Of a stretch of 64,000 nt of DNA, positions 1-64,000 are shown one piece after another. Source of the DNA: Rhodoglobus sp. (GTDB taxonomy: Bacteria; Actinomycetota; Actinomycetes; Actinomycetales; Microbacteriaceae); contig JAODLY010000032.1 in NCBI GenBank assembly GCA_025464445.1, positions 1 to 64,000 of the forward strand, in the 5' to 3' direction. The notes under the pieces are model-generated. The model did no database searches. It worked only from the letters and a program-made list of their open reading frames with translations, and was not told where the DNA came from. The number at the start of each line of letters is the position of its first letter. Within the stretch, counting starts at the first letter, position 1. The translations under genes and the position numbers were made by a program.

Positions 1-182
1 CAATGCTTACGCACCGCATCAAGGACCTCACGGAACACCTCAAGGAGCACAAGCACGACCACCACTCACGTCGTGGCCTGCTTCTGCTCGTCGGCCAGCG
101 CCGACGCCTGCTGGGCTACCTCCAGGATATCGACATCGAGCGTTACCGCTCCCTGATCGAGCGTCTCGGACTGCGCCGCTAG
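1..182 (+). CDS. rpsO: 30S ribosomal protein S15 (3' part)
   Basis: The 5' end lies outside the window; the frame whose first complete codon begins at position 3 encodes the last 59 residues. It shows the S15 signature ([18 protein letters not shown], then [10 protein letters not shown]) and ends RLGLRR. S15 is a primary 16S rRNA-binding protein of the small subunit platform. A strong terminator follows directly. In actinobacteria pnp normally lies just downstream, but here it is at 16061. Confidence 0.97.
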
Positions 183-205
183 TCGCTGTCGCGTCGAACT
201 TGACG

Positions 206-244
206 ACGGGCCGTCACCTACGGGTGGCGGCCCGTTTTCCTTTT
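206..244 (+). terminator. Rho-independent terminator of rpsO
   Basis: Left arm 206-218 pairs with right arm 223-235 over 13 bp with one G-U pair, around the four-base loop TACG. A T-rich tract TTTTCCTTTT follows at 235-244. It lies 24 bp after the rpsO stop. It argues against the longest reading of the next gene, which would start at 200 inside the hairpin. Confidence 0.9.
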
Positions 245-265
245 GTACACTCCGATCCGGAGGAG

Positions 266-1075
266 ATGCCCTTGCGAGAATTCGGCCTTCACGACGTACA
301 AAGCGATTCGAGCGCTGAGGACTGGGCTGTCGACCGTCTCGGCTATCAGGTGCCCCGCGCTGAAGGATTGTCTAGGCGGCTAGCGGCGCTAACAATCCGT
401 CCTGGCTCCCTATTGGATCGAGATGACACAGCGACGGCCTACAACAATCTGACTTTTGAGTTCGAGCGTCTGGTGACGTCTGCTATCGAGCCGCTCGGAA
501 TGCTCGGGAAGCTGCTAATACACGAAGGGCTTCCCATCTACAGCGGGTTTACTCTCATGCGTTCCTCGATCGAAGCTTCCGCGCTCGCGAACTGGTTGGT
601 CGAACCAAAGAGTAGCGATGGTCGAATATTTCGTCTGCTCTGGCTGACCATGAAGAATCGCAGGGACACAGAAGCCTTCTTGCTTCCGCGCAATCCCAAG
701 TCTCCCGAGAGGACGACCAAGGTCTTGGCGCGCCTAACGGAACTGAAGGACCAACGAAAGTCGCTCAGGGACCGGGGGCTTGATCGACGTTTCCCTAACA
801 TGAGCGCCCTGCTCGCCGACCAAAGTCAAGGATGGTACAAGGATGAACTCTCGCCACTTGACCTATGGCGGGCCTGCAGCGGGATAGCTCATGCGAACGG
901 AGCCATCACCATGGAGATTCTCGAACGAAGAGAATTGCCCAAGGTCGCGGATGGTCGCGGTCCGGTGTATCACATGACCGCCAGTTGGGCATTGACCAGC
1001 CTGATGTACGAGACGTCCCTTGTTCGAATCGAATCTGCAATCTCTCGAATTGAAGAGCTTTCCGCACTTGATTGA
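266..1075 (+). CDS. Hypothetical helical protein, HEPN/DUF5677-like appearance
   Basis: Not confidently recognised. About 269 residues, mostly helical, with no signal peptide or membrane segment. Blocks such as RSSIEASALANWLVEP and WRACSGIAHANG resemble uncharacterised proteins with HEPN-like helical folds; this is an impression of the fold, not an assignment. An upstream ATG at 200 lies in the rpsO terminator and is unlikely. GGAGGAG at 259-265 touches the ATG at 266, so TTG at 272 (6 nt spacing) may be the true start. A possible -10 TACACT is at 246-251. The gene is visibly more AT-rich than its neighbours, which suggests recent acquisition. Confidence 0.6.
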   Translation: MPLREFGLHDVQSDSSAEDWAVDRLGYQVPRAEGLSRRLAALTIRPGSLLDRDDTATAYNNLTFEFERLVTSAIEPLGMLGKLLIHEGLPIYSGFTLMRSSIEASALANWLVEPKSSDGRIFRLLWLTMKNRRDTEAFLLPRNPKSPERTTKVLARLTELKDQRKSLRDRGLDRRFPNMSALLADQSQGWYKDELSPLDLWRACSGIAHANGAITMEILERRELPKVADGRGPVYHMTASWALTSLMYETSLVRIESAISRIEELSALD

Positions 1076-1174
1076 TTGCAGGTCACCAGAGGTGAGTTGA
1101 TTTGCTCGACCAGTGGCTCAGCGCCTCCTCCTCTGGGGTGAGTTCAGCCATGCGATAAGCGTAGGGTCGACCCC

Positions 1175-1420
1175 GTGGAACCGTACTTCATCGCCCTCGT
1201 TGGCGTGGTCATCGCGCTGTCAGCGGTCGCGCTCTGGCGTGCACTGCCGAGCCAGCGGCGCAGGCAGGTTCGTAGCGTGACATCCGCGACGCTGGGCATC
1301 GCGGATGACGTTTTCCGGCCGATGACTGCCGACGCGACCGACATCTGGGAAGCCCAGAACGAAGCGCCCGCACCGGCCCCACTGCCCGGCGACAAGGGCA
1401 GGATCAGGATCGAGCTGTAG
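1175..1420 (+). CDS. Small single-pass membrane protein
   Basis: 81 residues from GTG: one N-terminal membrane helix (about residues 4-22, IALVGVVIALSAVALW) followed by a basic stretch (PSQRRRQ) and a soluble acidic/proline-rich tail. The start is supported by a -10 hexamer TAGGGT at 1162-1167, seven bases before GTG, as for a leaderless mRNA. The last 17 bases overlap the convergent gene at 1404-1676. Function unknown. Confidence 0.6.
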   Translation: MEPYFIALVGVVIALSAVALWRALPSQRRRQVRSVTSATLGIADDVFRPMTADATDIWEAQNEAPAPAPLPGDKGRIRIEL

Positions 1421-1676
1421 CCAGCTGCACAACGAGCACCACGAGGGCGGCGGCGAGCAGCAACGATCCGACGGCCGTGGCGACCACCCCGGTGATGCGT
1501 GCCCCGGCCGGCGTGAAGGGTTGGGCGAAGAGTTGCGGCATGGTCGACCCGAACATGCCCTGGAGGTCGGTGTGGGCATCCCGGGTCACCCGCTCGGCAT
1601 ACCGGAACACGTAGATGCCGAAGCCGAGGATCGCGGCCCCGAAGACGGCGAGGGCGATGATCACGACGAGGCTCAC
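1404..1676 (-). CDS. Small two-helix membrane protein
   Basis: 90 residues from GTG with two membrane helices (about residues 3-23 and 63-86) separated by a roughly 40-residue soluble loop. No family recognised. A -10 hexamer TACGCT (complement of 1683-1688) lies six bases before GTG, so the transcript should be leaderless. That hexamer overlaps the -10 of the divergent gene at 1699. The 3' end overlaps the neighbouring convergent gene by 17 bp. Confidence 0.65.
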   Translation of the reverse strand: MSLVVIIALAVFGAAILGFGIYVFRYAERVTRDAHTDLQGMFGSTMPQLFAQPFTPAGARITGVVATAVGSLLLAAALVVLVVQLATARS

Positions 1677-1682
1677 GGCTCA

Positions 1683-1692
1683 AGCGTATGGT
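1683..1692. promoter_or_regulatory. Overlapping divergent -10 elements
   Basis: TATGGT at 1687-1692 on the plus strand is six bases before the ATG at 1699. TACGCT on the minus strand (complement of 1683-1688) is six bases before the GTG at 1676. The two hexamers share bases 1687-1688, so polymerase should not be able to open both at once. Start codons are only 22 bp apart and neither gene has room for a Shine-Dalgarno sequence. Confidence 0.6.
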
Positions 1693-1698
1693 CGAAAG

Positions 1699-2067
1699 AT
1701 GTCCTGGCCCGCCACCCAACTCGCGCAGTTGCACGACGCCGTCGAGATCGTGCTCGTGATGCACCGCGCTGGCCACGATGACCTGCGCGTTCCGGTCTGG
1801 GTGGTCGTGGTGGGGGAGCACGCGTACGTGCGCTCCTGGAAGGGCGCGGGCAGCGTGTGGTTCAGGCGCGCACTCGCGGATGCCGACCAGGCGATCGTGC
1901 TGGCCGGCGTCACGATCCCGGTGCGTTTCGTGCACGTCGACGACTTCGACGACATCGTGGTCGGCGACGGATATCGGGCCAAGTACTCCCGCTATCCGGA
2001 GAGCTACATCGACCCGATGGTCGCCCCGAAAGCCGTCGAGACGACGATGCGGCTCGACCCGCGGTGA
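1699..2067 (+). CDS. DUF2255 family protein
   Basis: 122 residues, cytoplasmic. The pattern EIVLVMHRAGHDDLRVPVWVVVVG, then VRSWKG near the middle and YIDPMVAP near the end, fits the DUF2255 family (split-barrel-like small proteins, role unknown). ATG at 1699 was chosen over an in-frame upstream start at 1615 because it follows the -10 hexamer TATGGT by six bases and begins at the family's conserved region. Its stop overlaps the GTG of the next gene by four bases, so the two are probably translationally coupled. Confidence 0.75.
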   Translation: MSWPATQLAQLHDAVEIVLVMHRAGHDDLRVPVWVVVVGEHAYVRSWKGAGSVWFRRALADADQAIVLAGVTIPVRFVHVDDFDDIVVGDGYRAKYSRYPESYIDPMVAPKAVETTMRLDPR

Positions 2068-2519
2068 CGCGCACCGCCTTAGCCCGCACCGTCGTGCTGC
2101 TCGAGGGTGTGAGCGATGTCGCAGCGGCGCGGCTCGCGGGGTTGTGCGATGCCGGCGAGCAACGGTTCTTCGCGCGCGCACTCGAGCGCGCCGGGCTCGG
2201 CGCCGACCTGGACCGTGAGCGGATGGCATCCCTCGGCTTCTTCATCTGTGTCGCCGACCTCGAGGACGAGTTGATCCGCGCGCTGGGCACCGACGGAGTC
2301 GACCGGGTGATCGAAGGTCAGGGCCAGCTGCACCTGCTGCGGACGTTCCGCAACCAACCGTTCCAACGCGGGCGCACGCCTGCGCAGCAGTTGCGGCGGT
2401 TCATCGGTACGACAGCTGGCCGCAAAGAACAGTACGGCCGCGCGCTCGTGGATGGGCTCGACCTCGACCGGGTGCCGTCGCCGCTGTCGGGGCTGCTCGC
2501 CCACGTCGCGGCGGGTTAG
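2064..2519 (+). CDS. TOPRIM/OLD-type nuclease-like protein with internal deletion
   Basis: 151 residues from GTG, overlapping the DUF2255 stop by four bases. It opens with TVVLLEGVSD, the first strand and catalytic glutamate of a TOPRIM domain, then passes within a few residues to ARLAGLCDAGE and later VADLEDELIRALG. As I recall the family, about 35-45 residues containing a second strand and a GGxTN-type turn lie between these blocks; they are absent here. The C-terminal part (QPFQRGRTPAQQLRRF) looks intact. The reading frame is open, so this is an in-frame deletion. The protein may be inactive or a minimal variant. Confidence 0.65.
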   Translation: MTRTALARTVVLLEGVSDVAAARLAGLCDAGEQRFFARALERAGLGADLDRERMASLGFFICVADLEDELIRALGTDGVDRVIEGQGQLHLLRTFRNQPFQRGRTPAQQLRRFIGTTAGRKEQYGRALVDGLDLDRVPSPLSGLLAHVAAG

Positions 2520-2770
2520 GCGTCTGGCAGGTCCACGAGGTTGTTGCGCTGCTGGCCATCCCAATTGGCGCGCAGGTACTTGCCGAACTGGCCGTCCGCC
2601 ACCTGGATCGCCGCGCCGCCACCACCGTCGAACGGCACGAAATACACCTCGACGCCGTGCTCGATGTCGGAGATCGCGTCGGCGTGCGAGACCGTGCCGA
2701 ATTCTCCCGCGAGGGCGACTATGTTGCCGAACCGGTCTTTGCCGGTGCGGTAGACGGGACGTTCGGCCAT
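2516..2770 (-). CDS. DUF3892 domain protein
   Basis: 84 residues. The order GKDRFGNIVALAG, HADAISDIEHGVEVYFV, then KYLRANWD and NNLVDLP matches DUF3892, a small domain of unknown function. ATG at 2770 is preferred over an in-frame upstream start because AGAAGG lies six bases before it and family members start here. It is convergent with and overlaps the TOPRIM-like gene by four bases. The LacI-type regulator gene ends 60 bp upstream on the same strand. Confidence 0.75.
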   Translation of the reverse strand: MAERPVYRTGKDRFGNIVALAGEFGTVSHADAISDIEHGVEVYFVPFDGGGGAAIQVADGQFGKYLRANWDGQQRNNLVDLPDA

Positions 2771-2830
2771 GGGCGACCTTCTCTGGGTGTCGGGAACACC
2801 ATAAACCATGTTTCAGAGAAGGGCGTGCAG

Positions 2831-3838
2831 TCAGTCGAACCTGGCCGGGGGAGCGGTCGACTTGCGCACGACGAGTTCGGGCTCTGTGCCCACCACTTCG
2901 GCGGCGCCCCTCTCTTCGATGAGCCCGAGCAGCGTCGACATTATCTGGAAACCGAGCTGCACGAAGTCTTGCCGCACGGTTGTCAGCGGCGGGATGAAGT
3001 GGGCAGCCTCGGGGATGTCGTCGAACCCCACAACGCTGATCGCGTCCGGTACCCGCACGCCGTTGTCGGCGAGGGAATGCAGCAGGCCGAGCGCCATCGT
3101 GTCGTTGGCGCTGAAGATCGCTGTCGCCTCCCGGGATGCGGCGAACTCGCGCCCCCGCTCGTAACCGCTCTCCGGGGTCCAGTTGCCGAACCGCGGCTCC
3201 GGCACCGGCAGGCCCCTGCTCTCCAACTCCGTGCGCCAGCCGCGCAGGCGCTCGCTCGCGTCGAGGGACCAGTCCGGGCCGGCAAGGTGGCCGATCGCGC
3301 GGTGACCGAGGTCGGCGAGATGAGCGGTCGCCATCCTGGCGCCGAGAAACTGGTCGATCGCGACGTTCTTGCGGTGTGTGGAACCACCGCTGTCCGCGAC
3401 GACGAAGGGCACGTCGATCTCGAGGGAGTCGATGATGTCGAGCGCGCGCTTGTCGGCGACGATCAGCACGATGCCTTCGACGCCCTGGCCGAGCAGCACG
3501 TCGAGGGCAGCCTGCATGGGCTCCTGCTCCGCCGTGGGCAGGCTCGCCATGCTCACCTGGTAGCCGGATGCCCTGGCGGCCTCGTTGAAGGCGATCATGC
3601 GCTTGGAGTGGCTGTGCAGGGCGAGCCCCGTGCTGATCAGCCCGATGTTCTTGGTGCGGTTCGTCGCGAGCGCCCTGGCCACGGTGCTGCGACGGTACTT
3701 GAGCTTTTTGATTGCCGTCTCGACCCGGTCGCGCGTCTCGTCGTTCACCCGGTGCGGTTCGTTGAGCACTCGCGAGACCGTCTGGTGCGACACACCGGCG
3801 GCGTGACCGACATCGGCCATTGTGACTCGAGCGCTCAC
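2831..3838 (-). CDS. LacI family transcriptional regulator
   Basis: 335 residues from GTG with GGGAGGAG upstream. N-terminal LacI helix-turn-helix (VTMADVGHAAGVSHQTVSRV) and hinge (TVARALATN), then a periplasmic-binding-protein-like effector domain ending in the conserved SVVGFDDIPEA and PPLTTVRQDF blocks. It is the last gene of the minus-strand sugar operon 2831-8386. Two LacI-type operators lie in the operon promoter, so it most likely represses the whole cluster, including itself, until the transported sugar or a derivative binds. Effector unknown. Confidence 0.92.
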   Translation of the reverse strand: MSARVTMADVGHAAGVSHQTVSRVLNEPHRVNDETRDRVETAIKKLKYRRSTVARALATNRTKNIGLISTGLALHSHSKRMIAFNEAARASGYQVSMASLPTAEQEPMQAALDVLLGQGVEGIVLIVADKRALDIIDSLEIDVPFVVADSGGSTHRKNVAIDQFLGARMATAHLADLGHRAIGHLAGPDWSLDASERLRGWRTELESRGLPVPEPRFGNWTPESGYERGREFAASREATAIFSANDTMALGLLHSLADNGVRVPDAISVVGFDDIPEAAHFIPPLTTVRQDFVQLGFQIMSTLLGLIEERGAAEVVGTEPELVVRKSTAPPARFD

Positions 3839-3856
3839 CTGTTCTCCTCCCAGAAC

Positions 3857-3876
3857 GGACCAGTAGTTACTGGTCC
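3857..3876. promoter_or_regulatory. Perfect 9+2+9 palindrome, candidate operator
   Basis: GGACCAGTA-GT-TACTGGTCC is a perfect inverted repeat 18 bp upstream of the LacI regulator GTG. It overlaps the last codons of the dehydratase gene (stop at 3867). It lacks the central CG of LacI operators and looks more like a GntR-family site (TGGT...ACCA half sites), so a second regulator may act here. A terminator or processing role is possible but there is no T tract. Confidence 0.5.
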
Positions 3877-5027
3877 ACAACCGACCCGTCGACGTGCAGC
3901 CGGGTGAGGATCTCCCGCTTTCGATAAGGGTAGCGTTCGGCGGCATCCGGTTGCAGCGCGACGCCGATGCCGGGCACGTCGTTGATCGTGACGAAGCCGT
4001 GCCCGTCGTGCTCGGCGGCGCCGCTCACGAGGCCGGCGGGATCCGGCCGGTTGTCGCCCTTCTCACCCCAGGTTTCGTTGGGGAATTCCTGGATGACGAA
4101 GTTGGGCGCTGTCGCCGCGATCTGCAGGCACGCCGCAGTCGACACGGGGCTGAGCGGGTTGTGCGGCACGACGCCGATGTGCATCGCCTCGGCGAGCGCG
4201 GCGACCTTGCGCGCTCCGGTGATTCCGCCGACTATGCAGACGTCGGGGCGCACGAGCTGGGCGCCGCCGCGGGAGATGAGCATCTGGAATTCCCAGAGCG
4301 AGGTGTAGCGCTCGCCCGTGGCGATCGGGATATTGATCTTCGACGCCACGTAGGCCATCTCGTCGATGTTGTCGGGCAGCACGGGGTCTTCGAGGAAGAG
4401 CGGCGTGTACTGCTCGATCGCGTTCCCGAGCTGCACCGCCTCGTAGGGCGAGAGCCGCCTGTGGATCTCGATGCAGAGGTCGACGTCGGTTCCCGCGGCT
4501 TCGCGATACCGGCGCACGGCGTCCGCCGCCCCCTGGATCTTGGCCACGTGCGTCTCGAAGTACGGCTCGGTGCGCGGAGCGTCGGTGAAGGGGGTGAGGT
4601 GCCCTACCGCCGTGTAGCCCTGGCGGCGGGCATCCGCGATTCCCTCGACGAGCTCATCTGTCGTCTCGCCGAACACGTGGTAGTACACCCGCGCCCTGTC
4701 GCGCACCTTGCCCCCGAGCAGTTCGTGCACGGGCGCGTCGTGGTGCTTGCCCTTGATGTCCCAGAGCGCGATGTCCACCGCACTCAGGGCGCCCATCACG
4801 ACCGAGCCGCCGAAGTGCGACCACCGGTAGAGGTACTGCCAGTGGTGCTCGATCGTCAGCGGGTCTTTGCCGATGAGGTAGTCGGCGAACCGGGTGATGG
4901 TGGCGGCTGCGCCCTCCTGGAATCCCCACGCTCCAGACTCACCGAGACCGACGATTCCGGTGTCTGTCGCGATCTCGACGAACAGGTAGCGATCGATGAA
5001 GATCGGGGTGACGCTCTGGATACGCAT
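3867..5027 (-). CDS. Mandelate racemase/enolase-superfamily sugar-acid dehydratase (galactonate dehydratase-like)
   Basis: 386 residues. N-terminal capping domain, then a TIM barrel with the expected ligands: E187 in CIEIHRR, E213 in FLEDP and E239 in ATGER bind Mg2+. H189 and the D262/H289 pair (RPDVC, VPHNPLSP) are the likely acid/base residues. The HNPLSPVSTAACLQ block resembles D-galactonate-type dehydratases. The enzyme probably removes water from an aldonic acid to give a 2-keto-3-deoxy acid. Substrate is inferred from family only. ATG at 5027 follows GAAAGG by five bases. It lies 40 bp after the permease gene in the same operon. No matching kinase or aldolase is present in the window. 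Confidence 0.85.
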   Translation of the reverse strand: MRIQSVTPIFIDRYLFVEIATDTGIVGLGESGAWGFQEGAAATITRFADYLIGKDPLTIEHHWQYLYRWSHFGGSVVMGALSAVDIALWDIKGKHHDAPVHELLGGKVRDRARVYYHVFGETTDELVEGIADARRQGYTAVGHLTPFTDAPRTEPYFETHVAKIQGAADAVRRYREAAGTDVDLCIEIHRRLSPYEAVQLGNAIEQYTPLFLEDPVLPDNIDEMAYVASKINIPIATGERYTSLWEFQMLISRGGAQLVRPDVCIVGGITGARKVAALAEAMHIGVVPHNPLSPVSTAACLQIAATAPNFVIQEFPNETWGEKGDNRPDPAGLVSGAAEHDGHGFVTINDVPGIGVALQPDAAERYPYRKREILTRLHVDGSVVDQ

Positions 5028-5067
5028 GATGCCTTTCAGTTGTGATGGATGTCGGAGCGAGGGGCGG

Positions 5068-5976
5068 TCAGCCCTTTTCGGCTCCACCGGTCAGTCCTTC
5101 GGTGAGCAGTCGTTCACTCGCAAAGAAGATGATGATGATCGGGATGGTGGTGATCACCGATGCAGCCATGAGCACAGTGGTGGGCACCTCGATGCTGTTT
5201 CCCGTCAATTGGGACAGACCGAGGGACACCGTCCACTGGTCGCGTTTGTCGACGAGGAACAGCAGCGCGAACAGGAACTCGTTCCACGCCACCATGAACA
5301 CGAACAGGCCGTTGACGACGATCGCCGGCATGGCCAGCGGCAGGCTGATGCGCCGCATGATGCCCAGCCGGGATGCCCCGTCGAGCGCCGCGGCCTCCTC
5401 CAGGCTCACCGGAATGGTCTCGAAGTAGTTGCGCAGCATGTAGATGCTCACCGCAACTGTCTGCGACACGTAGACGAGGATCACCGCCACGAGCGAGCCG
5501 CGCAGCCCCACGCGCGTGAAGAACACGAACAGCGGCACAGCGAGCAGGATGCTCGGGAACAGGTACACCGCGAGGAACAGGGCGCTGATCTGCCGCCGCC
5601 CGAAGAACCGCAGCCGGCTGACGGCATAGGACCCGGGGATCGAGACGAGCAGCGTGAGCGCCACGGTGCCCAGCGCGAGCAACGCGCTGTTGCGCATGAA
5701 CCCGAGGAAGCCCTCGCCGCCGTCGGCGACCGAGCCGAGGGCCCGGGTGTACGCGTTGAAGCTCAGGTCGCCGATCGCGACCCAGAGCGCGCCCGGGTTG
5801 TTGAGCACGTCGCCGAGGCCACGCACAGACAGCAGGCCCATGTAGTAGAAGGGGAAGACCGTCGCGATGATCAGGAGGGCGATGACCACCCATCGGATGA
5901 CTCCGAAGAATCGGTTCTCGAACCTGTCGCGACTGAATCTCGGCCGGGCCGGAGCGGTGGCGCGTGCTGTCGTCAT
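5068..5976 (-). CDS. Carbohydrate ABC transporter permease (MalG type)
   Basis: 302 residues, about six membrane helices. The cytoplasmic EAA loop that contacts the ATPase reads LEEAAALDGASRLGIMRRI, followed by LPLAMPAI. This is the second permease of a CUT1-type importer. Its start overlaps the stop of the first permease by four bases (5973-5976). No ATPase gene is in the cluster, so a shared MsiK-type ATPase encoded elsewhere probably powers it, as is common in actinobacteria. Confidence 0.93.
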   Translation of the reverse strand: MTTARATAPARPRFSRDRFENRFFGVIRWVVIALLIIATVFPFYYMGLLSVRGLGDVLNNPGALWVAIGDLSFNAYTRALGSVADGGEGFLGFMRNSALLALGTVALTLLVSIPGSYAVSRLRFFGRRQISALFLAVYLFPSILLAVPLFVFFTRVGLRGSLVAVILVYVSQTVAVSIYMLRNYFETIPVSLEEAAALDGASRLGIMRRISLPLAMPAIVVNGLFVFMVAWNEFLFALLFLVDKRDQWTVSLGLSQLTGNSIEVPTTVLMAASVITTIPIIIIFFASERLLTEGLTGGAEKG

Positions 5977-6995
5977 GTGTAGTCCTCCTCTCGCTTGCCG
6001 AAGAATTTAAGGTAGATGCCCACGAGCACCGCAAGCACTATCGCGATGACCAGGGCCTGCGCTGAGGCCAGGCCGATGTCGCCGCGTCCGGTGAGGAACT
6101 GGTACACGCGCACGCTGATGACCTCGGTGCCGGCTCCACCTCCGGTGAGCAGATAGATGTCGTCGAAGCTCGTGAATGTCCAGATGAAGCGCAGCACCGA
6201 GAGCACGGCGATTGTCGGCAGCAGCTGCGGCCAGATGATGTAGCGGAAGCGCTGGGAGATGGTCGCGCCATCGACAAGGGCGGCCTCTTCGAGCGAGGCG
6301 GGGATGGCTTGCATGCGCGCGGTCAGGAACAGGAAGGCGAAGGGGAACTGCCGCCAGGCCTCGAACAGGATGACCATGATCAGCGCTGTCGGAATAGGGA
6401 TCGTCAGGCCGAACAGCGAGACATCGCTCGACTTCTCGCTGAGGAAGGCGATGGGCTTCGTCCAGCCCAGCAGGTGCTGTCCCCAGTAGTTGATGATGCC
6501 GAACTGCGGGCTCAGCATCGTCTGCCAAACGAAGGTGACGGCGACGACGGGTGCAACGTAGGGCAGGAGCATCACTGAGCGCACGAAGCCGCGGAACCTG
6601 AACTTCTTACGCAGCGCGAGGGTTGCGACGAGGCCGAACGCGATGGATGCCGCGGTGCCGAACACCGAGTAGACGAGCGTCGTGACGAGAGTGTCGACGA
6701 ACCCCGGCGCGGTGACGACGTGGACGAAGTTGTCGAGCACGTAGTTGCCGAAGATTCCTGCAGAGCGCAGGCTGATCAGCCGCACGCGCTGGAAGGCGAG
6801 CGAGACGCTCCACAGGATCGGGAGCACAACCACCGCGAGCACGATGATGACCGTGGGGGCGATGAGTGCCGCGCCGGTGCGGGCTTCGGACCGGCGCATG
6901 GCCCCGCGTTTCGGGATCCGCTTCGGTCGGGGGGAGGGCCCGCCCAGCGGCACCGGAGAGGTTCCGGTGCCGCTGGGAGTGGTGGTGCTTGTCAA
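5973..6995 (-). CDS. Carbohydrate ABC transporter permease (MalF type)
   Basis: 340 residues. A basic N-terminal tail (about 40 residues, PKRIPKRGAMRRSE) precedes six membrane helices. The EAA motif reads LEEAALVDGATISQRFRYII. It pairs with the MalG-type permease downstream. Its start overlaps the binding-protein stop by four bases, so binding protein and both permeases form one translationally coupled unit. Confidence 0.93.
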   Translation of the reverse strand: MTSTTTPSGTGTSPVPLGGPSPRPKRIPKRGAMRRSEARTGAALIAPTVIIVLAVVVLPILWSVSLAFQRVRLISLRSAGIFGNYVLDNFVHVVTAPGFVDTLVTTLVYSVFGTAASIAFGLVATLALRKKFRFRGFVRSVMLLPYVAPVVAVTFVWQTMLSPQFGIINYWGQHLLGWTKPIAFLSEKSSDVSLFGLTIPIPTALIMVILFEAWRQFPFAFLFLTARMQAIPASLEEAALVDGATISQRFRYIIWPQLLPTIAVLSVLRFIWTFTSFDDIYLLTGGGAGTEVISVRVYQFLTGRGDIGLASAQALVIAIVLAVLVGIYLKFFGKREEDYT

Positions 6996-8386
6996 CCGAG
7001 CGAGTCCTTGATTGCCTGGACCGCCTTCTGGGCCTGGTCGGCGGCAGACTTGCCGGTCAGGTCACCGCTGGTAAGACCGGCGATGGCCTGTGGCACCGGG
7101 AGCTGGGCGAGCATCGCGCCGAGCAGGGCACCCTGGCCCTGGTCGAAGCCCCAGCGGCTGAAGGTGTTCACGCCCTCCTGGAGGGTGGCGAGAACGTCCG
7201 CCGGGTAGATGTCGGCGAGCTTCGCCTTGGTGTCTACACCGGTCTCCAGGCCCTTCCAGCCGTTGACGAACTTCTGCGGGTCAGCCGTCGTGCCGCTGCG
7301 AGTCGGGAACTTGCCCTCGGCAGCCTGGCTCAGCCACTGCACGTAGCCGTCGTTCATGAAGTACTCCACGAACTTGCTCGCGGCGTCGGCATTCGCGTCA
7401 GCGGTGACCACCCACGATGTGACATCCCCACCGGAGACGGGCTTGCCGTCCGGTCCGCTGAATGTCGTGACGAATCCGCTGTTCTTGGCGATGAACTGCG
7501 GGTCGGCAGCGCACTCGGGGCAGGTGGGCATCGCGTCGTTCACGAGGCCGGCCATCTCATCCAGGATGAATGATGCCCAGACGGTGATCGCGGCCTTGCC
7601 ACCCATGTACGTGGTCTTCGTCGATGTCGAGTCCATCGCGCCGGGCACCGAGTAGTCGTGCACGAGCTTGCCGTAGGTATCGAACGCCGTTACGCATGCC
7701 GGCGAGTCGAGCGTGACCTTGCCGGAGTTGTCGGTGAGCTGGCAGCCGTTCGCCAGTGCGAACCACTCGAACACCTGCTGCGTGTACCCGGTGCTTGCGC
7801 TGTCGCCCGCGACGAATCCGGCGATGTCGGGGCTGTTCAGCGTTTTGGCGGCATTCACGATGTCGTCATAGGTCGTGGGTGCAGGCAGTCCGGCGGCCGC
7901 GAAGAGGTCTTTGCGGTAGATCACCGACAGCGGGAATCCGTCGCTCGGGATGGCGATCTGGTTGCCGCCCTCCTTCGTGAGGCTGAGCGCAGACGGCGAA
8001 AATGTGCTCGGGTCGAGATCCTTGAGGATCTGGCCGGTGACATCCGTGTTCACCAGGCCGTTGCTCGACATGGTGCGCACGGCCGAGAGCGGCAGCGCGC
8101 CGACGACGTCGGGCAGGGTGCCCGAGGCGGCGGCCGCGGTGATCAACTGCGGGAACTGGTCTTCGTTGACTCCGACGAGGTCGACCTTGATGCCGGTCGC
8201 CTTGGTGAAGTCGTCGGCGGCGGCCTGCGCCTTGGCGATGCGGTCGGCCTGCTCCTCGAGGGTCCAGACGACGATGGTGCCGGGTGCGGATGAACTGGTT
8301 CCTGAGCCGGTGGCTCCGCAGCCGGCGAGGGTGGCGAGGACTGCCACGGCGGCAAGGGCAAGCAGCGGTTTGCTACTTCTCTTCAT
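6992..8386 (-). CDS. Extracellular sugar-binding lipoprotein of ABC transporter
   Basis: 464 residues. Lipoprotein signal peptide with lipobox LAGC (cysteine about residue 23), then a family-1 solute-binding fold (TIVVWTLEEQADRIAKA near the N terminus). It captures the substrate outside the membrane for the two permeases. AAAGGAG lies about ten bases before ATG. First gene of the LacI-controlled operon. Substrate is unknown; the downstream dehydratase suggests a sugar acid or a sugar oxidised to one. Confidence 0.93.
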   Translation of the reverse strand: MKRSSKPLLALAAVAVLATLAGCGATGSGTSSSAPGTIVVWTLEEQADRIAKAQAAADDFTKATGIKVDLVGVNEDQFPQLITAAAASGTLPDVVGALPLSAVRTMSSNGLVNTDVTGQILKDLDPSTFSPSALSLTKEGGNQIAIPSDGFPLSVIYRKDLFAAAGLPAPTTYDDIVNAAKTLNSPDIAGFVAGDSASTGYTQQVFEWFALANGCQLTDNSGKVTLDSPACVTAFDTYGKLVHDYSVPGAMDSTSTKTTYMGGKAAITVWASFILDEMAGLVNDAMPTCPECAADPQFIAKNSGFVTTFSGPDGKPVSGGDVTSWVVTADANADAASKFVEYFMNDGYVQWLSQAAEGKFPTRSGTTADPQKFVNGWKGLETGVDTKAKLADIYPADVLATLQEGVNTFSRWGFDQGQGALLGAMLAQLPVPQAIAGLTSGDLTGKSAADQAQKAVQAIKDSLG

Positions 8387-8454
8387 TGAGAAACTCCTTT
8401 GTGTGGGGGTGTTGGCACCGCGAGGCGGTGCCGCTCCTCGTACGCTCGCGGTGC

Positions 8455-8472
8455 AATGTTAGCGCTCGCATT
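8455..8472. promoter_or_regulatory. LacI-type operator O2
   Basis: AATGTTAGCGCTCGCATT, centred on the AGCGCT core at 8461-8466, carries the central CG typical of LacI-family operators. Its centre is exactly 30 bp (about three helical turns) from that of the second copy at 8485-8502, so two repressor dimers could sit on the same face of the helix. It lies just downstream of the predicted -10. Confidence 0.7.
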
Positions 8473-8484
8473 CGGAATTGAGCC

Positions 8485-8513
8485 AATGTTAGCGCTCACA
8501 TCGGTCATGTCAA
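8485..8513 (-). promoter_or_regulatory. Promoter of the sugar operon with embedded LacI operator O1
   Basis: On the minus strand a perfect -35 TTGACA (complement of 8508-8513) is followed after 17 bp by AACATT (complement of 8485-8490) as a weak -10. The operator copy TGTTAGCGCTCACA (8487-8500) fills the spacer and -10, so bound repressor would block polymerase. This supports control of 2831-8386 by the cluster's own LacI regulator. Confidence 0.7.
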
Positions 8514-8565
8514 TAGCCCCGAGGAGGAAAACCGGTGAATTGGGGGCTACTCGTGTGACCTGTAG

Positions 8566-9579
8566 CTAGAACGGCCAGGGTTGTTGCGCCCGGTCGGCCC
8601 ACTGCCACGGGTCTGGCCCGAGCCGGATCACGAGGGCGATCGCCGCGATCGCCAGGCCGAACAGGGCGTTCGCGCAGTACCAGAGCACGAGTGTCGGCCA
8701 ACGGGGGATCCTGCGCCGCAGGCGGCGGCCATCCGCCGCGACGGTGCCGGCCTCGGCTGCCCGGTCGTCCCGGTAGCGCGCCGAGCCGCGGAGGGCTTTC
8801 GCGCCCACCTCGTCGACTATCCGGAACAGGCGCTCGATGAGTGCGGCATCCCGAAAGTCGATCGCCCTGGGGGAGTAGAAGACGATGGCGTCGTCGAGCA
8901 GCTGCACGCTCAGGCCGCCCGCGTCGTCGATGAGCAGCGCCATCAGGTCGGGCGTGAGCAGGTAGAGCGCGTCCGTTTCGTAGCCCTTCGGGCAGTACAG
9001 GGCGAATGCGTCGTCGAAGTCCCCCTCGAGCCGAAGCCGCTGCGAGCCGACAGGTGCGGATGCCGCGTCGCCACCCCCGAACCCCGAGCCCTCGCCGCGC
9101 GCCAGCAGCAGGATATTGGGCAGGCTGCGGGCAAGGCGCATCCCCAGGAATCCCCAGTCCTGCACGTAGCCCTCGTCGTTCGGGGCGCTGAAGCGCTCGA
9201 ACGTGCCGATGCGCAGCTCCCCGCCGGTCGTCGAGGAGAGCAGGTTGCGCACGGTGCCGTTGTTGAGCGGCCCGAAGGCGTCGAGGAGCAGTTGCGGCAC
9301 GGGGGCGGTCGCCTCCCAGGTCATCTCGTGCGCGGCGGCCACCCGCGAAGGCGCGATGCTCCAGCCGTTCCTGCGCCTGCGGTACACGAAGTACAGGTAC
9401 GAGATGACCAGGCCGCCGCCGAGCACACCCCAATCGAGCTGGTCGAGCACGTCGGTGGGAAAGTTGAGGAGAACGGCAGGCACCCAGCACCCGAAAACGG
9501 CCACGAATGTGAGCGTGGGCGCGAAGAGCGCCGCCCAGAAACTCGTGGGCACGAATGTCGACCGCGCGCACTCGGGCAT
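8566..9579 (-). CDS. Membrane protein of unknown function
   Basis: 337 residues. Two N-terminal membrane helices (about residues 15-40 and 52-65) followed by basic RRRRNGW, a large cytoplasmic domain with the block FALYCPKGYETDALYLLTPDLMALLIDD, and a C-terminal helix (about 300-320). I cannot name the family. ATG is preceded at six bases by TACGCT (complement of 9586-9591) and has no Shine-Dalgarno, so the mRNA is probably leaderless. The 3' end lies just upstream of the sugar operon promoter. Confidence 0.75.
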   Translation of the reverse strand: MPECARSTFVPTSFWAALFAPTLTFVAVFGCWVPAVLLNFPTDVLDQLDWGVLGGGLVISYLYFVYRRRRNGWSIAPSRVAAAHEMTWEATAPVPQLLLDAFGPLNNGTVRNLLSSTTGGELRIGTFERFSAPNDEGYVQDWGFLGMRLARSLPNILLLARGEGSGFGGGDAASAPVGSQRLRLEGDFDDAFALYCPKGYETDALYLLTPDLMALLIDDAGGLSVQLLDDAIVFYSPRAIDFRDAALIERLFRIVDEVGAKALRGSARYRDDRAAEAGTVAADGRRLRRRIPRWPTLVLWYCANALFGLAIAAIALVIRLGPDPWQWADRAQQPWPF

Positions 9580-9625
9580 TGGCCAAGCGTATTGCCCGTG
9601 CCGGTGCTCGCGCCGCCCGCCGCGG

Positions 9626-10474
9626 CTATCGCGCGGTGTATGCCTGCACGAAGGCGAGCGCTGTGTCGGCGACCTCGCGCCAGCCGTGGTCGATCGTGAG
9701 GGAGTGCCCCCGGCCGGGGATCTTCGTGACCTCTGTCACGCCGGGATTCTTCGACTGAAGCTTGTAGCTCGCCTCCATGATCGCCCACGGCACGGTGTGG
9801 TCGCCCTGGCCGGAAATGAGCAGCAACGGCCCGCGCTCAGGGTTCTTGGTGTCGACCTTCGTCTGCGCGAACGGGTTGAAGTTCGCCGTCGCGGCCTGGA
9901 ACAGCGGTGCCCCTGGAGCCGCGACGTGGTACGTCTCGTAGAGCTCTTTCGCCTCGGCGTCGTCGAGTTCGTTCGCCCACCCGTACTTGAACTGCTCGAG
10001 CGTGAGCGTCACGGCCTTGCCTACGTTCGTCGGGTTGGCCAACACCGGCGCCGCGGACTTGAGCGACGAGATCGGCAGCGGCAGCACGCCCTGGAACGGG
10101 GCGTTGTCGATGGAGACAGTCACCGCCGCGACACCCTCCCCGGCGATCTTCTGCGCGATGAGGCCGCCGAAGGAGTGACCGATGACTGCGGGAGCCTCAT
10201 CGAGCGCCGCGATGACCTCGAGATAGTGGTCGGTGACGGGCTGCACCATCTTGTTGGCGAACACGTCGGGGTCCAGGTGCGCCTCTTCGACGGTGGCCGG
10301 CTCGTCCGGCCAACCCGGCGCGAGCGTCGCGAAACCGTTGTCCTGGAACAGCGCTCGCCACTTGTCCCAGCTGCTGGAGAGCAGCCAGAGCCCGTGCACG
10401 AAGACGACGGGAACCTTGCCAGAGGCGTTCGCGGCCGCGATCTCGTCCGTGTCGCGCGGGGTCAGTGTGCTCAT
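9626..10474 (-). CDS. Alpha/beta hydrolase
   Basis: 282 residues. VVFVHGLWLLSSSW carries the oxyanion HG motif; the nucleophile elbow is GHSFGG, with acid and histidine in GQGDHTVP and GRGHSLTI. No signal peptide, so cytoplasmic. Resembles esterase/haloalkane-dehalogenase-like hydrolases; substrate not predictable. ATG at 10474 follows GGGAGGAATC. A much longer in-frame upstream reading is not supported. Single gene, divergent from 10595. Confidence 0.88.
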   Translation of the reverse strand: MSTLTPRDTDEIAAANASGKVPVVFVHGLWLLSSSWDKWRALFQDNGFATLAPGWPDEPATVEEAHLDPDVFANKMVQPVTDHYLEVIAALDEAPAVIGHSFGGLIAQKIAGEGVAAVTVSIDNAPFQGVLPLPISSLKSAAPVLANPTNVGKAVTLTLEQFKYGWANELDDAEAKELYETYHVAAPGAPLFQAATANFNPFAQTKVDTKNPERGPLLLISGQGDHTVPWAIMEASYKLQSKNPGVTEVTKIPGRGHSLTIDHGWREVADTALAFVQAYTAR

Positions 10475-10594
10475 GATTCCTCCCGGGGCTAGGGGCGCTT
10501 GGGACACGCCCCTCTTCGCGACTCTATGACCGGCTTCGTAAGCGGTCAACGGCCCCCGAGTGAACGCAGGCCGGCGAGCTGTAGCATCCGTTAC

Positions 10595-11008
10595 ATGGCC
10601 GCTGATGAGCTCACTTTCGACCGCAACGACCTCGGTAAAGGCTCGCTCAGCCAATACCGCGGCGTGCTCGTGCCCGCGAACGCTCGGGTGCGCCTGCGGC
10701 TGGCCGGCAGCAACCCGCACCAGCAGGACCTCGCGGCCCTCGTCGAGAGCGGCGCAGGCCCGCTGGAGACCGCTATCAGCAAGCGCACGCAGACGGAGGA
10801 GGGGGCAGATGCCCCCATCGAGGTGCGGCTGTTCACCGGCTCCCGCGTGAGCGGTCCCGTCGGATACGTCCCGCGCGGGCTCGAGTCAGTTGTCGACGAG
10901 GCGCTGGGCAGGCTCGACATGCAGGGGCGCAAGCAGCGCATCCCGGTGCAGATCGTGCGCAAAGGCGGCCTCTACCGCGTCGAACTGCTCGTCGGTCAGA
11001 CCAGGTAG
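10595..11008 (+). CDS. Conserved hypothetical protein, HIRAN-like C-terminal half
   Basis: 137 residues, cytoplasmic, not firmly recognised. The centre reads VRLFTGSRVSGPVGYVPRG, which resembles HIRAN-like beta domains that carry a VGY/VGxVP turn; this is tentative. ATG follows the -10 hexamer TAGCAT (10582-10587) by seven bases, so the mRNA is likely leaderless. The lipase-like gene starts 2 bp after the stop, indicating an operon. Confidence 0.6.
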   Translation: MAADELTFDRNDLGKGSLSQYRGVLVPANARVRLRLAGSNPHQQDLAALVESGAGPLETAISKRTQTEEGADAPIEVRLFTGSRVSGPVGYVPRGLESVVDEALGRLDMQGRKQRIPVQIVRKGGLYRVELLVGQTR

Positions 11009-11010
11009 CT

Positions 11011-12264
11011 GTGCGATCCGGGCTCGCCGTCGTGCGTTGTCAGCCGTCAGGGTTGAGACGGCTCGTCGCCGCGGCCGCCCTGGGTGCGCTGCTCATCGGC
11101 TCACTCTCGGCATGCTGGCTCGACCAGGGGCGCCGCGATGTCGAGGAGGGCTTCGACAAGTCGACGGATGCCGAGTTCTACACCCTGCCCGCCGTCCTGC
11201 CCGCGGGCAAGCCGGGCGAGATCATCCGCTCGAAGCGGCTCCTGAGCGCTCCGGCCGGAGCGCGGGCCTGGCGGGTGATCTACCACTCGACGGACATGAA
11301 CGGCGCCGACATCCCGGTCTCCACGATCGTGATCGTGCCGGATGATGCTGCTCCGGCTGGGGGCCGCACCATCGTGTCCTGGGCGCACCCGACGACCGGG
11401 TCGGCGCAGCGCTGCGGCCCGTCGGTCGAGACCGACCCGTTCCTGGCGATCGAGGGAATGGACCAGCTGCTTCTTGCCGGATACGCGATAACGGCGACCG
11501 ATTACCAGGGGATGTCCGTGGCCGGGCCATCCTCATACCTGCTCGGCGTGACCGAGGGCAACAATGTGCTCGACGCCGCCCGCGCCGCGCGGAACCTGCC
11601 GGACCTCATGCTCAGCAATAACCTGCTGCTGTGGGGGCACTCCCAGGGCGGGCAGGCGGCGCTCTTCGCGGCACAGCAGGCCCGGGATTACGCGCCCGAC
11701 CTGCACCTCGAAGGTGTCGCGGTCGCTGCTCCTGCCGCCGACCTCAACACCCTGCTGAGCGACGACATCGCCGGGATCTCTGGGGTGACCATCGCCTCGT
11801 ACGCTTTCGCGTCATTTGAGGCGGCATACGCGTCGCGGTATCCGGCGGCGACGTTGGATGCGATCCTCACGCCGGCGGGCGTCGCGGCGACTCCGAAGAT
11901 GGCCGCGCTGTGCCTGCTCGCGCAGCACGACGAGATCCACGCGATCGCCGACCCGCTCATCGGCAAGTACGTGACGAGCGACCCGGCGACGACCGAGCCG
12001 TGGGCGACCCTGCTGCGGGAGAACAGCGCGGGCGCCTCTCCGATCGACGCGCCGGTGTTCGTCGGGCAGGGTCTCGCGGACGTGCTCGTGATCCCCGCGG
12101 CGACCCAGAACTACGTGGCCGGCCTGTGTGCCGCCGGCACGGCGGTCACGTTCGCGGAATACAAAGGGGTCAGCCACGCGCTCGCCGGATACGTCGCCCT
12201 GCCCGACGCGATGGCATTCTTCGACAAGGTGTCGCGGGGGCTCGCGCCCAGCACCTGCCCCTAG
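11011..12264 (+). CDS. Secretory-lipase-family lipoprotein
   Basis: 417 residues from GTG. Basic N terminus, hydrophobic helix and lipobox LSAC (cysteine about residue 35), so exported and lipid-anchored. The catalytic serine lies in WGHSQGGQAALFAA; WAHPTTGSAQRCGPS upstream is typical of the LIP secretory lipase family. Candidate aspartate and histidine lie in VFVGQGLADVLV and GVSHALAGY. Probably hydrolyses lipid or ester substrates outside the cell. It begins 2 bp after the preceding gene. A hairpin element follows downstream. Confidence 0.85.
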   Translation: MRSGLAVVRCQPSGLRRLVAAAALGALLIGSLSACWLDQGRRDVEEGFDKSTDAEFYTLPAVLPAGKPGEIIRSKRLLSAPAGARAWRVIYHSTDMNGADIPVSTIVIVPDDAAPAGGRTIVSWAHPTTGSAQRCGPSVETDPFLAIEGMDQLLLAGYAITATDYQGMSVAGPSSYLLGVTEGNNVLDAARAARNLPDLMLSNNLLLWGHSQGGQAALFAAQQARDYAPDLHLEGVAVAAPAADLNTLLSDDIAGISGVTIASYAFASFEAAYASRYPAATLDAILTPAGVAATPKMAALCLLAQHDEIHAIADPLIGKYVTSDPATTEPWATLLRENSAGASPIDAPVFVGQGLADVLVIPAATQNYVAGLCAAGTAVTFAEYKGVSHALAGYVALPDAMAFFDKVSRGLAPSTCP

Positions 12265-12311
12265 TTGCTCTCGGCGGACGTCCCCGCGCTACGCGAGTCG
12301 CGCTACGCGAG

Positions 12312-12509
12312 CCCACCCCGCGTCGCGACCCCGCGTCGCGACCCCGCTCGGCGCCCTCGCCCGTCCACCGTCCGACGCCGATGCCGTCGGCTCCTTCAAA
12401 CGTTCGCGATCTCAAGGAGCGCTCTGGCCGAGTCCTTGAGATCGCGAACGTTTCGAGGATCGCGGCCGGACCCGGCGGGCGCCGAGCGGGGTCGCGACGC
12501 GGGGGTGGG
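12312..12509. repeat. Large GC-rich inverted repeat enclosing the hairpin element
   Basis: This 360-bp gene-free stretch (12265-12624) is mostly structure. Left arm 12312-12354 and right arm 12479-12509 are nearly perfect reverse complements (right arm contains GAGCGGGGTCGCGACGCGGG). The left arm carries an extra tandem copy of CCCCGCGTCGCGA. The 56-bp hairpin at 12398-12453 sits between the arms. No gene is supported here. Confidence 0.7.
12398..12453. repeat. Intergenic hairpin element, copy 1
   Basis: Arms AAACGTTCGCGATCTCAAGGA and its exact reverse complement, 21 bp each, enclose a 14-base loop (12419-12432). The same core and loop length recur at 24179 and 29171. It lies between two plus-strand genes. 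No T tract follows, so a classical terminator role is doubtful. Confidence 0.85.
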
Positions 12510-12624
12510 CGACGCGCGGTGCGGGCGACGACGCGCGGGAATAGTCGGGCAGCGCGTCCCGTTGTACAGGTCGATGCAAACGCATAGAGCTATTGAAGGC
12601 AACAGGAACAGCCAGGAGCTGCAC

Positions 12625-13773
12625 ATGCAATTCGGGATCTTCACGGTCAGCGACGTAACCGCCGACCCGACAGACAACACGACGCCCACCGAGTACGAGC
12701 GCATCAAGGCCCTCGTGACCATCGCGAAGAAGGCGGAAGAGGTGGGCCTCGAGGTCTTCGCCCTCGGCGAGCACCACAATCCGCCATTCGTGTCATCGAG
12801 CCCGACCACAACGCTCGCCTACATCGCCGCGCAGACCGAGAACCTCATCCTGTCCACAAGCACCACGCTCATCACAACCAACGACCCGGTGAAGATCGCC
12901 GAGGATTACGCGATGCTGCAGCACCTCGCCGACGGCCGCGTCGACCTCATGATGGGCCGCGGCAACACCGGCCCGGTGTACCCGTGGTTCGGCAAGGACA
13001 TTCGCGACGGCATCGCGCTCGCCGTCGAGAACTACGCGCTGCTGCGCCGGCTGTGGTCGGAAGACTTCGTCGACTGGGAGGGCAAGTACCGCACGCCGTT
13101 GCAGGGCTTCCAGTCGACGCCGCGCCCACTCGACGGGGTGCCGCCATTCGTCTGGCACGGCAGCATCCGCTCTCCCGAGATCGCGGAGCAGGCCGCCTTC
13201 TACGGCGACGGCTTCTTCGCGAACAACATCTTCTGGCCGAAGGAGCACTACATGAAGCTCATCGGCTACTACCGCCAGCGCTTCGAGCACTACGGTCACG
13301 GCACCGCCGAGCAGGCGATAGTCGGCCTCGGCGGCCAGGCCTTCATGCGCAAGAACTCGCAGGATGCCGTGGCCGAGTTCCGGCCGTACTTCGACAACGC
13401 GCCCGTCTACGGGCACGGCCCCTCGCTGGAGGACTTCACGGAGCAGACGCCGCTCACCGTCGGCAGCCCGCAGCAGGTCATCGACAGGTACGCGGGTATG
13501 CGCGAGCACTTCGGCGATTACCAGCGCCAGCTGTTCCTCATGGACCACGCCGGTCTGCCGCTCAAGACGGTGCTCGAGCAGCTCGACATCCTCGGCGAGG
13601 AGGTCGTGCCCGCGCTCCGCAAGGAGTTCGCCGCCAACCGGCCGGCGAATGTTCCGGACGGCCCGACACACGCGGCGATGGTCGCCGCAGCCGCAGCCGC
13701 AGCCGCGCCCGCCTCGCACCCTTCGGAAATTCAGGAGAACGTCGCGGCAAGTGCCCTCGGGAGCGCGTTATGA
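12625..13773 (+). CDS. FMN-dependent luciferase-like monooxygenase (CE1758-type)
   Basis: 382 residues. It starts MQFGIFTVSDV, the first strand of an LLM-class TIM barrel; DLMMGRGNTGPVYPWFG and GVPPFVWHGSIRS are typical of the family that is paired with a flavin reductase. It would oxidise an unknown organic substrate using reduced FMN and O2. ATG at 12625 has AGGAG about six bases upstream; the longer reading crosses the hairpin region and is not credible. The C-terminal tail is rich in alanine. Its stop overlaps the reductase start by four bases. Confidence 0.9.
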   Translation: MQFGIFTVSDVTADPTDNTTPTEYERIKALVTIAKKAEEVGLEVFALGEHHNPPFVSSSPTTTLAYIAAQTENLILSTSTTLITTNDPVKIAEDYAMLQHLADGRVDLMMGRGNTGPVYPWFGKDIRDGIALAVENYALLRRLWSEDFVDWEGKYRTPLQGFQSTPRPLDGVPPFVWHGSIRSPEIAEQAAFYGDGFFANNIFWPKEHYMKLIGYYRQRFEHYGHGTAEQAIVGLGGQAFMRKNSQDAVAEFRPYFDNAPVYGHGPSLEDFTEQTPLTVGSPQQVIDRYAGMREHFGDYQRQLFLMDHAGLPLKTVLEQLDILGEEVVPALRKEFAANRPANVPDGPTHAAMVAAAAAAAAPASHPSEIQENVAASALGSAL

Positions 13774-14414
13774 GCCTGAATGAGGTGCCGAGTCCTGAAT
13801 TTCCGAAGGTGCGGCGGCTCGCGGTCGTCGCGGCGGGCCTGAGCCAGCCGTCATCCACCCGACTTCTCGCCGACCGCCTGGCCGAAGCCACGGTCACCCG
13901 GCTGGCAGAGGAGGGCTTCGAGGTGCAACTCGAAGTGATCGAGCTCAGGGACGTGGCGCAGGATGTCACGAACAACCTGCTCACCGCATTCCCGAGCCCG
14001 AAGCTCGAGGCGGCCATCGAGAAGGTCACGGGCGCTGACGGACTCATCGCCGTGACGCCCATCTTCACGACGAGTTACAGCGGTCTCTTCAAATCGTTCA
14101 TCGACGTGCTGGATCCGCAGTCTCTCACCGGGCTGCCCGTGCTGCTCGGCGCCACGGGCGGAACGGAGCGGCATTCGCTCGCGATCGACTATGGGATGCG
14201 GCCGCTGTTCTCCTACCTGCACGCGGTGGCGGTTCCGACCGGGGTGTACGCCGCCTCGGCAGACTGGGGCACCGGCGGGCTGGCGGACAGGATCGAGCGG
14301 GCGGCATCCGAGCTGGCAGCCCTGGTGGCCGCATCCGATCGGTCGCGGAGCGTGCTCGACCCATTCGCCCTGCCCGAGGGCTTCAGCCCGGTGGGCGGTT
14401 TCGGGGCGCAATAG
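13770..14414 (+). CDS. NADPH-dependent FMN reductase (CE1759-type)
   Basis: 214 residues. Flavodoxin-like fold: LAVVAAGLSQPSSTRLLADRL binds the FMN phosphate, and TPIFTTSYSGLFKSFID is the second flavin loop. It supplies reduced FMN to the monooxygenase encoded upstream; ATG overlaps that gene's stop (ATGA at 13770-13773), so the pair is translationally coupled. Together they form a two-component flavin monooxygenase. Confidence 0.9.
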   Translation: MSLNEVPSPEFPKVRRLAVVAAGLSQPSSTRLLADRLAEATVTRLAEEGFEVQLEVIELRDVAQDVTNNLLTAFPSPKLEAAIEKVTGADGLIAVTPIFTTSYSGLFKSFIDVLDPQSLTGLPVLLGATGGTERHSLAIDYGMRPLFSYLHAVAVPTGVYAASADWGTGGLADRIERAASELAALVAASDRSRSVLDPFALPEGFSPVGGFGAQ

Positions 14415-14516
14415 GCGGGTGGTCGGCCCGCTGTCCAGCCCGCAAGGCGGGGGCCGCGTGAGGCCGGCGGGAAGCATATCCATGGCCGCGGGACACCGGC
14501 GGTGGCACACTGGAGT

Positions 14517-15158
14517 ATGCGGTTTCGATGGTGCGCTGCAGTGGGGCTTGGGCTCGCGGCATCCGCCGTGTTTCTCGCCGGCTGCGCCCCGATCGCAGAC
14601 CAACCGCAACCGCTGACCCAGCAGGAGATCGACGCCATAGTCGCGCGCGACAACGATTACCGCTGGGAGTTCTATTTCGCCAACCGGCCCGACATCGTGC
14701 GACCGATCGTGGAGCGCCGTGGATATGTCGCCCCCGGGGTGGCCGCGGATTTTTACGCCAAATGCCTGTCAACTGACGGGTTCGACACGGCGTACGTCTA
14801 CGGGGTCGGCCTCGAGTTCGGGCTCGACCCGAAGACGCAGACCGCCGCGTATCTCGCGTACTACACGTGCGCCGCGCAATACCCCGTCGACCCGGTCGCG
14901 CGCGGATTTCTCAGCACGGACCAGCTCGGCTTCATGTACGACTACTACGCACAGCGGCTCGCACCGTGCCTGCGCAGTCTCGGCTTTACCGTGCCGGAAC
15001 CGCCGCAACGCGGCCATTTCATCGCAGCATCGTTCAACGGCGATTCGTGGAATCCCTATGACGGGGTGGGCCTGGCCCGATCCAGCCCGGTCTGGCGGCT
15101 GATCGACCAACGCTGCCCACCGCTGCCCGCCGGGGTGTACGGGACGCGGCATCCATGA
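14517..15158 (+). CDS. Lipoprotein, paralogue A of a tandem pair
   Basis: 213 residues. Signal peptide with lipobox FLAGC. The mature part has conserved cysteines in YAKCLST, YYTCAAQ, APCLRSLG and IDQRCPPLP, four in all, suited to two disulfides in an exported protein. ATG at 14517 gives a proper signal peptide; an in-frame GTG at 14502 is possible. Function unknown. It overlaps the next gene by four bases, and the two proteins align along their full length. Confidence 0.75.
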   Translation: MRFRWCAAVGLGLAASAVFLAGCAPIADQPQPLTQQEIDAIVARDNDYRWEFYFANRPDIVRPIVERRGYVAPGVAADFYAKCLSTDGFDTAYVYGVGLEFGLDPKTQTAAYLAYYTCAAQYPVDPVARGFLSTDQLGFMYDYYAQRLAPCLRSLGFTVPEPPQRGHFIAASFNGDSWNPYDGVGLARSSPVWRLIDQRCPPLPAGVYGTRHP

Positions 15159-15781
15159 GGCTCACGCTCGTCGCGATTGTCGCGGCATCCGTTGCCGTGC
15201 TCGCGGGCTGCGCACCGGACAGCCACCCGCCGGCTGGGCTTACCCAAAGCCAGGTCGATGCGATAATCGCAGCCGACAACGACGCCCGCTGGTCGTTCTT
15301 CTTCGAGGACCGACCGGATGTCGCGAGGCCGCAGGTCGACCGCCTCGGGTATGTGGCGCCCCGGGACGCCGAAGCCTTCTACAAGAAGTGCCTCACGACG
15401 GCCGGAGTGAACCCCGACTACATCTACGGGTTCGGCGCATACGACCAGGATCCCGCTGGCCAAACCGCCACCTACCTCGCGTACTACACGTGTGTTGCCC
15501 AGTACCCGGTGAACCCGATCTCTGTCGGGTTCCTGAGCCAGGCCCAGCTGGGGTTCGTGTACGACTACTTCGTAGGCAGGCTCGCGCCGTGCCTGCGCTC
15601 GCTCGGGTACCAGGTCGCGGCGCCGCCATCCAAACGCGCGTTCGTCGGCGGCTCGGTCAATGGCAGCACCTGGGACCCGTACGCCGGCGTCCACCCGACT
15701 CCTGGGCCGCACAGTTGGGCGTTCATCGATGAGCGCTGCCCGCCGCTGCCCGCGGAAACCTACGGCACGCGGCATCCCTGA
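15155..15781 (+). CDS. Lipoprotein, paralogue B of a tandem pair
   Basis: 208 residues. Lipobox VLAGC, then the same architecture as the preceding gene: LTQSQVDAII matches LTQQEIDAIV; YLAYYTC, LAPCLRSLG and the ending YGTRHP are identical in both. All four cysteines of the mature region are retained. A tandem duplication followed by divergence explains the pair. ATG overlaps the previous stop by four bases. No known domain recognised. Confidence 0.8.
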   Translation: MRLTLVAIVAASVAVLAGCAPDSHPPAGLTQSQVDAIIAADNDARWSFFFEDRPDVARPQVDRLGYVAPRDAEAFYKKCLTTAGVNPDYIYGFGAYDQDPAGQTATYLAYYTCVAQYPVNPISVGFLSQAQLGFVYDYFVGRLAPCLRSLGYQVAAPPSKRAFVGGSVNGSTWDPYAGVHPTPGPHSWAFIDERCPPLPAETYGTRHP

Positions 15782-15838
15782 GTCGGCCTCGAAACGCCGC
15801 CGAACGGCACCTGCTGGCCGCGCGACGCGCCGTGCTGG

Positions 15839-16060
15839 TAGTCTGTGAGTTGAGCAGGCTGGCAAGAAGCTGGTCACCGGTGGTGAATTACTCAACGAGT
15901 GTGAGTGACTTTCTACTGTTGGCCAGAGCAGCATCGGCAATCCGGTGCATTGCCAAAGCGCACAAGCCCGATCCTCGGGCTGCGCCCCTTTCTGCCCGCT
16001 CCTGCTCCTGCAGGTCGCGACCCACACGGGGTCTCGACAAAAACAAAGGAGAAACCCCCC
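15839..16060 (+). promoter_or_regulatory. Structured 5' leader of pnp (Actino-pnp-like candidate)
   Basis: A possible -10 TAGTCT lies at 15839-15844. The 6-bp helix GTTGAG (15849-15854) / CTCAAC (15891-15896) closes a loop containing CACCGGTG-type pairing. About 200 bases separate it from the TTG start. A conserved 5' UTR RNA called Actino-pnp is known in actinobacteria. I propose but cannot confirm that this is a member; the consensus was not compared here. Confidence 0.45.
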
Positions 16061-18358
16061 TTGGAGGGTCCAGAAATCAAATTCGCCGAAGCCGTGCTCG
16101 ATAACGGCAAGTTCGGCACGCGCACTGTCCGTTTCGAGACAGGGCGCCTCGCGCAGCAGGCACAGGGTGCCGTCGCCGCATACCTCGATGAAGAAACAAT
16201 GATCCTGAGCGCCACGAGCGCCGGCAAGCAGCCCCGCGAAGGCTTCGACTTCTTCCCCCTCACGGTGGATGTCGAGGAGCGTTCATACGCGGCAGGCAAG
16301 ATCCCCGGCTCGTTCTTCCGGCGCGAGGGACGCCCGTCCACGGAGGCGATCCTCGTCTGCCGTCTCATCGACCGCCCGCTGCGCCCGACATTCGTCGAGG
16401 GCCTTCGCAACGAGGTGCAGATCGTCATCACCGTGCTGTCCATCGCCCCCGACGAGTTCTACGACGCGCTGGCCATCAACGCGGCATCGCTCTCGACCCA
16501 GATCTCCGGCCTGCCGTTCTACGGCCCGGTCGGCGGCATCCGCCTGGCACTCATGTCCGGTGGCGGACAGCCAGACCAGTGGATCGCGTTCCCGAAGTTC
16601 AGCCAGCTCGAAGAGGCAGTCTTCGACCTGACGGTTGCCGGCCGCCTCGTCACCAACGACAAGGGTGAAGAGGATGTCGCGATCATGATGGTCGAGGCCG
16701 AAGCCACCGAAGGCAGCTGGGAGCTCATCAAGGCCGGCGCGACCAAGCCGGACGAGAGCGTTGTGGCTCAGGGCCTCGAGGCGTCCAAGCCGTTCCTCAA
16801 GCAGCTCATCAAGGCGCAGCTCGAGGTCGCGGCCCAGGCGGCCAAGCCGATCCAGGACTTCCCGCTGTTCCCGCCATACGCGCAGGAGACCTACGACGCT
16901 GTCGCAGGCATCTCGTACGACGACCTCAAGGGCGTCTACCAGATCGCCGACAAGGTCGAGCGCCAGAACGCGGATGACGCGCTCAAGGCTCGCGTCAAGG
17001 AGGCCATCGCCGCCAAGGTCGAGGCCGAGGAGCTGCCCGGCTCCGCCCTCGCCGAGGTCAGCGCCGCGTACAAGTCCGTCTCCAAGAAGGTGATGCGCAC
17101 CCGCGTGCTCACCGAGGGCATCCGCATCGATGGCCGTGGGCTGAGCGACATCCGCGCACTCGACGCCGAGGTGCAGGTCATCCCGCGCGTTCACGGCTCA
17201 GCGATCTTCCAGCGCGGCGAGACCCAGATCCTGGGTGTCACGACGCTGAACATGCTCAAGATGGAGCAGCAGATCGACTCCCTCGCGCCGGTGAAGAAGA
17301 AGCGCTACCTGCACCACTACAACTTCCCGCCGTACTCGACGGGTGAGACGGGTCGCGTCGGTTCGCCGAAGCGCCGCGAGATCGGGCACGGCTTCCTCGC
17401 CGAGCGCGCCCTCGTTCCCGTGCTCCCGCCGCGCGAGGAGTTCCCGTACGCGATCCGCCAGGTGTCGGAGGCTCTCGGCTCCAACGGCTCGACGTCGATG
17501 GGTTCGGTCTGCGCGTCGACCCTGTCGCTGCTCAATGCCGGTGTGCCGCTGCGCGCCCCGGTCGCCGGCATCGCCATGGGCCTCATCTCCGACGAGGTCG
17601 ACGGTGTGACGCGTTACGCGGCACTGACCGACATCCTCGGTGCTGAAGACGCGCTCGGCGACATGGACTTCAAGGTCGCAGGCACCTCAGAGTTCGTGAC
17701 CGCGATCCAGCTGGACACGAAGCTCGCCGGCCTGCCGTCGAGTGTCCTGGATGGCGCGCTCAAGCAGGCGAAGGAGGCTCGCACCGCGATCCTCGCCGTC
17801 ATCAACGCCGCGATCGACGCTCCCGACGAGATGGCACCCACGGCGCCGCGCGTTATCAGCGTGCAGATCCCCGTCGACAAGATCGGTGAGCTGATCGGCC
17901 CGAAGGGCAAGACGATCAACCAGATCCAGGATGACACGGGAGCGGACATCTCGATCGAGGACGACGGAACCGTGTACATCGGTGCCGTCGACGGTCCTTC
18001 GGCCGAGGCTGCGCGTGCCGCTGTCAATGCGATCGCGAACCCGCTCAACCCTGAGGTCGGCGAGCGGTTCCTCGGAACCGTTGTCAAGCTCGCGACGTTC
18101 GGCGCGTTCGTCTCGCTCACCCCCGGCAAGGACGGCCTGCTGCACATCAGCGAGGTCCGTAAGCTCGCCGGTGGCAAGCGGGTCGAGAACGTCGAGGACG
18201 TCCTCGCCGTCGGCCAGAAGATCCAGGTGGAGATCACCAAGATCGACGACCGCGGAAAGCTCTCGCTCGCCCCGGTGGACGACAGCGCCGATGCCGCGGA
18301 CACCGACAGCTCGGCTGCCGCTTCCGAAGGTCCAGAGGCTCCCGCCGAAGGCGAATAG
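16061..18358 (+). CDS. pnp: Polyribonucleotide nucleotidyltransferase (PNPase)
   Basis: 765 residues. Two RNase PH domains (about 10-240 and 340-560) flank a helical region; the KH domain has [18 protein letters not shown] (about 600-625) and an S1 domain follows ([21 protein letters not shown]). It degrades RNA phosphorolytically. TTG at 16061 fits the family start ([15 protein letters not shown]) with AAAGGAG about nine bases upstream. The acidic/alanine-rich tail is typical. The usual neighbour rpsO is 15.9 kb upstream. Confidence 0.97.
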
Positions 18359-18406
18359 CCGATAGGTCTACCTGGGGCCTCTCGCCAGGCGCCCAGGCAA
18401 GACACT

Positions 18407-18439
18407 CGGGCCCATCTGCTTCGGCAGGTGGGCCCGTTT
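18407..18439 (+). terminator. Rho-independent terminator of pnp
   Basis: Thirteen-base arms 18407-18419 and 18424-18436 pair with one G-U around the stable loop TTCG. Only three T residues follow. It lies 48 bp after the pnp stop and is the best termination signal there. Confidence 0.8.
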
Positions 18440-18525
18440 GCGTGCGCGGTATATCGGCTGCGAGGATGGCTCATGTTCATGCGTATGCATGGACGACACC
18501 GGCTTTGCGGGTCTATGGTGGGCGG

Positions 18526-18780
18526 GTGCGCCCCCGAATCGCAACGCCCCTCGACCACTATTTCGTCGTGTTCGCCCTCTGGGCCGAACGATTGTGGTTC
18601 GTCTGGGCAGCCATCGGCGCATGCGTCGTGATCATCGTGGTCATCATCGCGATCTCGAGGGCACGGACCAGGGCACACGCCCGCGTTCCGCACTACCGGC
18701 GGGTCGAAACCGGACCCATCACGGTGACTCGGTTACGCCAACCAACTGGGCGCGTGCAACAACGTGCTCGCCGATCATAA
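18526..18780 (+). CDS. Small membrane protein
   Basis: 84 residues from GTG with one strong membrane helix (FVWAAIGACVVIIVVIIAI, about residues 26-45) followed by a basic cytoplasmic tail (SRARTRAHARV). The start is supported by the -10 hexamer TATGGT at 18514-18519, six bases before GTG. The 3' 62 bp overlap the end of the convergent PEBP gene. No family recognised. Confidence 0.45.
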   Translation: MRPRIATPLDHYFVVFALWAERLWFVWAAIGACVVIIVVIIAISRARTRAHARVPHYRRVETGPITVTRLRQPTGRVQQRARRS

Positions 18781-19243
18781 AGCCGAGAATCGCGGGAGTA
18801 CTGCCGGCAGGAACGTCGAGCCGCTCGACATCGAGGGCGCTCACGGTGAAGTAGTAGCGGTGCTCGCCGTTGCCTGGAGGGGGAGCCGCGCCGTGGTACC
18901 GCTCGAGCCTGAGCTCGTTGGGGACAGTCACCGCGCCGGGCGGCAGAAGACCGGCATCCGGATTTCCGGCGTCCTGCTGCAGCGAGGTTATCGTGGCCGG
19001 GATGTTGCAGACCGCCCAGTGCCACCAGCCACTGCCGGTCGGCGCATCCGGGTCGTAGACGGACAGCGCGAAACTGCGGGTTCCGGATGGCGCGCCCTCC
19101 CAGTGCAGCGTGGGCGAACGGTCCTCGCCGCCGGCCTGGGATGACCTCGCCCAGTGCGGAAGCGTGTCCCCATCCGCGAAGTCCGGGCTCGTGAGGCTGA
19201 ATGTGGGAACCTCAGGCAGCCGCCAGTTGGGATCGTTGGCCAT
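18719..19243 (-). CDS. YbhB/YbcL family Raf kinase inhibitor-like (PEBP) protein
   Basis: 174 residues. The PEBP ligand-site pattern is present: SPTLHWEGAPSGTRSFALSVYDPDAP, then WWHWAVCNIP and YHGAAPPPGNGEHRYYFTVSAL. Cytoplasmic, no signal peptide. Bacterial members bind small anionic ligands; the role is unclear. ATG at 19243 has AAAGGA six bases upstream. It may be in an operon with the membrane protein at 19297, 53 bp upstream. Confidence 0.92.
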   Translation of the reverse strand: MANDPNWRLPEVPTFSLTSPDFADGDTLPHWARSSQAGGEDRSPTLHWEGAPSGTRSFALSVYDPDAPTGSGWWHWAVCNIPATITSLQQDAGNPDAGLLPPGAVTVPNELRLERYHGAAPPPGNGEHRYYFTVSALDVERLDVPAGSTPAILGFMIGEHVVARAQLVGVTESP

Positions 19244-19296
19244 TGGGCATCCTTTCGCCACCACCATTATCCCGCCGCCGCATCCCCGGGTCGAGG

Positions 19297-19665
19297 TCAG
19301 TTGACGATCACGGGTGGCTGGTAGGGATCCCAGATGCCCGTCTGGGACAGCCCGACTATCGCAGCCGCAAGCGCGATCACGACCACAATCCCGCCGGCGA
19401 GGATGATGATGGGCGTGCGGGGGCGCGGCACGGTGAAATAGACGACAACGATCGCCGCGAACGCAGCTATCACGAGTCCGATGCCGACGAGAGGCACCCA
19501 GAGCGGCTCTTGCGCCCCGCAGCCTGGAGGCGCCGGATAGATGAAAACGCAGACCTGGCCGACCTGCTGCAGCGGCCAGAGAATCGCGATGCCGAGCACG
19601 GCGAGCACGGCGCCGGCGGCCAGCCACAGGCGTGGCCTCCGGATTGGGGGGCGGTCGGTCGTCAT
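19297..19665 (-). CDS. Three-helix membrane protein
   Basis: 122 residues with three hydrophobic segments (about 14-32, 56-78 and 85-107). The loop after the first helix has two cysteines (QVCVFIYPAPPGCGAQ) that could pair outside the membrane. No family recognised. ATG follows GGAGGAATT, an optimal ribosome site, so the longer upstream reading is rejected. Confidence 0.7.
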   Translation of the reverse strand: MTTDRPPIRRPRLWLAAGAVLAVLGIAILWPLQQVGQVCVFIYPAPPGCGAQEPLWVPLVGIGLVIAAFAAIVVVYFTVPRPRTPIIILAGGIVVVIALAAAIVGLSQTGIWDPYQPPVIVN

Positions 19666-19816
19666 AATTCCTCCGATAGTCGGTCTAATTGTTAAGACGC
19701 ACCAGACGTGCAAAACGTTGGGACCGGCCGGAAGCACGGACTCGTAACGATTGAGATCCCATCATTCCGCCTCGCCCGGGCCGGCAATAGTCTTGAACTG
19801 CCTTGGGGAGGGCACG

Positions 19817-20809
19817 ATGACACAGCTCGACTCGAACCCGACGACGCCGACGACGGAAGAAACACCGGCAGTGGGGGGCATGCGCGCCGTGACGATGCGC
19901 CGCGTCGGCTCCTCGGACCTCGAGGTATTCCCGCTTGCCGTGAGCGGCAACGTCTTCGGCTGGACGGCCAGCGACGAGGTGACGAACGCCATCCTCGACG
20001 CCTACGTGTCGCAGGGCGGCAACTTCATCGACACGGCCGACTCATACGCCGGTGGCCGCAGCGAGATCATGATCGGCAACTGGATGCGCTCGAGGCGCAA
20101 CCGCTCGGACATCGTGGTCGCCACGAAAGTCGGCAAGAGCCACGAGCATCCCGGCCTACGCGCCCGCGTGCTCACGCGCGCAGTGCACGCCTCCCTGCAG
20201 CGACTGCGCACCGACAGGATCGACCTGCTCTACCTGCACGTCGACGACCCCAGCGTGGAGTTCGAGGAAACCCTGCTCGCGGTCGACGAACTCATCCGCG
20301 GGGGAGAAGTGCGTTACTTCGGCGGCTCAGACCACACCGGCAACCGCCTCATCGAAGCGCGCATCGCGAGCGCGCAGCTCGGGGTGGCCCCGATGGTGGC
20401 GCTGCAAAACCATTACAACCTCATGCACCGAACCGAGTACGAAGGCGACCTTGCCGACGTCGCGGCGAGGCAGGGCCTCGGTGTGATGCCCCGGTTCGCG
20501 CTTGCGAGCGGGTTTCTCACGGGCAAGTACCGCGTGAAATCCGACATCGCGAAGAACGAGCGCGGGGGCGAAGCGGCGAGGTACCTCGGCAGGCGAGGGC
20601 TCCGAGTGCTGGCATCACTCGACTCGATCGCGGCCGCCCATGAGACCTCGGTCGCCTCGGTGGCGCTCGCCTGGCTGCTCACGAAGCCCGATGTCGTCGC
20701 CCCGGTCGCCTCGGCGAGTCACGCCGAGCAGGTGCCCGACCTGACCGCCGCAGCGACCCTGCAGCTCACCCGCCACCAGGTGGCGGAACTCGACAGGGTT
20801 TCGGCCTGA
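19817..20809 (+). CDS. Aldo/keto reductase
   Basis: 330 residues. A (beta/alpha)8 oxidoreductase using NADPH. The tetrad is visible: D and Y in FIDTADSYAGG, K in VVATKVG and H in LLYLHVDDP. The cofactor-binding C-terminal part includes VALAWLLTKPDVVAPV. Probably reduces aldehydes or ketones; substrate unknown. ATG at 19817 follows GGGAGGG. Confidence 0.92.
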   Translation: MTQLDSNPTTPTTEETPAVGGMRAVTMRRVGSSDLEVFPLAVSGNVFGWTASDEVTNAILDAYVSQGGNFIDTADSYAGGRSEIMIGNWMRSRRNRSDIVVATKVGKSHEHPGLRARVLTRAVHASLQRLRTDRIDLLYLHVDDPSVEFEETLLAVDELIRGGEVRYFGGSDHTGNRLIEARIASAQLGVAPMVALQNHYNLMHRTEYEGDLADVAARQGLGVMPRFALASGFLTGKYRVKSDIAKNERGGEAARYLGRRGLRVLASLDSIAAAHETSVASVALAWLLTKPDVVAPVASASHAEQVPDLTAAATLQLTRHQVAELDRVSA

Positions 20810-20810
20810 G

Positions 20811-21155
20811 CTAGAACAAGCCCGGGACGTGCAGCCAGCCCAGGTTGACGAGCACGACGATCGTGTTGAGCACGAGGGCGATGATCGTGACCACCCAGAC
20901 TCCGCGCCTGCTCGCCCCGCCGCGCAGCACCAGCACGAGCACCAGCGCGATCTCCAGCAGGATTGCCCAGGTGAGCAGGCCGAGCGGTGCGGGGAACGTG
21001 ACGAACACGGATACCAGCAGTAGCGCCGCGAAGACTATTTCCGCGATCGCCAGGATCGAGTTGGATCCCCGGCCGCGGATGCGGGCTATCCCGTCGTACA
21101 GGGACAGTGCCCCGGCGAGGATGGTGATGATGAAGAGCAGGTTGATTGTGACCAA
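20811..21155 (-). CDS. Four-helix membrane protein
   Basis: 114 residues, almost wholly hydrophobic with four predicted helices. No family recognised. Start is TTG at 21155 with AAGGGA upstream. It lies 124 bp downstream of the TetR regulator on the same strand, so it may be its target. It ends 1 bp from the convergent aldo/keto reductase stop. Confidence 0.65.
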   Translation of the reverse strand: MVTINLLFIITILAGALSLYDGIARIRGRGSNSILAIAEIVFAALLLVSVFVTFPAPLGLLTWAILLEIALVLVLVLRGGASRRGVWVVTIIALVLNTIVVLVNLGWLHVPGLF

Positions 21156-21279
21156 TGCCGTTCCCTTCGGATACCGGGTCTTGCACCCCAGCGCGATCGA
21201 TTGACGTGCGCCGCCAGCTTAGGGGAGGCAGCATGCACGCGCGGCCTCTTGACTTGGGGCAGTCGGGGGCGGTATCGGG

Positions 21280-21867
21280 CTACTTCGCCTCGGCGAATAC
21301 GCGGTTCGCGATGCGGACGAGCGCGGCGGATGCCGCGACGGAATCGCCAGCGTATCCACCCGACAGGGCGCCGTCTCGGGCGAGCAACAGCTCGTCTGCC
21401 GCATCGCCGGGCACCGGATGTCCCATGTCCTTGAGGAGTTCGGCAAGGGTGTCGACGTACCACTCGCGGTGCGCGGTGACGACGAGACGCACAGGGTGGT
21501 CGGCGTTGGGGAACTCCGCCGCAGCATTGATGAACGGGCAGCCGCGGAATCCCGGGGCGGCGATCTCGGCGAGGATCGCGGCCACGAAGTCGTTGAGGGC
21601 TGCCCGCGAATTGGGTGCGGCGGCGATGATCGCCTCGATGTTCGCACGCACCCTGTCGTGCCTCGTCGTGATGTATTCGACGATCAGGTTCTCTTTGGCG
21701 CGGTAGTGCTTGTAGAACGTCGCCTTCGTGACTGCCGAAGCGCTGATGATGCGGTCGACACCGACGTTGCGGATGCCGTCTTCATAAAACAGCTCATTGG
21801 CGGTCTCGAGAATGCGTCCCTTCGCAGGAGCGCGCTGTGCGGCCGGAGGTGACTCAACAGCCATCAC
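21280..21867 (-). CDS. TetR/AcrR family regulator
   Basis: 195 residues from GTG with AAAGGAG seven bases upstream. N-terminal HTH: GRILETANELFYEDGIRNVGV then ASAVTKATFYKHYRAKENL. The C-terminal ligand domain resembles the group with FRGCPFINAAAEFPN. An imperfect 11-4-11 palindrome beside its -10 implies autorepression. Ligand unknown. Located in the island between pnp and the M16 peptidase. Confidence 0.9.
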   Translation of the reverse strand: MMAVESPPAAQRAPAKGRILETANELFYEDGIRNVGVDRIISASAVTKATFYKHYRAKENLIVEYITTRHDRVRANIEAIIAAAPNSRAALNDFVAAILAEIAAPGFRGCPFINAAAEFPNADHPVRLVVTAHREWYVDTLAELLKDMGHPVPGDAADELLLARDGALSGGYAGDSVAASAALVRIANRVFAEAK

Positions 21868-21970
21868 AGCGCGACTCCTTTGCGGGGGAGAAAGCCAGTG
21901 TTACCTGGCAAGGGGTGCACGCCGCCATCGGGGTAGCGGCAGTGCTCAAGGCTTCGGGTGCCTTGAGAAG

Positions 21971-22009
21971 ACTATAGCACAGAGGACAGACAGACCAGTC
22001 TGTTTGTCC
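21971..22009 (-). promoter_or_regulatory. TetR gene promoter and operator
   Basis: Minus-strand -10 TATAGT is the complement of 21971-21976. Just upstream, GGACAGACAGA (21984-21994) and TCTGTTTGTCC (21999-22009) form an inverted repeat with one mismatch and a CCAG spacer, covering the -35 zone. This fits autorepression. A perfect 8-bp stem (21945-21952 with 21960-21967) sits at the predicted 5' end of the transcript. Confidence 0.65.
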
Positions 22010-22094
22010 GCATGTCGAACGCCCCCTTTCGGGGGGTACGAGAACTGTCGCGAAGTCGCCGATGGCGTCCCCCGCAGATGACGTAGGCTCGTCC

Positions 22095-23471
22095 ATGATG
22101 ACGAACGGTGCTGTTGCCCTCCCGCTTGACCTCGCGGAACTGGCCTTCACCGCATCCGGGGACTCTCTCGTGCGGCGCAGTGTGCTGCCGAGCGGCGTGC
22201 GCATCCTGAGCGAGAGTGTGCCGGGCGCCCGCAGCTCCACCGTCGGCTTCTGGGTGGCCGTCGGCTCGCGGGATGAGCTGCCGGCGACCTACGGGTCGAC
22301 CCATTTCCTGGAGCACCTGCTCTTCAAAGGCACCACGAGTCGAAGCGCACTCGACATCGCCGTGAGCTTCGACTCCGTCGGCGGCGAGCACAACGCCATG
22401 ACCGCCAAGGAATACACCTGCTACTACGCGAAAGTGCAGGATCGCGACCTGCCGATGGCCGTCGAGGTGCTCGCCGACATGTTCACCTCGTCGGTGCTCG
22501 AAGCTGGGGAGTTCGAGACCGAGCGCGGCGTCATCCTCGAAGAACTCGCCATGGCCGACGACGACCCCGCGGATGTCACGAGCGAGCGTTTCTTCGAGGC
22601 GGTGCTGGGTGAGCATCCCCTGGGTCGTCCCATCGGCGGAAGCCCTGAGACGATAACCGCGGTATCGCGCGACGCGGTGTGGAACCACTACCGCGCCAAC
22701 TACCGGGCGCAGGACCTGGTAATCACCGTCGCGGGCGCCGTCGACCACGACGAACTCGTCACCGCCGTCACGAGCGCACTCGGCAAGGCGGGCTGGGACC
22801 TCTCGATCGCAGCCTCGCCGGTCGGTCGTCGTGACGCCGACGCCGACATCATCCAGCGCGGCAGCCCGCTCGTCGTGGTCAAGCGCCCGATCGAGCAGGC
22901 GAACATCATCGCCGGCGTCGCGGGGCTCTCCGCTGCCGACGATCGCAGGGCCACGCTCAGCGTGCTCAACTCCGTATTCGGCGGCGGAATGTCGAGCAGG
23001 CTGTTCCAGGAGATCCGTGAGAAGCGCGGCCTCGCGTACTCCGTCTACTCCTTCTCGCCCAGTTATTCCGATGCCGGCCTGTTCGGCATCTACGCGGGCT
23101 GCTCACCGTCGAAAGTCGCGAAAGTCATCGAACTCATGCTCAGCGAATTCGCGTTGCTCAGTTCGAGCGACGTGACCGACGAGGAACTGCGCCGCGCAGT
23201 GGGGCAACTCAGCGGGGCATCCGCCCTCGCACTGGAGGACTCAGACACGAGGATGTCGCGGCTCGGCCGCAGCGAGCTCACGCTCGGCGAGTTCGTCGAC
23301 CTCGACGAGTCGCTGCGGCGGCTGGCGATGGTGACGACTTCTGGCGTGCGGGAGCTGGCAGAGGAGCTCGTGGCACGACCGCTGTCGATCGCGGCCGTCG
23401 GCACGGTGAACGAGAAGACTTTCGCGGGCCTGGCAACGACGCCGACCCCTTCCGCAACTGCGCCCATGTAG
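22095..23471 (+). CDS. M16 family zinc peptidase (processing-peptidase-like)
   Basis: 458 residues. The inverted zinc motif HxxEH is in STHFLEHLLFKG, with the third ligand in GVILEELAMADDDP about 76 residues later. The C-terminal half carries the usual SSRLFQEIREKRGLAYSVYSF block. Equivalent genes lie after pnp in actinobacteria; here 3.7 kb of other genes intervene. -10 TAGGCT (22084-22089) is five bases before ATG, suggesting a leaderless mRNA; the adjacent second ATG is an alternative start. Confidence 0.93.
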   Translation: MMTNGAVALPLDLAELAFTASGDSLVRRSVLPSGVRILSESVPGARSSTVGFWVAVGSRDELPATYGSTHFLEHLLFKGTTSRSALDIAVSFDSVGGEHNAMTAKEYTCYYAKVQDRDLPMAVEVLADMFTSSVLEAGEFETERGVILEELAMADDDPADVTSERFFEAVLGEHPLGRPIGGSPETITAVSRDAVWNHYRANYRAQDLVITVAGAVDHDELVTAVTSALGKAGWDLSIAASPVGRRDADADIIQRGSPLVVVKRPIEQANIIAGVAGLSAADDRRATLSVLNSVFGGGMSSRLFQEIREKRGLAYSVYSFSPSYSDAGLFGIYAGCSPSKVAKVIELMLSEFALLSSSDVTDEELRRAVGQLSGASALALEDSDTRMSRLGRSELTLGEFVDLDESLRRLAMVTTSGVRELAEELVARPLSIAAVGTVNEKTFAGLATTPTPSATAPM

Positions 23472-23495
23472 CGCAGGGAATCGCAGGTACCACCC

Positions 23496-24098
23496 ATGTC
23501 CCACTACCTCTATCTCGTGCGCCACGGCGAGCAGCAGGATGCCGAATACGGCATGCCGGACGGCCCGCTCTCCGGCCGGGGCAAGCGCCAGGCCACCGCG
23601 ATAGCCGAGCGGCTGAGCGGGGTGCCGTTCACTCGCGCGTGGCATTCGCCGCTACAGCGGGCCGCCGAAACGGCGGCGATCATGACGGGGCGGATGCCGG
23701 CCCTCGAGTCGAAACCGAGCGCACTGCTCATGGACTGCATCCCTTCAGGGCCGACGCCGGACATGCCGAAGGCCTTTGAGCCGTTCTTCGGCTCGGTCAC
23801 CCCCGAGCAGATCGAGGCGGGCGAGGCGCAGATGGCCGATGCTGTGGCCGAGTTCCTGGCCCCTGCCCGCGAGGACCGCCACGACCTGCTCATCACCCAC
23901 AACTTCGTGATCTCCTGGTTCGTGCGCGAGGTGTTCGGCGCCCCGACCTGGCGTTGGCTCGGGCTCAATCAGGCGAATTGCGGGCTCACCATCATCCGGG
24001 TGCGTTCGGCGAAGCCGCCGGTGCTCGTGGCCCACAACGATCTCGGCCACCTCCCTGCTGAACTGCGCACCGGCCTGCCCGAGTCGCAGCCGTTCTAG
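23496..24098 (+). CDS. Histidine phosphatase superfamily protein
   Basis: 200 residues. The catalytic RHG motif is LYLVRHGEQ at the N terminus, with LSGRGKRQA next and the second histidine in LLITHNFVISWF. Phosphoglycerate-mutase-like fold acting on an unknown phosphomonoester. It begins 24 bp after the M16 peptidase gene and is probably cotranscribed with it. Confidence 0.88.
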   Translation: MSHYLYLVRHGEQQDAEYGMPDGPLSGRGKRQATAIAERLSGVPFTRAWHSPLQRAAETAAIMTGRMPALESKPSALLMDCIPSGPTPDMPKAFEPFFGSVTPEQIEAGEAQMADAVAEFLAPAREDRHDLLITHNFVISWFVREVFGAPTWRWLGLNQANCGLTIIRVRSAKPPVLVAHNDLGHLPAELRTGLPESQPF

Positions 24099-24178
24099 CT
24101 GCCCCCAGGTCGAGCCGCCGGTCCCGCGCCACGGGTTCGCGCCCCGGGTAGGGCCGCCGAGCGGGGCGGACCTTCTTC

Positions 24179-24234
24179 AAACGTTCGCGATCTCAAGGAC
24201 CCGTGACCGCCACTCCTTGAGATCGCGAACGTAT
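24179..24234. repeat. Intergenic hairpin element, copy 2
   Basis: AAACGTTCGCGATCTCAAGGA, a 14-base loop (24200-24213), then the complementary arm with a single mismatch in its outer part (CGTAT instead of CGTTT). It lies in the 209-bp space between two convergent genes. GCGGACCTT just outside its left arm recurs outside copy 3. Confidence 0.85.
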
Positions 24235-24307
24235 TAGGAGGGCACGCGCTTTGCGTGCTGGAGGTTCGACGCAGCCGACCCGATCCGCGCTGCAGGCAGC
24301 AGCCAGA

Positions 24308-24805
24308 CTAGAGGCGCTTGCCGTACCAGTCGGTAGCGTTCGGGTTGTCGTTGTACGGCTCGATGAGTTCGAAGCCGCTCGTGAGATACAGCCCGCGCGC
24401 GGCATCCAGGTTCGAATTGGTGTCGAGCACGAGCTGGGTCGCGCCGAACTGCCTGGCGCGGCGCTCGAGCTCCTGAAGCAGGGCGCGGCCGAGCCCCTGG
24501 CCTCGCGACTGCGGCCGGATGAAGATGTGCTTGGCCTCGAACCGGGTGCTCGCGGCCTGGGTGGGCTCGGCCGACCCCGCCCCATCCGGTCCGATGCGCC
24601 GGATGCCGCCGCAGCCCACATCCGCGTCGTCGAGTTGCGCGACGAGGAATACGCCGTCCGGCGGCACGAACTGCTCTGGACGGGGAAAGGATCGCAGATA
24701 GGCGTACGGGCCCGCCGGAAAGCCACGGGCCCGCCCCTCGAAATAGTCGGTGAGAAGCTCGTGGGCGGACGTATCGGTCACGGCCGATTCGCGGAAGGTC
24801 ACCAC
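24308..24805 (-). CDS. GNAT family N-acetyltransferase
   Basis: 165 residues. The acetyl-CoA loop is RPQSRGQGLGRALLQELE, and the C-terminal LYLTSGFELIEPYND fits the fold. Cytoplasmic; acceptor unknown. GTG start; TAGCCT on the minus strand lies six bases upstream and no Shine-Dalgarno is visible, so the transcript may be leaderless. Divergent from dapB. Confidence 0.88.
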   Translation of the reverse strand: MVTFRESAVTDTSAHELLTDYFEGRARGFPAGPYAYLRSFPRPEQFVPPDGVFLVAQLDDADVGCGGIRRIGPDGAGSAEPTQAASTRFEAKHIFIRPQSRGQGLGRALLQELERRARQFGATQLVLDTNSNLDAARGLYLTSGFELIEPYNDNPNATDWYGKRL

Positions 24806-24899
24806 GCCCTCAGGCTAGCCCCGCGGGGGCTTCAAGCATTCACCTTCAGGCTGAGGCAGCAGCGCTAAACGCAATTGCCGCCTTTGGTAGATTTGCCGG

Positions 24900-25694
24900 A
24901 TGACAACCAGGGTCGCCGTCATCGGCGCGACAGGCAAGATGGGCCAGCTCGTCTCGCAGATCATCGAATCCGCCGAAGATTTCGAACTCGTCGCGCAGAT
25001 CGACTCGAAGGGCGAGTTGAGCGACATGTCCGGCGCCGATATCGCCGTGGATGTCACGGTGCCGGGCGTCTCACAGTCGGTCGTCGAGTACGCCCTCGCA
25101 CACGGCATCAACGTCGTCGTCGGAACGTCAGGGTGGTCGAGCGACCGTATCGCCGCGCTCGAGCGGATGATCACCGGCAACCTGGCTGTCGGGGTGATCA
25201 TCGTGCCCAACTTCTCGATCGGCTCTGTGCTCGCGACATCCTTCTCGGCCATGGCCGCGCGGTTCTTCGATTCGATAGAGATCGTCGAGGCCCACCACGC
25301 GTCGAAGCTGGACTCCCCGTCCGGCACTGCCGTGCGCACCGCGGAGCTCATGGGAACTGCGCGCGGAGTTCTTGGCCCCGTCGTGGCGCCGCACGTCGAC
25401 CAGCGCGCCCGCGGCCAGCAGGTGTCGAGCATCCCGATCCACAGCCTTCGCATGCAGGGGGTTGTTGCGAAGCAGGACGTGATCTTCGGCGGCAACGGCG
25501 AGGTGCTCACGGTCAGCCACGAGACGCTCGCGCCGAGTTCGTACGAGGCCGGGATCCTGCTCGCGCTGCGGGCGGCCCGCACAGTGCGCGGCGTCGTCGT
25601 CGGCCTCGACAAGCTCATCGACCTCGGGCTGTCGCCCGCGGAGCCCGCGGTGCCGGCCGCACCCGCCGTCGACGCGGCCGAAGACCCGGAGTGA
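24900..25694 (+). CDS. dapB: 4-hydroxy-tetrahydrodipicolinate reductase
   Basis: 264 residues, cytoplasmic, lysine/meso-diaminopimelate pathway. N-terminal NAD(P)H motif VAVIGATGKMG; catalytic EAHHASKLDSPSGTA in the second half. -10 TAGATT (24888-24893) is six bases before ATG, suggesting a leaderless mRNA. The C-terminal alanine/proline tail is an extension. The stop overlaps the next gene's GTG by four bases. dapA and dapF are elsewhere in the window. Confidence 0.96.
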   Translation: MTTRVAVIGATGKMGQLVSQIIESAEDFELVAQIDSKGELSDMSGADIAVDVTVPGVSQSVVEYALAHGINVVVGTSGWSSDRIAALERMITGNLAVGVIIVPNFSIGSVLATSFSAMAARFFDSIEIVEAHHASKLDSPSGTAVRTAELMGTARGVLGPVVAPHVDQRARGQQVSSIPIHSLRMQGVVAKQDVIFGGNGEVLTVSHETLAPSSYEAGILLALRAARTVRGVVVGLDKLIDLGLSPAEPAVPAAPAVDAAEDPE

Positions 25695-26146
25695 ACGCTC
25701 GCGCCACGTCCAGGGCTGCGGCGCTGTTCATGGCTGTGCTGCTGGTCATCTACCTGGTCTTCGCGACCCAGTACGCGATAATCCTGCTCCAGGCGGCGGA
25801 GCCGCTGGCCAACGCCCTCGGCGTCGCGCTCGTCATCCTGCCGATGGTCGGCGTCGCCGTGCTCGTGGCCGACCTGGTGTTCGTCGCGCGCGGTGAGCGG
25901 CTGCTCAAGCGACTGGGGGATGAGGGTGGCCTGCCCGTCGACGACCTGCAGCGCCTGCCCAGCGGCAGGGTCGACCCGAAGGCCGCCGACGCGGAATTCC
26001 CGAAATACCAGGCCGAGGTCGAGGCCGCGCCCGGCTCATGGCAAGCCTGGCTGCGGCTCGGGCTCGCCTACGACGCGAGCGGCGACCGGCGCAGGGCCCG
26101 CTGGGCTACCCGCAAGGCGATAGCGCTGGCGCGGGCCAGGGGCTAG
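25691..26146 (+). CDS. Membrane protein with TPR-like tail
   Basis: 151 residues from GTG. Two membrane helices (about 9-32 and 40-62) followed by a soluble helical tail with the TPR-like repeat GSWQAWLRLGLAYDASGDRRRA. Genes of this type often follow dapB in related genomes. It overlaps dapB by four bases, so it is cotranslated. Role unknown. Confidence 0.75.
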   Translation: MNARATSRAAALFMAVLLVIYLVFATQYAIILLQAAEPLANALGVALVILPMVGVAVLVADLVFVARGERLLKRLGDEGGLPVDDLQRLPSGRVDPKAADAEFPKYQAEVEAAPGSWQAWLRLGLAYDASGDRRRARWATRKAIALARARG

Positions 26147-26182
26147 TCGCGGACTTCGAGCCCGCGCCGGCGCCTGCCGCCA

Positions 26183-26608
26183 CTACGCGAGGCTCGCTTC
26201 GAGGGTGATCGGGATGCCCGCGAGCGCCCGAGAGACGGGGCAGTTCGTCTTCGCGTCCGCCGCGATGCGCTGGAAGTCCTCGTCGGAGATGCCGGCGACC
26301 TTCGCACTCACGAGCAGGTGGCTGCCCGTGATGCCGGTCCCGGGCTCGAACGTCACGGCGGCGGTCACCTGCAGGCTCTCCGGGGGAGTGCCGTTCGTCG
26401 CCAGCGCTCCGGAGAGCGCCATCGAATAGCAGGCGGAATGGGCGGCCCCGAGCAGTTCCTCCGGGTTCGTCTTGCCCGCCTCACCCTCGGAACGGGCAGC
26501 CCAGGAGACGGGGAACTCCGCGGCGTCGGAGGAGTCGAGGGATGTCGTCCCCGAGCCGCCCTTGAGGTCGCCGAACCACAGTGTTGTTGCCTCGCTCGTC
26601 AGTGACAT
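26183..26608 (-). CDS. OsmC/Ohr family peroxiredoxin
   Basis: 141 residues. Both redox cysteines are present, in GAAHSACYSMAL and KTNCPVSRAL, with the family block NPEELLGAAH. It reduces organic hydroperoxides in the cytoplasm. ATG at 26608 follows AAAGG by six bases. The DUF4395 and thioredoxin-like genes lie upstream on the same strand. Confidence 0.92.
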   Translation of the reverse strand: MSLTSEATTLWFGDLKGGSGTTSLDSSDAAEFPVSWAARSEGEAGKTNPEELLGAAHSACYSMALSGALATNGTPPESLQVTAAVTFEPGTGITGSHLLVSAKVAGISDEDFQRIAADAKTNCPVSRALAGIPITLEASLA

Positions 26609-26667
26609 GGTGTGCCTTTCGTCACCTTCCACACTAAGCGCGGTGAGGAGGGGACGCCATGCGGGGG

Positions 26668-27201
26668 CTACGCGGCTGCTGGCGCCTTGCGTCCGAGGAT
26701 GCCCGCACGCACGAGCAGCAGGTAGATCTGGCATCCGAGGCAGTACGCGAAGACCGAGTTGAGGAACGCGGCGATGAAAGCGAGGCCCGCCGCGATTGCC
26801 AGCGCGTAGGGGACGCCCAGGAGGTGCAGCACGAGGCCGATGAGGGTGATGGCGAACCCGACGCCCTGCGCGAATGTCGGGGGCACAGGGTCTTCGAGGT
26901 CGGTGGGCGCCCCGAGCCGCGGCCGGATGAGCGCCTTGTAGATGCGCCCGTACGGGTGACGCTGCACCCCGGCGAACGCTCCCCAGGCGAACAGCAGCGT
27001 GATGAGCACGAACAGGACGAAGCCGGGCTGGGTTGCCCGCGCAGCAAGGGTGTCGGCGGCCGGGGCGAGCAGCGTGAGCGCGATCACGACGAGCAAGAGC
27101 ACGGCGGTGATGCCCGCGCCGAAGCGGGGGCTGCGCGGGTCGATGCCCTTCTGGCCGGGCTTGGCGTGAAGGGTCGGGGTGGGCTTGCCTGTCGTGGTCA
27201 T
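26668..27201 (-). CDS. DUF4395 integral membrane protein
   Basis: 177 residues. IDPRSPRFGAGITAVLL opens the domain, with about four membrane helices and a final block FAYCLGCQIYLLLVR whose CLGC is characteristic. GGAG lies five bases before ATG. It follows the thioredoxin-like gene by 22 bp; this pairing is common and suggests a thiol/sulfur-related membrane redox function, which I infer from context. Confidence 0.85.
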   Translation of the reverse strand: MTTTGKPTPTLHAKPGQKGIDPRSPRFGAGITAVLLLVVIALTLLAPAADTLAARATQPGFVLFVLITLLFAWGAFAGVQRHPYGRIYKALIRPRLGAPTDLEDPVPPTFAQGVGFAITLIGLVLHLLGVPYALAIAAGLAFIAAFLNSVFAYCLGCQIYLLLVRAGILGRKAPAAA

Positions 27202-27223
27202 GATGACTCCAGTCTTCGGGCGG

Positions 27224-27655
27224 TCAGGCTGCAACGAGGATGCGGTCGAGTTCGGCGCGCAGCGAGTCGATCCTGGGCGCCCCTCCGATGCGGGCGCGGA
27301 CGACACCGCGACGGTCGAGGATGAGCGTGGTCGGCGTCTGCATGATGTGGAACTGGGCAGCGAGGTCGGGGCGGTGCGTGACATCCAGGTCCACATGGGT
27401 CACGGACGGCAGCTCCGTCGCGAGGCCGTCGAGCACCGTGTGGGTGGCCCGACAGGGGGCGCAGACCGCGGTCGAGAATTGCAGGAGCGTGGCACCTGAG
27501 CCGAAGCGGCGAACGCCCGGGAGGTCCTTCACGCGGATGATCGTCCTGCCGTCGGCGTGGCGCACCCGTCCCTGCTGTGACTGCCAGGCGAGCCCGAGCG
27601 CCGTGGCGACGGCAACGAGGCCGAGCAGCACGATAACGACGAGGACCGGGCTCAT
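27224..27655 (-). CDS. Membrane-anchored thioredoxin-like protein
   Basis: 143 residues. One N-terminal membrane helix (about residues 3-23), then a thioredoxin fold with active site TAVCAPCRATH and the cis-proline turn QTPTTLIL. ATG at 27655 is preceded at six bases by TATCGT (complement of 27662-27667), indicating a leaderless mRNA. First gene of the trio with DUF4395 and probably OsmC. Confidence 0.88.
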   Translation of the reverse strand: MSPVLVVIVLLGLVAVATALGLAWQSQQGRVRHADGRTIIRVKDLPGVRRFGSGATLLQFSTAVCAPCRATHTVLDGLATELPSVTHVDLDVTHRPDLAAQFHIMQTPTTLILDRRGVVRARIGGAPRIDSLRAELDRILVAA

Positions 27656-27746
27656 GGTGAAACGATAATCCGGCCGCTGCGGCCCGTGCGGAGTGTTGCC
27701 GACTATTACGGCGACCGTGACGAGGCAGCGAGGTAACATCGACGCG

Positions 27747-28553
27747 ATGAGCGCGTTTCTTGAGACTCCCTACGAAGACCTGCTCCGCGACACCCTCGCG
27801 AATGGCATCCACAAGTCCGACCGCACCGGCACGGGCGCCCGCAGCGTTTTCGGTCGCCAGTTGCGTTTCGACCTCTCGCAGGGGTTCCCGCTGATCACTA
27901 CCAAGCGCGTGCATTTCAAGTCGATCGCCTACGAGTTGCTGTGGTTTCTGCGCGGCGAGAGCAACGTCGGCTGGTTGCGCGAGCACGGAGTGACCATCTG
28001 GGACGAGTGGGCGGATGCCGCGGGCGAACTCGGTCCCGTCTATGGCGTGCAGTGGCGCTCCTGGCCGACCCCGGGGGGCGACACGATCGACCAGATCAGC
28101 GATGTGATCGAGCAGATCAGGGTCAATCCGGACTCCCGCAGGCTCATCGTCTCGGCCTGGAACCCTGCGGACATCCCGAAGATGGCTCTCGCCCCCTGCC
28201 ACGCGCTGTTCCAGTTCTATGTGGCTGACGGAAAGCTGTCCTGCCAGCTGTACCAGCGCAGCGGCGATCTCTTCCTGGGCGTGCCGTTCAACATCGCGAG
28301 CTACGCGCTGCTCACGCACCTCGTCGCGGCGCAGACCGGTCTCGAGGTCGGTGACTTCGTCTGGACCGGCGGCGACTGCCACATCTACGACAACCACCTC
28401 GAGCAGGTCACCGAACAGCTCACGCGCGAGCCGTTCCCGCTGCCCACCCTCTCCGTGGCTCCTCGGGACAGCATCTTCGACTACGAGTTCGAGGACCTGC
28501 GCGTCGAGAACTACCAGCACCACCCCGCGATCCGCGGCGCCGTCGCGGTATGA
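27747..28553 (+). CDS. thyA: Thymidylate synthase
   Basis: 268 residues. Converts dUMP to dTMP with methylene-tetrahydrofolate. Catalytic C151 lies in [12 protein letters not shown]; the phosphate-binding [20 protein letters not shown] and HIYDNHLEQ blocks are intact. ATG at 27747 follows -10 TAACAT (27734-27739) by seven bases, so probably leaderless. It overlaps folA by four bases, coupling dTMP formation with regeneration of the folate. Confidence 0.97.
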
Positions 28554-29071
28554 CCCGGCCCATCGGGCTCGTGTGGGCGCAGGCCGATGGCGGCGTGATC
28601 GGCGCCGACGGCGGGATGCCCTGGCACGTACCCGAGGATCTCGCCCACTTCAAGGCCATCACCCTCGGCAATCCCGTCGTGATGGGCCGCAAGACCTGGG
28701 ACTCGCTGGCCCCCCGCTTCCGCCCGCTGCCCGGTCGCCGCAACATCGTCATCACCCGCCAGCCGGACTGGCGGGCCGACGGCGCGGATGTCGCGCACAG
28801 CCTCGAGGCCGCGCTGGCTCTCGCTGCTCGGTTCGGCTCGACCTCGCCGGCCCCCACGACCTGGGTGATCGGAGGCGGCCAGGTCTTCCGTGACGCGATC
28901 GCCCTCGCCGACCGCCTCGAGGTCACGGAGATCAACGGCCACTACGAGGGGGACGCGTTCGCCCCCGAGATCGACGACTCCTGGATCGCCGCCGCGGCGG
29001 ACCCTGCCTCCGGCTGGGCTACCTCGCGCACCGGAGTCGAATACCGCTTCCTGCGCTACGACCGGGCTTAA
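28550..29071 (+). CDS. folA: Dihydrofolate reductase
   Basis: 173 residues. Reduces the dihydrofolate made by Thy[22 protein letters not shown] carries the W and acidic D/E substrate residues; [11 protein letters not shown] and WVIGGGQVF bind NADPH. Start overlaps the thyA stop (ATGA). Trimethoprim-type antifolates act on this enzyme. Followed by hairpin element copy 3. Confidence 0.96.
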
Positions 29072-29170
29072 CACCCTGGGCCGGCGCAACTCGTGGCGGT
29101 CAACCCAACCTGTGGCCGACAACTAGGGCGCGATAACGCTCGTCCGGGCGGCGAGCGGCAGACCCTTTTG

Positions 29171-29226
29171 TTTCGTTCGCGATCTCAAGGAACCCTGGCT
29201 ACAACTCCTTGAGATCGCGAACGAAA
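29171..29226. repeat. Intergenic hairpin element, copy 3
   Basis: Perfect arms of 21 bp: TTTCGTTCGCGATCTCAAGGA and its complement, with a 14-base loop (29192-29205). The outermost three bases are TTT/AAA rather than AAA/TTT as in copy 1, so both sides have changed together. Imperfect pairing extends outward to about 29155 and 29242. It lies within the 288-bp gap between folA and the pseudogene at 29360; nothing else is visible there. Confidence 0.85.
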
Positions 29227-29359
29227 TGGAAAGGTCCGCCGCAGTCTGAGCCAAGCGAGTTCATGAGCCGCTCCCGACGCTCGGACCCGCGGCGGGCGCC
29301 GACTTTTCCACATGTGCAGTTCACGGCGCCGGACCAGGGACTCTGCGCGACACCATCGG

Positions 29360-29830
29360 ATGGTGATCAAGCTCGAACGCGATGTTGCGGCTTACGGGGG
29401 CATCGTCTCGGTTGCCCAGTTGCTGGCGTTGAAGCATTGGCGCCAGAACATCGACCTCGCGGTCCATTACGGCACGTTGGTTCGCGTGCGGAAGGGCTGG
29501 GTAGCCAGCCCGGAAGTGCCCAAGCCGATTCTCATGGCGTGGCGAATCGGTGGAACTCTCGCCTGCGCCAGCGCCGTTCAGTATCACCTGGGAATGGATA
29601 TCGCGGAGCCGTTGCATGTGCTGGTTCCGTCAAACGCAACGGGATTCAGGCGACCGCATGATCACCGGGCTCGGCTGGCAGAGGGCGATGCTGTCATCCA
29701 CTGGGCTGGCACGCCCGAGGGCGGCCGCGACCTCGTCGTGCCGCTGGGCGAGGCGCTGCGGCAGGCGGCGCGGTGCCGGGGGCCTGGCGCGAGCCGCGGC
29801 ATCCCGTCGCGCGCAGGAGATACCCTGTAA
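29360..29830 (+). pseudogene. Truncated AbiEi-antitoxin/DUF559-type gene remnant
   Basis: The reading frame gives 156 residues resembling the N-terminal half of AbiEi_4/DUF559-type proteins of actinobacteria: AYGGIVSVAQLLAL (wing-helix), VRVRKGWVASPEVP, then WRIGGTLACASAVQYHLGM and LHVLVPSNATGFR. Family members continue with an endonuclease-like domain; here, after PLGEALRQAARC, the reading turns to low-similarity sequence and stops 3 bp before dapA. No Shine-Dalgarno or clear -10 is seen. Probably a decayed, 3'-truncated gene. Confidence 0.55.
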
Positions 29831-29833
29831 CTC

Positions 29834-30826
29834 GTGTCTACGCTTCCCAATCCTTTCGGCCAGGTGCTTGTCGCCCTCGTCACGCCGTTCAACAACGACG
29901 GCGAAGTGAACTGGACCGACGTCGAGAAGCACATCGACGATGTGATCAACGCCGGCGCGGACGGCATCGTCGTCACGGGGACGACGGGCGAGACATCCAC
30001 CCTCACCGACCCGGAGAAGGTGAAGCTCGTCGAGGTCGCCAAAAAGGTCGCAGGAGCGCGCGCGAAGGTCATCACCGGCGGCGGCTCGAACGAGACAGCG
30101 CACGCCATCGAACTCGCGAAGAAGAGCGAGAAGGCCGGCGCCGACGGCAACATGATCGTCACGCCGTATTACAACAAGCCGACCCAGGCGGGCATCCTCA
30201 CCCATTTCCGCATGATCGCGGATGCCACGGACCTGCCGGTCATCCTCTACGACATCCCCGGGCGCACGGGCGTTCCCATCAAGTACGAGACGATCCTGCG
30301 GGCGTCAAAGCACCCGAACATCATCGCCATCAAGGATGCCAAAGGCGACCTCGCCGAGGTGAGCCGCGTGCTCAACCAGACAGACCTCTACTACTTCTGC
30401 GGGGATGACGCGCTGGTGCTGCCGAGCCTCGCGATCGGCGCCACCGGTCTCATCGGGGTCACGGCCAACATCACCGCGACGCCGTACCGCCACATCGTCG
30501 ACGCCGTGAACGCGGGCGACCTCAAGGCGGCCACCGCAGCCCATAAGGCCCTCGAGCCGCTCGTGCGCGCGGCAATGACCCACGTGCCGGGCACGGTCGC
30601 GGTGAAGTACATCCTGCACGGGCTCGGTCGTATCTCGAGCCCGCGGGTGCGCCTGCCGCTCGTCGGCCCCGAGGAGTGGGAAGCCGCGCAGATCGAAGAC
30701 GAGATCGACCTGGTCGGGGCCGGTTCAAACGGGGATATCGCCGGCGTGAGCTTCGACAACTTCCGGCCCGACCGCAATGCGGCCGCCGGCGGCGCACTGC
30801 CCAAGGTCGCGGGCACCACCCGCTGA
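29834..30826 (+). CDS. dapA: 4-hydroxy-tetrahydrodipicolinate synthase
   Basis: 330 residues from GTG. Condenses pyruvate with aspartate semialdehyde. Schiff-base lysine in IIAIKDAKGD, catalytic tyrosine in VTPYYNKPTQAG, and GTTGETSTL near the N terminus. -10 TACCCT (29821-29826) is seven bases before GTG; it overlaps the end of the remnant gene. RNase J starts 49 bp downstream, the usual arrangement in actinobacteria. Confidence 0.96.
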   Translation: MSTLPNPFGQVLVALVTPFNNDGEVNWTDVEKHIDDVINAGADGIVVTGTTGETSTLTDPEKVKLVEVAKKVAGARAKVITGGGSNETAHAIELAKKSEKAGADGNMIVTPYYNKPTQAGILTHFRMIADATDLPVILYDIPGRTGVPIKYETILRASKHPNIIAIKDAKGDLAEVSRVLNQTDLYYFCGDDALVLPSLAIGATGLIGVTANITATPYRHIVDAVNAGDLKAATAAHKALEPLVRAAMTHVPGTVAVKYILHGLGRISSPRVRLPLVGPEEWEAAQIEDEIDLVGAGSNGDIAGVSFDNFRPDRNAAAGGALPKVAGTTR

Positions 30827-30875
30827 GTTTTTCGCCAGGGGGCTGACGGCCCCACCCATCCACACCAAGGACCAG

Positions 30876-32552
30876 ATGCCAGTCTCAGTTTTCCCCCCGC
30901 CCGCCCTCGCCCCCGGAACTCTTCGCGTCACGCCTATCGGCGGGCTCGGCGAGATCGGCCGCAACATGACCACGTACGAGATCGACGGCAAGCTGCTCGT
31001 CGTCGACTGCGGCGTGCTCTTCCCCGAGGAGACGCAACCCGGCGTCGACCTCATCCTCCCCGACTTCAGCTCGATCAGGGACCGTCTCGACGACGTGCTC
31101 GGCATCGTCCTGACGCACGGCCATGAAGACCACATCGGCGCGGTGCCGTACCTGCTCAAGCTGCGGCAGGACATCCCGCTCATCGGCTCCACACTCACGC
31201 TCGCCCTCATCGAGGCGAAGCTCAAAGAGCACAGGATCACCCCGTACACCCTCACCGTCAAGGAGGGCCAGCACGAGCAGCTCGGCCCGTTCGGGCTCGA
31301 GTTCATCGCGGTCAACCACTCGATTCCGGATGCCCTCGCTGTCGCCATCACGACCAAGGCCGGCGTGGTGCTGCACACCGGTGACTTCAAGATGGACCAA
31401 CTGCCCCTCGACGACAGGATCACCGACCTCAGGGCATTCGCGCGGCTCGGGGAGGCCGGGGTCGACCTGTTCCTGCCCGACTCCACGAACGCGGATGTCC
31501 CGGGCTTCACCCCGAGCGAGCGTGACATCGGCCCCGTGATCGAAGCGGTCATGGCCAAGGCGCCCCGCAGGGTCATCGTCGCGAGCTTCTCGAGCCACGT
31601 TCACCGCGTGCAGCAGGTGCTGGATGCCGCAGTCGCCAACGACCGCAAGGTCGTGCTCATGGGGCGCTCAATGGTGCGCAACATGGGGATCGCCGCTGAC
31701 CTCGGGTACCTGAAGGTTCCCGACGGAGTCCTGCTCGACGCCAAGAAGGCAGCCGACCTGCCCGACAATCGGCTCGTCTACATGTCGACCGGCAGCCAGG
31801 GGGAGCCCATGGCAGTGCTCGCCCGCATGGCGAACCTCGAGCACCAGATCGAGGTGGGCAAGGGCGACACGGTCATCCTCGCCTCATCTTTGATCCCCGG
31901 TAACGAGAACGCCGTGTACCGCGTGATCAACGGGCTCATGAAGCTCGGCGCCACAGTCGTGCACAAGGGCAATGCGAAGGTGCACGTTTCGGGCCACGCG
32001 GCGGCCGGGGAACTGCTGTACTGCTACAACATCCTCAAGCCGAGGAACGTGCTGCCCGTGCATGGCGAGCAGCGTCACCTCGTCGCCAACGCGAACCTTG
32101 CGATCGCGACGGGCGTGCCCGAAGAGAACACGATAATCGCCGAGGACGGCACCGTCATCGACCTGCTCGACGGTGTCGCGAAGGTAGTCGGGCAGCTCGA
32201 CCTGGGCTACGTCTACGTCGACGGTTCGAGCGTGGGCGAGATCACGGATGCCGACCTCAAGGATCGCCGCATCCTCGCCGAGGAGGGCTTCATCTCGATA
32301 TTCGTCGCCGTGGACCCGCAGACCGGCAAGGTCATCGTCGGCCCGGAGATCCAGGCGCGGGGGTTCGCGGAGGACGAGGGCGTCTTCGACGCCGTCAAGC
32401 CGCAGATCATCAAGGCGCTCACCGATGCCGCGCAGAACGGCACAAGAGACACGCACGCCTTCGCGCAGGTCATCCGCCGCACGGTGGGCCGCTGGGTGAA
32501 CACCCAGCACCGCCGCCGGCCGATGATCATCCCGGTGGTCATCGAGGCGTAG
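30876..32552 (+). CDS. rnj: Ribonuclease J
   Basis: 558 residues. Metallo-beta-lactamase domain with zinc motif LTHGHEDHIGA, further ligands in LHTGDFK, a beta-CASP insert (FSSHVHRVQQVLDAA, HVSGHAAAGELL) and the PVHGEQRHL block, then the C-terminal domain. It has 5'-3' exo- and endonuclease activity in mRNA turnover and rRNA maturation. AAGGA lies five bases before ATG at 30876. Confidence 0.95.
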   Translation: MPVSVFPPPALAPGTLRVTPIGGLGEIGRNMTTYEIDGKLLVVDCGVLFPEETQPGVDLILPDFSSIRDRLDDVLGIVLTHGHEDHIGAVPYLLKLRQDIPLIGSTLTLALIEAKLKEHRITPYTLTVKEGQHEQLGPFGLEFIAVNHSIPDALAVAITTKAGVVLHTGDFKMDQLPLDDRITDLRAFARLGEAGVDLFLPDSTNADVPGFTPSERDIGPVIEAVMAKAPRRVIVASFSSHVHRVQQVLDAAVANDRKVVLMGRSMVRNMGIAADLGYLKVPDGVLLDAKKAADLPDNRLVYMSTGSQGEPMAVLARMANLEHQIEVGKGDTVILASSLIPGNENAVYRVINGLMKLGATVVHKGNAKVHVSGHAAAGELLYCYNILKPRNVLPVHGEQRHLVANANLAIATGVPEENTIIAEDGTVIDLLDGVAKVVGQLDLGYVYVDGSSVGEITDADLKDRRILAEEGFISIFVAVDPQTGKVIVGPEIQARGFAEDEGVFDAVKPQIIKALTDAAQNGTRDTHAFAQVIRRTVGRWVNTQHRRRPMIIPVVIEA

Positions 32553-32611
32553 CGCAGGAGCAATCGCGTTAGGGTGGCCGAGGCACTGGTACTCGACGTA
32601 GGGGTTTGATC

Positions 32612-33628
32612 GTGGGCGTAGCGCGAAAATGGGTATTCCCGATCGTCTGGATCGTCATCTTCGCGGCTATCGGGTCGGCACTGCTGAAGATCGCGTTCTT
32701 CCCAGACCAGAGCGCGGCGAGTGATCCCGCTGTGCCGACGGCCGAGATCATCGAGCCGCAGTACGCGGTCGCGCCGGGCACTGTGCGCAACGACGTGACG
32801 CTGACGGGTACCGTGGCCGCCGACGAGGCTGTGCCGATCCCGGCCACCCTCACCGGCGAGGTGCGCGAGGTGAGCGTCAGCCAGGGGCAGCAGGTCTCTG
32901 CCGGGCAGGAGATCCTCAAGGTGCGCGCGCAGGTCAACTATCCCGATGGCACCTCTGGTACCGAGTGGGACATCGTGACGGCGCCGATCGACGGGGTGCT
33001 GTCCAGTTTCACCGCGCTGGTGGGGCAGAACTTCTCGGTCGGCGACCCGGTCGGGCAGGTAGCGCCGCCGAGCTTTCACGTGAGCGGCAGCATCCCGGCC
33101 GAACAGCTGTACCGGCTGATCAACCGGCCAACGGATGCCCAGGTCACCATCAATGGCGGACCGGCGCCGTTCACCTGCACCGGCCTGACCATCACCACGG
33201 CGCTTGCGGGCCAGGGCGGTTCCACAGGCAATACCGGCGGGGCCACCGATGGCGGCGGCGGAACGGGTTCGACCGGTGGACCTGTGGTGCGCTGCGTGGT
33301 GCCTCCAGGGGTGACCGTGTTCTCGGGGTTGAGCGCGCAGTTGGTGATCGCGGGCGGCGTCGCCGAGAACGTGCTTGTCGTTCCGATCACCGCTGTCGAA
33401 GGCAGTGCCGGAACGGGCAACGTGTACTTCCTGCTTCCGGACGGCTCGACCGAGCTGCGGCCGGTCACCCTGGGCCTCAACGACGGGACGAATGTCGAGG
33501 TGAAGGGGGGCCTTGCAGAGGGCGACCTGATCCTCCAATTCGTGCCGGGCGCGCCATCCACCGTCGGGGGAGTAAACGGCCAGAACTGCAAGCCGGTCGG
33601 CAACGGTGGAATGGCCTGCGGCGGATGA
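32612..33628 (+). CDS. Efflux periplasmic adaptor (MacA/HlyD-like)
   Basis: 338 residues from GTG (TTG at 32606 is an alternative). An N-terminal membrane helix (about 6-26) is followed by lipoyl/barrel-type beta domains ([36 protein letters not shown]). A flexible glycine/threonine-rich segment of roughly 22 residues lies near the middle. It overlaps the ATPase gene by four bases; with the permease it forms a MacAB-type tripartite exporter whose substrate is unknown. As a monoderm adaptor it would work at the cell surface. Confidence 0.82.
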
Positions 33629-34350
33629 CGCTGCTGCGCCTCGAGGCGGTCACCCGCTCGGTCGAGCTGCCGGACGGTGAGCGCCTCGACATCCTCAAGG
33701 GTGTGGATCTCGCGGTCGAGGTCGGCGACCACGTGAGCATCATCGGCCGCTCTGGCTCCGGCAAGTCGACGCTGCTCAACCTGCTGGGCCTGCTGGACAC
33801 CCCGACGAGCGGGCAGATCCTTTTCGACGACGAGCCGCTCGAGACGCTGTCGGGCGGTCGTCGGGATCGCAAGCGCGGGCGTGACATCGGCTTCATCTTC
33901 CAGCAGTTCAACCTGCTCGGGGGTCGAACCGCCCTCGAGAACGTCATGACGCCGCTCATGTATGCCAGCGGCCGGCAGTTCTGGCGCAGGAACTCGCTGG
34001 CAATCGAGATGCTGGAGCGGGTCGGGCTGGGGCACAGGATGCAGTCGACGCCGGAGAAGCTGTCCGGTGGCGAGCAGCAGCGGGTTGCGATCGCCAGGGC
34101 GCTCGTGCGCGGGCCGAGACTGATCCTCGCCGATGAGCCGACCGGCGCTCTCGACATCGAGACGGGGGCGTCCGTCATGGCCCTGCTGGACGAGGTGGCC
34201 GAGCAGTCCGGCGCTGCGTTGATCACGATCACTCACGATGCGAACGTCGCCGCGCTCGCCAGGCGCCACTACCGCTTGGATCGCGGAGTGCTCGCTCCCG
34301 TCGACGTGAACCGCGCGCTCGCGATCTCGCTGCCGGAGGCGAGCCTGTGA
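33625..34350 (+). CDS. ABC exporter ATPase (MacB/LolD type)
   Basis: 241 residues. Walker [19 protein letters not shown]-loop FIFQQFNLL, signature [15 protein letters not shown], Walker [13 protein letters not shown] and H-loop ITITHD. It powers the exporter with the adaptor and permease. ATG overlaps the adaptor stop by four bases, and its own stop overlaps the permease GTG by four. Confidence 0.93.
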
Positions 34351-35675
34351 TCGAGCCTGAACCGGGCACCGTCATCGAACGGCGCCCGCGGCGGGAGAAG
34401 TCGCAGGCACCGGTGAGGGCGCGGAAGCCACGTGAGCGACGCGACCGCGGCGGTTTCGCGAGCGCCGTCGTCGGCGCAGTGCTCGAGGCATGGGACGAGC
34501 TGCGCGTGCACCGCACTCGAGTGCTGCTGAGCCTCATCGGTGTCGGAGTGGCGGTGTGCTCGCTGACCAGCGTCGTTGGCATCGGTTCGATCGCCCAGCA
34601 GTCGCAGATCGAGCAGCTCGAGCGCGGCTCCGGCCGGCCGGCGACGCTCGTGCTCAGCCCTCCGTACAACCCCGTGTCGGGCGAGCAGGGCGACCTGGCG
34701 GCATTCCGCGCTGCGGTGGCCACGGCCGCCGATCGCTACTCGATCGGCTATTGGGGATCGGTCTCATACGGGCAGACGACCGTCCAGTTCGCGAACGGCA
34801 CCGACCTCGTCAATGCCCAGACTGTCGATGTGGACTACGGCACAATGCATCGCGTGCAGCTCGGCCAGGGGCGCTGGTTCACTGATCTGGACGAGCAGCG
34901 GCTCGCCCCCGCGATCATCGTGAGCGACGCCTTCTACCAGCGGATCGGTGCACCCGATCTGCGCACGCATCCGACGGCGACCCTCGTGGGCGAGCGCAGT
35001 GTGACGGCCGTGATGATCGGCGTGCTACCGTCCTCGCCATACGACCAGAGTCTGCAGATGTACATCTTGAACTCCGCCTACGCGGGCATTGCCACGCCCG
35101 GGGCGTTGGCGCAGTCCGTCCCCCAGTATGAGTTCTGGGTTCCGCCCGCGCTCGCGGCTCAGCTCACCGACCTCGTGCGCAGGGACATTTCCGCCGCCCT
35201 CGGCGACGGCTGGCAGGTGGACGTGAACCGGCAGGATTACCTGTCCTGGGAGGGCGGCGGCGACCCGCTTGGCCCGATCCGGTCGGTGCTCGCCGGCATC
35301 TCCGTGCTCATCCTGCTGCTGGGCGCCCTCGGCCTCGTCAACATCTCGCTGGTGACCGTGCGCCAGCGCATCCGGGAGATCGGCATAAGACGCAGCTTCG
35401 GTGCGACGGCGCCGAGGGTGTTCTTCGCCGTGATGATGGAGAGCGTCGTGGCAACGGTTGTCGCGGGGGCAGTCGGTGTGCTGATCGCTGTATTCATCGT
35501 GCAGAACCCGTTCGTGCGGAACCTGGTGGCGTCCGGCCTGAGCGACGTGCCGCCGTTTCCGGTGGAGGCCGCGATCATCGGCCTGGCGTCCGCTGCGCTC
35601 GTCGGCGCGCTCGCCGGCCTGCTGCCGGCGCTTGTCGCGGTGCGGGTAAAAGTCATCGACGCGATCAGGTACTAG
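34347..35675 (+). CDS. ABC exporter permease (MacB/FtsX type)
   Basis: 442 residues from GTG. A long basic cytoplasmic tail (about 45 residues) precedes helix 1 ([21 protein letters not shown]), a large extracellular domain (about 80-300), and three C-terminal helices with the FtsX/MacB block [19 protein letters not shown]. Third gene of the coupled exporter operon inserted between rnj and ftsK. Confidence 0.9.
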
Positions 35676-35736
35676 CCGGAGCCGAGCCGGGTGTCGTTCC
35701 GCCGTCTTGACGGGCCCCGCGGGTACCGTGGAGCGC

Positions 35737-38454
35737 ATGGCTACGAGCACAAGGTCGACGTCGCGCGCCCGCGCATCGACTGCGCGCGGCCGCAACCAGC
35801 CGACGAAGCGGCTCCCGCGCGCCAAACAGGTGGTTATCGAGGACGACGGGCCGCTGACGAAGGCGTGGCTGGGTCTCGCCCACATGGCCGGGGCCGCGTT
35901 CCGGGTGCTCGGCAGGGAGACGCTCGCCAGTAGTGAGCGCAGGGACGGCATCCCGTTCTTCGTCTTCGTGCTCGCCCTCGTCGGGGCCGTCGTCGAATGG
36001 TTCAACCCGAACGATCCGGTCGCCCAGGCCCTCGACGCCTACACTTTCGGCGGGCTGTTCGGCCGGGTGGCGTTCGCGCTGCCGGTGATCATGCTGCTGT
36101 TCGCGATCTGGTTGTTCCGGCATCCGTCGAGCGTTCACGACAACGGACGCATCGGCATCGGCGTCACCCTGCTGGTGGTCACGATCAGCGGACTATGCCA
36201 CATCTTCGGCACCCAGCCCGCGCCGACCGACGGCGCGAAGGCGCTCGCCCACGCGGGCGGGCTCGTGGGCTGGGTGTTCGCCGGGCCACTCATCTACCTC
36301 GGCACCACCGCGCTCGCGACGCCCGTGGTGCTCGCGGTGCTGCTGCTTTCGCTGTTCATCATCACCAAGACCCCGCCGAACCGCATCGGCGCCCGCCTTC
36401 GCGAGCTCTATTCGTACCTGTTCGGCGCGCAGTTGCCAGACGAAGACGAACGTGCGGCGGCCAAGGCGGCGAAGAACGATTCGATGCAGTTCGGCTCGCT
36501 TACCGACCTCGGCCTGGATGAGGATCCCGCGAGCATCCCGTGGTGGCGCAGGAACAAGGCCCAGGCCTCTGTCGAGCCCTCGGCGTTCGACAGCCCCGTG
36601 ATCTCCCGGGATGCCGCCACCGGCGTCATCGACCGCACGGAGGTCATCCCGCGGTCAAAGAACATCAACGACGACTTCGGCGTCGAGCTGCTCGAAGACC
36701 TGCTCAAGGCCGAGCAGGCGGTGAAGCGCTTCACCGGCGAGATCGAGCCGGGCGCGACCGGTCTGCGGGAAGACGGGCAGCGCGACAATATCGCGGACCT
36801 GCTTCCCGGTTTCGCCGCGAAGGCGAGCGAGAAGGGCATGGCGGGGGAGTTCGATTCGCCGCGCGCCAAGCAGCCGACGGCTGTGTACCGGCTGCCCGCG
36901 GCATCCCTGCTCACTCCGGGCACCCCGCCCAAGTCGCGCAGCGCAGCCAACGACGAGGTCGTGGCGGCGATCACCGAGGTGCTCAACCAATTCCAGGTGG
37001 ATGCGAAGGTCACCGGTTTCAGCCGTGGGCCCTCGGTCACGCGCTATGAGCTCGAGCTCGGTGTCGGCGTGAAGGTGGAGCGTGTGACGGCGCTGGCCCG
37101 CAATATCTCGTACGCCGTAGCGAGCAACGAAGTCAACATCCTGTCGCCCATTCCCGGCAAGAGCGCGATCGGCGTCGAGATCCCGAACAAAGACCGCGAA
37201 ATCGTCTCGCTCGGTGATGTGCTGCGCTCAAGTGCATCCACAAAGTCCGTGCACCCCATGACCATCGGGCTCGGCAAAGACGTCGAGGGCGGCTTCGTCG
37301 TCGCGAACCTCGCCAAGATGCCCCACCTTCTTGTCGCGGGCAGCACGGGCTCAGGCAAGTCGAGCTTCGTCAACTCGATGATCACCTCGATCCTCATGCG
37401 CGCCAAGCCCGCGGAAGTGCGCATGGTGCTCATCGACCCGAAGCGCGTGGAGCTGTCGATCTACGCGGGCGTGCCGCATCTCATCACCCCCATCATCACG
37501 AGCCCCAAGAAGGCGGCAGAGGCGCTCGCCTGGGTGGTCAAAGAGATGGATATGCGCTACGACGATCTCGCGTCGTTCGGCTTCAGGCACATCGACGACT
37601 TCAACCGCGCCGTCGTGGCCGGTGAGATCGTGCTGCCGGTAGGCAGCGAGCGCAAGCTCAGTCCATACCCGTACCTGCTGGTCGTCGTTGACGAGCTCGC
37701 CGACCTCATGATGGTGGCCCCACGCGACGTCGAAGACTCGATAGTGCGCATCACCCAGCTCGCGCGGGCGTCCGGCATCCACCTGGTGCTCGCAACCCAG
37801 CGGCCGTCGGTCGACGTCGTGACCGGACTCATCAAGGCCAACGTGCCATCGCGGCTCGCGTTCGCGGTGTCGAGCATGACCGACAGCCGCGTGATCCTCG
37901 ACCAGCCGGGCGCCGACAAGCTCATCGGCCAGGGCGACGCGCTGTTCCTGCCGATGGGGGCATCCAAGGCGATCCGCGTGCAGGGGGCGTGGGTGACCGA
38001 GAGCGAGGTCGCCGCCGTCGTGCAGCACGTGATCGCCCAGGCCCGGCCCGAATACCGCGAGGATGTCGCGGCTGTCGTCGAGCGCAAGAGCATCGACGCC
38101 GACATCGGCGACGACCTCGAACTGCTGCTCGCGGCGGCGGAGCTCGTCGTCTCGACGCAATTCGGTTCAACATCGATGCTGCAGCGCAAGCTCAGGGTCG
38201 GCTTCGCGAAGGCCGGCCGCCTCATGGACCTGCTGGAGTCGCGCGAGATCGTCGGCCCCTCAGAGGGCTCGAAAGCGCGCGACGTGCTGGTCAGCGCAGA
38301 GCAGTTGCCGGCGGTGCTCGCCAGGCTGCGCGGCGGTGACGAACCGGCAGCGGGAGTACTCCCCAGGGACGAAGTGGCGCAATCCATGACCGGGTACGAT
38401 GTGATCGAAGGTGCTTCGGACGAGGATGCCTGGAGCCTAACCGACCGGGAGTGA
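35737..38454 (+). CDS. ftsK: DNA translocase FtsK
   Basis: 905 residues. About four N-terminal membrane helices (70-230), a linker, then the motor: Walker [18 protein letters not shown], Walker [14 protein letters not shown], and a C-terminal winged-helix gamma domain ([24 protein letters not shown]). It pumps chromosome ends through the septum for dimer resolution. ATG at 35737 follows -10 TACCGT (35724-35729) by seven bases. It overlaps pgsA by four bases. Confidence 0.96.
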
Positions 38455-39107
38455 CCACAGTGGCGCCTGAACTGGCAGACAGTGCAGGCGGTCCGGCCGC
38501 GAAGCGCCCCAACCCGATGTCTGGCCGGGTGGCGAGCCACGGTGACACCCCGGCGAGCTACGGCAACGTGGCAAACATCATCACCGTCGCGCGCATCCTG
38601 CTCGCCCCCGTCTTCATCTGGCTGCTGCTGAGCGATTCTGGCCAGCTCGGCGTGCTGCGCTACGTCGCCGCCGGCCTCTTCATCCTGGCGATCGCGACGG
38701 ACAGCCTCGACGGCCACCTCGCGCGCCGGCAGAACCTCGTGACCGATGTGGGCATCCTGCTCGACCCGATCGCCGACAAGGTGCTCATCGGCGGTGCACT
38801 GGTGTCGCTCTCGATCCTCGGGGAGCTGTGGTGGTGGGTGACCATCGCGATACTGGTCCGCGAGTTCGGCATAACGATCTTCCGTTTCGTCGCGCTGCGT
38901 GACCGCGTCATCCCGGCATCCCGCGGTGGAAAGCTCAAGACGATAGTGCAGGCGGTGGCCGTGTCGCTCTTCCTCGTGCCGCTCTGGACATTCCTGGGCG
39001 ACTGGGTGCATGTGGTCAACTGGATAGCGATGGGCATCGCCCTCGCCCTCACGGTGTACACGGGCATCGAGTACCTCGTCGCGGCCTGGCGGCTGCGCGC
39101 GAAATGA
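38451..39107 (+). CDS. pgsA: CDP-diacylglycerol--glycerol-3-phosphate 3-phosphatidyltransferase
   Basis: 218 residues from GTG. The CDP-alcohol phosphotransferase motif is complete: [10 protein letters not shown]...[10 protein letters not shown]. About five membrane helices. It makes phosphatidylglycerol phosphate, the first step to PG and cardiolipin. A roughly 40-residue polar N terminus precedes the first helix. Coupled by four-base overlaps to ftsK and cinA. Confidence 0.94.
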
Positions 39108-39586
39108 GCGAGTTGGCCGCGAACATCGTCGCCGAACTCGCGGCCAGGCATTTTCGCATCGCCGTCGCCGAATCCCTCACCGGCGGGCTCCTGGTCGCCG
39201 AACTGATCGGCACGCCCGGCGCCTCAGCCGTCGTCTCAGGGGGAGTCGTCGCATACAACTCCGAGCTCAAGCACACGCTCCTCGGAGTGGACGCCGAAGT
39301 GCTCTCGGCCCATGGGGCTGTGCATCCGGATGTCGCGGCGCAGATGGCCGCGCGGGTTCGCGAAACCCTCGCCATCGCCGGGGAGCCTGCCCATATCGGC
39401 ATCTCCACGACCGGGGTCGCCGGCCCCGATCCGCAGGACGGCCAGCGCGTGGGCACCGTGTACCTCGGCTTCGCGATCGGCGACGACGTGGTCACTCGAC
39501 ACCTGCAGCTTGAGGGCGGCCGGGAGGCCATCCGTGCGGCCGCGGTTCGCGAATCCCTGTCCGAGTTGAAAAAGCTGCTGGGCTGA
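39104..39586 (+). CDS. CinA C-terminal-type nicotinamide-nucleotide amidohydrolase
   Basis: 160 residues, only the amidohydrolase domain of CinA (no N-terminal MoCF-like domain): VAESLTGGLLVAELIGTPGAS, VVAYNSELKHTLLGV and GISTTGVAGPDPQDGQ. Members deamidate nicotinamide mononucleotide in NAD recycling. Start overlaps pgsA by four bases. The pgsA-cinA-Xre-recA order is conserved in actinobacteria. Confidence 0.92.
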   Translation: MSELAANIVAELAARHFRIAVAESLTGGLLVAELIGTPGASAVVSGGVVAYNSELKHTLLGVDAEVLSAHGAVHPDVAAQMAARVRETLAIAGEPAHIGISTTGVAGPDPQDGQRVGTVYLGFAIGDDVVTRHLQLEGGREAIRAAAVRESLSELKKLLG

Positions 39587-39709
39587 TGTCAGGGAATATC
39601 GCTCGTTTCGATCCTGTTACAAGTACTGAATTCACAAGCACCGCACAGATATGAGTGGTTAGTCTTCCCATAAGCTAGCCACACAGTCAGTGAAGAAAAG
39701 GAGGGTCCA

Positions 39710-40018
39710 ATGGTTCTGGTACGTCAAGAAATCGGTGACGTTCTCCGTGACTTCCGTCTACAGAAGGGCCGTACCCTTCGCCAGGTCGCGAGCAAGGCGA
39801 GTGTCGCACTCGGCTACCTCAGCGAGGTGGAGCGTGGCCAGAAAGAGGCAAGCTCCGAAATCCTCGCGTCGGTGGCCGATGCACTTGAGACTCCCATCTC
39901 GGTGATCATGCGCGAGGTGGGCGACCGCCTTGCCGTTATCGAGGGGCTCAACCGCATCCCCGATACGCTGCCCGACGAGCTCGTCGCCGAATTCGACGCC
40001 GACCTCATCAGCCGCTAA
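39710..40018 (+). CDS. XRE family regulator (ClgR-like)
   Basis: 102 residues. Helix-turn-helix IGDVLRDFRLQKGRTLRQVASKASVALGYLSEVERGQKEASSE; the position between cinA and recA and the sequence match ClgR/PopR-type activators of clp protease genes. The C-terminal acidic stretch (ELVAEFDADLISR) resembles a Clp-dependent turnover tail. AGGAGG precedes ATG. A possible -10 TAAGCT is at 39671-39676; I did not find a clear ClgR operator. Confidence 0.85.
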   Translation: MVLVRQEIGDVLRDFRLQKGRTLRQVASKASVALGYLSEVERGQKEASSEILASVADALETPISVIMREVGDRLAVIEGLNRIPDTLPDELVAEFDADLISR

Positions 40019-40064
40019 TTCTCGGCAACTAGACATCCCGGTACCTGTACATACCGGCATTCCT

Positions 40065-40099
40065 CGAAACGCCCCGGCCCCAACGGCCGGGGCGTTTCG
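40065..40099. terminator. Perfect 15-bp hairpin after the Xre gene
   Basis: CGAAACGCCCCGGCC (40065-40079) and its exact complement (40085-40099) flank a five-base loop. The bottom of the stem is A/T-rich (AAA/TTT), giving a short T run inside the right arm. Probably the terminator of the Xre gene, although there is no long T tract. Confidence 0.65.
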
Positions 40100-40120
40100 C
40101 ATGTCCGGCCGCCCCCCTCC

Positions 40121-40197
40121 CCCCCTCCCTGAGTTGCGGACTTTGGCCGGATGCGGTGTCACTCATCGGGGCGGAAGTCCGCAAGTCAAGGAGGGGG
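40121..40197. repeat. Long imperfect inverted repeat upstream of DUF3046
   Basis: Left arm 40121-40143 (containing GAGTTGCGGACTT) pairs with right arm 40175-40197 (containing AAGTCCGCAAGTC) over about 23 bp with two mismatches; the loop is 31 bases. It starts in a pyrimidine-only tract and ends in AGGAGGGGG. It ends only 11 bp before the -10 of the DUF3046 gene. Confidence 0.7.
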
Positions 40198-40220
40198 CTC
40201 CGCCCGCTTAGGCTTGCCCC

Positions 40221-40445
40221 GTGCGGTTGAGCGAGTTCTGGCTGGCCGTCTCCGATGAGTTCGGGGACGCGTACGGCCGTGTGCTCACCCATGACCTCGT
40301 GCTGGGCGACATCGGCGGGCTCACGGCGGAGCAGGGGATCGCCAAGGGCGTCTCCACCCGCGCGATCTGGCTCGCGCTGTGCAGGGCCGCCGACGTGCCG
40401 GAGTCGCGCTGGTACGGCGTGGGGCAACGCGAGCCCAAGAAGTGA
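40221..40445 (+). CDS. DUF3046 protein
   Basis: 74 residues from GTG: MRLSEFWLAVSDEFGDAYGRVL, then HDLVLGDIGGLTAEQGI and a final SRWYGVG. A small actinobacterial family found just upstream of recA; function unknown. -10 TAGGCT (40209-40214) is six bases before GTG, giving a leaderless mRNA. The stop overlaps the acyltransferase GTG by four bases. Confidence 0.9.
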   Translation: MRLSEFWLAVSDEFGDAYGRVLTHDLVLGDIGGLTAEQGIAKGVSTRAIWLALCRAADVPESRWYGVGQREPKK

Positions 40446-42532
40446 GACCCCTGGGCTCCGGGCCACGGGACGCTCTCGCCGAGTTGCCTGCGAACGAGGT
40501 GCGCACAGACATCCAGGGCCTGCGCGCGATCGCCGTGCTCCTTGTGCTCGCCTTCCACCTGTGGCCAGACCGACTCGGCGGCGGCTTCGTCGGCGTTGAC
40601 GTATTCTTCGCGATCTCCGGGTTTCTCATCACCGGTCACTTGTTGCGGGCGCCACCTCGACGGTTCGGCGATGTCGCACAGTTCTGGGGACGACGACTGA
40701 GGCGGTTGCTTCCGGCGAGCCTGCTGGTTGTCGCTGTCACCGTCGTGGCCGGCTGCATCATGCTGCCCGCGACGAGGGTCGCTGCGCTCGGCGGCGATGC
40801 GCTCGCCTCGACCCTGTACGTCGAGAACTGGCGGCTCGCGGCATCCGCGGTCGACTACCTGGCGTCGAGGGCGGCGGTGTCCCCGCTGCAGCACTACTGG
40901 TCGCTCGGCGTCGAGGAACAGTTCTACCTCGTGTGGCCGTTCCTGGTTGGCCTGCTCGCCTGGGCCGCCGGCCGCGGGGCCAGGAGGCGGGCACTGGTCC
41001 CGGCGATCGGAATCGGCGCATTCGTCGCGGCATCGCTGCTCATCTCGATCGTCTGGACTTCTGTCGAACCGGCGTCGGCGTACTTCGTCACGCCGACCCG
41101 GTTGTGGGAACTCGGGGCCGGCGGCCTGGTCGCCGCAGTCGCCATTCTGCGTCCGCGCTGGCGGGCGTCCGCGGCCATCCGGGCAGCCGTCGCCTGGCTG
41201 GGGATCGCCCTGATCGCGGCGTCTGTGCTGCTGTTCGGCGGCACGACGCCGTTCCCAGGTTCCCTTGCCGCGATCCCGGTCGCCGGGGCGTGCCTGCTCA
41301 TCGCGGCCGGTAGCAGTCAGGGCTGGTTCTCGCCGAATGCCATCCTGCGCCTGCGCCCCGTGCAACTCATCGGGGACGCCTCTTACGCCATCTACCTGTG
41401 GCACTTTCCGATAATCGTGCTCGCGACCTACGCGGCCGGCGGCCAGCTGACGGTCATGCAGAAGGCGGCGATAGTCGTCGCCTGCCTCGTGCTCGCGCAG
41501 CTCACCAGGGTCTTCGTCGAAGATCCGGTCAGGACGGGACGCTGGCTGCGGCTGCGCCTGCCGCGTACCTACGTGCTTGCGGGGGTTGCCACCGTGCTGC
41601 TGGTCGCGCTCAGCTTCGTGCCCACGCTGCAGGCCCAGGCGCAGAATGCCCGGGATGCCGCGCTTCGCGAGCAGGTCGTGGCGGCCAACGCCGGTTGCTT
41701 CGGCGCGGAGGCTCTTGCTGTGGCAGGTTGCGCCGTGACGACGGGCTCCGCGATGACGCCCGCACCGACGCAGGCGGGGGAGGACTACGCGGATGCATAC
41801 GCGGACGGATGTCTCGCCGACAAACGGTTCTCCGTCGTGACCTGCGAGTACGGCACGACCAAGGATCCGAGCTATCGCGTCGCGCTCGTGGGCAACTCGC
41901 ATGCCGCACAGTGGTTGCCAGCCCTCCAGGAGTTGGCGGGCCAACGCGGCATCTCGATAACGACGTTCCTCGCTGTCGGCTGCATGCCGACATCCGCGCG
42001 GATTGCGCTCGACACCCAGGCGGGCATCGACGGGTGCCACGACTGGGGCCAGAAGGTCGTCGAGGAGACGAATGCCGGCAGCTTCGACCTGGTGGTGACC
42101 TCGATCGGCTCGGTCTTCGATCTCGTCGGAGTGCCACACGCGGACAGCTACGAAGCCGAGGTGGCCGGATACGCGTCGGTGTTGTCGGCCTGGGCGGCGG
42201 CGGGCACACCGGTGCTCGTCATCAGGGACACGCCGATCCCCGGCTTCGATGTGCCCGATTGCGTGGCGGCCCACGCTTCGGCCACCGCGAGTTGCGGCGG
42301 GGCCAGGTCGGACTGGGCGCCACCCGACCCGATGGTTGGAGCTGTCGCCGAGGTGGCCGACCCCGACGTGCGGCTTGTCGACCTCAATTACCTGTTCTGT
42401 TCGCCGGACGAATGCTTCCCCATCATCGGCGGGGTACTCGTGTACATCGACTCGCTGCACTTCGGTGCGACGTTCTCCCGGTCGATCGCGCCGTACCTGG
42501 CGCCCGAGCTTGACGCCGCGCTGGGACGTTAG
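40442..42532 (+). CDS. Membrane acyltransferase with SGNH domain (OafA/YrhL type)
   Basis: 696 residues from GTG. The acyltransferase-3 membrane domain (about 20-395, ten or so helices) has DIQGLRAIAVLLVLAFHLW with the catalytic histidine and FVGVDVFFAISGFLI. The extracellular C-terminal SGNH domain carries ALVGNSHAAQWLPAL and a final DSLHFG with the Asp-His pair. It probably O-acylates a cell-surface polysaccharide. It is translationally coupled to DUF3046 and inserted between that gene and recA. Six cysteines in the outer domain could form disulfides. Confidence 0.9.
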   Translation: MRPLGSGPRDALAELPANEVRTDIQGLRAIAVLLVLAFHLWPDRLGGGFVGVDVFFAISGFLITGHLLRAPPRRFGDVAQFWGRRLRRLLPASLLVVAVTVVAGCIMLPATRVAALGGDALASTLYVENWRLAASAVDYLASRAAVSPLQHYWSLGVEEQFYLVWPFLVGLLAWAAGRGARRRALVPAIGIGAFVAASLLISIVWTSVEPASAYFVTPTRLWELGAGGLVAAVAILRPRWRASAAIRAAVAWLGIALIAASVLLFGGTTPFPGSLAAIPVAGACLLIAAGSSQGWFSPNAILRLRPVQLIGDASYAIYLWHFPIIVLATYAAGGQLTVMQKAAIVVACLVLAQLTRVFVEDPVRTGRWLRLRLPRTYVLAGVATVLLVALSFVPTLQAQAQNARDAALREQVVAANAGCFGAEALAVAGCAVTTGSAMTPAPTQAGEDYADAYADGCLADKRFSVVTCEYGTTKDPSYRVALVGNSHAAQWLPALQELAGQRGISITTFLAVGCMPTSARIALDTQAGIDGCHDWGQKVVEETNAGSFDLVVTSIGSVFDLVGVPHADSYEAEVAGYASVLSAWAAAGTPVLVIRDTPIPGFDVPDCVAAHASATASCGGARSDWAPPDPMVGAVAEVADPDVRLVDLNYLFCSPDECFPIIGGVLVYIDSLHFGATFSRSIAPYLAPELDAALGR

Positions 42533-42552
42533 CGCGACACGCGATCCGCCTA

Positions 42553-42581
42553 TCGAACATCTGTTCGGATGTTGCTAGTCT
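42553..42581 (+). promoter_or_regulatory. LexA box and promoter of recA
   Basis: TCGAAC-ATCT-GTTCGG at 42553-42568 matches the actinobacterial SOS box in 11 of 12 fixed positions. A -10 TAGTCT follows at 42576-42581. LexA bound there would cover the -35 zone, giving damage-inducible recA. The predicted start is near 42588, leaving a long leader of about 195 bases. Confidence 0.85.
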
Positions 42582-42587
42582 CCTCCA

Positions 42588-42781
42588 TAACGTCTTATCG
42601 AAGACGGGTTTTATCCACCCTATGCAAGTCGGTCCGGTGAAATGTCGGATCGCGAGCGTAGCGTGGCCTCAACACCAGCCTTTGTCGGGAGGCCGTGGCC
42701 CTTGCATCACCGGGCCGCGCAGGAACGACAGCCTATGGGCAGCAACCACGACCGCGTTGGTCGTAGACCGAAGGAGTAGCA
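42588..42781 (+). promoter_or_regulatory. Long 5' leader of recA
   Basis: No credible gene lies here. A GC-rich hairpin is possible around 42692-42720, and a 6-bp hairpin ACGACC/GGTCGT at 42748-42764 ends just before the ribosome site AAGGAG. The latter could limit or stabilise recA translation. The leader is inferred from the predicted promoter only. Confidence 0.4.
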
Positions 42782-43975
<1,194 letters not shown>

Positions 43976-43977
43976 GC

Positions 43978-44667
43978 GTGATCCCCTCCGATGCGGGCAG
44001 GCAGTTCCCGGGCGCGCCTGGCGAACGGATCGCCCCGGTGACGTATCTCTTCGGTGCGAAGCCGGCCGAGACAGTCGAGCCCGTATCGGAGGACCATGCC
44101 CCAGCGGCGATCTCGGCGACCCATCCCGTGTTCAGGGACGAGTCGCCGGCCCCCACCGTTCGCGACGAGCCGTCGCACCCAACCGGCGACCGCGGCAACT
44201 TCGACCGGGTGAGCAACGTGAGCATGCACGCCCTCGGGCGACGCGGTATGTCGTCACGCGAGATGCGCGACTATCTCGTCGGCAGGGAGTTCGACGACGA
44301 GGCCGTGCAGGAGGAGATCGAGCGGCTGGAGGGGGTCGGCCTACTGGACGACGACTCACTCGCCGAGACGCTCGTGCGTACGCTCCGTGATCGCAAGGGC
44401 CTCGGGCGCTCTGCGCTCGCTGCAGAACTGCGCCGGCGCCACGTCGACGGCGACGCGATCGAAGAGGCCATGGGCAGCCTCGAAGACGACGAACTGGAGC
44501 GCGCGACGGCGATCGCCGTGAAGCGCGCACCGCAACTGCGGTCGCTCGACTCGGTCACTGCCAAGCGCCGTCTCGGTGCGTTCCTCATGCGCAAGGGATA
44601 CTCGGGGTCCGTGATCTCCACCGCCGTGCAGCGGGCGCTGGCGCCCTCCGGTCCCGCGTTTCGCTGA
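43978..44667 (+). CDS. recX: Regulatory protein RecX
   Basis: 229 residues from GTG. A polar, poorly conserved N-terminal extension of about 75 residues precedes the three-helix repeats: ALGRRGMSSREMRDYLVGREF, LDDDSLAETLVRTLRDRKGLG and AKRRLGAFLMRKGYS. Binds and modulates RecA filaments. It sits 2 bp after recA and shares its SOS-regulated transcript. Confidence 0.92.
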   Translation: MIPSDAGRQFPGAPGERIAPVTYLFGAKPAETVEPVSEDHAPAAISATHPVFRDESPAPTVRDEPSHPTGDRGNFDRVSNVSMHALGRRGMSSREMRDYLVGREFDDEAVQEEIERLEGVGLLDDDSLAETLVRTLRDRKGLGRSALAAELRRRHVDGDAIEEAMGSLEDDELERATAIAVKRAPQLRSLDSVTAKRRLGAFLMRKGYSGSVISTAVQRALAPSGPAFR

Positions 44668-44735
44668 GTGGCGCAGTTTCACGGGCAGCGCGGGCGGGAG
44701 CCGCGGCATCCACCCGCTCGGCTTAAGCTTGTCGC

Positions 44736-46295
44736 ATGACTGACGCTGTGCTCGAGACCGTGCACATCACGACCGGGCGCATCGACGAGCCCGTGCGCAC
44801 GTATGAGGTGCGCACGTTCGGCTGCCAGATGAACGTGCACGACTCCGAGCGGTTGAGCGGGTCGCTCGAGGCCGCCGGGTACGTGCGCGCCGCCGATGGC
44901 CAGGCCGACGTTGTCGTCATCAACACCTGCGCGGTGCGCGAGAACGCCGACAACAAGCTCTACGGCAACCTCGGCATCCTCGCCACAACAAAGAAGCAGC
45001 ACGAGGGAATGCAGATCGCCGTCGGGGGGTGTCTTGCCCAGAAGGACAAGGCGGTCATCCTCGAGAAGGCCCCATGGGTCGACGTGGTCTTCGGCACCCA
45101 CAACATGGGCTCGCTGCCCGCCCTGCTCGAACGCGCGCGCCACAACGGCGAAGCGCAGCTCGAGATCCTCGAATCGCTCGACGTCTTCCCCTCAACCCTT
45201 CCCACGCGCAGGGAGTCCACCCACAGCGCGTGGGTGTCGATCTCCGTCGGCTGCAACAACACCTGCACGTTCTGCATAGTGCCCGCCCTGCGTGGCAAGG
45301 AGAAGGACCGCCGGCCCGGCGACATCCTCGCCGAGATCCAGGCGATAGTGGATGACGGTGCAATCGAGGTCACCTTGCTCGGGCAGAACGTGAACTCCTA
45401 CGGCGTCGAGTTCGGCGACCGGCAGGCCTTCGCCAAGCTGCTCCGCGCAGCAGGCGCGATCGAAGGACTCGAGCGAATCCGGTTCACGAGCCCGCATCCC
45501 GCCGCGTTCACCGACGACGTGATCGACGCCATGGCAGAGACGCCATCCGTCATGCCCCAGCTGCACATGCCGCTTCAGTCGGGCTCAGACAGCATCCTCA
45601 AGGCGATGAAGCGAAGCTACCGGTCGGAGAAATTCCTCGGGATTCTCGACCGAGTGCGGGCCAAGATCCCGAATGCGGCGATCTCGACAGACATCATCGT
45701 CGGTTTCCCGGGCGAGACCGAAGAAGACTTCCAGGAGACGCTGCGGGTCGTCGAGGCGGCGCGCTTCGCGTCCGCCTACACGTTCCAGTACTCGATCCGC
45801 GAGGGCACTCCCGCCGCGACGATGGAGGACCAGGTTCCCAAGGCGGTAGTCCAGGAGCGCTACGAGCGGCTCATGGCGTTGCAGGACCGCATCTCCCGCG
45901 AGGAGAACGAGAAGCTCGTCGGCCACAGGGTCGAGGTCGTCGTCACCGCCGAGGAAGGCCGCAAGCACGCGGAGACGCATCGGCTCTCCGGCCGCGCGGA
46001 AGACTCCCGCCTCGTGCACTTCGAGGTGCCGGCGGGCAGTGCTGTCCCGCGCCCCGGTGATGTCGTGAGTCTCGAGATCACGCAGGCAGCCTCGTTCCAC
46101 CTCGTCGCCGACTCGATCGACGGGGCTCCGCTGGCGATCCGGCGCACCAAAGCGGGCGACGCCTGGGATCGCGCCGAAGCGGCATCCTGCGAGGTGCCGG
46201 TGCAGGGCGCCGCCAAGCCGACGGTCTCGCTGGGGCTGCCCGGCCTGCGGGTCGCGACCCTGCCGATCTACGACCCGAGCGACGGGCTGCGCTGA
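44736..46295 (+). CDS. miaB: tRNA-2-methylthio-N6-dimethylallyladenosine synthase
   Basis: 519 residues. N-terminal UPF0004 domain with cluster cysteines (TFGCQMN, NTCAVRE, GGCLAQ), radical SAM motif CNNTCTFC (about residue 175) and a TRAM domain. Adds the methylthio group to i6A37 of tRNAs. -10 TAAGCT (44724-44729) is six bases before ATG, so leaderless. The C-terminal extension of about 60 residues is beyond TRAM. miaA follows 5 bp after. Confidence 0.96.
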
Positions 46296-46300
46296 CCGGG

Positions 46301-47230
46301 GTGGCGACGGGGGGGCCGCGGGGGCAGCTGGTCGTTATTGTCGGTGCTACTGGCACCGGCAAGTCGGAGTTGTCGCTGCATGTGGCCGAGGGGCTGTCCG
46401 CCGCCGGAATGCACGCGGAGGTCGTCAACGCCGACGCGATGCAGCTGTACCGCGGCATGGACATCGGCACCGCGAAGCTATCGGCGGACGAGCGCCGCGG
46501 CATCCCGCACCACATGCTCGATGTGCTCGACCCGTCCCAGGAGGCGAACGTCGCGGACTACCAGCGGGATGCCCGGGCCGCCATCGAGGACATCGAGGCG
46601 CGCGGCGCGGTGCCGATCCTCGTGGGCGGCAGCGGCCTCTACGTCTCGAGCGTCATCCAGGACTTCCGCTTCCCTGGCACGGACGTCGACGTGCGTGCGG
46701 GCCTCGAAGCCGAACTCGAAGTGCTCGGGCCGGGCGCGCTGTACGCGCGGCTGAAGGAGCGGGACCCGGCGGCGGCGGCATCCATCGGACCCAGCAATGG
46801 CAGGCGGCTCGTGCGCGCCCTCGAGGTGATCGAGATCACCGGTGAGGAGTTCGGCTCCGGCCTGCCCGAGCACAGCGAGCCGTGGCGCGATGCCACGATT
46901 CTCGGGCTGCAGGCACCGCGCGAAGAACTCGTTGGGCGGCTCGGCGAGCGAGTCAAAGGGATGTGGGCTGCCGGCCTGCTCGACGAGGTGCAGGGCCTGG
47001 GCGAGCTGGGCATCACGGCAAGCCGCGCCATCGGTTACTCGCAGGCGCTCGAACAGCTCGCCGGCACGCTCACGGAGGCCCAGGCGATCGAGGTCGCCGC
47101 GAGCCTCACCAGGCGTTACGCGCGGCGGCAGGTGGGCTGGTTTCGCCGCTACCGCACCGCGCATTGGCTCGACTTCGACGATCCGGGCCGCTTCGCGACG
47201 GGACTGGCCCTCGCCATGCAGGACAATTGA
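46301..47230 (+). CDS. miaA: tRNA dimethylallyltransferase
   Basis: 309 residues from GTG. P-loop [35 protein letters not shown] and [12 protein letters not shown] are the family hallmarks. Makes i6A37, the substrate of MiaB encoded just upstream. [13 protein letters not shown] near the C terminus contacts tRNA. Part of the miaB-miaA-dapF run. Confidence 0.96.
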
Positions 47231-47233
47231 CCC

Positions 47234-48109
47234 ATGGCGACGCTCCACTTCACCAAAGGCCACGGCACGGGCAACGACTTCGTGCTGTTCGCAGACCCCG
47301 ACGGTGAAACCGAGCTGAGCGCAGCCCAGGTGGCCGCTATCTGCGATCGCCATTTCGGCGTCGGCGCCGACGGGGTGCTTCGCGCGGTGCTGTCGAAGAA
47401 CATCCCCGAGGGCGCCGCGTCCCTCGCTGAGGACGCCGCCGCTGAGTGGTTCATGGACTACCACAATGCCGACGGGTCGATCGCGGAGATGTGCGGCAAC
47501 GGCATCCGGGTGTTCACGAAGTTCCTCATCGAGAACGGGCTCGCGGAGCTCACGCAGGGTGAGACGCTGCCGATCGGCACGCGCAGCGGCGTGCGCGATG
47601 TGCAGGTCAATGCGACGGGCTACCAGGCGGATATGGGCCGCTGGGCCCTCGACGGCGGCGAGCCGCTCGTGCGCGCCAGGGAGCTGCCGGTTGCGCGTCC
47701 CGGCCTGGGCATCAATGTCGGCAACCCGCATGTCGTCGTCGCCCTCGCGACCGATGAGGAGCTCGACGGTGCCGACCTGTCATACATCCCCATCGTCGAG
47801 CCGACACCTCCTGACGGCGCGAACGTCGAGTTCGTGGTGGCGGCAGAGCCCCTCGTGAAAGACGGCATCGGTCGCATCCGAATGCGCGTGCACGAGCGTG
47901 GCAGTGGCGAGACACTCTCCTGCGGGACGGGCGCGGTGGCTGCGGCTCTGGCCACGCGGCACTGGGCAGGCAAGGGCGCCCCGAACCAGTGGCGCGTCGA
48001 CGTGCCCGGCGGCGCAGTGGCCGTGCGGATGTTCGCGACGGAGGATGGCGAGCACGTCTCGCTCAGCGGGCCCGCCGAGCTGGTCTTCGAGGGCGATCTC
48101 GAAGTCTGA
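47234..48109 (+). CDS. dapF: Diaminopimelate epimerase
   Basis: 291 residues. The two catalytic cysteines are in [11 protein letters not shown] and [24 protein letters not shown] and HNADGS bind the substrate. Converts LL- to meso-diaminopimelate for lysine and peptidoglycan. ATG is 3 bp after miaA. It ends 10 bp from a convergent methyltransferase gene. Confidence 0.96.
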
Positions 48110-48119
48110 TGCGCGAAAG

Positions 48120-48728
48120 CTAGCGCTTGCGCGCCCGCAGCACCCTGTAGCCCTTGTTGGTCGCGGCGCGCACGAAGCTGAACTCCTCGGGGAACTCCGC
48201 CTGCAGCCACCGGTGCAGCGAATCGGAGCCGAGGTTGCGCTGCACGACGAGCCAGCCATCTGAGCCCGGTTCGAGGCGGGGCAGCCATTTCTCCAGCATC
48301 CCGTGCAGTTCGTTCTTGCCCACGCGGATCGGTGGATTCGACCAGATTGTCGTAAACGTTATGTCATCGGGAACATTGTCGGGGGTGACCGCGTTAATGT
48401 TGGGTATGGACATTCTCTGAGCGTTGGCGCGCACGAGATCCAGTGCGCGTTCATTGACGTCCACAGCCCACACAGTTGCCCGAGGCGATTCGAGCGCGAG
48501 CGTGAGGGCTATCGGACCCCAGCCGCAACCGAGATCAAGCAGGTTGCCACCGGGTGGCGGAGCGGGCACGCTCCCCAGCAGCACCTGCGTTCCCGTATCG
48601 ATGCGCTCGGGGCTGAACACGCCGTTTGCAGTGGTGAGTTCGCGAACCTCGCCCCCGATCCGCGCGTGGATTGTGCGCCTCACGAGTTCACCCGCCGGGG
48701 ATGACGTGAAGTAGTGCTCACCGCTCAT
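48120..48728 (-). CDS. Class I SAM methyltransferase (RsmC-like, MTS domain)
   Basis: 202 residues. SAM site LLDLGCGWGPIALTLA, acidic loop AVDVNERAL, and the N-methylase motif SNPPIR in IWSNPPIRVGKNELHG, as in rRNA guanine-N2 methyltransferases such as RsmC. The length equals the C-terminal catalytic domain only. TAAGTT (complement of 48735-48740) is six bases before ATG, giving a leaderless mRNA. Divergent from hflX. Confidence 0.85.
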   Translation of the reverse strand: MSGEHYFTSSPAGELVRRTIHARIGGEVRELTTANGVFSPERIDTGTQVLLGSVPAPPPGGNLLDLGCGWGPIALTLALESPRATVWAVDVNERALDLVRANAQRMSIPNINAVTPDNVPDDITFTTIWSNPPIRVGKNELHGMLEKWLPRLEPGSDGWLVVQRNLGSDSLHRWLQAEFPEEFSFVRAATNKGYRVLRARKR

Positions 48729-48769
48729 GCACAGAACTTACCGAAGACTACGAAAGTAGGGTTAACCCA

Positions 48770-50278
48770 ATGACTGAATCCCACCAGGTCGCAGACGACA
48801 CGGCCGTCGAGCGGGTGCTCGCAAGCGCCGAGAAACAATCCGCCGGATACACGCTGTTCGGCTCCGGCAGCGCCCAGGCACTGCAGGGCGACAACCACTA
48901 CGAAGGCGATCGCGACGGCGACCAGTTCGACCGCGAAGACCGGCAGGCGCTCCGTCGCGTCGCCGGCCTCTCGACCGAGCTCGAGGATGTCACCGAGGTC
49001 GAGTACCGGCAGTTGCGTATCGAGAACGTCGTGCTCATCGGCGTCTACAGCCAGGGCACTGTCACAGACGCGGAGAACTCGATCCGCGAGCTGGCGGCGC
49101 TTGCCGAGACTGCCGGCGCCGTCGTGCTCGACGGACTGTTGCAGCGGCGGCCGCATCCCGATCCGAGCACGTACTTCGGCAAAGGCAAGGCGCAGGAACT
49201 CGCGGATGTCGTGGCTGCCACCGGGGCCGACACGGTTATCGCAGACACCGAGCTGGCCCCCAGCCAGCGGCGTGCCCTCGAGGATGTCGTGAAGGTCAAA
49301 GTCATCGACCGCACCGCGGTGATCCTCGATATCTTCAGCCAGCACGCCACAAGCCGCGAAGGCCGGGCCCAGGTGGAGCTCGCGCAACTCGAGTACCTGC
49401 TGCCGCGACTGCGCGGTTGGGGTGAATCGATGTCGCGCCAGGCCGGTGGCCAGGTGGGTGGCGCCGGCAGCGGAATGGGAAGCCGCGGACCCGGTGAGAC
49501 GAAGATCGAACTCGACCGCCGCCGCATCCACACCCGCATGTCGAAGCTGCGCAAGCAGATCAAGGGGTTCGCGCCCGCGCGGGAGGCGAAGCGGGCGAAC
49601 CGCAATCGCTTCGAAGTGCCGTCGGTGGCGATCGCCGGCTACACGAACGCGGGAAAGTCGAGCCTGCTCAACCGCATCACGCGGGCGGGCGTGCTCGTCG
49701 AGAACTCCCTGTTCGCGACGCTGGATGCCACAGTGCGGCGCTCGTCGACACCGGATGGCAGGCTGTTCACGCTGAGCGACACCGTGGGATTCGTGCGCAA
49801 CCTGCCGCACCAGCTCGTAGAGGCGTTCCGCTCGACGCTCGAGGAGGTCGGCCAGTCCGACGTCATCGTGCATGTCGTCGACGCCTCGCACCCCGATCCC
49901 GGGGCACAGCTGGCCACGGTGCGCGATGTCATCGGGGAGCTCGGGGCACGCGACATCCCGGAGATCGTCGTTTTCAACAAGAGCGACCTCGCGGATGACG
50001 ACCAGCGACTGCTCATCCGCGGGCTCGAACCGACGGGGATCTTCGTGTCCGCCCGCACCGGTGAGGGCATCGACGAGCTCATGGCGCGCATCGCCGAGCT
50101 GCTCCCCGCCCCCGAGGTGGAGCTCGCACTGCTCGTACCGTACGACAGGGGTGAGGTCATCTCGCGACTGCACGTGCAGGGCAGGGTGCTCTCGACCGAC
50201 TACCGGGAGGACGGCACACTCGTGACGGCGCTCGTGCATCCCGCGCGGGTGGCCGATTTGCAGGAGTTCATCGCGTAA
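48770..50278 (+). CDS. hflX: GTPase HflX
   Basis: 502 residues. HflX N-terminal domain (GLLQRRPHPDPSTYFGKGKAQEL, about 125-150), glycine-rich linker AGGQVGGAGSGMGSRGPGE, then G domain: G1 GYTNAGKSSLLN, G3 DTVGFV, G4 NKSD. Ribosome-splitting GTPase. -10 TAGGGT (48757-48762) is seven bases before ATG and no Shine-Dalgarno is visible, so leaderless. Confidence 0.95.
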   Translation: MTESHQVADDTAVERVLASAEKQSAGYTLFGSGSAQALQGDNHYEGDRDGDQFDREDRQALRRVAGLSTELEDVTEVEYRQLRIENVVLIGVYSQGTVTDAENSIRELAALAETAGAVVLDGLLQRRPHPDPSTYFGKGKAQELADVVAATGADTVIADTELAPSQRRALEDVVKVKVIDRTAVILDIFSQHATSREGRAQVELAQLEYLLPRLRGWGESMSRQAGGQVGGAGSGMGSRGPGETKIELDRRRIHTRMSKLRKQIKGFAPAREAKRANRNRFEVPSVAIAGYTNAGKSSLLNRITRAGVLVENSLFATLDATVRRSSTPDGRLFTLSDTVGFVRNLPHQLVEAFRSTLEEVGQSDVIVHVVDASHPDPGAQLATVRDVIGELGARDIPEIVVFNKSDLADDDQRLLIRGLEPTGIFVSARTGEGIDELMARIAELLPAPEVELALLVPYDRGEVISRLHVQGRVLSTDYREDGTLVTALVHPARVADLQEFIA

Positions 50279-50304
50279 CGGAGAATTCTGCGGGTCGACG
50301 TGCT

Positions 50305-50412
50305 TAGACTTATCCAGTCGGGCACGTCGCCCGACAGGAGCGACAGCCGAGCCCGGCACCCGCCCAATCGGGACAGCATCCATCGGATGTGTCGTCAACG
50401 AAGGGGCTTGTG
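50305..50412 (+). promoter_or_regulatory. metF leader with metE-like conserved block
   Basis: A -10 TAGACT at 50305-50310 is followed by a stem (GTCGGGC/GCCCGAC around 50317-50335). Block 50339-50366 is 25/28 identical to metE leader 58391-58418; its core is AGCCGAGCCCGGCACCCG. CCGA at the core start can pair with TCGG downstream, holding GCCCGGCACCCG in the loop. An 8-codon ORF (50387-50413) ends on the metF ATG. Possible cis-regulatory RNA; ligand unknown. Confidence 0.6.
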
Positions 50413-51357
50413 ATGACCGGAGAACGCGTCTTTCCGACGTTCTCCTTCGAGTTGTACCCACCGCGATCGCCTGCGGCGGAGGTCAGCCTCTTCGAGTCCA
50501 TCGATCGGTTGTCCGCCGCGAATCCAGAATTCATCTCGGTGACGTACCGCCCGACCAGCCCCGACCGTGCCGCATCCCTCTCGGTGTTGGGCAAGCTCAT
50601 CCGCGAGCACCGGGTGCACGCGATGGCACACCTCACGTGCGTCGGCTCCTCGTATGCCGAGGCCAGCCAGGTCATTCGGGAGTTCCTGGACGAGGGTGTC
50701 ACGAGCTTCCTGGCGCTGCGTGGGGACCCGCCGGACGGCCAATCCGAGGGCGACGACTTTCTCGGCGACCTGGCGAGCGCCGCGGAGTTGGTGCAGCTCA
50801 TCCACCGGGTACAGGCAGAGCGCAGCCAGTTCACCTTCGAGGAAGTGCCTGGCTTCCCCGCTGCGAAGCGGTTGCGCAGTGGTGAGAAGGTCACGATCGC
50901 GGTCGCTGCGTTTCCCAACGGGCATCCGCGCTCCAGGTCTCGCGCCCAGGACATCGACACGCTGCTGGCAAAACAGGCCGCGGGTGCGAACCTCGCGATC
51001 ACGCAGCTCTTCTTCGAGGCGGATGAGTACCTCACCTTCGTGAATGAGGCCCGCTCCGCGGGCGTCACCATGCGAATCCTGCCGGGCATCATGCCCGTGA
51101 TGAGCCTCGCGAGGCTGCGCCGCACCCTCGAGCTTTCGGGTGAGTCCATGCCCCGGAAGCTGCTGGCAGCACTCGAGGCGGCTCCGGACAGCGAGACCGC
51201 GGCGCAGGTCGGTATCGATGCGTGCACCGGGCTGGCGAAGGATCTTCTCGCCGGGGGTGCCGATGGCATCCACCTCTACACGTTCAACCGTTCGGACGCC
51301 CCACTCGCCGTGCTCAGGGGTGCCGGCTTGCTCGGAATGTCGAGCCAACCGGCTTGA
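50413..51357 (+). CDS. metF: Methylenetetrahydrofolate reductase
   Basis: 314 residues. TIM barrel with FAD: FSFELYPPRSP (catalytic Glu), FISVTYRPTS, AHLTCVGSS, FLALRGDPP and ITQLFFEADEY. It reduces methylene-THF to methyl-THF, the methyl donor for MetH and MetE encoded downstream. ATG at 50413 has AAGGGG about seven bases upstream. Followed after 38 bp by transporter genes, probably one operon. Confidence 0.95.
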   Translation: MTGERVFPTFSFELYPPRSPAAEVSLFESIDRLSAANPEFISVTYRPTSPDRAASLSVLGKLIREHRVHAMAHLTCVGSSYAEASQVIREFLDEGVTSFLALRGDPPDGQSEGDDFLGDLASAAELVQLIHRVQAERSQFTFEEVPGFPAAKRLRSGEKVTIAVAAFPNGHPRSRSRAQDIDTLLAKQAAGANLAITQLFFEADEYLTFVNEARSAGVTMRILPGIMPVMSLARLRRTLELSGESMPRKLLAALEAAPDSETAAQVGIDACTGLAKDLLAGGADGIHLYTFNRSDAPLAVLRGAGLLGMSSQPA

Positions 51358-51395
51358 CCACCTCGATCTGTCAGACAACAACTCGTAAGGATGCC

Positions 51396-51905
51396 ATGAC
51401 CCGCTTCACCCGAACCACCGCGCCTGTCCTCATCGCCCTGGCGGGCCTCGCTCTCGCCGGATGCACTGTTGCCGGCCCGACGTCCACGCCGACGGCGGCA
51501 CCCACCTCGGCTGGTCCGTGCGAAACCGTGACGATCGTCGTGGACTTCGGCGTGCTCGACCACCCATCGGTGAAGGCATGCACGGATGCGGGAGTTGCTG
51601 CGGGCGCATTGAAGGCTGCAGGCATTACCACCGAGGGCACAGTCGACTACGGGGACCAGGTCATCTGCCGGGTGAACGGCGAGCCCGCAGCGGATGAGAC
51701 CGTCACGATCGAGGGCCAGGCGCCTTTCACCGAATCGTGCCAGACCCTCAACGCGGCCGCGTACTGGGCGTTGTGGGTGAAGACCTCGGCTGACTCGGCA
51801 TGGGAGTACGCCCAGGAGGGCGCGGCCACCCTGAAGCTGACCGACGGGCAGTCAGTGGGCCTGGTGTACACCGCCGGCACCGACTCCACCCCGCCCAAGG
51901 ACTGA
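51396..51905 (+). CDS. DUF4430-like lipoprotein, possible cobalamin-capture protein
   Basis: 169 residues. Lipobox LAGC (cysteine about residue 23), a threonine/proline/alanine linker, then a domain whose order (AGALKAAGI, VDYGDQVICRVNGEP, YWALWV..SAWEYAQEGA, DGQSVGLVY) fits DUF4430, related to the beta domain of transcobalamin. That relation, plus adjacent ECF and metH genes, suggests it hands cobalamin or a similar ligand to the transporter. Three cysteines remain in the mature domain. AAGGA precedes ATG; the stop shares one base with the next ATG. Confidence 0.72.
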   Translation: MTRFTRTTAPVLIALAGLALAGCTVAGPTSTPTAAPTSAGPCETVTIVVDFGVLDHPSVKACTDAGVAAGALKAAGITTEGTVDYGDQVICRVNGEPAADETVTIEGQAPFTESCQTLNAAAYWALWVKTSADSAWEYAQEGAATLKLTDGQSVGLVYTAGTDSTPPKD

Positions 51906-53842
51906 TGCGCATCACCCGCCTCGCCGGCCTCCGCAGCGCAGTCCTGCTGGCGGCCGGCTTCGTGGGTCTGCGGGTGCTGTACCGGGTGCTCTTCGGGGGC
52001 ACGGGCGGCGGCGGACTGTTGCTGCTCGATCTTCCGCGCATCCGGCTGGCAGGACCGTTCGCGCACATCACGCTGTTCGGTCCGGTGACCACCTGGGGAG
52101 TCGGGAACGCGGCGCTCAGCGCTTTGCCGTTCGCGGCGCTCGTGCTCGCGCTCGGCCTGCTCGGCCCGATCGTGGACATCCGGGCGCTCCTGACGCGCGG
52201 GGCCGTCCGCGGCCCGGTCCGGACGGTTTCGCGCGCCCTCGTGATCGCCTGGGCCACCTTTCCCGCCCTGCTCGACTCGGTGCGCCGGGTTCGCGTGGCG
52301 CGCGAGTTGCGCGGCACGCGCGGGCCGGCATCGCTCATCGTCCCCGTGCTGGAGCAGACCGTCGAACGGGCGATAGCGCTCGGTGCCTCGATGGAGGTGC
52401 GCGGGTTCGCGGCGACGCGTGTCGCTGAGCCCGCCTGCGAACGTCCGGCGACGCTGGAGGACGTGTCCCTCGGCTACGAGGACCGGTGGAGTCTCGAGCA
52501 CGTGAACCTCGTTTTCGAGCCGGGCACGCTCACCCTCGTGACGGGGGCTACCGGGTCCGGTAAGTCGACGCTCCTGCACGCGATGAGCGGGTTGTTCCAG
52601 CACGTCGCAGACGGCGTCCAGCGTGGCGGGATCGAGGTGGCCGGCGTGGACAGGATCTCGGTCCCTCCCCGCGAGACCGCCGGCTTCGTGGGGGTCGTCT
52701 CGCAATCGGTGCGGCTGTCGTTCGTTGCAGCGACCGTCGCCGAAGAACTGGGTTTTGCGCTGGCGATACGCGGCGTCGCCCCCGTGATCGTGCGGACCAG
52801 GGTCGCCGAGCTCGCCGAGCGCCTCGGGATCGCTCACCTGCTCGACCGCGAGATCGGGGCGCTCTCGGCGGGAGAGGCTTGCCTGGTCGCCATAGGCGCG
52901 GCGCTGGTCGAGCGCCCGGTGCTGCTCATCGTGGATGAGCCCCTGGCCGACCTCGACGAGGCGGCCAGGATCCGGGTGATCGACGTGCTCGAGCGGCTCG
53001 CGCACGACGCCGGAGTCTGCGTCGTCATCGCCGAGCACGCAATTCGCGACTGGGGTGCGCTACCCGACAGGCGACTGGACATCCGCGACGGCACCGTGCA
53101 CATCGTCGGTCCCGGATCGGAGGACCGCGGCCTCGGGGACGAGGACGCTCCGCGCCCCACGGAATTGCGCGTTGGCCCCACGTCGGCCGAGATTCACGGC
53201 CTCTCCGTGTCACACGGTGCCCGTGTAGCGGTGGATGACGCGAGCCTGTCGCTCGCCGCAGGGGAGATCGTCGCCCTGCGCGGGCCGAACGGCGCGGGTA
53301 AGAGCAGCCTGCTGCACGCCATCGCCCGTCCGGTGCGGCGGGACACGGTTCTCATCGGTGGGCTGGACGTGCACGGTTCGGCTCGTCGGAGCCGCCGCCA
53401 CGCTGTCGCGCTCGTGCCTGAGGCGTTCGACGACCTGCTGTTCGCCACGACCGTCGGGGAGGAGTGCCACCGCGCCGACCGGGATGCCGGGCTGTCCGGC
53501 ACCGCGGACCTCTTCGCCCGCCTGCTCGGCGTCCACTCGGCAGCGGGAGCCACGGCCCTCATGCACCGGCACCCCCGGGACCTGTCGGCGGGGGAGCGGC
53601 TGTGCCTCGTCCTCGCGATCCAGCTCTCGGCGCGGCCGCGGGTGCTGCTCGTCGACGAGCCAAGCCGCGGATTGGATGCCGCTGCCCGCCGACTCGTCGG
53701 TGCGGTGCTGCGCGAGGCTGCCGCGTCCGGTGCCGCCGTCGTCATCGCCACGCACGACCAGGACTTCGCGGCGCAGTACGCGACGCGCACGATCGCCATG
53801 GCTGCGGGACGACTGGATGCGCCGGTCGGAGCGTCGTCGTGA
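51905..53842 (+). CDS. ECF transporter fusion: EcfT plus two ATPase domains
   Basis: 645 residues. Residues 1-175 form a membrane EcfT domain with paired ARG-type motifs (VARELRGTRG, ASMEVRGFA). Two ABC domains follow: Walker [12 protein letters not shown] (about 214-224) with Walker B VLLIVDEPLADLD, and Walker A GPNGAGKSSLL (about 460) with Walker B VLLVDEPSRGLD. Both signature motifs are variant, LSAGE. It energises uptake with the S component encoded next. TGATG couples it to the lipoprotein gene upstream. Confidence 0.88.
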   Translation: MRITRLAGLRSAVLLAAGFVGLRVLYRVLFGGTGGGGLLLLDLPRIRLAGPFAHITLFGPVTTWGVGNAALSALPFAALVLALGLLGPIVDIRALLTRGAVRGPVRTVSRALVIAWATFPALLDSVRRVRVARELRGTRGPASLIVPVLEQTVERAIALGASMEVRGFAATRVAEPACERPATLEDVSLGYEDRWSLEHVNLVFEPGTLTLVTGATGSGKSTLLHAMSGLFQHVADGVQRGGIEVAGVDRISVPPRETAGFVGVVSQSVRLSFVAATVAEELGFALAIRGVAPVIVRTRVAELAERLGIAHLLDREIGALSAGEACLVAIGAALVERPVLLIVDEPLADLDEAARIRVIDVLERLAHDAGVCVVIAEHAIRDWGALPDRRLDIRDGTVHIVGPGSEDRGLGDEDAPRPTELRVGPTSAEIHGLSVSHGARVAVDDASLSLAAGEIVALRGPNGAGKSSLLHAIARPVRRDTVLIGGLDVHGSARRSRRHAVALVPEAFDDLLFATTVGEECHRADRDAGLSGTADLFARLLGVHSAAGATALMHRHPRDLSAGERLCLVLAIQLSARPRVLLVDEPSRGLDAAARRLVGAVLREAAASGAAVVIATHDQDFAAQYATRTIAMAAGRLDAPVGASS

Positions 53843-54771
53843 CCGGGGTGCTCGATGGCCTGCGCGTTCGCCCCTCTGGTGGTGACCACCGCTGGTCGCG
53901 CTGGTCGTTGGTGATCGCCAGTATCCTCGCGATCGCGGGATTCGCGTGGCCGCTCGTCGCCGCAGCTGTGCCGAAGGATGCCCAGGCGGCCGTGCCGGTG
54001 GTCGCGCTCGCGCTCGTGCCCGCGATCGCCATCGCCGTCGCGTTTGGCCTGGATCGCCAAATGCATACCGCAACGACGGTTGCGCTGCTTGGTGTGCTCG
54101 CGGCGGTCGGTGCCGCGGTTCGGATCGCGGGCACTGGCGTCGGCGGGGTTGAGGCCGTCTTCATCGTGCTGATCCTCGCCGGGCGAGCGTACGGCGCCCG
54201 CTTCGGTTTTCTGCTCGGCATGCTCACCATCGCGCTCTCGTCGGTGCTCTGGGGCGGCATCGGCCCGTGGACCCCCTTCCAGGTCTTCGCCTGCGGCTGG
54301 GTGGCCGCGGGTGCCGGGCTGCTCCCGCGCATCAGGGCGGCCTCGCCCCGCGCCGCCCGGCGCTGGGAATTGCTCATGCTCGTCGCGTACGGAATCATCG
54401 CGTCCTACGCGTTCGGCCTCGTCATGAACTTCTGGTTCTGGCCATTCGCCGTCGGTACGGGCACCGGCATCTCCTATGCGGCAGGAGCGCCGCTCGGCCA
54501 GAACCTCGCATCCTTCGGCCTCTATTCGCTCGTGACCTCGACGCTGACCTGGGACACCGTGCGCGCGATCACGACGACCATCGGCATCCTGCTCGTCGGA
54601 CCCGCAGCACTAGCCGCGCTGCGCCGTGCGAAGGTCGGCAGGTCGCGCGCCGCCGCTCTCAGACCGAGAAGTAGCGAGCCGCGGGGTGGTGGAACACGAA
54701 CGCGTCGGTCGACTGCTCGGGATGCAGCTGAAGTTCCTCCGACAGCTCCACCCCCATCCGCTCCGGCTTGA
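53839..54771 (+). CDS. ECF transporter S component (putative cobalamin)
   Basis: 310 residues from GTG, overlapping the previous stop by four bases. About seven membrane helices; WPFAVGTGTGISYAAGAPL and the surrounding segments resemble CbrT-type S components. Cobalamin specificity is inferred from the DUF4430 neighbour and adjacent metH. The last 37 residues (from 54659) are polar, low-complexity and overlap the 3' end of metH by 113 bp; the protein likely once ended near residue 270. Confidence 0.8.
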   Translation: MTGVLDGLRVRPSGGDHRWSRWSLVIASILAIAGFAWPLVAAAVPKDAQAAVPVVALALVPAIAIAVAFGLDRQMHTATTVALLGVLAAVGAAVRIAGTGVGGVEAVFIVLILAGRAYGARFGFLLGMLTIALSSVLWGGIGPWTPFQVFACGWVAAGAGLLPRIRAASPRAARRWELLMLVAYGIIASYAFGLVMNFWFWPFAVGTGTGISYAAGAPLGQNLASFGLYSLVTSTLTWDTVRAITTTIGILLVGPAALAALRRAKVGRSRAAALRPRSSEPRGGGTRTRRSTARDAAEVPPTAPPPSAPA

Positions 54772-57700
54772 GCAGTTCGACGACCTTGCGCCGATCCTCC
54801 ATGTTGGGGCATGCGGGGTAGCCGAGGGAGAACCGCGCGCCGCGGTAGCGCAGTTTGAACATGCCTTCGATATCGTCGGGGTCTTCGGCCGCGAAGCCCA
54901 GTTCGGCCCGGATGCGCGAGTGCCAGTATTCGGCGAGCGATTCGGTCAGCTGCATGGTCAGGCCGTTCAGCTCGAGGTAGTCGCGGTACTTGTTCTCGGC
55001 GAACATCTTCGCGGTGAACGCATCGACGGCGGAGCCGGCCGTCACCAGCTGGATGGGTACGACGTCGATCTGGCCAGACTCCTTGGAGCGCACATAGTCG
55101 GCGAGGCAGAGGTGACCGTCGCGGCGCTGCCGCGGGAACGTGAGGCGAAGGCGCTCCCGGCCGATCTGGCCACCGGACCCACCGTCGGGGGCGAGCAGCC
55201 CCGGGGTGCCGAGGATGCCCGTCGGGTCGTCGCCGTGGTGCAGGATCACCAGGTCGTTGCCCTCGGAGTAGGCGGGGAAGTACCCGTAGGCCACAGAGGC
55301 GTCGAGCATGCCCTCGGAGAGGATGCGGTCGAGCCAGTAGCGCAGCCGGGGGCGGCCCTCGGTCGCGACCAGCTCTTCGTAGCTCGCGCCGTCCTCGGCG
55401 CGGCTGGGCTTCAGCCCCCACTGCCCCATGAATGTGGCGCGCTCATCGAGGAACGCGGCGTAGTCGGCGAGGGCGATGCCCTTCACGATGCGGGTCCCCC
55501 AGAACGGCGGGCTCGGCACCGGATTGTCGGTGGCGACATCCGACCGGGCGGGCATGTCCTCGGGCTCGGTGATGTCGATGGTGGCCCTCGCGTGGATCCG
55601 CTTCTTCAGGGGCGGCAGCCCGACGCTCGAGACCTCGGCACCACGGGAGATCGCGACCAACGGTTCCATGAGGGCGAGCCCTTCGAACGCGTCGCGCGCG
55701 TAGCGCACCTCGCCATCGAATATCGAGGCGAGGTCGTCTTCGACATAGGCGCGGGTGAGGGCAGCTCCGCCGAGCAGGATCGGCCACCTTTTGCCGAGGC
55801 CGCGCGCATTGAGCTCGAGCAGGTTCTCCTTCATGACCACCGTCGACTTCACGAGCAGTCCACTCATCCCGATGACATCGGCATTGTGCTCCTCCGCCGC
55901 ACGGATGAACTCGCTGATCGGCTGCTTGATGCCGATGTTGATGACGTCATAGCCGTTGTTGGTGAGGATGATGTCGACGAGGTTCTTGCCGATGTCGTGC
56001 ACGTCCCCCCGCACGGTGCCGATCACCATGGTGCCCTTTCCCGCCGCATCGGACTTTTCCATGTGCGGTTCGAGGAGCGCCACTGCCGTCTTCATGACCT
56101 CGGCCGACTGGAGCACGAAGGGGAGTTGCATCTCGCCGCTGCCGAACCGGGCACCCACCACCTGCATGCCGGCGAGGAGATGGTCGTTGACGATGCCGAG
56201 CGCGGTCATCCCTCCCGCGCGAGCGAGATCGAGGTCGGCTTCGAGCCCCTTCGCCTCACCGTCGATGATGCGGCGTTCGAGGCGCTCGCCCACCGGCAGT
56301 GCAGCCAACTCGGCCGCGCGCTCATCCTTGAGGGCTGCGGAGTCGACGCCGGCGAAAAGGTCGAGCAGCGCCGACAGCGGGTCATAGGTGAGGTTGCCGT
56401 CGGCGTCGTACTCGCGCTTGTCCCAGACCAGGTCGAGGGCCACCTTGCGACGGTCGTCGGGCACGGAGGCCAGCGGCACGATCTTCGCCGCGTTGACGAT
56501 CGCCGAGTCGAGACCGGCCTGCACGGCTTCGTGAAGGAACACCGAGTTGAGCACGGAGCGCGCCGCCGGGTTCAGCCCGAACGAGACGTTCGAGACGCCG
56601 AGCGTCGTGTGGATGCCGGGATACTTCGCCGTGATCTGGCGGATCGCGTCGATGGTCTCGATCGCGTCGCGCCTTGTCTCCTCCTGGCCGGTCGCGATCG
56701 GGAAGGTCAGGGCATCGACGATGATGTCCTCGACACGCATGCCCCATTCACCGACCAGGCTGTCGACGAGGCGCGAGGCGATGCGCACCTTGTTCTCCGC
56801 CGTCCTGGCCTGGCCCTCCTCGTCGATGGTGAGGGCGATCACGGCGGCGCCGTGCTCCTTCACGAGCGGCATGATCCGGCCGAACCGCGACTCAGGCCCT
56901 TCGCCGTCCTCGAAGTTCACCGAGTTGACCACCGGGCGACCGCCGATGAGCTCCATTCCGGCCTGCAGCACTGCGGGCTCGGTGGAGTCGACGACGAGCG
57001 GGAGCGTCGACGCGCTCGCCAGTCGGGAGATCACGTTGCGGATGTCGGCGACGCCATCACGCCCGACGTAGTCGATGCAGACGTCGAGCAGGTGGGCGCC
57101 CTCGCGGATCTGGTTGCGGGCGATGTCCACGCAGTCATCCCAGCGCTCCTCGAGCATCGCCTCACGGAACGCGAGCGAGCCGTTGGCGTTGGTGCGCTCG
57201 CCGATCGCGAGGTAGGAGGCATCCTGGTTGAAAGGGACGTGCTGGTACAGGCTCGCGACACCGGGGTCTTCCTCGATGACACGCACCCCAGCCCGCGCGC
57301 CACCGATGCGGTCGACGACCGCCTTGAGGTGCGCCGGGGTGGTGCCACAGCATCCGCCGACCAGGCCGAGGCCGAACTCCTTCACGAACTGCTCGTGCGC
57401 CGTCGCCAGCTCATCGGGCGTCAGCGGGTAGCTCGCACCGTTGGCGCCGAGCACGGGCAGTCCGGCGTTGGGCATGCACATCACGGGGATATGCGCGAAC
57501 TTGGAGAGGTGGCGCAGGTGCTCGCTCATCTCGGCTGGGCCGGTCGCGCAGTTCAGGCCGATCATGTCGATCCCGAGCGGCTCGAGGGTCGTGAGGGCTG
57601 CGGCGATCTCGCTGCCCATCAGCATCGTGCCGGTGGTCTCCACTGTGACCTCGACGAAGATGGGCACGCGGATGCCGGTCTCCACTATCGCCTGCTTGCA

Positions 57701-58279
57701 GCCGTTGACCGCGGACTTGGCCTGCAGCAGGTCCTGCGAGGTCTCGATCAGCAGGGCATCCACGCCGCCGAGGATGAGGCCGCGCGCCTGCTCGGCGAAT
57801 GTCGCCTTGAGATTCGCGTATGTGGTGTGGCCCAGGCTCGGCAGTTTCGTGCCGGGACCCATCGAACCGAGCACCCACCGCACACGGCCGTCGCGCTCCT
57901 CCATCGTCTCCGCGGCCCGCCTGCCGATCTCGGCGCCCGCCCTGGCGAGCTCCTCGATGCGATCCTCGATTCCGTAGTCGGAGAGGTTCGACCAGTTCGC
58001 GCCGAAGGTGTTCGTCTCGATGGCGTCGATGCCCGTCTCGAGGTAGGCGATATGGATGGCTTCGACGATGTCGGGGCGCGAGACGTTGAGGATCTCGTTG
58101 CAGCCCTCGTGCTGCTGGAAGTCCTCCATCGTGGGGCCGGCGTCCTGGAGCATCGTGCCCATCGCACCGTCGGCGATCACGACCCGTTCGGTCAGGGCCT
58201 TGAGCAGCGCCTCCGATCGGGAGGGGCGTGGGATGTCGGAGAGGTCGACGAGCGACGGGGAGTTCACGGTCGAGGGCAC
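54659..58279 (-). CDS. metH: Cobalamin-dependent methionine synthase
   Basis: 1206 residues from GTG. Four modules in order: homocysteine domain (ADGAMGTMLQ; zinc cysteines in GLNCATGP and GGCCGTTP), pterin domain, cobalamin domain with ligand GDVHDIGKN, and the SAM reactivation domain. Methylates homocysteine with methyl-THF. TAGGCT (complement of 58286-58291) is six bases before GTG, so the mRNA appears leaderless, unlike metE and metF. The 3' end overlaps the S-component gene by 113 bp. Confidence 0.97.
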   Translation of the reverse strand: MPSTVNSPSLVDLSDIPRPSRSEALLKALTERVVIADGAMGTMLQDAGPTMEDFQQHEGCNEILNVSRPDIVEAIHIAYLETGIDAIETNTFGANWSNLSDYGIEDRIEELARAGAEIGRRAAETMEERDGRVRWVLGSMGPGTKLPSLGHTTYANLKATFAEQARGLILGGVDALLIETSQDLLQAKSAVNGCKQAIVETGIRVPIFVEVTVETTGTMLMGSEIAAALTTLEPLGIDMIGLNCATGPAEMSEHLRHLSKFAHIPVMCMPNAGLPVLGANGASYPLTPDELATAHEQFVKEFGLGLVGGCCGTTPAHLKAVVDRIGGARAGVRVIEEDPGVASLYQHVPFNQDASYLAIGERTNANGSLAFREAMLEERWDDCVDIARNQIREGAHLLDVCIDYVGRDGVADIRNVISRLASASTLPLVVDSTEPAVLQAGMELIGGRPVVNSVNFEDGEGPESRFGRIMPLVKEHGAAVIALTIDEEGQARTAENKVRIASRLVDSLVGEWGMRVEDIIVDALTFPIATGQEETRRDAIETIDAIRQITAKYPGIHTTLGVSNVSFGLNPAARSVLNSVFLHEAVQAGLDSAIVNAAKIVPLASVPDDRRKVALDLVWDKREYDADGNLTYDPLSALLDLFAGVDSAALKDERAAELAALPVGERLERRIIDGEAKGLEADLDLARAGGMTALGIVNDHLLAGMQVVGARFGSGEMQLPFVLQSAEVMKTAVALLEPHMEKSDAAGKGTMVIGTVRGDVHDIGKNLVDIILTNNGYDVINIGIKQPISEFIRAAEEHNADVIGMSGLLVKSTVVMKENLLELNARGLGKRWPILLGGAALTRAYVEDDLASIFDGEVRYARDAFEGLALMEPLVAISRGAEVSSVGLPPLKKRIHARATIDITEPEDMPARSDVATDNPVPSPPFWGTRIVKGIALADYAAFLDERATFMGQWGLKPSRAEDGASYEELVATEGRPRLRYWLDRILSEGMLDASVAYGYFPAYSEGNDLVILHHGDDPTGILGTPGLLAPDGGSGGQIGRERLRLTFPRQRRDGHLCLADYVRSKESGQIDVVPIQLVTAGSAVDAFTAKMFAENKYRDYLELNGLTMQLTESLAEYWHSRIRAELGFAAEDPDDIEGMFKLRYRGARFSLGYPACPNMEDRRKVVELLKPERMGVELSEELQLHPEQSTDAFVFHHPAARYFSV

Positions 58280-58378
58280 CGGATCAGCCTAATCCGCCTG
58301 CCGGCCGCATCCGCCCTGACCTGTCGACTGCCGAGCGCCCGCCGGCGTAACAAAGGCGACCCCGGCATCCTCGATCCT

Positions 58379-58523
58379 TAGACTGGTTGCAGCGAAAGCC
58401 GAGCCCGGCACCCGTCTAGATCGACTCGGCACTTGCCGCAGATCGAAGGACTCCGGTGGACCAGGGCATTCAGCGCCCGCGGCGTCGATCTCCTTCGAGT
58501 GGCACACGAATGGAGAACCACCC
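58379..58523 (+). promoter_or_regulatory. metE leader with metF-like conserved block
   Basis: -10 TAGACT at 58379-58384 is seven bases before block 58391-58418, so the block begins at the predicted 5' end of the RNA. It is 25/28 identical to the metF block. GCCGAG (58398-58403) can pair with CTCGGC (58424-58429), presenting CCCGGCACCCG in the loop. GGAG serves the ATG. No cobalamin-riboswitch sequence elements were recognised. Confidence 0.6.
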
Positions 58524-60842
58524 ATGCCTGCACCCTTCCCCACCGGCACGATCCTCGGTTACCCGCGCATCGGCCGCCGCCGCGAACTCAAGAAGACCGT
58601 CGAGGCGTTCTGGGCCGGAAAGATCACCGTCGACGAGCTCGAGGCGACAGCCACTTCACTGCGGGCGGCCACCCGTGAGCGGCTCGCATCCCTCGGGCTC
58701 GGCCGCACCGACTCGTCGATCCCTTCAGGCTTCTCCTACTACGACCACGTTCTGGATGCCGCGGTCACGGTGGGTGCCGTGCCGACGAGGTTCCAGCGGC
58801 TCGTGAAGGCCGACGGCACGATCGACCTTGCCGGGTACTTCACCATCGCGCGCGGCGAGGGAGCCGACACTCCGGCCGAGATGACCAAATGGTTCGACTC
58901 GAACTACCACTACCTCGTGCCGGAGATCGGGCCGGAGACGAACTTCCACCTGGCGTCTGACCGTCTCGTGCGCGAGGTCGCCGAGGCGACCACGAGCGGA
59001 TTCCGCACCCGTCCGGTGATCGTCGGCCCGATTACGTTCCTGCTGCTGAGCAAGCCCTCCGAGGGCGCCCCCGATGGCTACCAGCCGCTCGACAGCCTCG
59101 ACGACCTGCTGCCGGTCTACGCGGAACTGCTCGCGGCCCTTACAGCCGTCGGCGCTGAGTGGGTCCAGTTCGACGAGCCCGCGTTGGTCTCCGAGAGCAT
59201 CGAAGTGCCCCGGGATGTCGTGCTCGCCGCCACGAAGAAGGCCTACGACCTGCTCAGCGCGGTTCCGGTCCGCCCGCAGATCTTCGTGGCCGCGCCCTAC
59301 GGTCCGCTCGACGATGCCCTCCCGGTGCTCGTCGGCACCCCCATCGAGGCCATCGGCGTCGACCTCGTCAAGGGCGACCTGCCCAGTGGCATCTCCACCG
59401 ACAAGACGCTTGTCGGCGGTGTGATCGACGGCCACAACGTCTGGCGCGGCGACCTCGAGGCGGCCTTCGCGTCGCTCGAGTCGCTGCGCGGGCTGTCGCC
59501 GAATGTGGCGGTGTCGAGCTCTACTTCGCTCTTCCACGTGCCGCACGATGTCGACGACGAGCCCCTGCTAGCCGACCAGTTGAAGAGCTGGCTGGCCTTC
59601 GCCGACCAGAAGGTCGGCCAGGTCGCCACCCTCGCTGTCGGTCTCTCGCTTGGACGGGCGGCGATCCGTGACGAGCTGGATGCCGCATCCGCGGCCCTCG
59701 AAGACCGCCACCACGCCGCGGGAGTGCGGGACGGTGCCGTGCGCGCCCGCGCCGCCGCGCTCACCGATGCCGACTTCTCGCGAGGGGACTACGCCACGCG
59801 ACTTCAGGCACAGGATGACGCGCTGCACCTCCCTTTCCTGCCCACCACGACCATCGGCTCGTTCCCGCAGACCGGCGACATCCGCAAGGAGCGCGCGGCT
59901 CTCGTATCCGGCGCTATCAGCACCGAGCAGTACAAGCAGGCGATGCGCGACGAGATCAAGCGCGTCGTCGACCTGCAGGAAGAGATCGGCCTCGACGTGC
60001 TCGTGCACGGCGAACCGGAACGCAACGACATGGTGCAGTACTTCGCGGAGAACCTCGACGGATTCGCCGTGACGCAGAACGGCTGGGTGCAGTCCTACGG
60101 CTCCCGCTGTACGCGCCCGTCGATCCTCTGGGGCGATGTCTCGCGGCCGAAGCCGATCACCGTCGAGTGGTCGACATACACGCAGTCGCTCACCGCGAAG
60201 CCCGTGAAGGGCATGCTCACCGGTCCCGTGACGATCCTCGCCTGGTCGTTCGTGCGCGACGACCAGCAGCTGCGCGATACGGCGAACCAGGTCGCCCTCG
60301 CCCTGCGCGATGAGATCGAGGATCTCGAGGCCGCCGGCATCGGAATCATCCAGGTCGACGAGCCGGCGCTACGCGAGTTGCTGCCGCTTAAGAAGAAGAA
60401 CCAGCCCGACTACCTCGACTGGTCTGTCGGCTCGTTCCGGCTCGCGACCGCCGGTGTGAAGGACAGAACGCAGATCCACACCCATCTCTGCTACTCCGAG
60501 TTCGGTGTCGTCATCGACGCGATCAATCGACTGGATGCCGACGTCACGTCGATCGAAGCGGCCCGCTCGAAAATGGAGGTCGTGCCCGACATCAAGTCGA
60601 GCGGGTTCGCCAGGGGAATCGGGCCGGGCGTGTACGACATCCACTCACCGCGGGTGCCTTCGGTCGAGGAGGTCAGCGACCTCATCGACATCGCCCTCGG
60701 CTCGATCCCAGAGCGCCAGGTCTGGGTCAACCCGGACTGCGGCCTGAAGACCCGCGGATACGACGAGACAGTCGAGTCGCTCACGAACATCCTGGCCGCA
60801 ACTCGTGCGGCCCGGGCTGCCCGCGTGGGGGCTGGCGTCTAG
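58524..60842 (+). CDS. metE: Cobalamin-independent methionine synthase
   Basis: 772 residues. Two barrel domains; zinc ligands in THLCYSEFG and VNPDCGLKTRG near the C terminus, and the linker LPTTTIGSFPQT at about 445. Uses methyl-tetrahydropteroyl-triglutamate without cobalamin, so it backs up MetH when B12 is scarce. GGAG lies eight bases before ATG. Divergent from metH with a 244-bp spacer. Confidence 0.97.
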   Translation: MPAPFPTGTILGYPRIGRRRELKKTVEAFWAGKITVDELEATATSLRAATRERLASLGLGRTDSSIPSGFSYYDHVLDAAVTVGAVPTRFQRLVKADGTIDLAGYFTIARGEGADTPAEMTKWFDSNYHYLVPEIGPETNFHLASDRLVREVAEATTSGFRTRPVIVGPITFLLLSKPSEGAPDGYQPLDSLDDLLPVYAELLAALTAVGAEWVQFDEPALVSESIEVPRDVVLAATKKAYDLLSAVPVRPQIFVAAPYGPLDDALPVLVGTPIEAIGVDLVKGDLPSGISTDKTLVGGVIDGHNVWRGDLEAAFASLESLRGLSPNVAVSSSTSLFHVPHDVDDEPLLADQLKSWLAFADQKVGQVATLAVGLSLGRAAIRDELDAASAALEDRHHAAGVRDGAVRARAAALTDADFSRGDYATRLQAQDDALHLPFLPTTTIGSFPQTGDIRKERAALVSGAISTEQYKQAMRDEIKRVVDLQEEIGLDVLVHGEPERNDMVQYFAENLDGFAVTQNGWVQSYGSRCTRPSILWGDVSRPKPITVEWSTYTQSLTAKPVKGMLTGPVTILAWSFVRDDQQLRDTANQVALALRDEIEDLEAAGIGIIQVDEPALRELLPLKKKNQPDYLDWSVGSFRLATAGVKDRTQIHTHLCYSEFGVVIDAINRLDADVTSIEAARSKMEVVPDIKSSGFARGIGPGVYDIHSPRVPSVEEVSDLIDIALGSIPERQVWVNPDCGLKTRGYDETVESLTNILAATRAARAARVGAGV

Positions 60843-60877
60843 CTCGCCCCGCGCGGCCGGAAGGCTTGCACAGCGGG

Positions 60878-61573
60878 TCAGAGCGCGCGCAGCACCGTCA
60901 CGACCTTGCCGAGCACCTCGGCATGGTCGCCCAGGATGGGCTCGAAGTTGGAGTTGCGCGGCAGCAGCCAGGTGTGGCCGTCCCGTTGGCGGAAGACCTT
61001 GACGGTCGCCTCGTTGTCGAGCATCGCGGCGACGATGTCGCCGTTCTCCGCGGTCTTCTGCTGGCGCACGACAACCCAGTCGCCGTCGCAGATCGCGGCG
61101 TCGATCATCGACTCGCCGACGACTTTGAGCATGAACAGCTCGCCCTTGCCGGTCAGTTGCCGGGGGAGTGGGAAGACCTCGTCGATCTGCTGGTCAGCGG
61201 TGATCGGGATGCCCGCCGCGATGCGGCCGACGAGCGGCACCATGACCGCGTCGCCGACGCTGATCGTGCTCTCTGGCGCGCCGGATTGGTCAAACGCCGT
61301 CCCGCCGCCCTCGATTGACGGCAGGTCGATGAGCACCTCCATCGCGCGGGGGCGGTTAGGGTCGCGACGCAGGTAGCCGCTCAGCTCGAGCTGGCCGAGC
61401 TGGTGGGTCACGCTCGACAGGGACGAGAGGCCGACGGCGTCACCGATCTCGCGCATGCTCGGCGGGTAACCCCGCGTCGAGACTGACCGCTGGATCACGT
61501 CGAGGATGGCGAGCTGCTTATCGCTCAGGCTCGTGCGCCTGCGGGTGCCGCCCGAGCGTGTCTCGTCGTCCAT
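60878..61573 (-). CDS. lexA: SOS repressor LexA
   Basis: 231 residues. Winged HTH ([23 protein letters not shown]), self-cleavage site A120-G121 in GRIAAGIPI, catalytic S155 (VVGESMID) and K192 (EATVKVFR) at the canonical 37-residue spacing. ATG at 61573 was chosen because GAGGA lies six bases upstream; ATG at 61585 is an alternative. Autoregulated through a LexA box overlapping its -35. Confidence 0.96.
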
Positions 61574-61614
61574 GTCCGTCCTCATTTCTCGCCAATGTCA
61601 GTGGCTCTTTCGAA

Positions 61615-61655
61615 ACTGTATCCAGTAAAGGCCCCGAAAACAAACATTTGTTCGA
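61615..61655 (-). promoter_or_regulatory. lexA promoter with LexA box
   Basis: Minus-strand -35 TTGTTT (complement of 61638-61643) and -10 TACAGT (complement of 61615-61620) are 17 bp apart. ACAAAC-ATTT-GTTCGA at 61640-61655 is a partly degenerate SOS box (10 of 12) covering the -35, consistent with autorepression. Confidence 0.65.
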
Positions 61656-61711
61656 GTGAGTCGCGGGAATGTCGGTGGCCTGATCGAAGATCTACTCGAA
61701 ATGGCCATGAT

Positions 61712-61754
61712 TCGAATGTATGTTCGGAACATAGGTTCGTACGACACATAAGCT
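61712..61754 (+). promoter_or_regulatory. LexA box and promoter of the LysM gene
   Basis: TCGAAT-GTAT-GTTCGG at 61712-61727 matches the SOS box in 10 of 12 positions. A -10 TAAGCT follows at 61749-61754 and a weak -35 GGAACA at 61726-61731 overlaps the box, so LexA should repress this divergent gene. Confidence 0.65.
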
Positions 61755-61791
61755 TCGTGCCCGGTCCTCCCGGCCGAGAACCGGGCACGAA
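61754..61791 (+). promoter_or_regulatory. 12-bp perfect hairpin in the LysM gene leader
   Basis: TTCGTGCCCGGT (61754-61765) and ACCGGGCACGAA (61780-61791) pair perfectly around a 14-base loop. No T run follows on either strand, so it is not a standard terminator; it would form the very 5' end of the mRNA. It could stabilise the RNA or control translation. Confidence 0.55.
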
Positions 61792-61820
61792 AAACCACTG
61801 CACAAACATTGGGGAACAGC

Positions 61821-62186
61821 ATGAGCACAGCGAGCATCGGATTCGGCGGCACCTACGCACGACCCGTCGTGCGCTCACCCAGGCTGCGCCTCACCACACG
61901 TGGCCGCGCGGTTCTCACGTTCCTCGCGGCCACACCACTCGTCGTTGCGGCCCTGGTGCTCGCGCTCAACGGCGGGGGAGCGACGGCGTCCCTTTCCGGG
62001 TCGGATGCGTCATTCCAGTACGTCACCGTCGACGCCGGCGAGACCCTGTGGCAGGTCGCCGAGCAGATCGCACCGAACGCTGACCCGCGCGACGTGATCC
62101 AGCAGCTCATGCAGCTGAACCAGCTGCAGACGGCGGACGTGTTCGCGGGCGTCGAGCTAGCGATCCCGCCGCAGTACGCGCACTGA
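61821..62186 (+). CDS. LysM-domain SOS cell-division suppressor-like protein
   Basis: 121 residues. Basic N terminus, one membrane helix (about 33-51, FLAATPLVVAALVLALNGG), then an extracytoplasmic LysM domain (YVTVDAGETLWQVAEQIA to VELAIPPQY). Position divergent from lexA, with its own SOS box, matches YneA/DivS/ChiZ-type division suppressors. It would bind septal peptidoglycan and delay division during DNA damage. ATG at 61821 has GGGGAA upstream. Confidence 0.85.
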   Translation: MSTASIGFGGTYARPVVRSPRLRLTTRGRAVLTFLAATPLVVAALVLALNGGGATASLSGSDASFQYVTVDAGETLWQVAEQIAPNADPRDVIQQLMQLNQLQTADVFAGVELAIPPQYAH

Positions 62187-62191
62187 AAGCA

Positions 62192-62241
62192 CACTGAATC
62201 GACGCGTACTGAATACGACGCGTACTGAATCGACGCGTACT
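62192..62241 (+). repeat. Short tandem repeat (15-16 bp unit)
   Basis: About 3.3 copies of TACTGAATCGACGCG, the first beginning CACTGAATC and the second with one extra base. It starts 5 bp after the LysM stop codon, which itself lies in CACTGA, so the repeat may have spread from the gene end. The units contain TGA in-phase with different frames. Confidence 0.75.
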
Positions 62242-62342
62242 GAGCCGCGGTGCTCGCACCGGCGAGCCCCGCCGCGGGGCTCCGAGGCGGCCCGCGACGC
62301 CCGTAGGCCCTGCGCTTGTCTGGCGAGCCTTAGGCTCGACGA

Positions 62343-63431
62343 GTGACATCTCTCGACGATCTGCCGATCCGTGACGACCTGCGCGGGCTGACCCCGTACG
62401 GGGCCCCGCAGGAGCATGTGCGCGTGCAACTCAACGTCAACGAGAACACGCATCCGATCCCGGAGGATGTCGCGACAGACATCGTCACAGCGCTGGCGAA
62501 GGCCGTGCTCGGGGTGAACCGCTACCCCGATCGGGAGTTCACCGAGCTGCGTGATTCCCTCGCCGGGTACCTCGGCCATGGACTGACGCGCGACAACATC
62601 TGGGCGGCCAACGGATCGAACGAGGTGCTGCAACAGACCCTGCAGGCCTTCGGCGGGCCGGGGCGCAGCGTGCTCGGGTTTCCTCCCACCTACTCGATGC
62701 ACTCGATAATCGCGAGTGGCACGGGAACGAAGTGGCTGACCGCGGGGCGGGATGGGGGCTACGAGCTGTCCCCTGAGACCGTCGTGGCGGCCATCGAACG
62801 GGAGCGGCCGGATGTCGTGTTCCTGTGCTCGCCCAACAACCCGACGGGCACCGCACTCGGGCTCGAGACCATCGCGGCGGCGTACGAAGCGCACCCGGGC
62901 ATCCTGCTCGTGGACGAGGCCTATGCGGAGTTCGCCGACGGCGACACTGCGCTCACGCTGCTGGACGGCAGGCCCCGGCTGTTGGTGAGCCGCACCATGA
63001 GCAAGGCGTTCGCGTTCGCGGGCGCTCGGCTGGGATACCTCGCCGCCGACCCCGCCGTCACCGATGCGCTGCGGCTCGTGCGGCTGCCCTACCACCTCTC
63101 CGCGTTCACCCAGGCGGCAGCCGTCGCCGCGATCGCGCACGCACCCGAGATGCTCGCCATGGTCGAGGACATCAAGGCCCAGCGCGACAGGATGATCGCC
63201 GCGCTGCCCGAGCTGGGCTACACGCCCCTGCCGAGCGAAGCCAACTTCGTGCTGTTCGGCGGAGTGGACGACCCGCACGCGACATTCGAGGCGCTGTTCG
63301 AGCAGGGGATCCTGATCAGGGATGTCGGCATCCCGAACCACTTGCGGGTCACGGCCGGCACGGATGCGGAGACCACCATCTTCCTGGACGCGCTGGGGTG
63401 GCTGGGCAGCGTCGGTAGGATCGACGCATGA
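62343..63431 (+). CDS. hisC: Histidinol-phosphate aminotransferase
   Basis: 362 residues from GTG. Fold-type I PLP enzyme: [38 protein letters not shown], and the PLP lysine in [17 protein letters not shown]. Seventh step of histidine synthesis. -10 TAGGCT (62331-62336) is six bases before GTG, so leaderless. It overlaps hisB by four bases; the his operon continues beyond the window. Confidence 0.95.
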
Positions 63432-64000
63432 CCGGACGCACCGCCACGCTGAAGCGTGCCACGAGTGAGTCGAGCATCGAGCTGAGCCTCGACCTCGACG
63501 GCACGGGCACGTCGTCCATCGACACGAGCGTGCCGTTCTTCGACCACCTGCTCACCGCGTTCTCGAAGCACTCGCTCGTCGACCTCACGGTGAAAGCCAC
63601 CGGGGACACCGACATCGACGTGCACCACACTGTCGAAGACATCGGCATCACCCTCGGCACCGCGATCAAGCAGGCGCTCGGCGACAAGGCGGGCATCTCC
63701 CGCTTTGGTGACGCGCTCGTGCCGCTCGATGAGGCGCTCGTGCAGGCTGTGGTGGATGTCTCGGGCCGGCCGTATCTCGTGCACACCGGTGAACCCACCG
63801 GTTTCGAATACCACCTCATCGGTGGCCACTTCACGGGATCCATGCTGCGCCACGTTTTCGAGGCGATCACGTTCAACGCCGGGTTGACCGTGCACGTGAC
63901 GGTCCTGGGCGGGCGGGATCCGCACCACATCGCCGAGGCGGAGTTCAAGGCGTTCGCGCGCGCGTTCAGGTTCGCCGTCGCGCGTGACGAGAAGGTCAGC
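63428..64000 (+). CDS. hisB: Imidazoleglycerol-phosphate dehydratase (5' part)
   Basis: The frame is open to the window edge, giving 191 residues. Metal and substrate motifs are present: [41 protein letters not shown] and the second metal site [20 protein letters not shown]. Only the last few residues are missing. ATG overlaps the hisC stop by four bases (ATGA). Confidence 0.95.

Follow-up and report, generated by a model that had tools for sequence, protein, structure and literature searches.

The cobalamin riboswitch (RF00174) regulates metE in other bacteria, and SAM-IV and the other SAM and SAH classes control methionine-cycle genes in actinobacteria and elsewhere. Homocysteine and the (methyl-)folates are substrates and products of MetE and MetF. 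A small RNA known from one order of Proteobacteria, THF-II (the folE motif), precedes folE, and translational control has been proposed for it in the available text of its description (PMC6800512). In Streptomyces coelicolor, the small RNA scr5239 acts on metE mRNA, according to the available part of PMC4365011.

The window analyzed here, a 64,000-nucleotide stretch from Rhodoglobus sp. (Microbacteriaceae), may add a further system to these. With a probability of about one half, we propose that metF, metE, and MetE-like genes of the Microbacteriaceae are preceded, near the mRNA 5' end, by a cis-regulatory RNA of approximately 50 nt that is probably riboswitch-like, adjusting translation in response to a metabolite. 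Like THF-II, as far as the available text describes it, the element appears to have two stems around an internal bulge, a narrow lineage, and one-carbon pathway genes downstream; unlike THF-II, it is found in Microbacteriaceae before metF and metE rather than in Proteobacteria before folE (PMC6800512). In simplicity and narrow distribution, though not in sequence, THF-II comes closest to the element. As with scr5239, metE of an actinobacterium would be controlled post-transcriptionally; unlike the scr5239 target as described in the part of PMC4365011 available, the conserved feature here is a structured leader.

The leaders match no Rfam family. Rfam 15 at the gathering cut-off gave no match in the window or in the loci of 20 relatives, and all 4227 models run on the leaders at E≤10 returned chance-level matches only, with neither a SAM or SAH family nor THF-II among them. 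Unlike systems under RF00174, the genome has no match to the cobalamin riboswitch model, which as a control was positive in 8 of 14 named genomes; nor does it match SAM-IV (RF00634), whose control was positive in Corynebacterium glutamicum. The link to B12 suggested by the sequence-only reading is thus without support, as the cobalamin model finds nothing in the genome and metH, as that reading had noted, lacks the element on its own strand. No description of the element was found in the literature searched (mainly open-access papers, no bioRxiv preprints), and Microbacter-, Clavibacter, and Leifsonia go unmentioned in the available text, supplements aside, of two large intergenic-RNA discovery papers (PMC11109978, PMC8632094). 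The element is a candidate for a new, lineage-restricted class of cis-regulatory leader RNA belonging to no named family.

Within the window the element was recognized from two blocks, AGCGACAGCCGAGCCCGGCACCCGCCCA at 50339-50366 in the metF leader and AGCGAAAGCCGAGCCCGGCACCCGTCTA at 58391-58418 in the metE leader, said to agree at 25 of 28 bases; a recount gives the same figure. The window contains AGCCGAGCCCGGCACCCG twice without a mismatch; allowing up to three mismatches gives three matches, whereas 100 shuffles averaged 0.44 and never reached three. Across the 2.84-Mb assembly the 17-nt core is exact at only these two places, the metF and metE leaders. With two mismatches on either strand it has 16 further places, compared to 8 for a reversed control pattern. 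The assignment of the downstream genes to methyl-THF and methionine metabolism also holds, as they encode a methylenetetrahydrofolate reductase (MTHFR, PF02219) and a cobalamin-independent methionine synthase (PF08267, PF01717), and a TAGACT hexamer is present 5' of both blocks, presumably as the -10 (Table 1).

Table 1. Coordinates of the elements and neighboring features in the window
Feature	Position	Strand	Basis
GTAACG, half of a possible activator box 5' of metF	50275..50280	+	analogy with relatives' boxes; weak
GTAACG half box, overlap with stop codon of upstream ORF	50275..50280	+	
TAGACT, presumed metF -10	50305..50310	+	sequence; TANNNT placement in relatives
P1 hairpin, metF element (GTCGGGC-ACGTC-GCCCGAC)	50317..50335	+	stem test, fold
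P2/P3 core, metF element	50337..50365	+	covariance model, fold
AGCC loop, metF element	50350-50353	+	
AAGGGG, presumed metF ribosome-binding site	50401..50406	+	sequence; inference
metF (PF02219), ATG start assumed	50413..51357	+	Pfam/NCBIfam
metH (TIGR02082), divergent from metE	54659..58279	-	Pfam/NCBIfam
GTAACA, half of a possible activator box 5' of metE	58347..58352	+	analogy; weak
TAGACT, presumed metE -10	58379..58384	+	sequence
P2/P3 core, metE element, without P1; outer P2 pairs unformed	58389..58417	+	covariance model, fold
AGCC loop, metE element	58402-58405	+	
metE (PF08267, PF01717)	58524..60842	+	Pfam/NCBIfam

The two instances in the window are part of a larger set. Allowing up to one mismatch on either strand, a pattern search detected the core in 73 of the 199 family genomes searched, compared to 11 of 199 for the reversed control pattern. 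Of 398 family genomes, 120 had a match at E≤0.1 to a covariance model of 29 positions built from 32 sites, and 106 had one at E≤1e-3 (108 sites), so the block is present upstream in relatives and cannot be discounted as peculiar to this genome. Outside the Microbacteriaceae, a family of soil and plant-associated actinobacteria, the order-wide, phylum-wide, and GTDB searches together gave weak or doubtful matches only. Among the 297 genomes of the order-wide draw, matches at E≤0.01 occurred in 17: 15 belong to the same family and two, both weak (E about 0.009), do not. Neither of the latter was counted: the match in G481 is among several similar GAGCCC stretches, and G436 has no strong site in the stretch examined. 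All four matching genomes of the phylum-wide draw (296 genomes) belong to the family, though weak relatives may be missed as large draws apply stricter filters. A pattern scan of GTDB contigs yielded at least 120 stretches; among the matches listed, 77 of 80 loci have a methionine gene downstream and the remaining three are incomplete. These matches are mostly from Microbacterium, Agromyces, Cryobacterium, Leifsonia, Rathayibacter, Herbiconiux, Salinibacterium, and similar genera, those named being placed under Microbacteriaceae by taxonomy. Among the matches listed, the exceptions comprise one MAG labelled Microthrixaceae, a record titled 'Planococcus', and MAGs labelled just Actinomycetota or Micrococcales, every one of them with metF- or metE-like sequence downstream. 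The locus labelled Microthrixaceae, with the element followed by metF and metE on an 8-kb MAG contig, may reflect misbinning or transfer.

The genes behind the element are nearly uniform. In the set used for gene context, 125 sequence windows agree with the consensus at 21 or more of 29 positions and 110 at 24 or more; a metE search supplied some of these loci, but the 110 were retained by score alone, and the covariance model search is blind to genes. All 110 sit before metF, metE, a MetE-like gene, or remnants of these. Conserved N-terminal motifs identify the first gene as metF at 105 sites, as metE at two, and as MetE-like at two; at the last site the sole gene recognized is metE, about 1 kb on. 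One MetE-like protein matches PF01717 (G019, E 1.1e-7), in G003 a MetE-like gene is followed by metF and metE, and in G007 and G496 metF appears decayed. Most loci examined have a single element and then metF and metE in succession; the window and G130 have the two genes apart, with an element at each.

A strong metE match (E below 1e-150) was found in 59 genomes, one truncated by a contig end. The element is present at E≤0.01 in 41 of these and absent in 18, and it is thus common but not universal in the family. Among the matches listed for the other 91 genomes of the metE search, it occurs at E≤0.01 in G007, G066, and G099; the genomes drawn for the metE search and for the model search are overlapping sets. 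Inspection of 17 of the 18 genomes without the element showed metF beside metE without a full element in ten. G029 has a diverged version, and the leaders of G020 and G100 appear short, with provisional start codons.

Comparison of the sites shows a conserved RNA in which a sequence-variable P1 hairpin comes first. A stem-loop of almost constant sequence, P2/P3, follows; its internal loop is 3x3, usually ACA/A(C or U)C, and its apical loop reads AGCC. The pairing conserved among relatives, GCG with CGC and GCCG with CGGC, lies inside the block. Accordingly, GCCCGGCACCCG, proposed to be mostly loop, is instead largely paired in the conserved fold; the pairings of GCCGAG with CTCGGC in metE and of CCGA with TCGG in metF can be drawn in single sequences but are not conserved in relatives.

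The fold was assessed on 34 distinct cores, pairing columns 1-6 with 25-29 (P2) and 10-13 with 18-21 (P3). Standard pairs form in 93.5% of P2/P3 cells, and both sides change in nine cells in five pairs; none of 500 shuffles reached nine such cells and one reached five pairs, though related sequences can beat shuffles of this kind without structure. When the P2/P3 partner is slid, all measures drop. In inner P2, G-C becomes A-U in four rows; in P3, C-G becomes A-U in one row, and another has G-C to A-U plus a G-U form. The two outer P2 pairs, which fail to form in 11 and 6 of the 34 rows, account for three of the nine both-side cells. As both sides change in only four (inner P2) and two (P3) distinct rows, covariation in the core is thin. 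The AGCC loop is invariant in 101 of 101 non-redundant sites, which were themselves found by core similarity.

For P1, an unbroken stem ending 0-2 nt 5' of the core has at least 7 bp in 34 of the 101 sites, at least 6 bp in 46, and at least 5 bp in 51. At 7 bp or more, 100 shuffled sets averaged 3.1 sites (maximum 8) and 5' arms swapped between species 4.4 (maximum 10), while shifting the tested stretch 10-50 nt upstream left 0 to 5 sites. The hairpin shows little sequence conservation. Covariation thus supports P1, P2, and P3, and the leaders combine a conserved secondary structure with compensatory changes, as expected of a cis-regulatory leader RNA; doubts based on a lack of compensation in P2/P3 do not hold. 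By a cruder energy test, z averaged -1.06 over the 110 sites, and 34% of them reached p≤0.05. In the window, P1 and P2/P3 together make up 86% of the predicted ensemble of the 50-nt metF element (z -3.5); the metE element is without P1, and its core alone has a predicted fold with z -1.1.

The position of the element suggests that it is transcribed with the genes. A TANNNT hexamer lies 20-80 nt 5' of the core, mostly 30-50 nt, in 98 of 101 sites, compared to a mean of 24.5 and a maximum of 33 in shuffles, and in all 46 sites with a stem of at least 6 bp P1 starts 10-22 nt past the first TANNNT base. P1 is therefore likely near the expected transcription start. In the 89 of 101 sites with an assignable start codon, the core lies 22-138 nt from it (median 69). 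The element is on the sense strand of functionally related genes and, with the promoters at their presumed positions, would belong to their 5' UTR.

In the riboswitch-like mechanism that we propose, the internal and apical loops would together bind a metabolite from the methionine/methyl-folate cycle, with SAM, SAH, homocysteine, or a folate as candidate ligands. Formation of P2/P3 would set the translation efficiency of the downstream gene, since the C-rich 3' strand can also pair downstream. The metF and metE leaders of the window have no terminator-like sites, which points to translation. Two competing folds are plausible: for 61 of 89 leaders the 5' part taken alone is predicted to form the core, yet once the leader is added up to the start codon the core is kept in 4 of 38 short leaders (60 nt or less) and in 17 of 51 long ones. 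The median cost of keeping it is 2.4 kcal/mol in short leaders and 0.9 in long ones. For metF of the window, a predicted fold without the core is favored (-49.3 vs -45.0 kcal/mol).

How such a switch might reach the ribosome is less clear-cut in the predictions. In 26 of 38 short and 5 of 51 long leaders, the final 18 nt ahead of the start codon are paired with the 3' half of the core in the best fold, and shuffling the leader lowers the short-leader figure to 11.2 of 38. Shuffled cores, however, pair there equally often (mean 25.5 of 38) and hence without specificity, so that base composition, C-rich against G-rich, accounts for this pairing; sequestration of the ribosome site, though frequent in the predicted folds, was set aside. 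The 3' strand is more complementary to its own short leader (-11.04) than to swapped partners (-10.07, sd 0.28); for long leaders the excess is small (-13.39 vs -12.96, lowest swap -13.42). In a k-mer scan against the downstream leader, core bases 28-32 find a partner in 28 of 89 leaders (shuffles 13.8, maximum 21), with small excesses for bases 6-11 (6 of 89 vs 2.1) and, in short leaders, bases 21-25 (8 of 38 vs 4.0); the AGCC loop has no pairing excess. Fold switching is thus a putative step. The specific version in which a new, exceptionally small riboswitch class senses homocysteine or (methyl-)folate and switches metF/metE translation seems to us rather unlikely. As a riboswitch the element would rank with the simplest, and in our judgement its ligand might then be one without a known natural RNA sensor. 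A search for the ligand or a protein partner can be direct: the element is compact, its limits are known to the base, many cultured strains carry it, and it is associated with a single pathway.

The size of the core, 29 nt, is small for a riboswitch and counts against that reading. The main rival is a stem-loop bound by an RNA-binding regulatory protein or by one of the enzymes themselves, which would block or help translation or protect the mRNA. Such sites are typically simple hairpins whose apical and internal loops are invariant and in which few bases vary, and restriction to one family fits a lineage-specific protein; the near-perfect tie to one pathway, however, is equally expected of a metabolite sensor, and we consider the protein site a serious but secondary possibility. 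A target site for a trans-acting small RNA, or a non-sensing stability element at the mRNA 5' terminus, is an unlikely alternative. P1 near the expected 5' end suits either, and the C-rich conserved core could pair with another RNA, but a linear target would not need the compensatory changes that maintain P2/P3, and stability alone explains neither why the AGCC loop is invariant nor the restriction to a single gene context.

The sequence-only reading had left the choice between a riboswitch and a repressor site. Its regulatory RNA stands as a conserved candidate of metF/metE leaders, while a DNA operator downstream of the promoter is improbable. GCCG-n4-CGGC is a dyad, symmetric changes such as GCAG/CTGC would preserve it in DNA as well, and these promoters also bear a likely upstream protein box. 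However, P1 covaries without sequence conservation, G-U pairs occur, the AGCC center is asymmetric, and other promoters of the window's genome carry no copies. A conserved leader peptide acting by attenuation is very improbable: ATG or GTG stands directly 5' of the core in some leaders, but the best frame is open from an upstream ATG, GTG, or TTG through the core in at most 59 of 101 sites (28 with ATG), variable positions show no codon phase, and no conserved open frame with a start spans the block.

The promoters of these genes often carry a further motif. The window's genome lacks the exact repeat GTMAC-n5-GTMACA and has half sites only, one of them overlapping a stop codon. In 96 sites, GTMACA occurs 46 times at 31-34 nt and 20 times at 42-44 nt 5' of the -10, and in some promoters the boxes form a 10-bp direct repeat. 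This repeat resembles the Streptomyces MtrA site, given as GtnAcC-n5-GTnAcn in the available text of PMC13189361.

In the window and in one relative (G130), metF and metE lie apart and each gene has its own copy of the element, the candidate cis-regulatory leader RNA. This arrangement differs from the usual metF-metE unit, which has a single element. A further gene order is found in the relative G003, where the element is followed by a gene for a MetE-like protein and then by metF and metE; in G019 such a gene is likewise the first behind the element.

Features upstream of and behind the element
Feature	Position	Remarks
Element core, metF	window 50337-50365	
Element core, metE	window 58389-58417	
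GTMACA half sites, conserved	window 50275-50280 and 58347-58352	also upstream of relatives' element sites
MetE-like protein, ~388 aa	loci L102:260-1423 and L143	first gene behind element in G019, G003

Measured from the presumed -10 of metF and metE, the GTMACA half sites of the window and relatives are located about 32 and 43 nt upstream, and in some relatives they form a 10-bp direct repeat. A whole-genome search found no full GTMACA repeat in the window's genome. The half sites and the repeat resemble the MtrA site of Streptomyces as quoted in PMC13189361.

At two loci (L178 and L192), apparently decayed metF genes are still preceded by the element, with single changes in it. At L205 (G116), a P1-like hairpin persists ahead of metF while the core is missing, as if by deletion. 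A contig titled Microthrixaceae (L244) also has the element, followed by metF and metE, through either misbinning of the contig or horizontal transfer.
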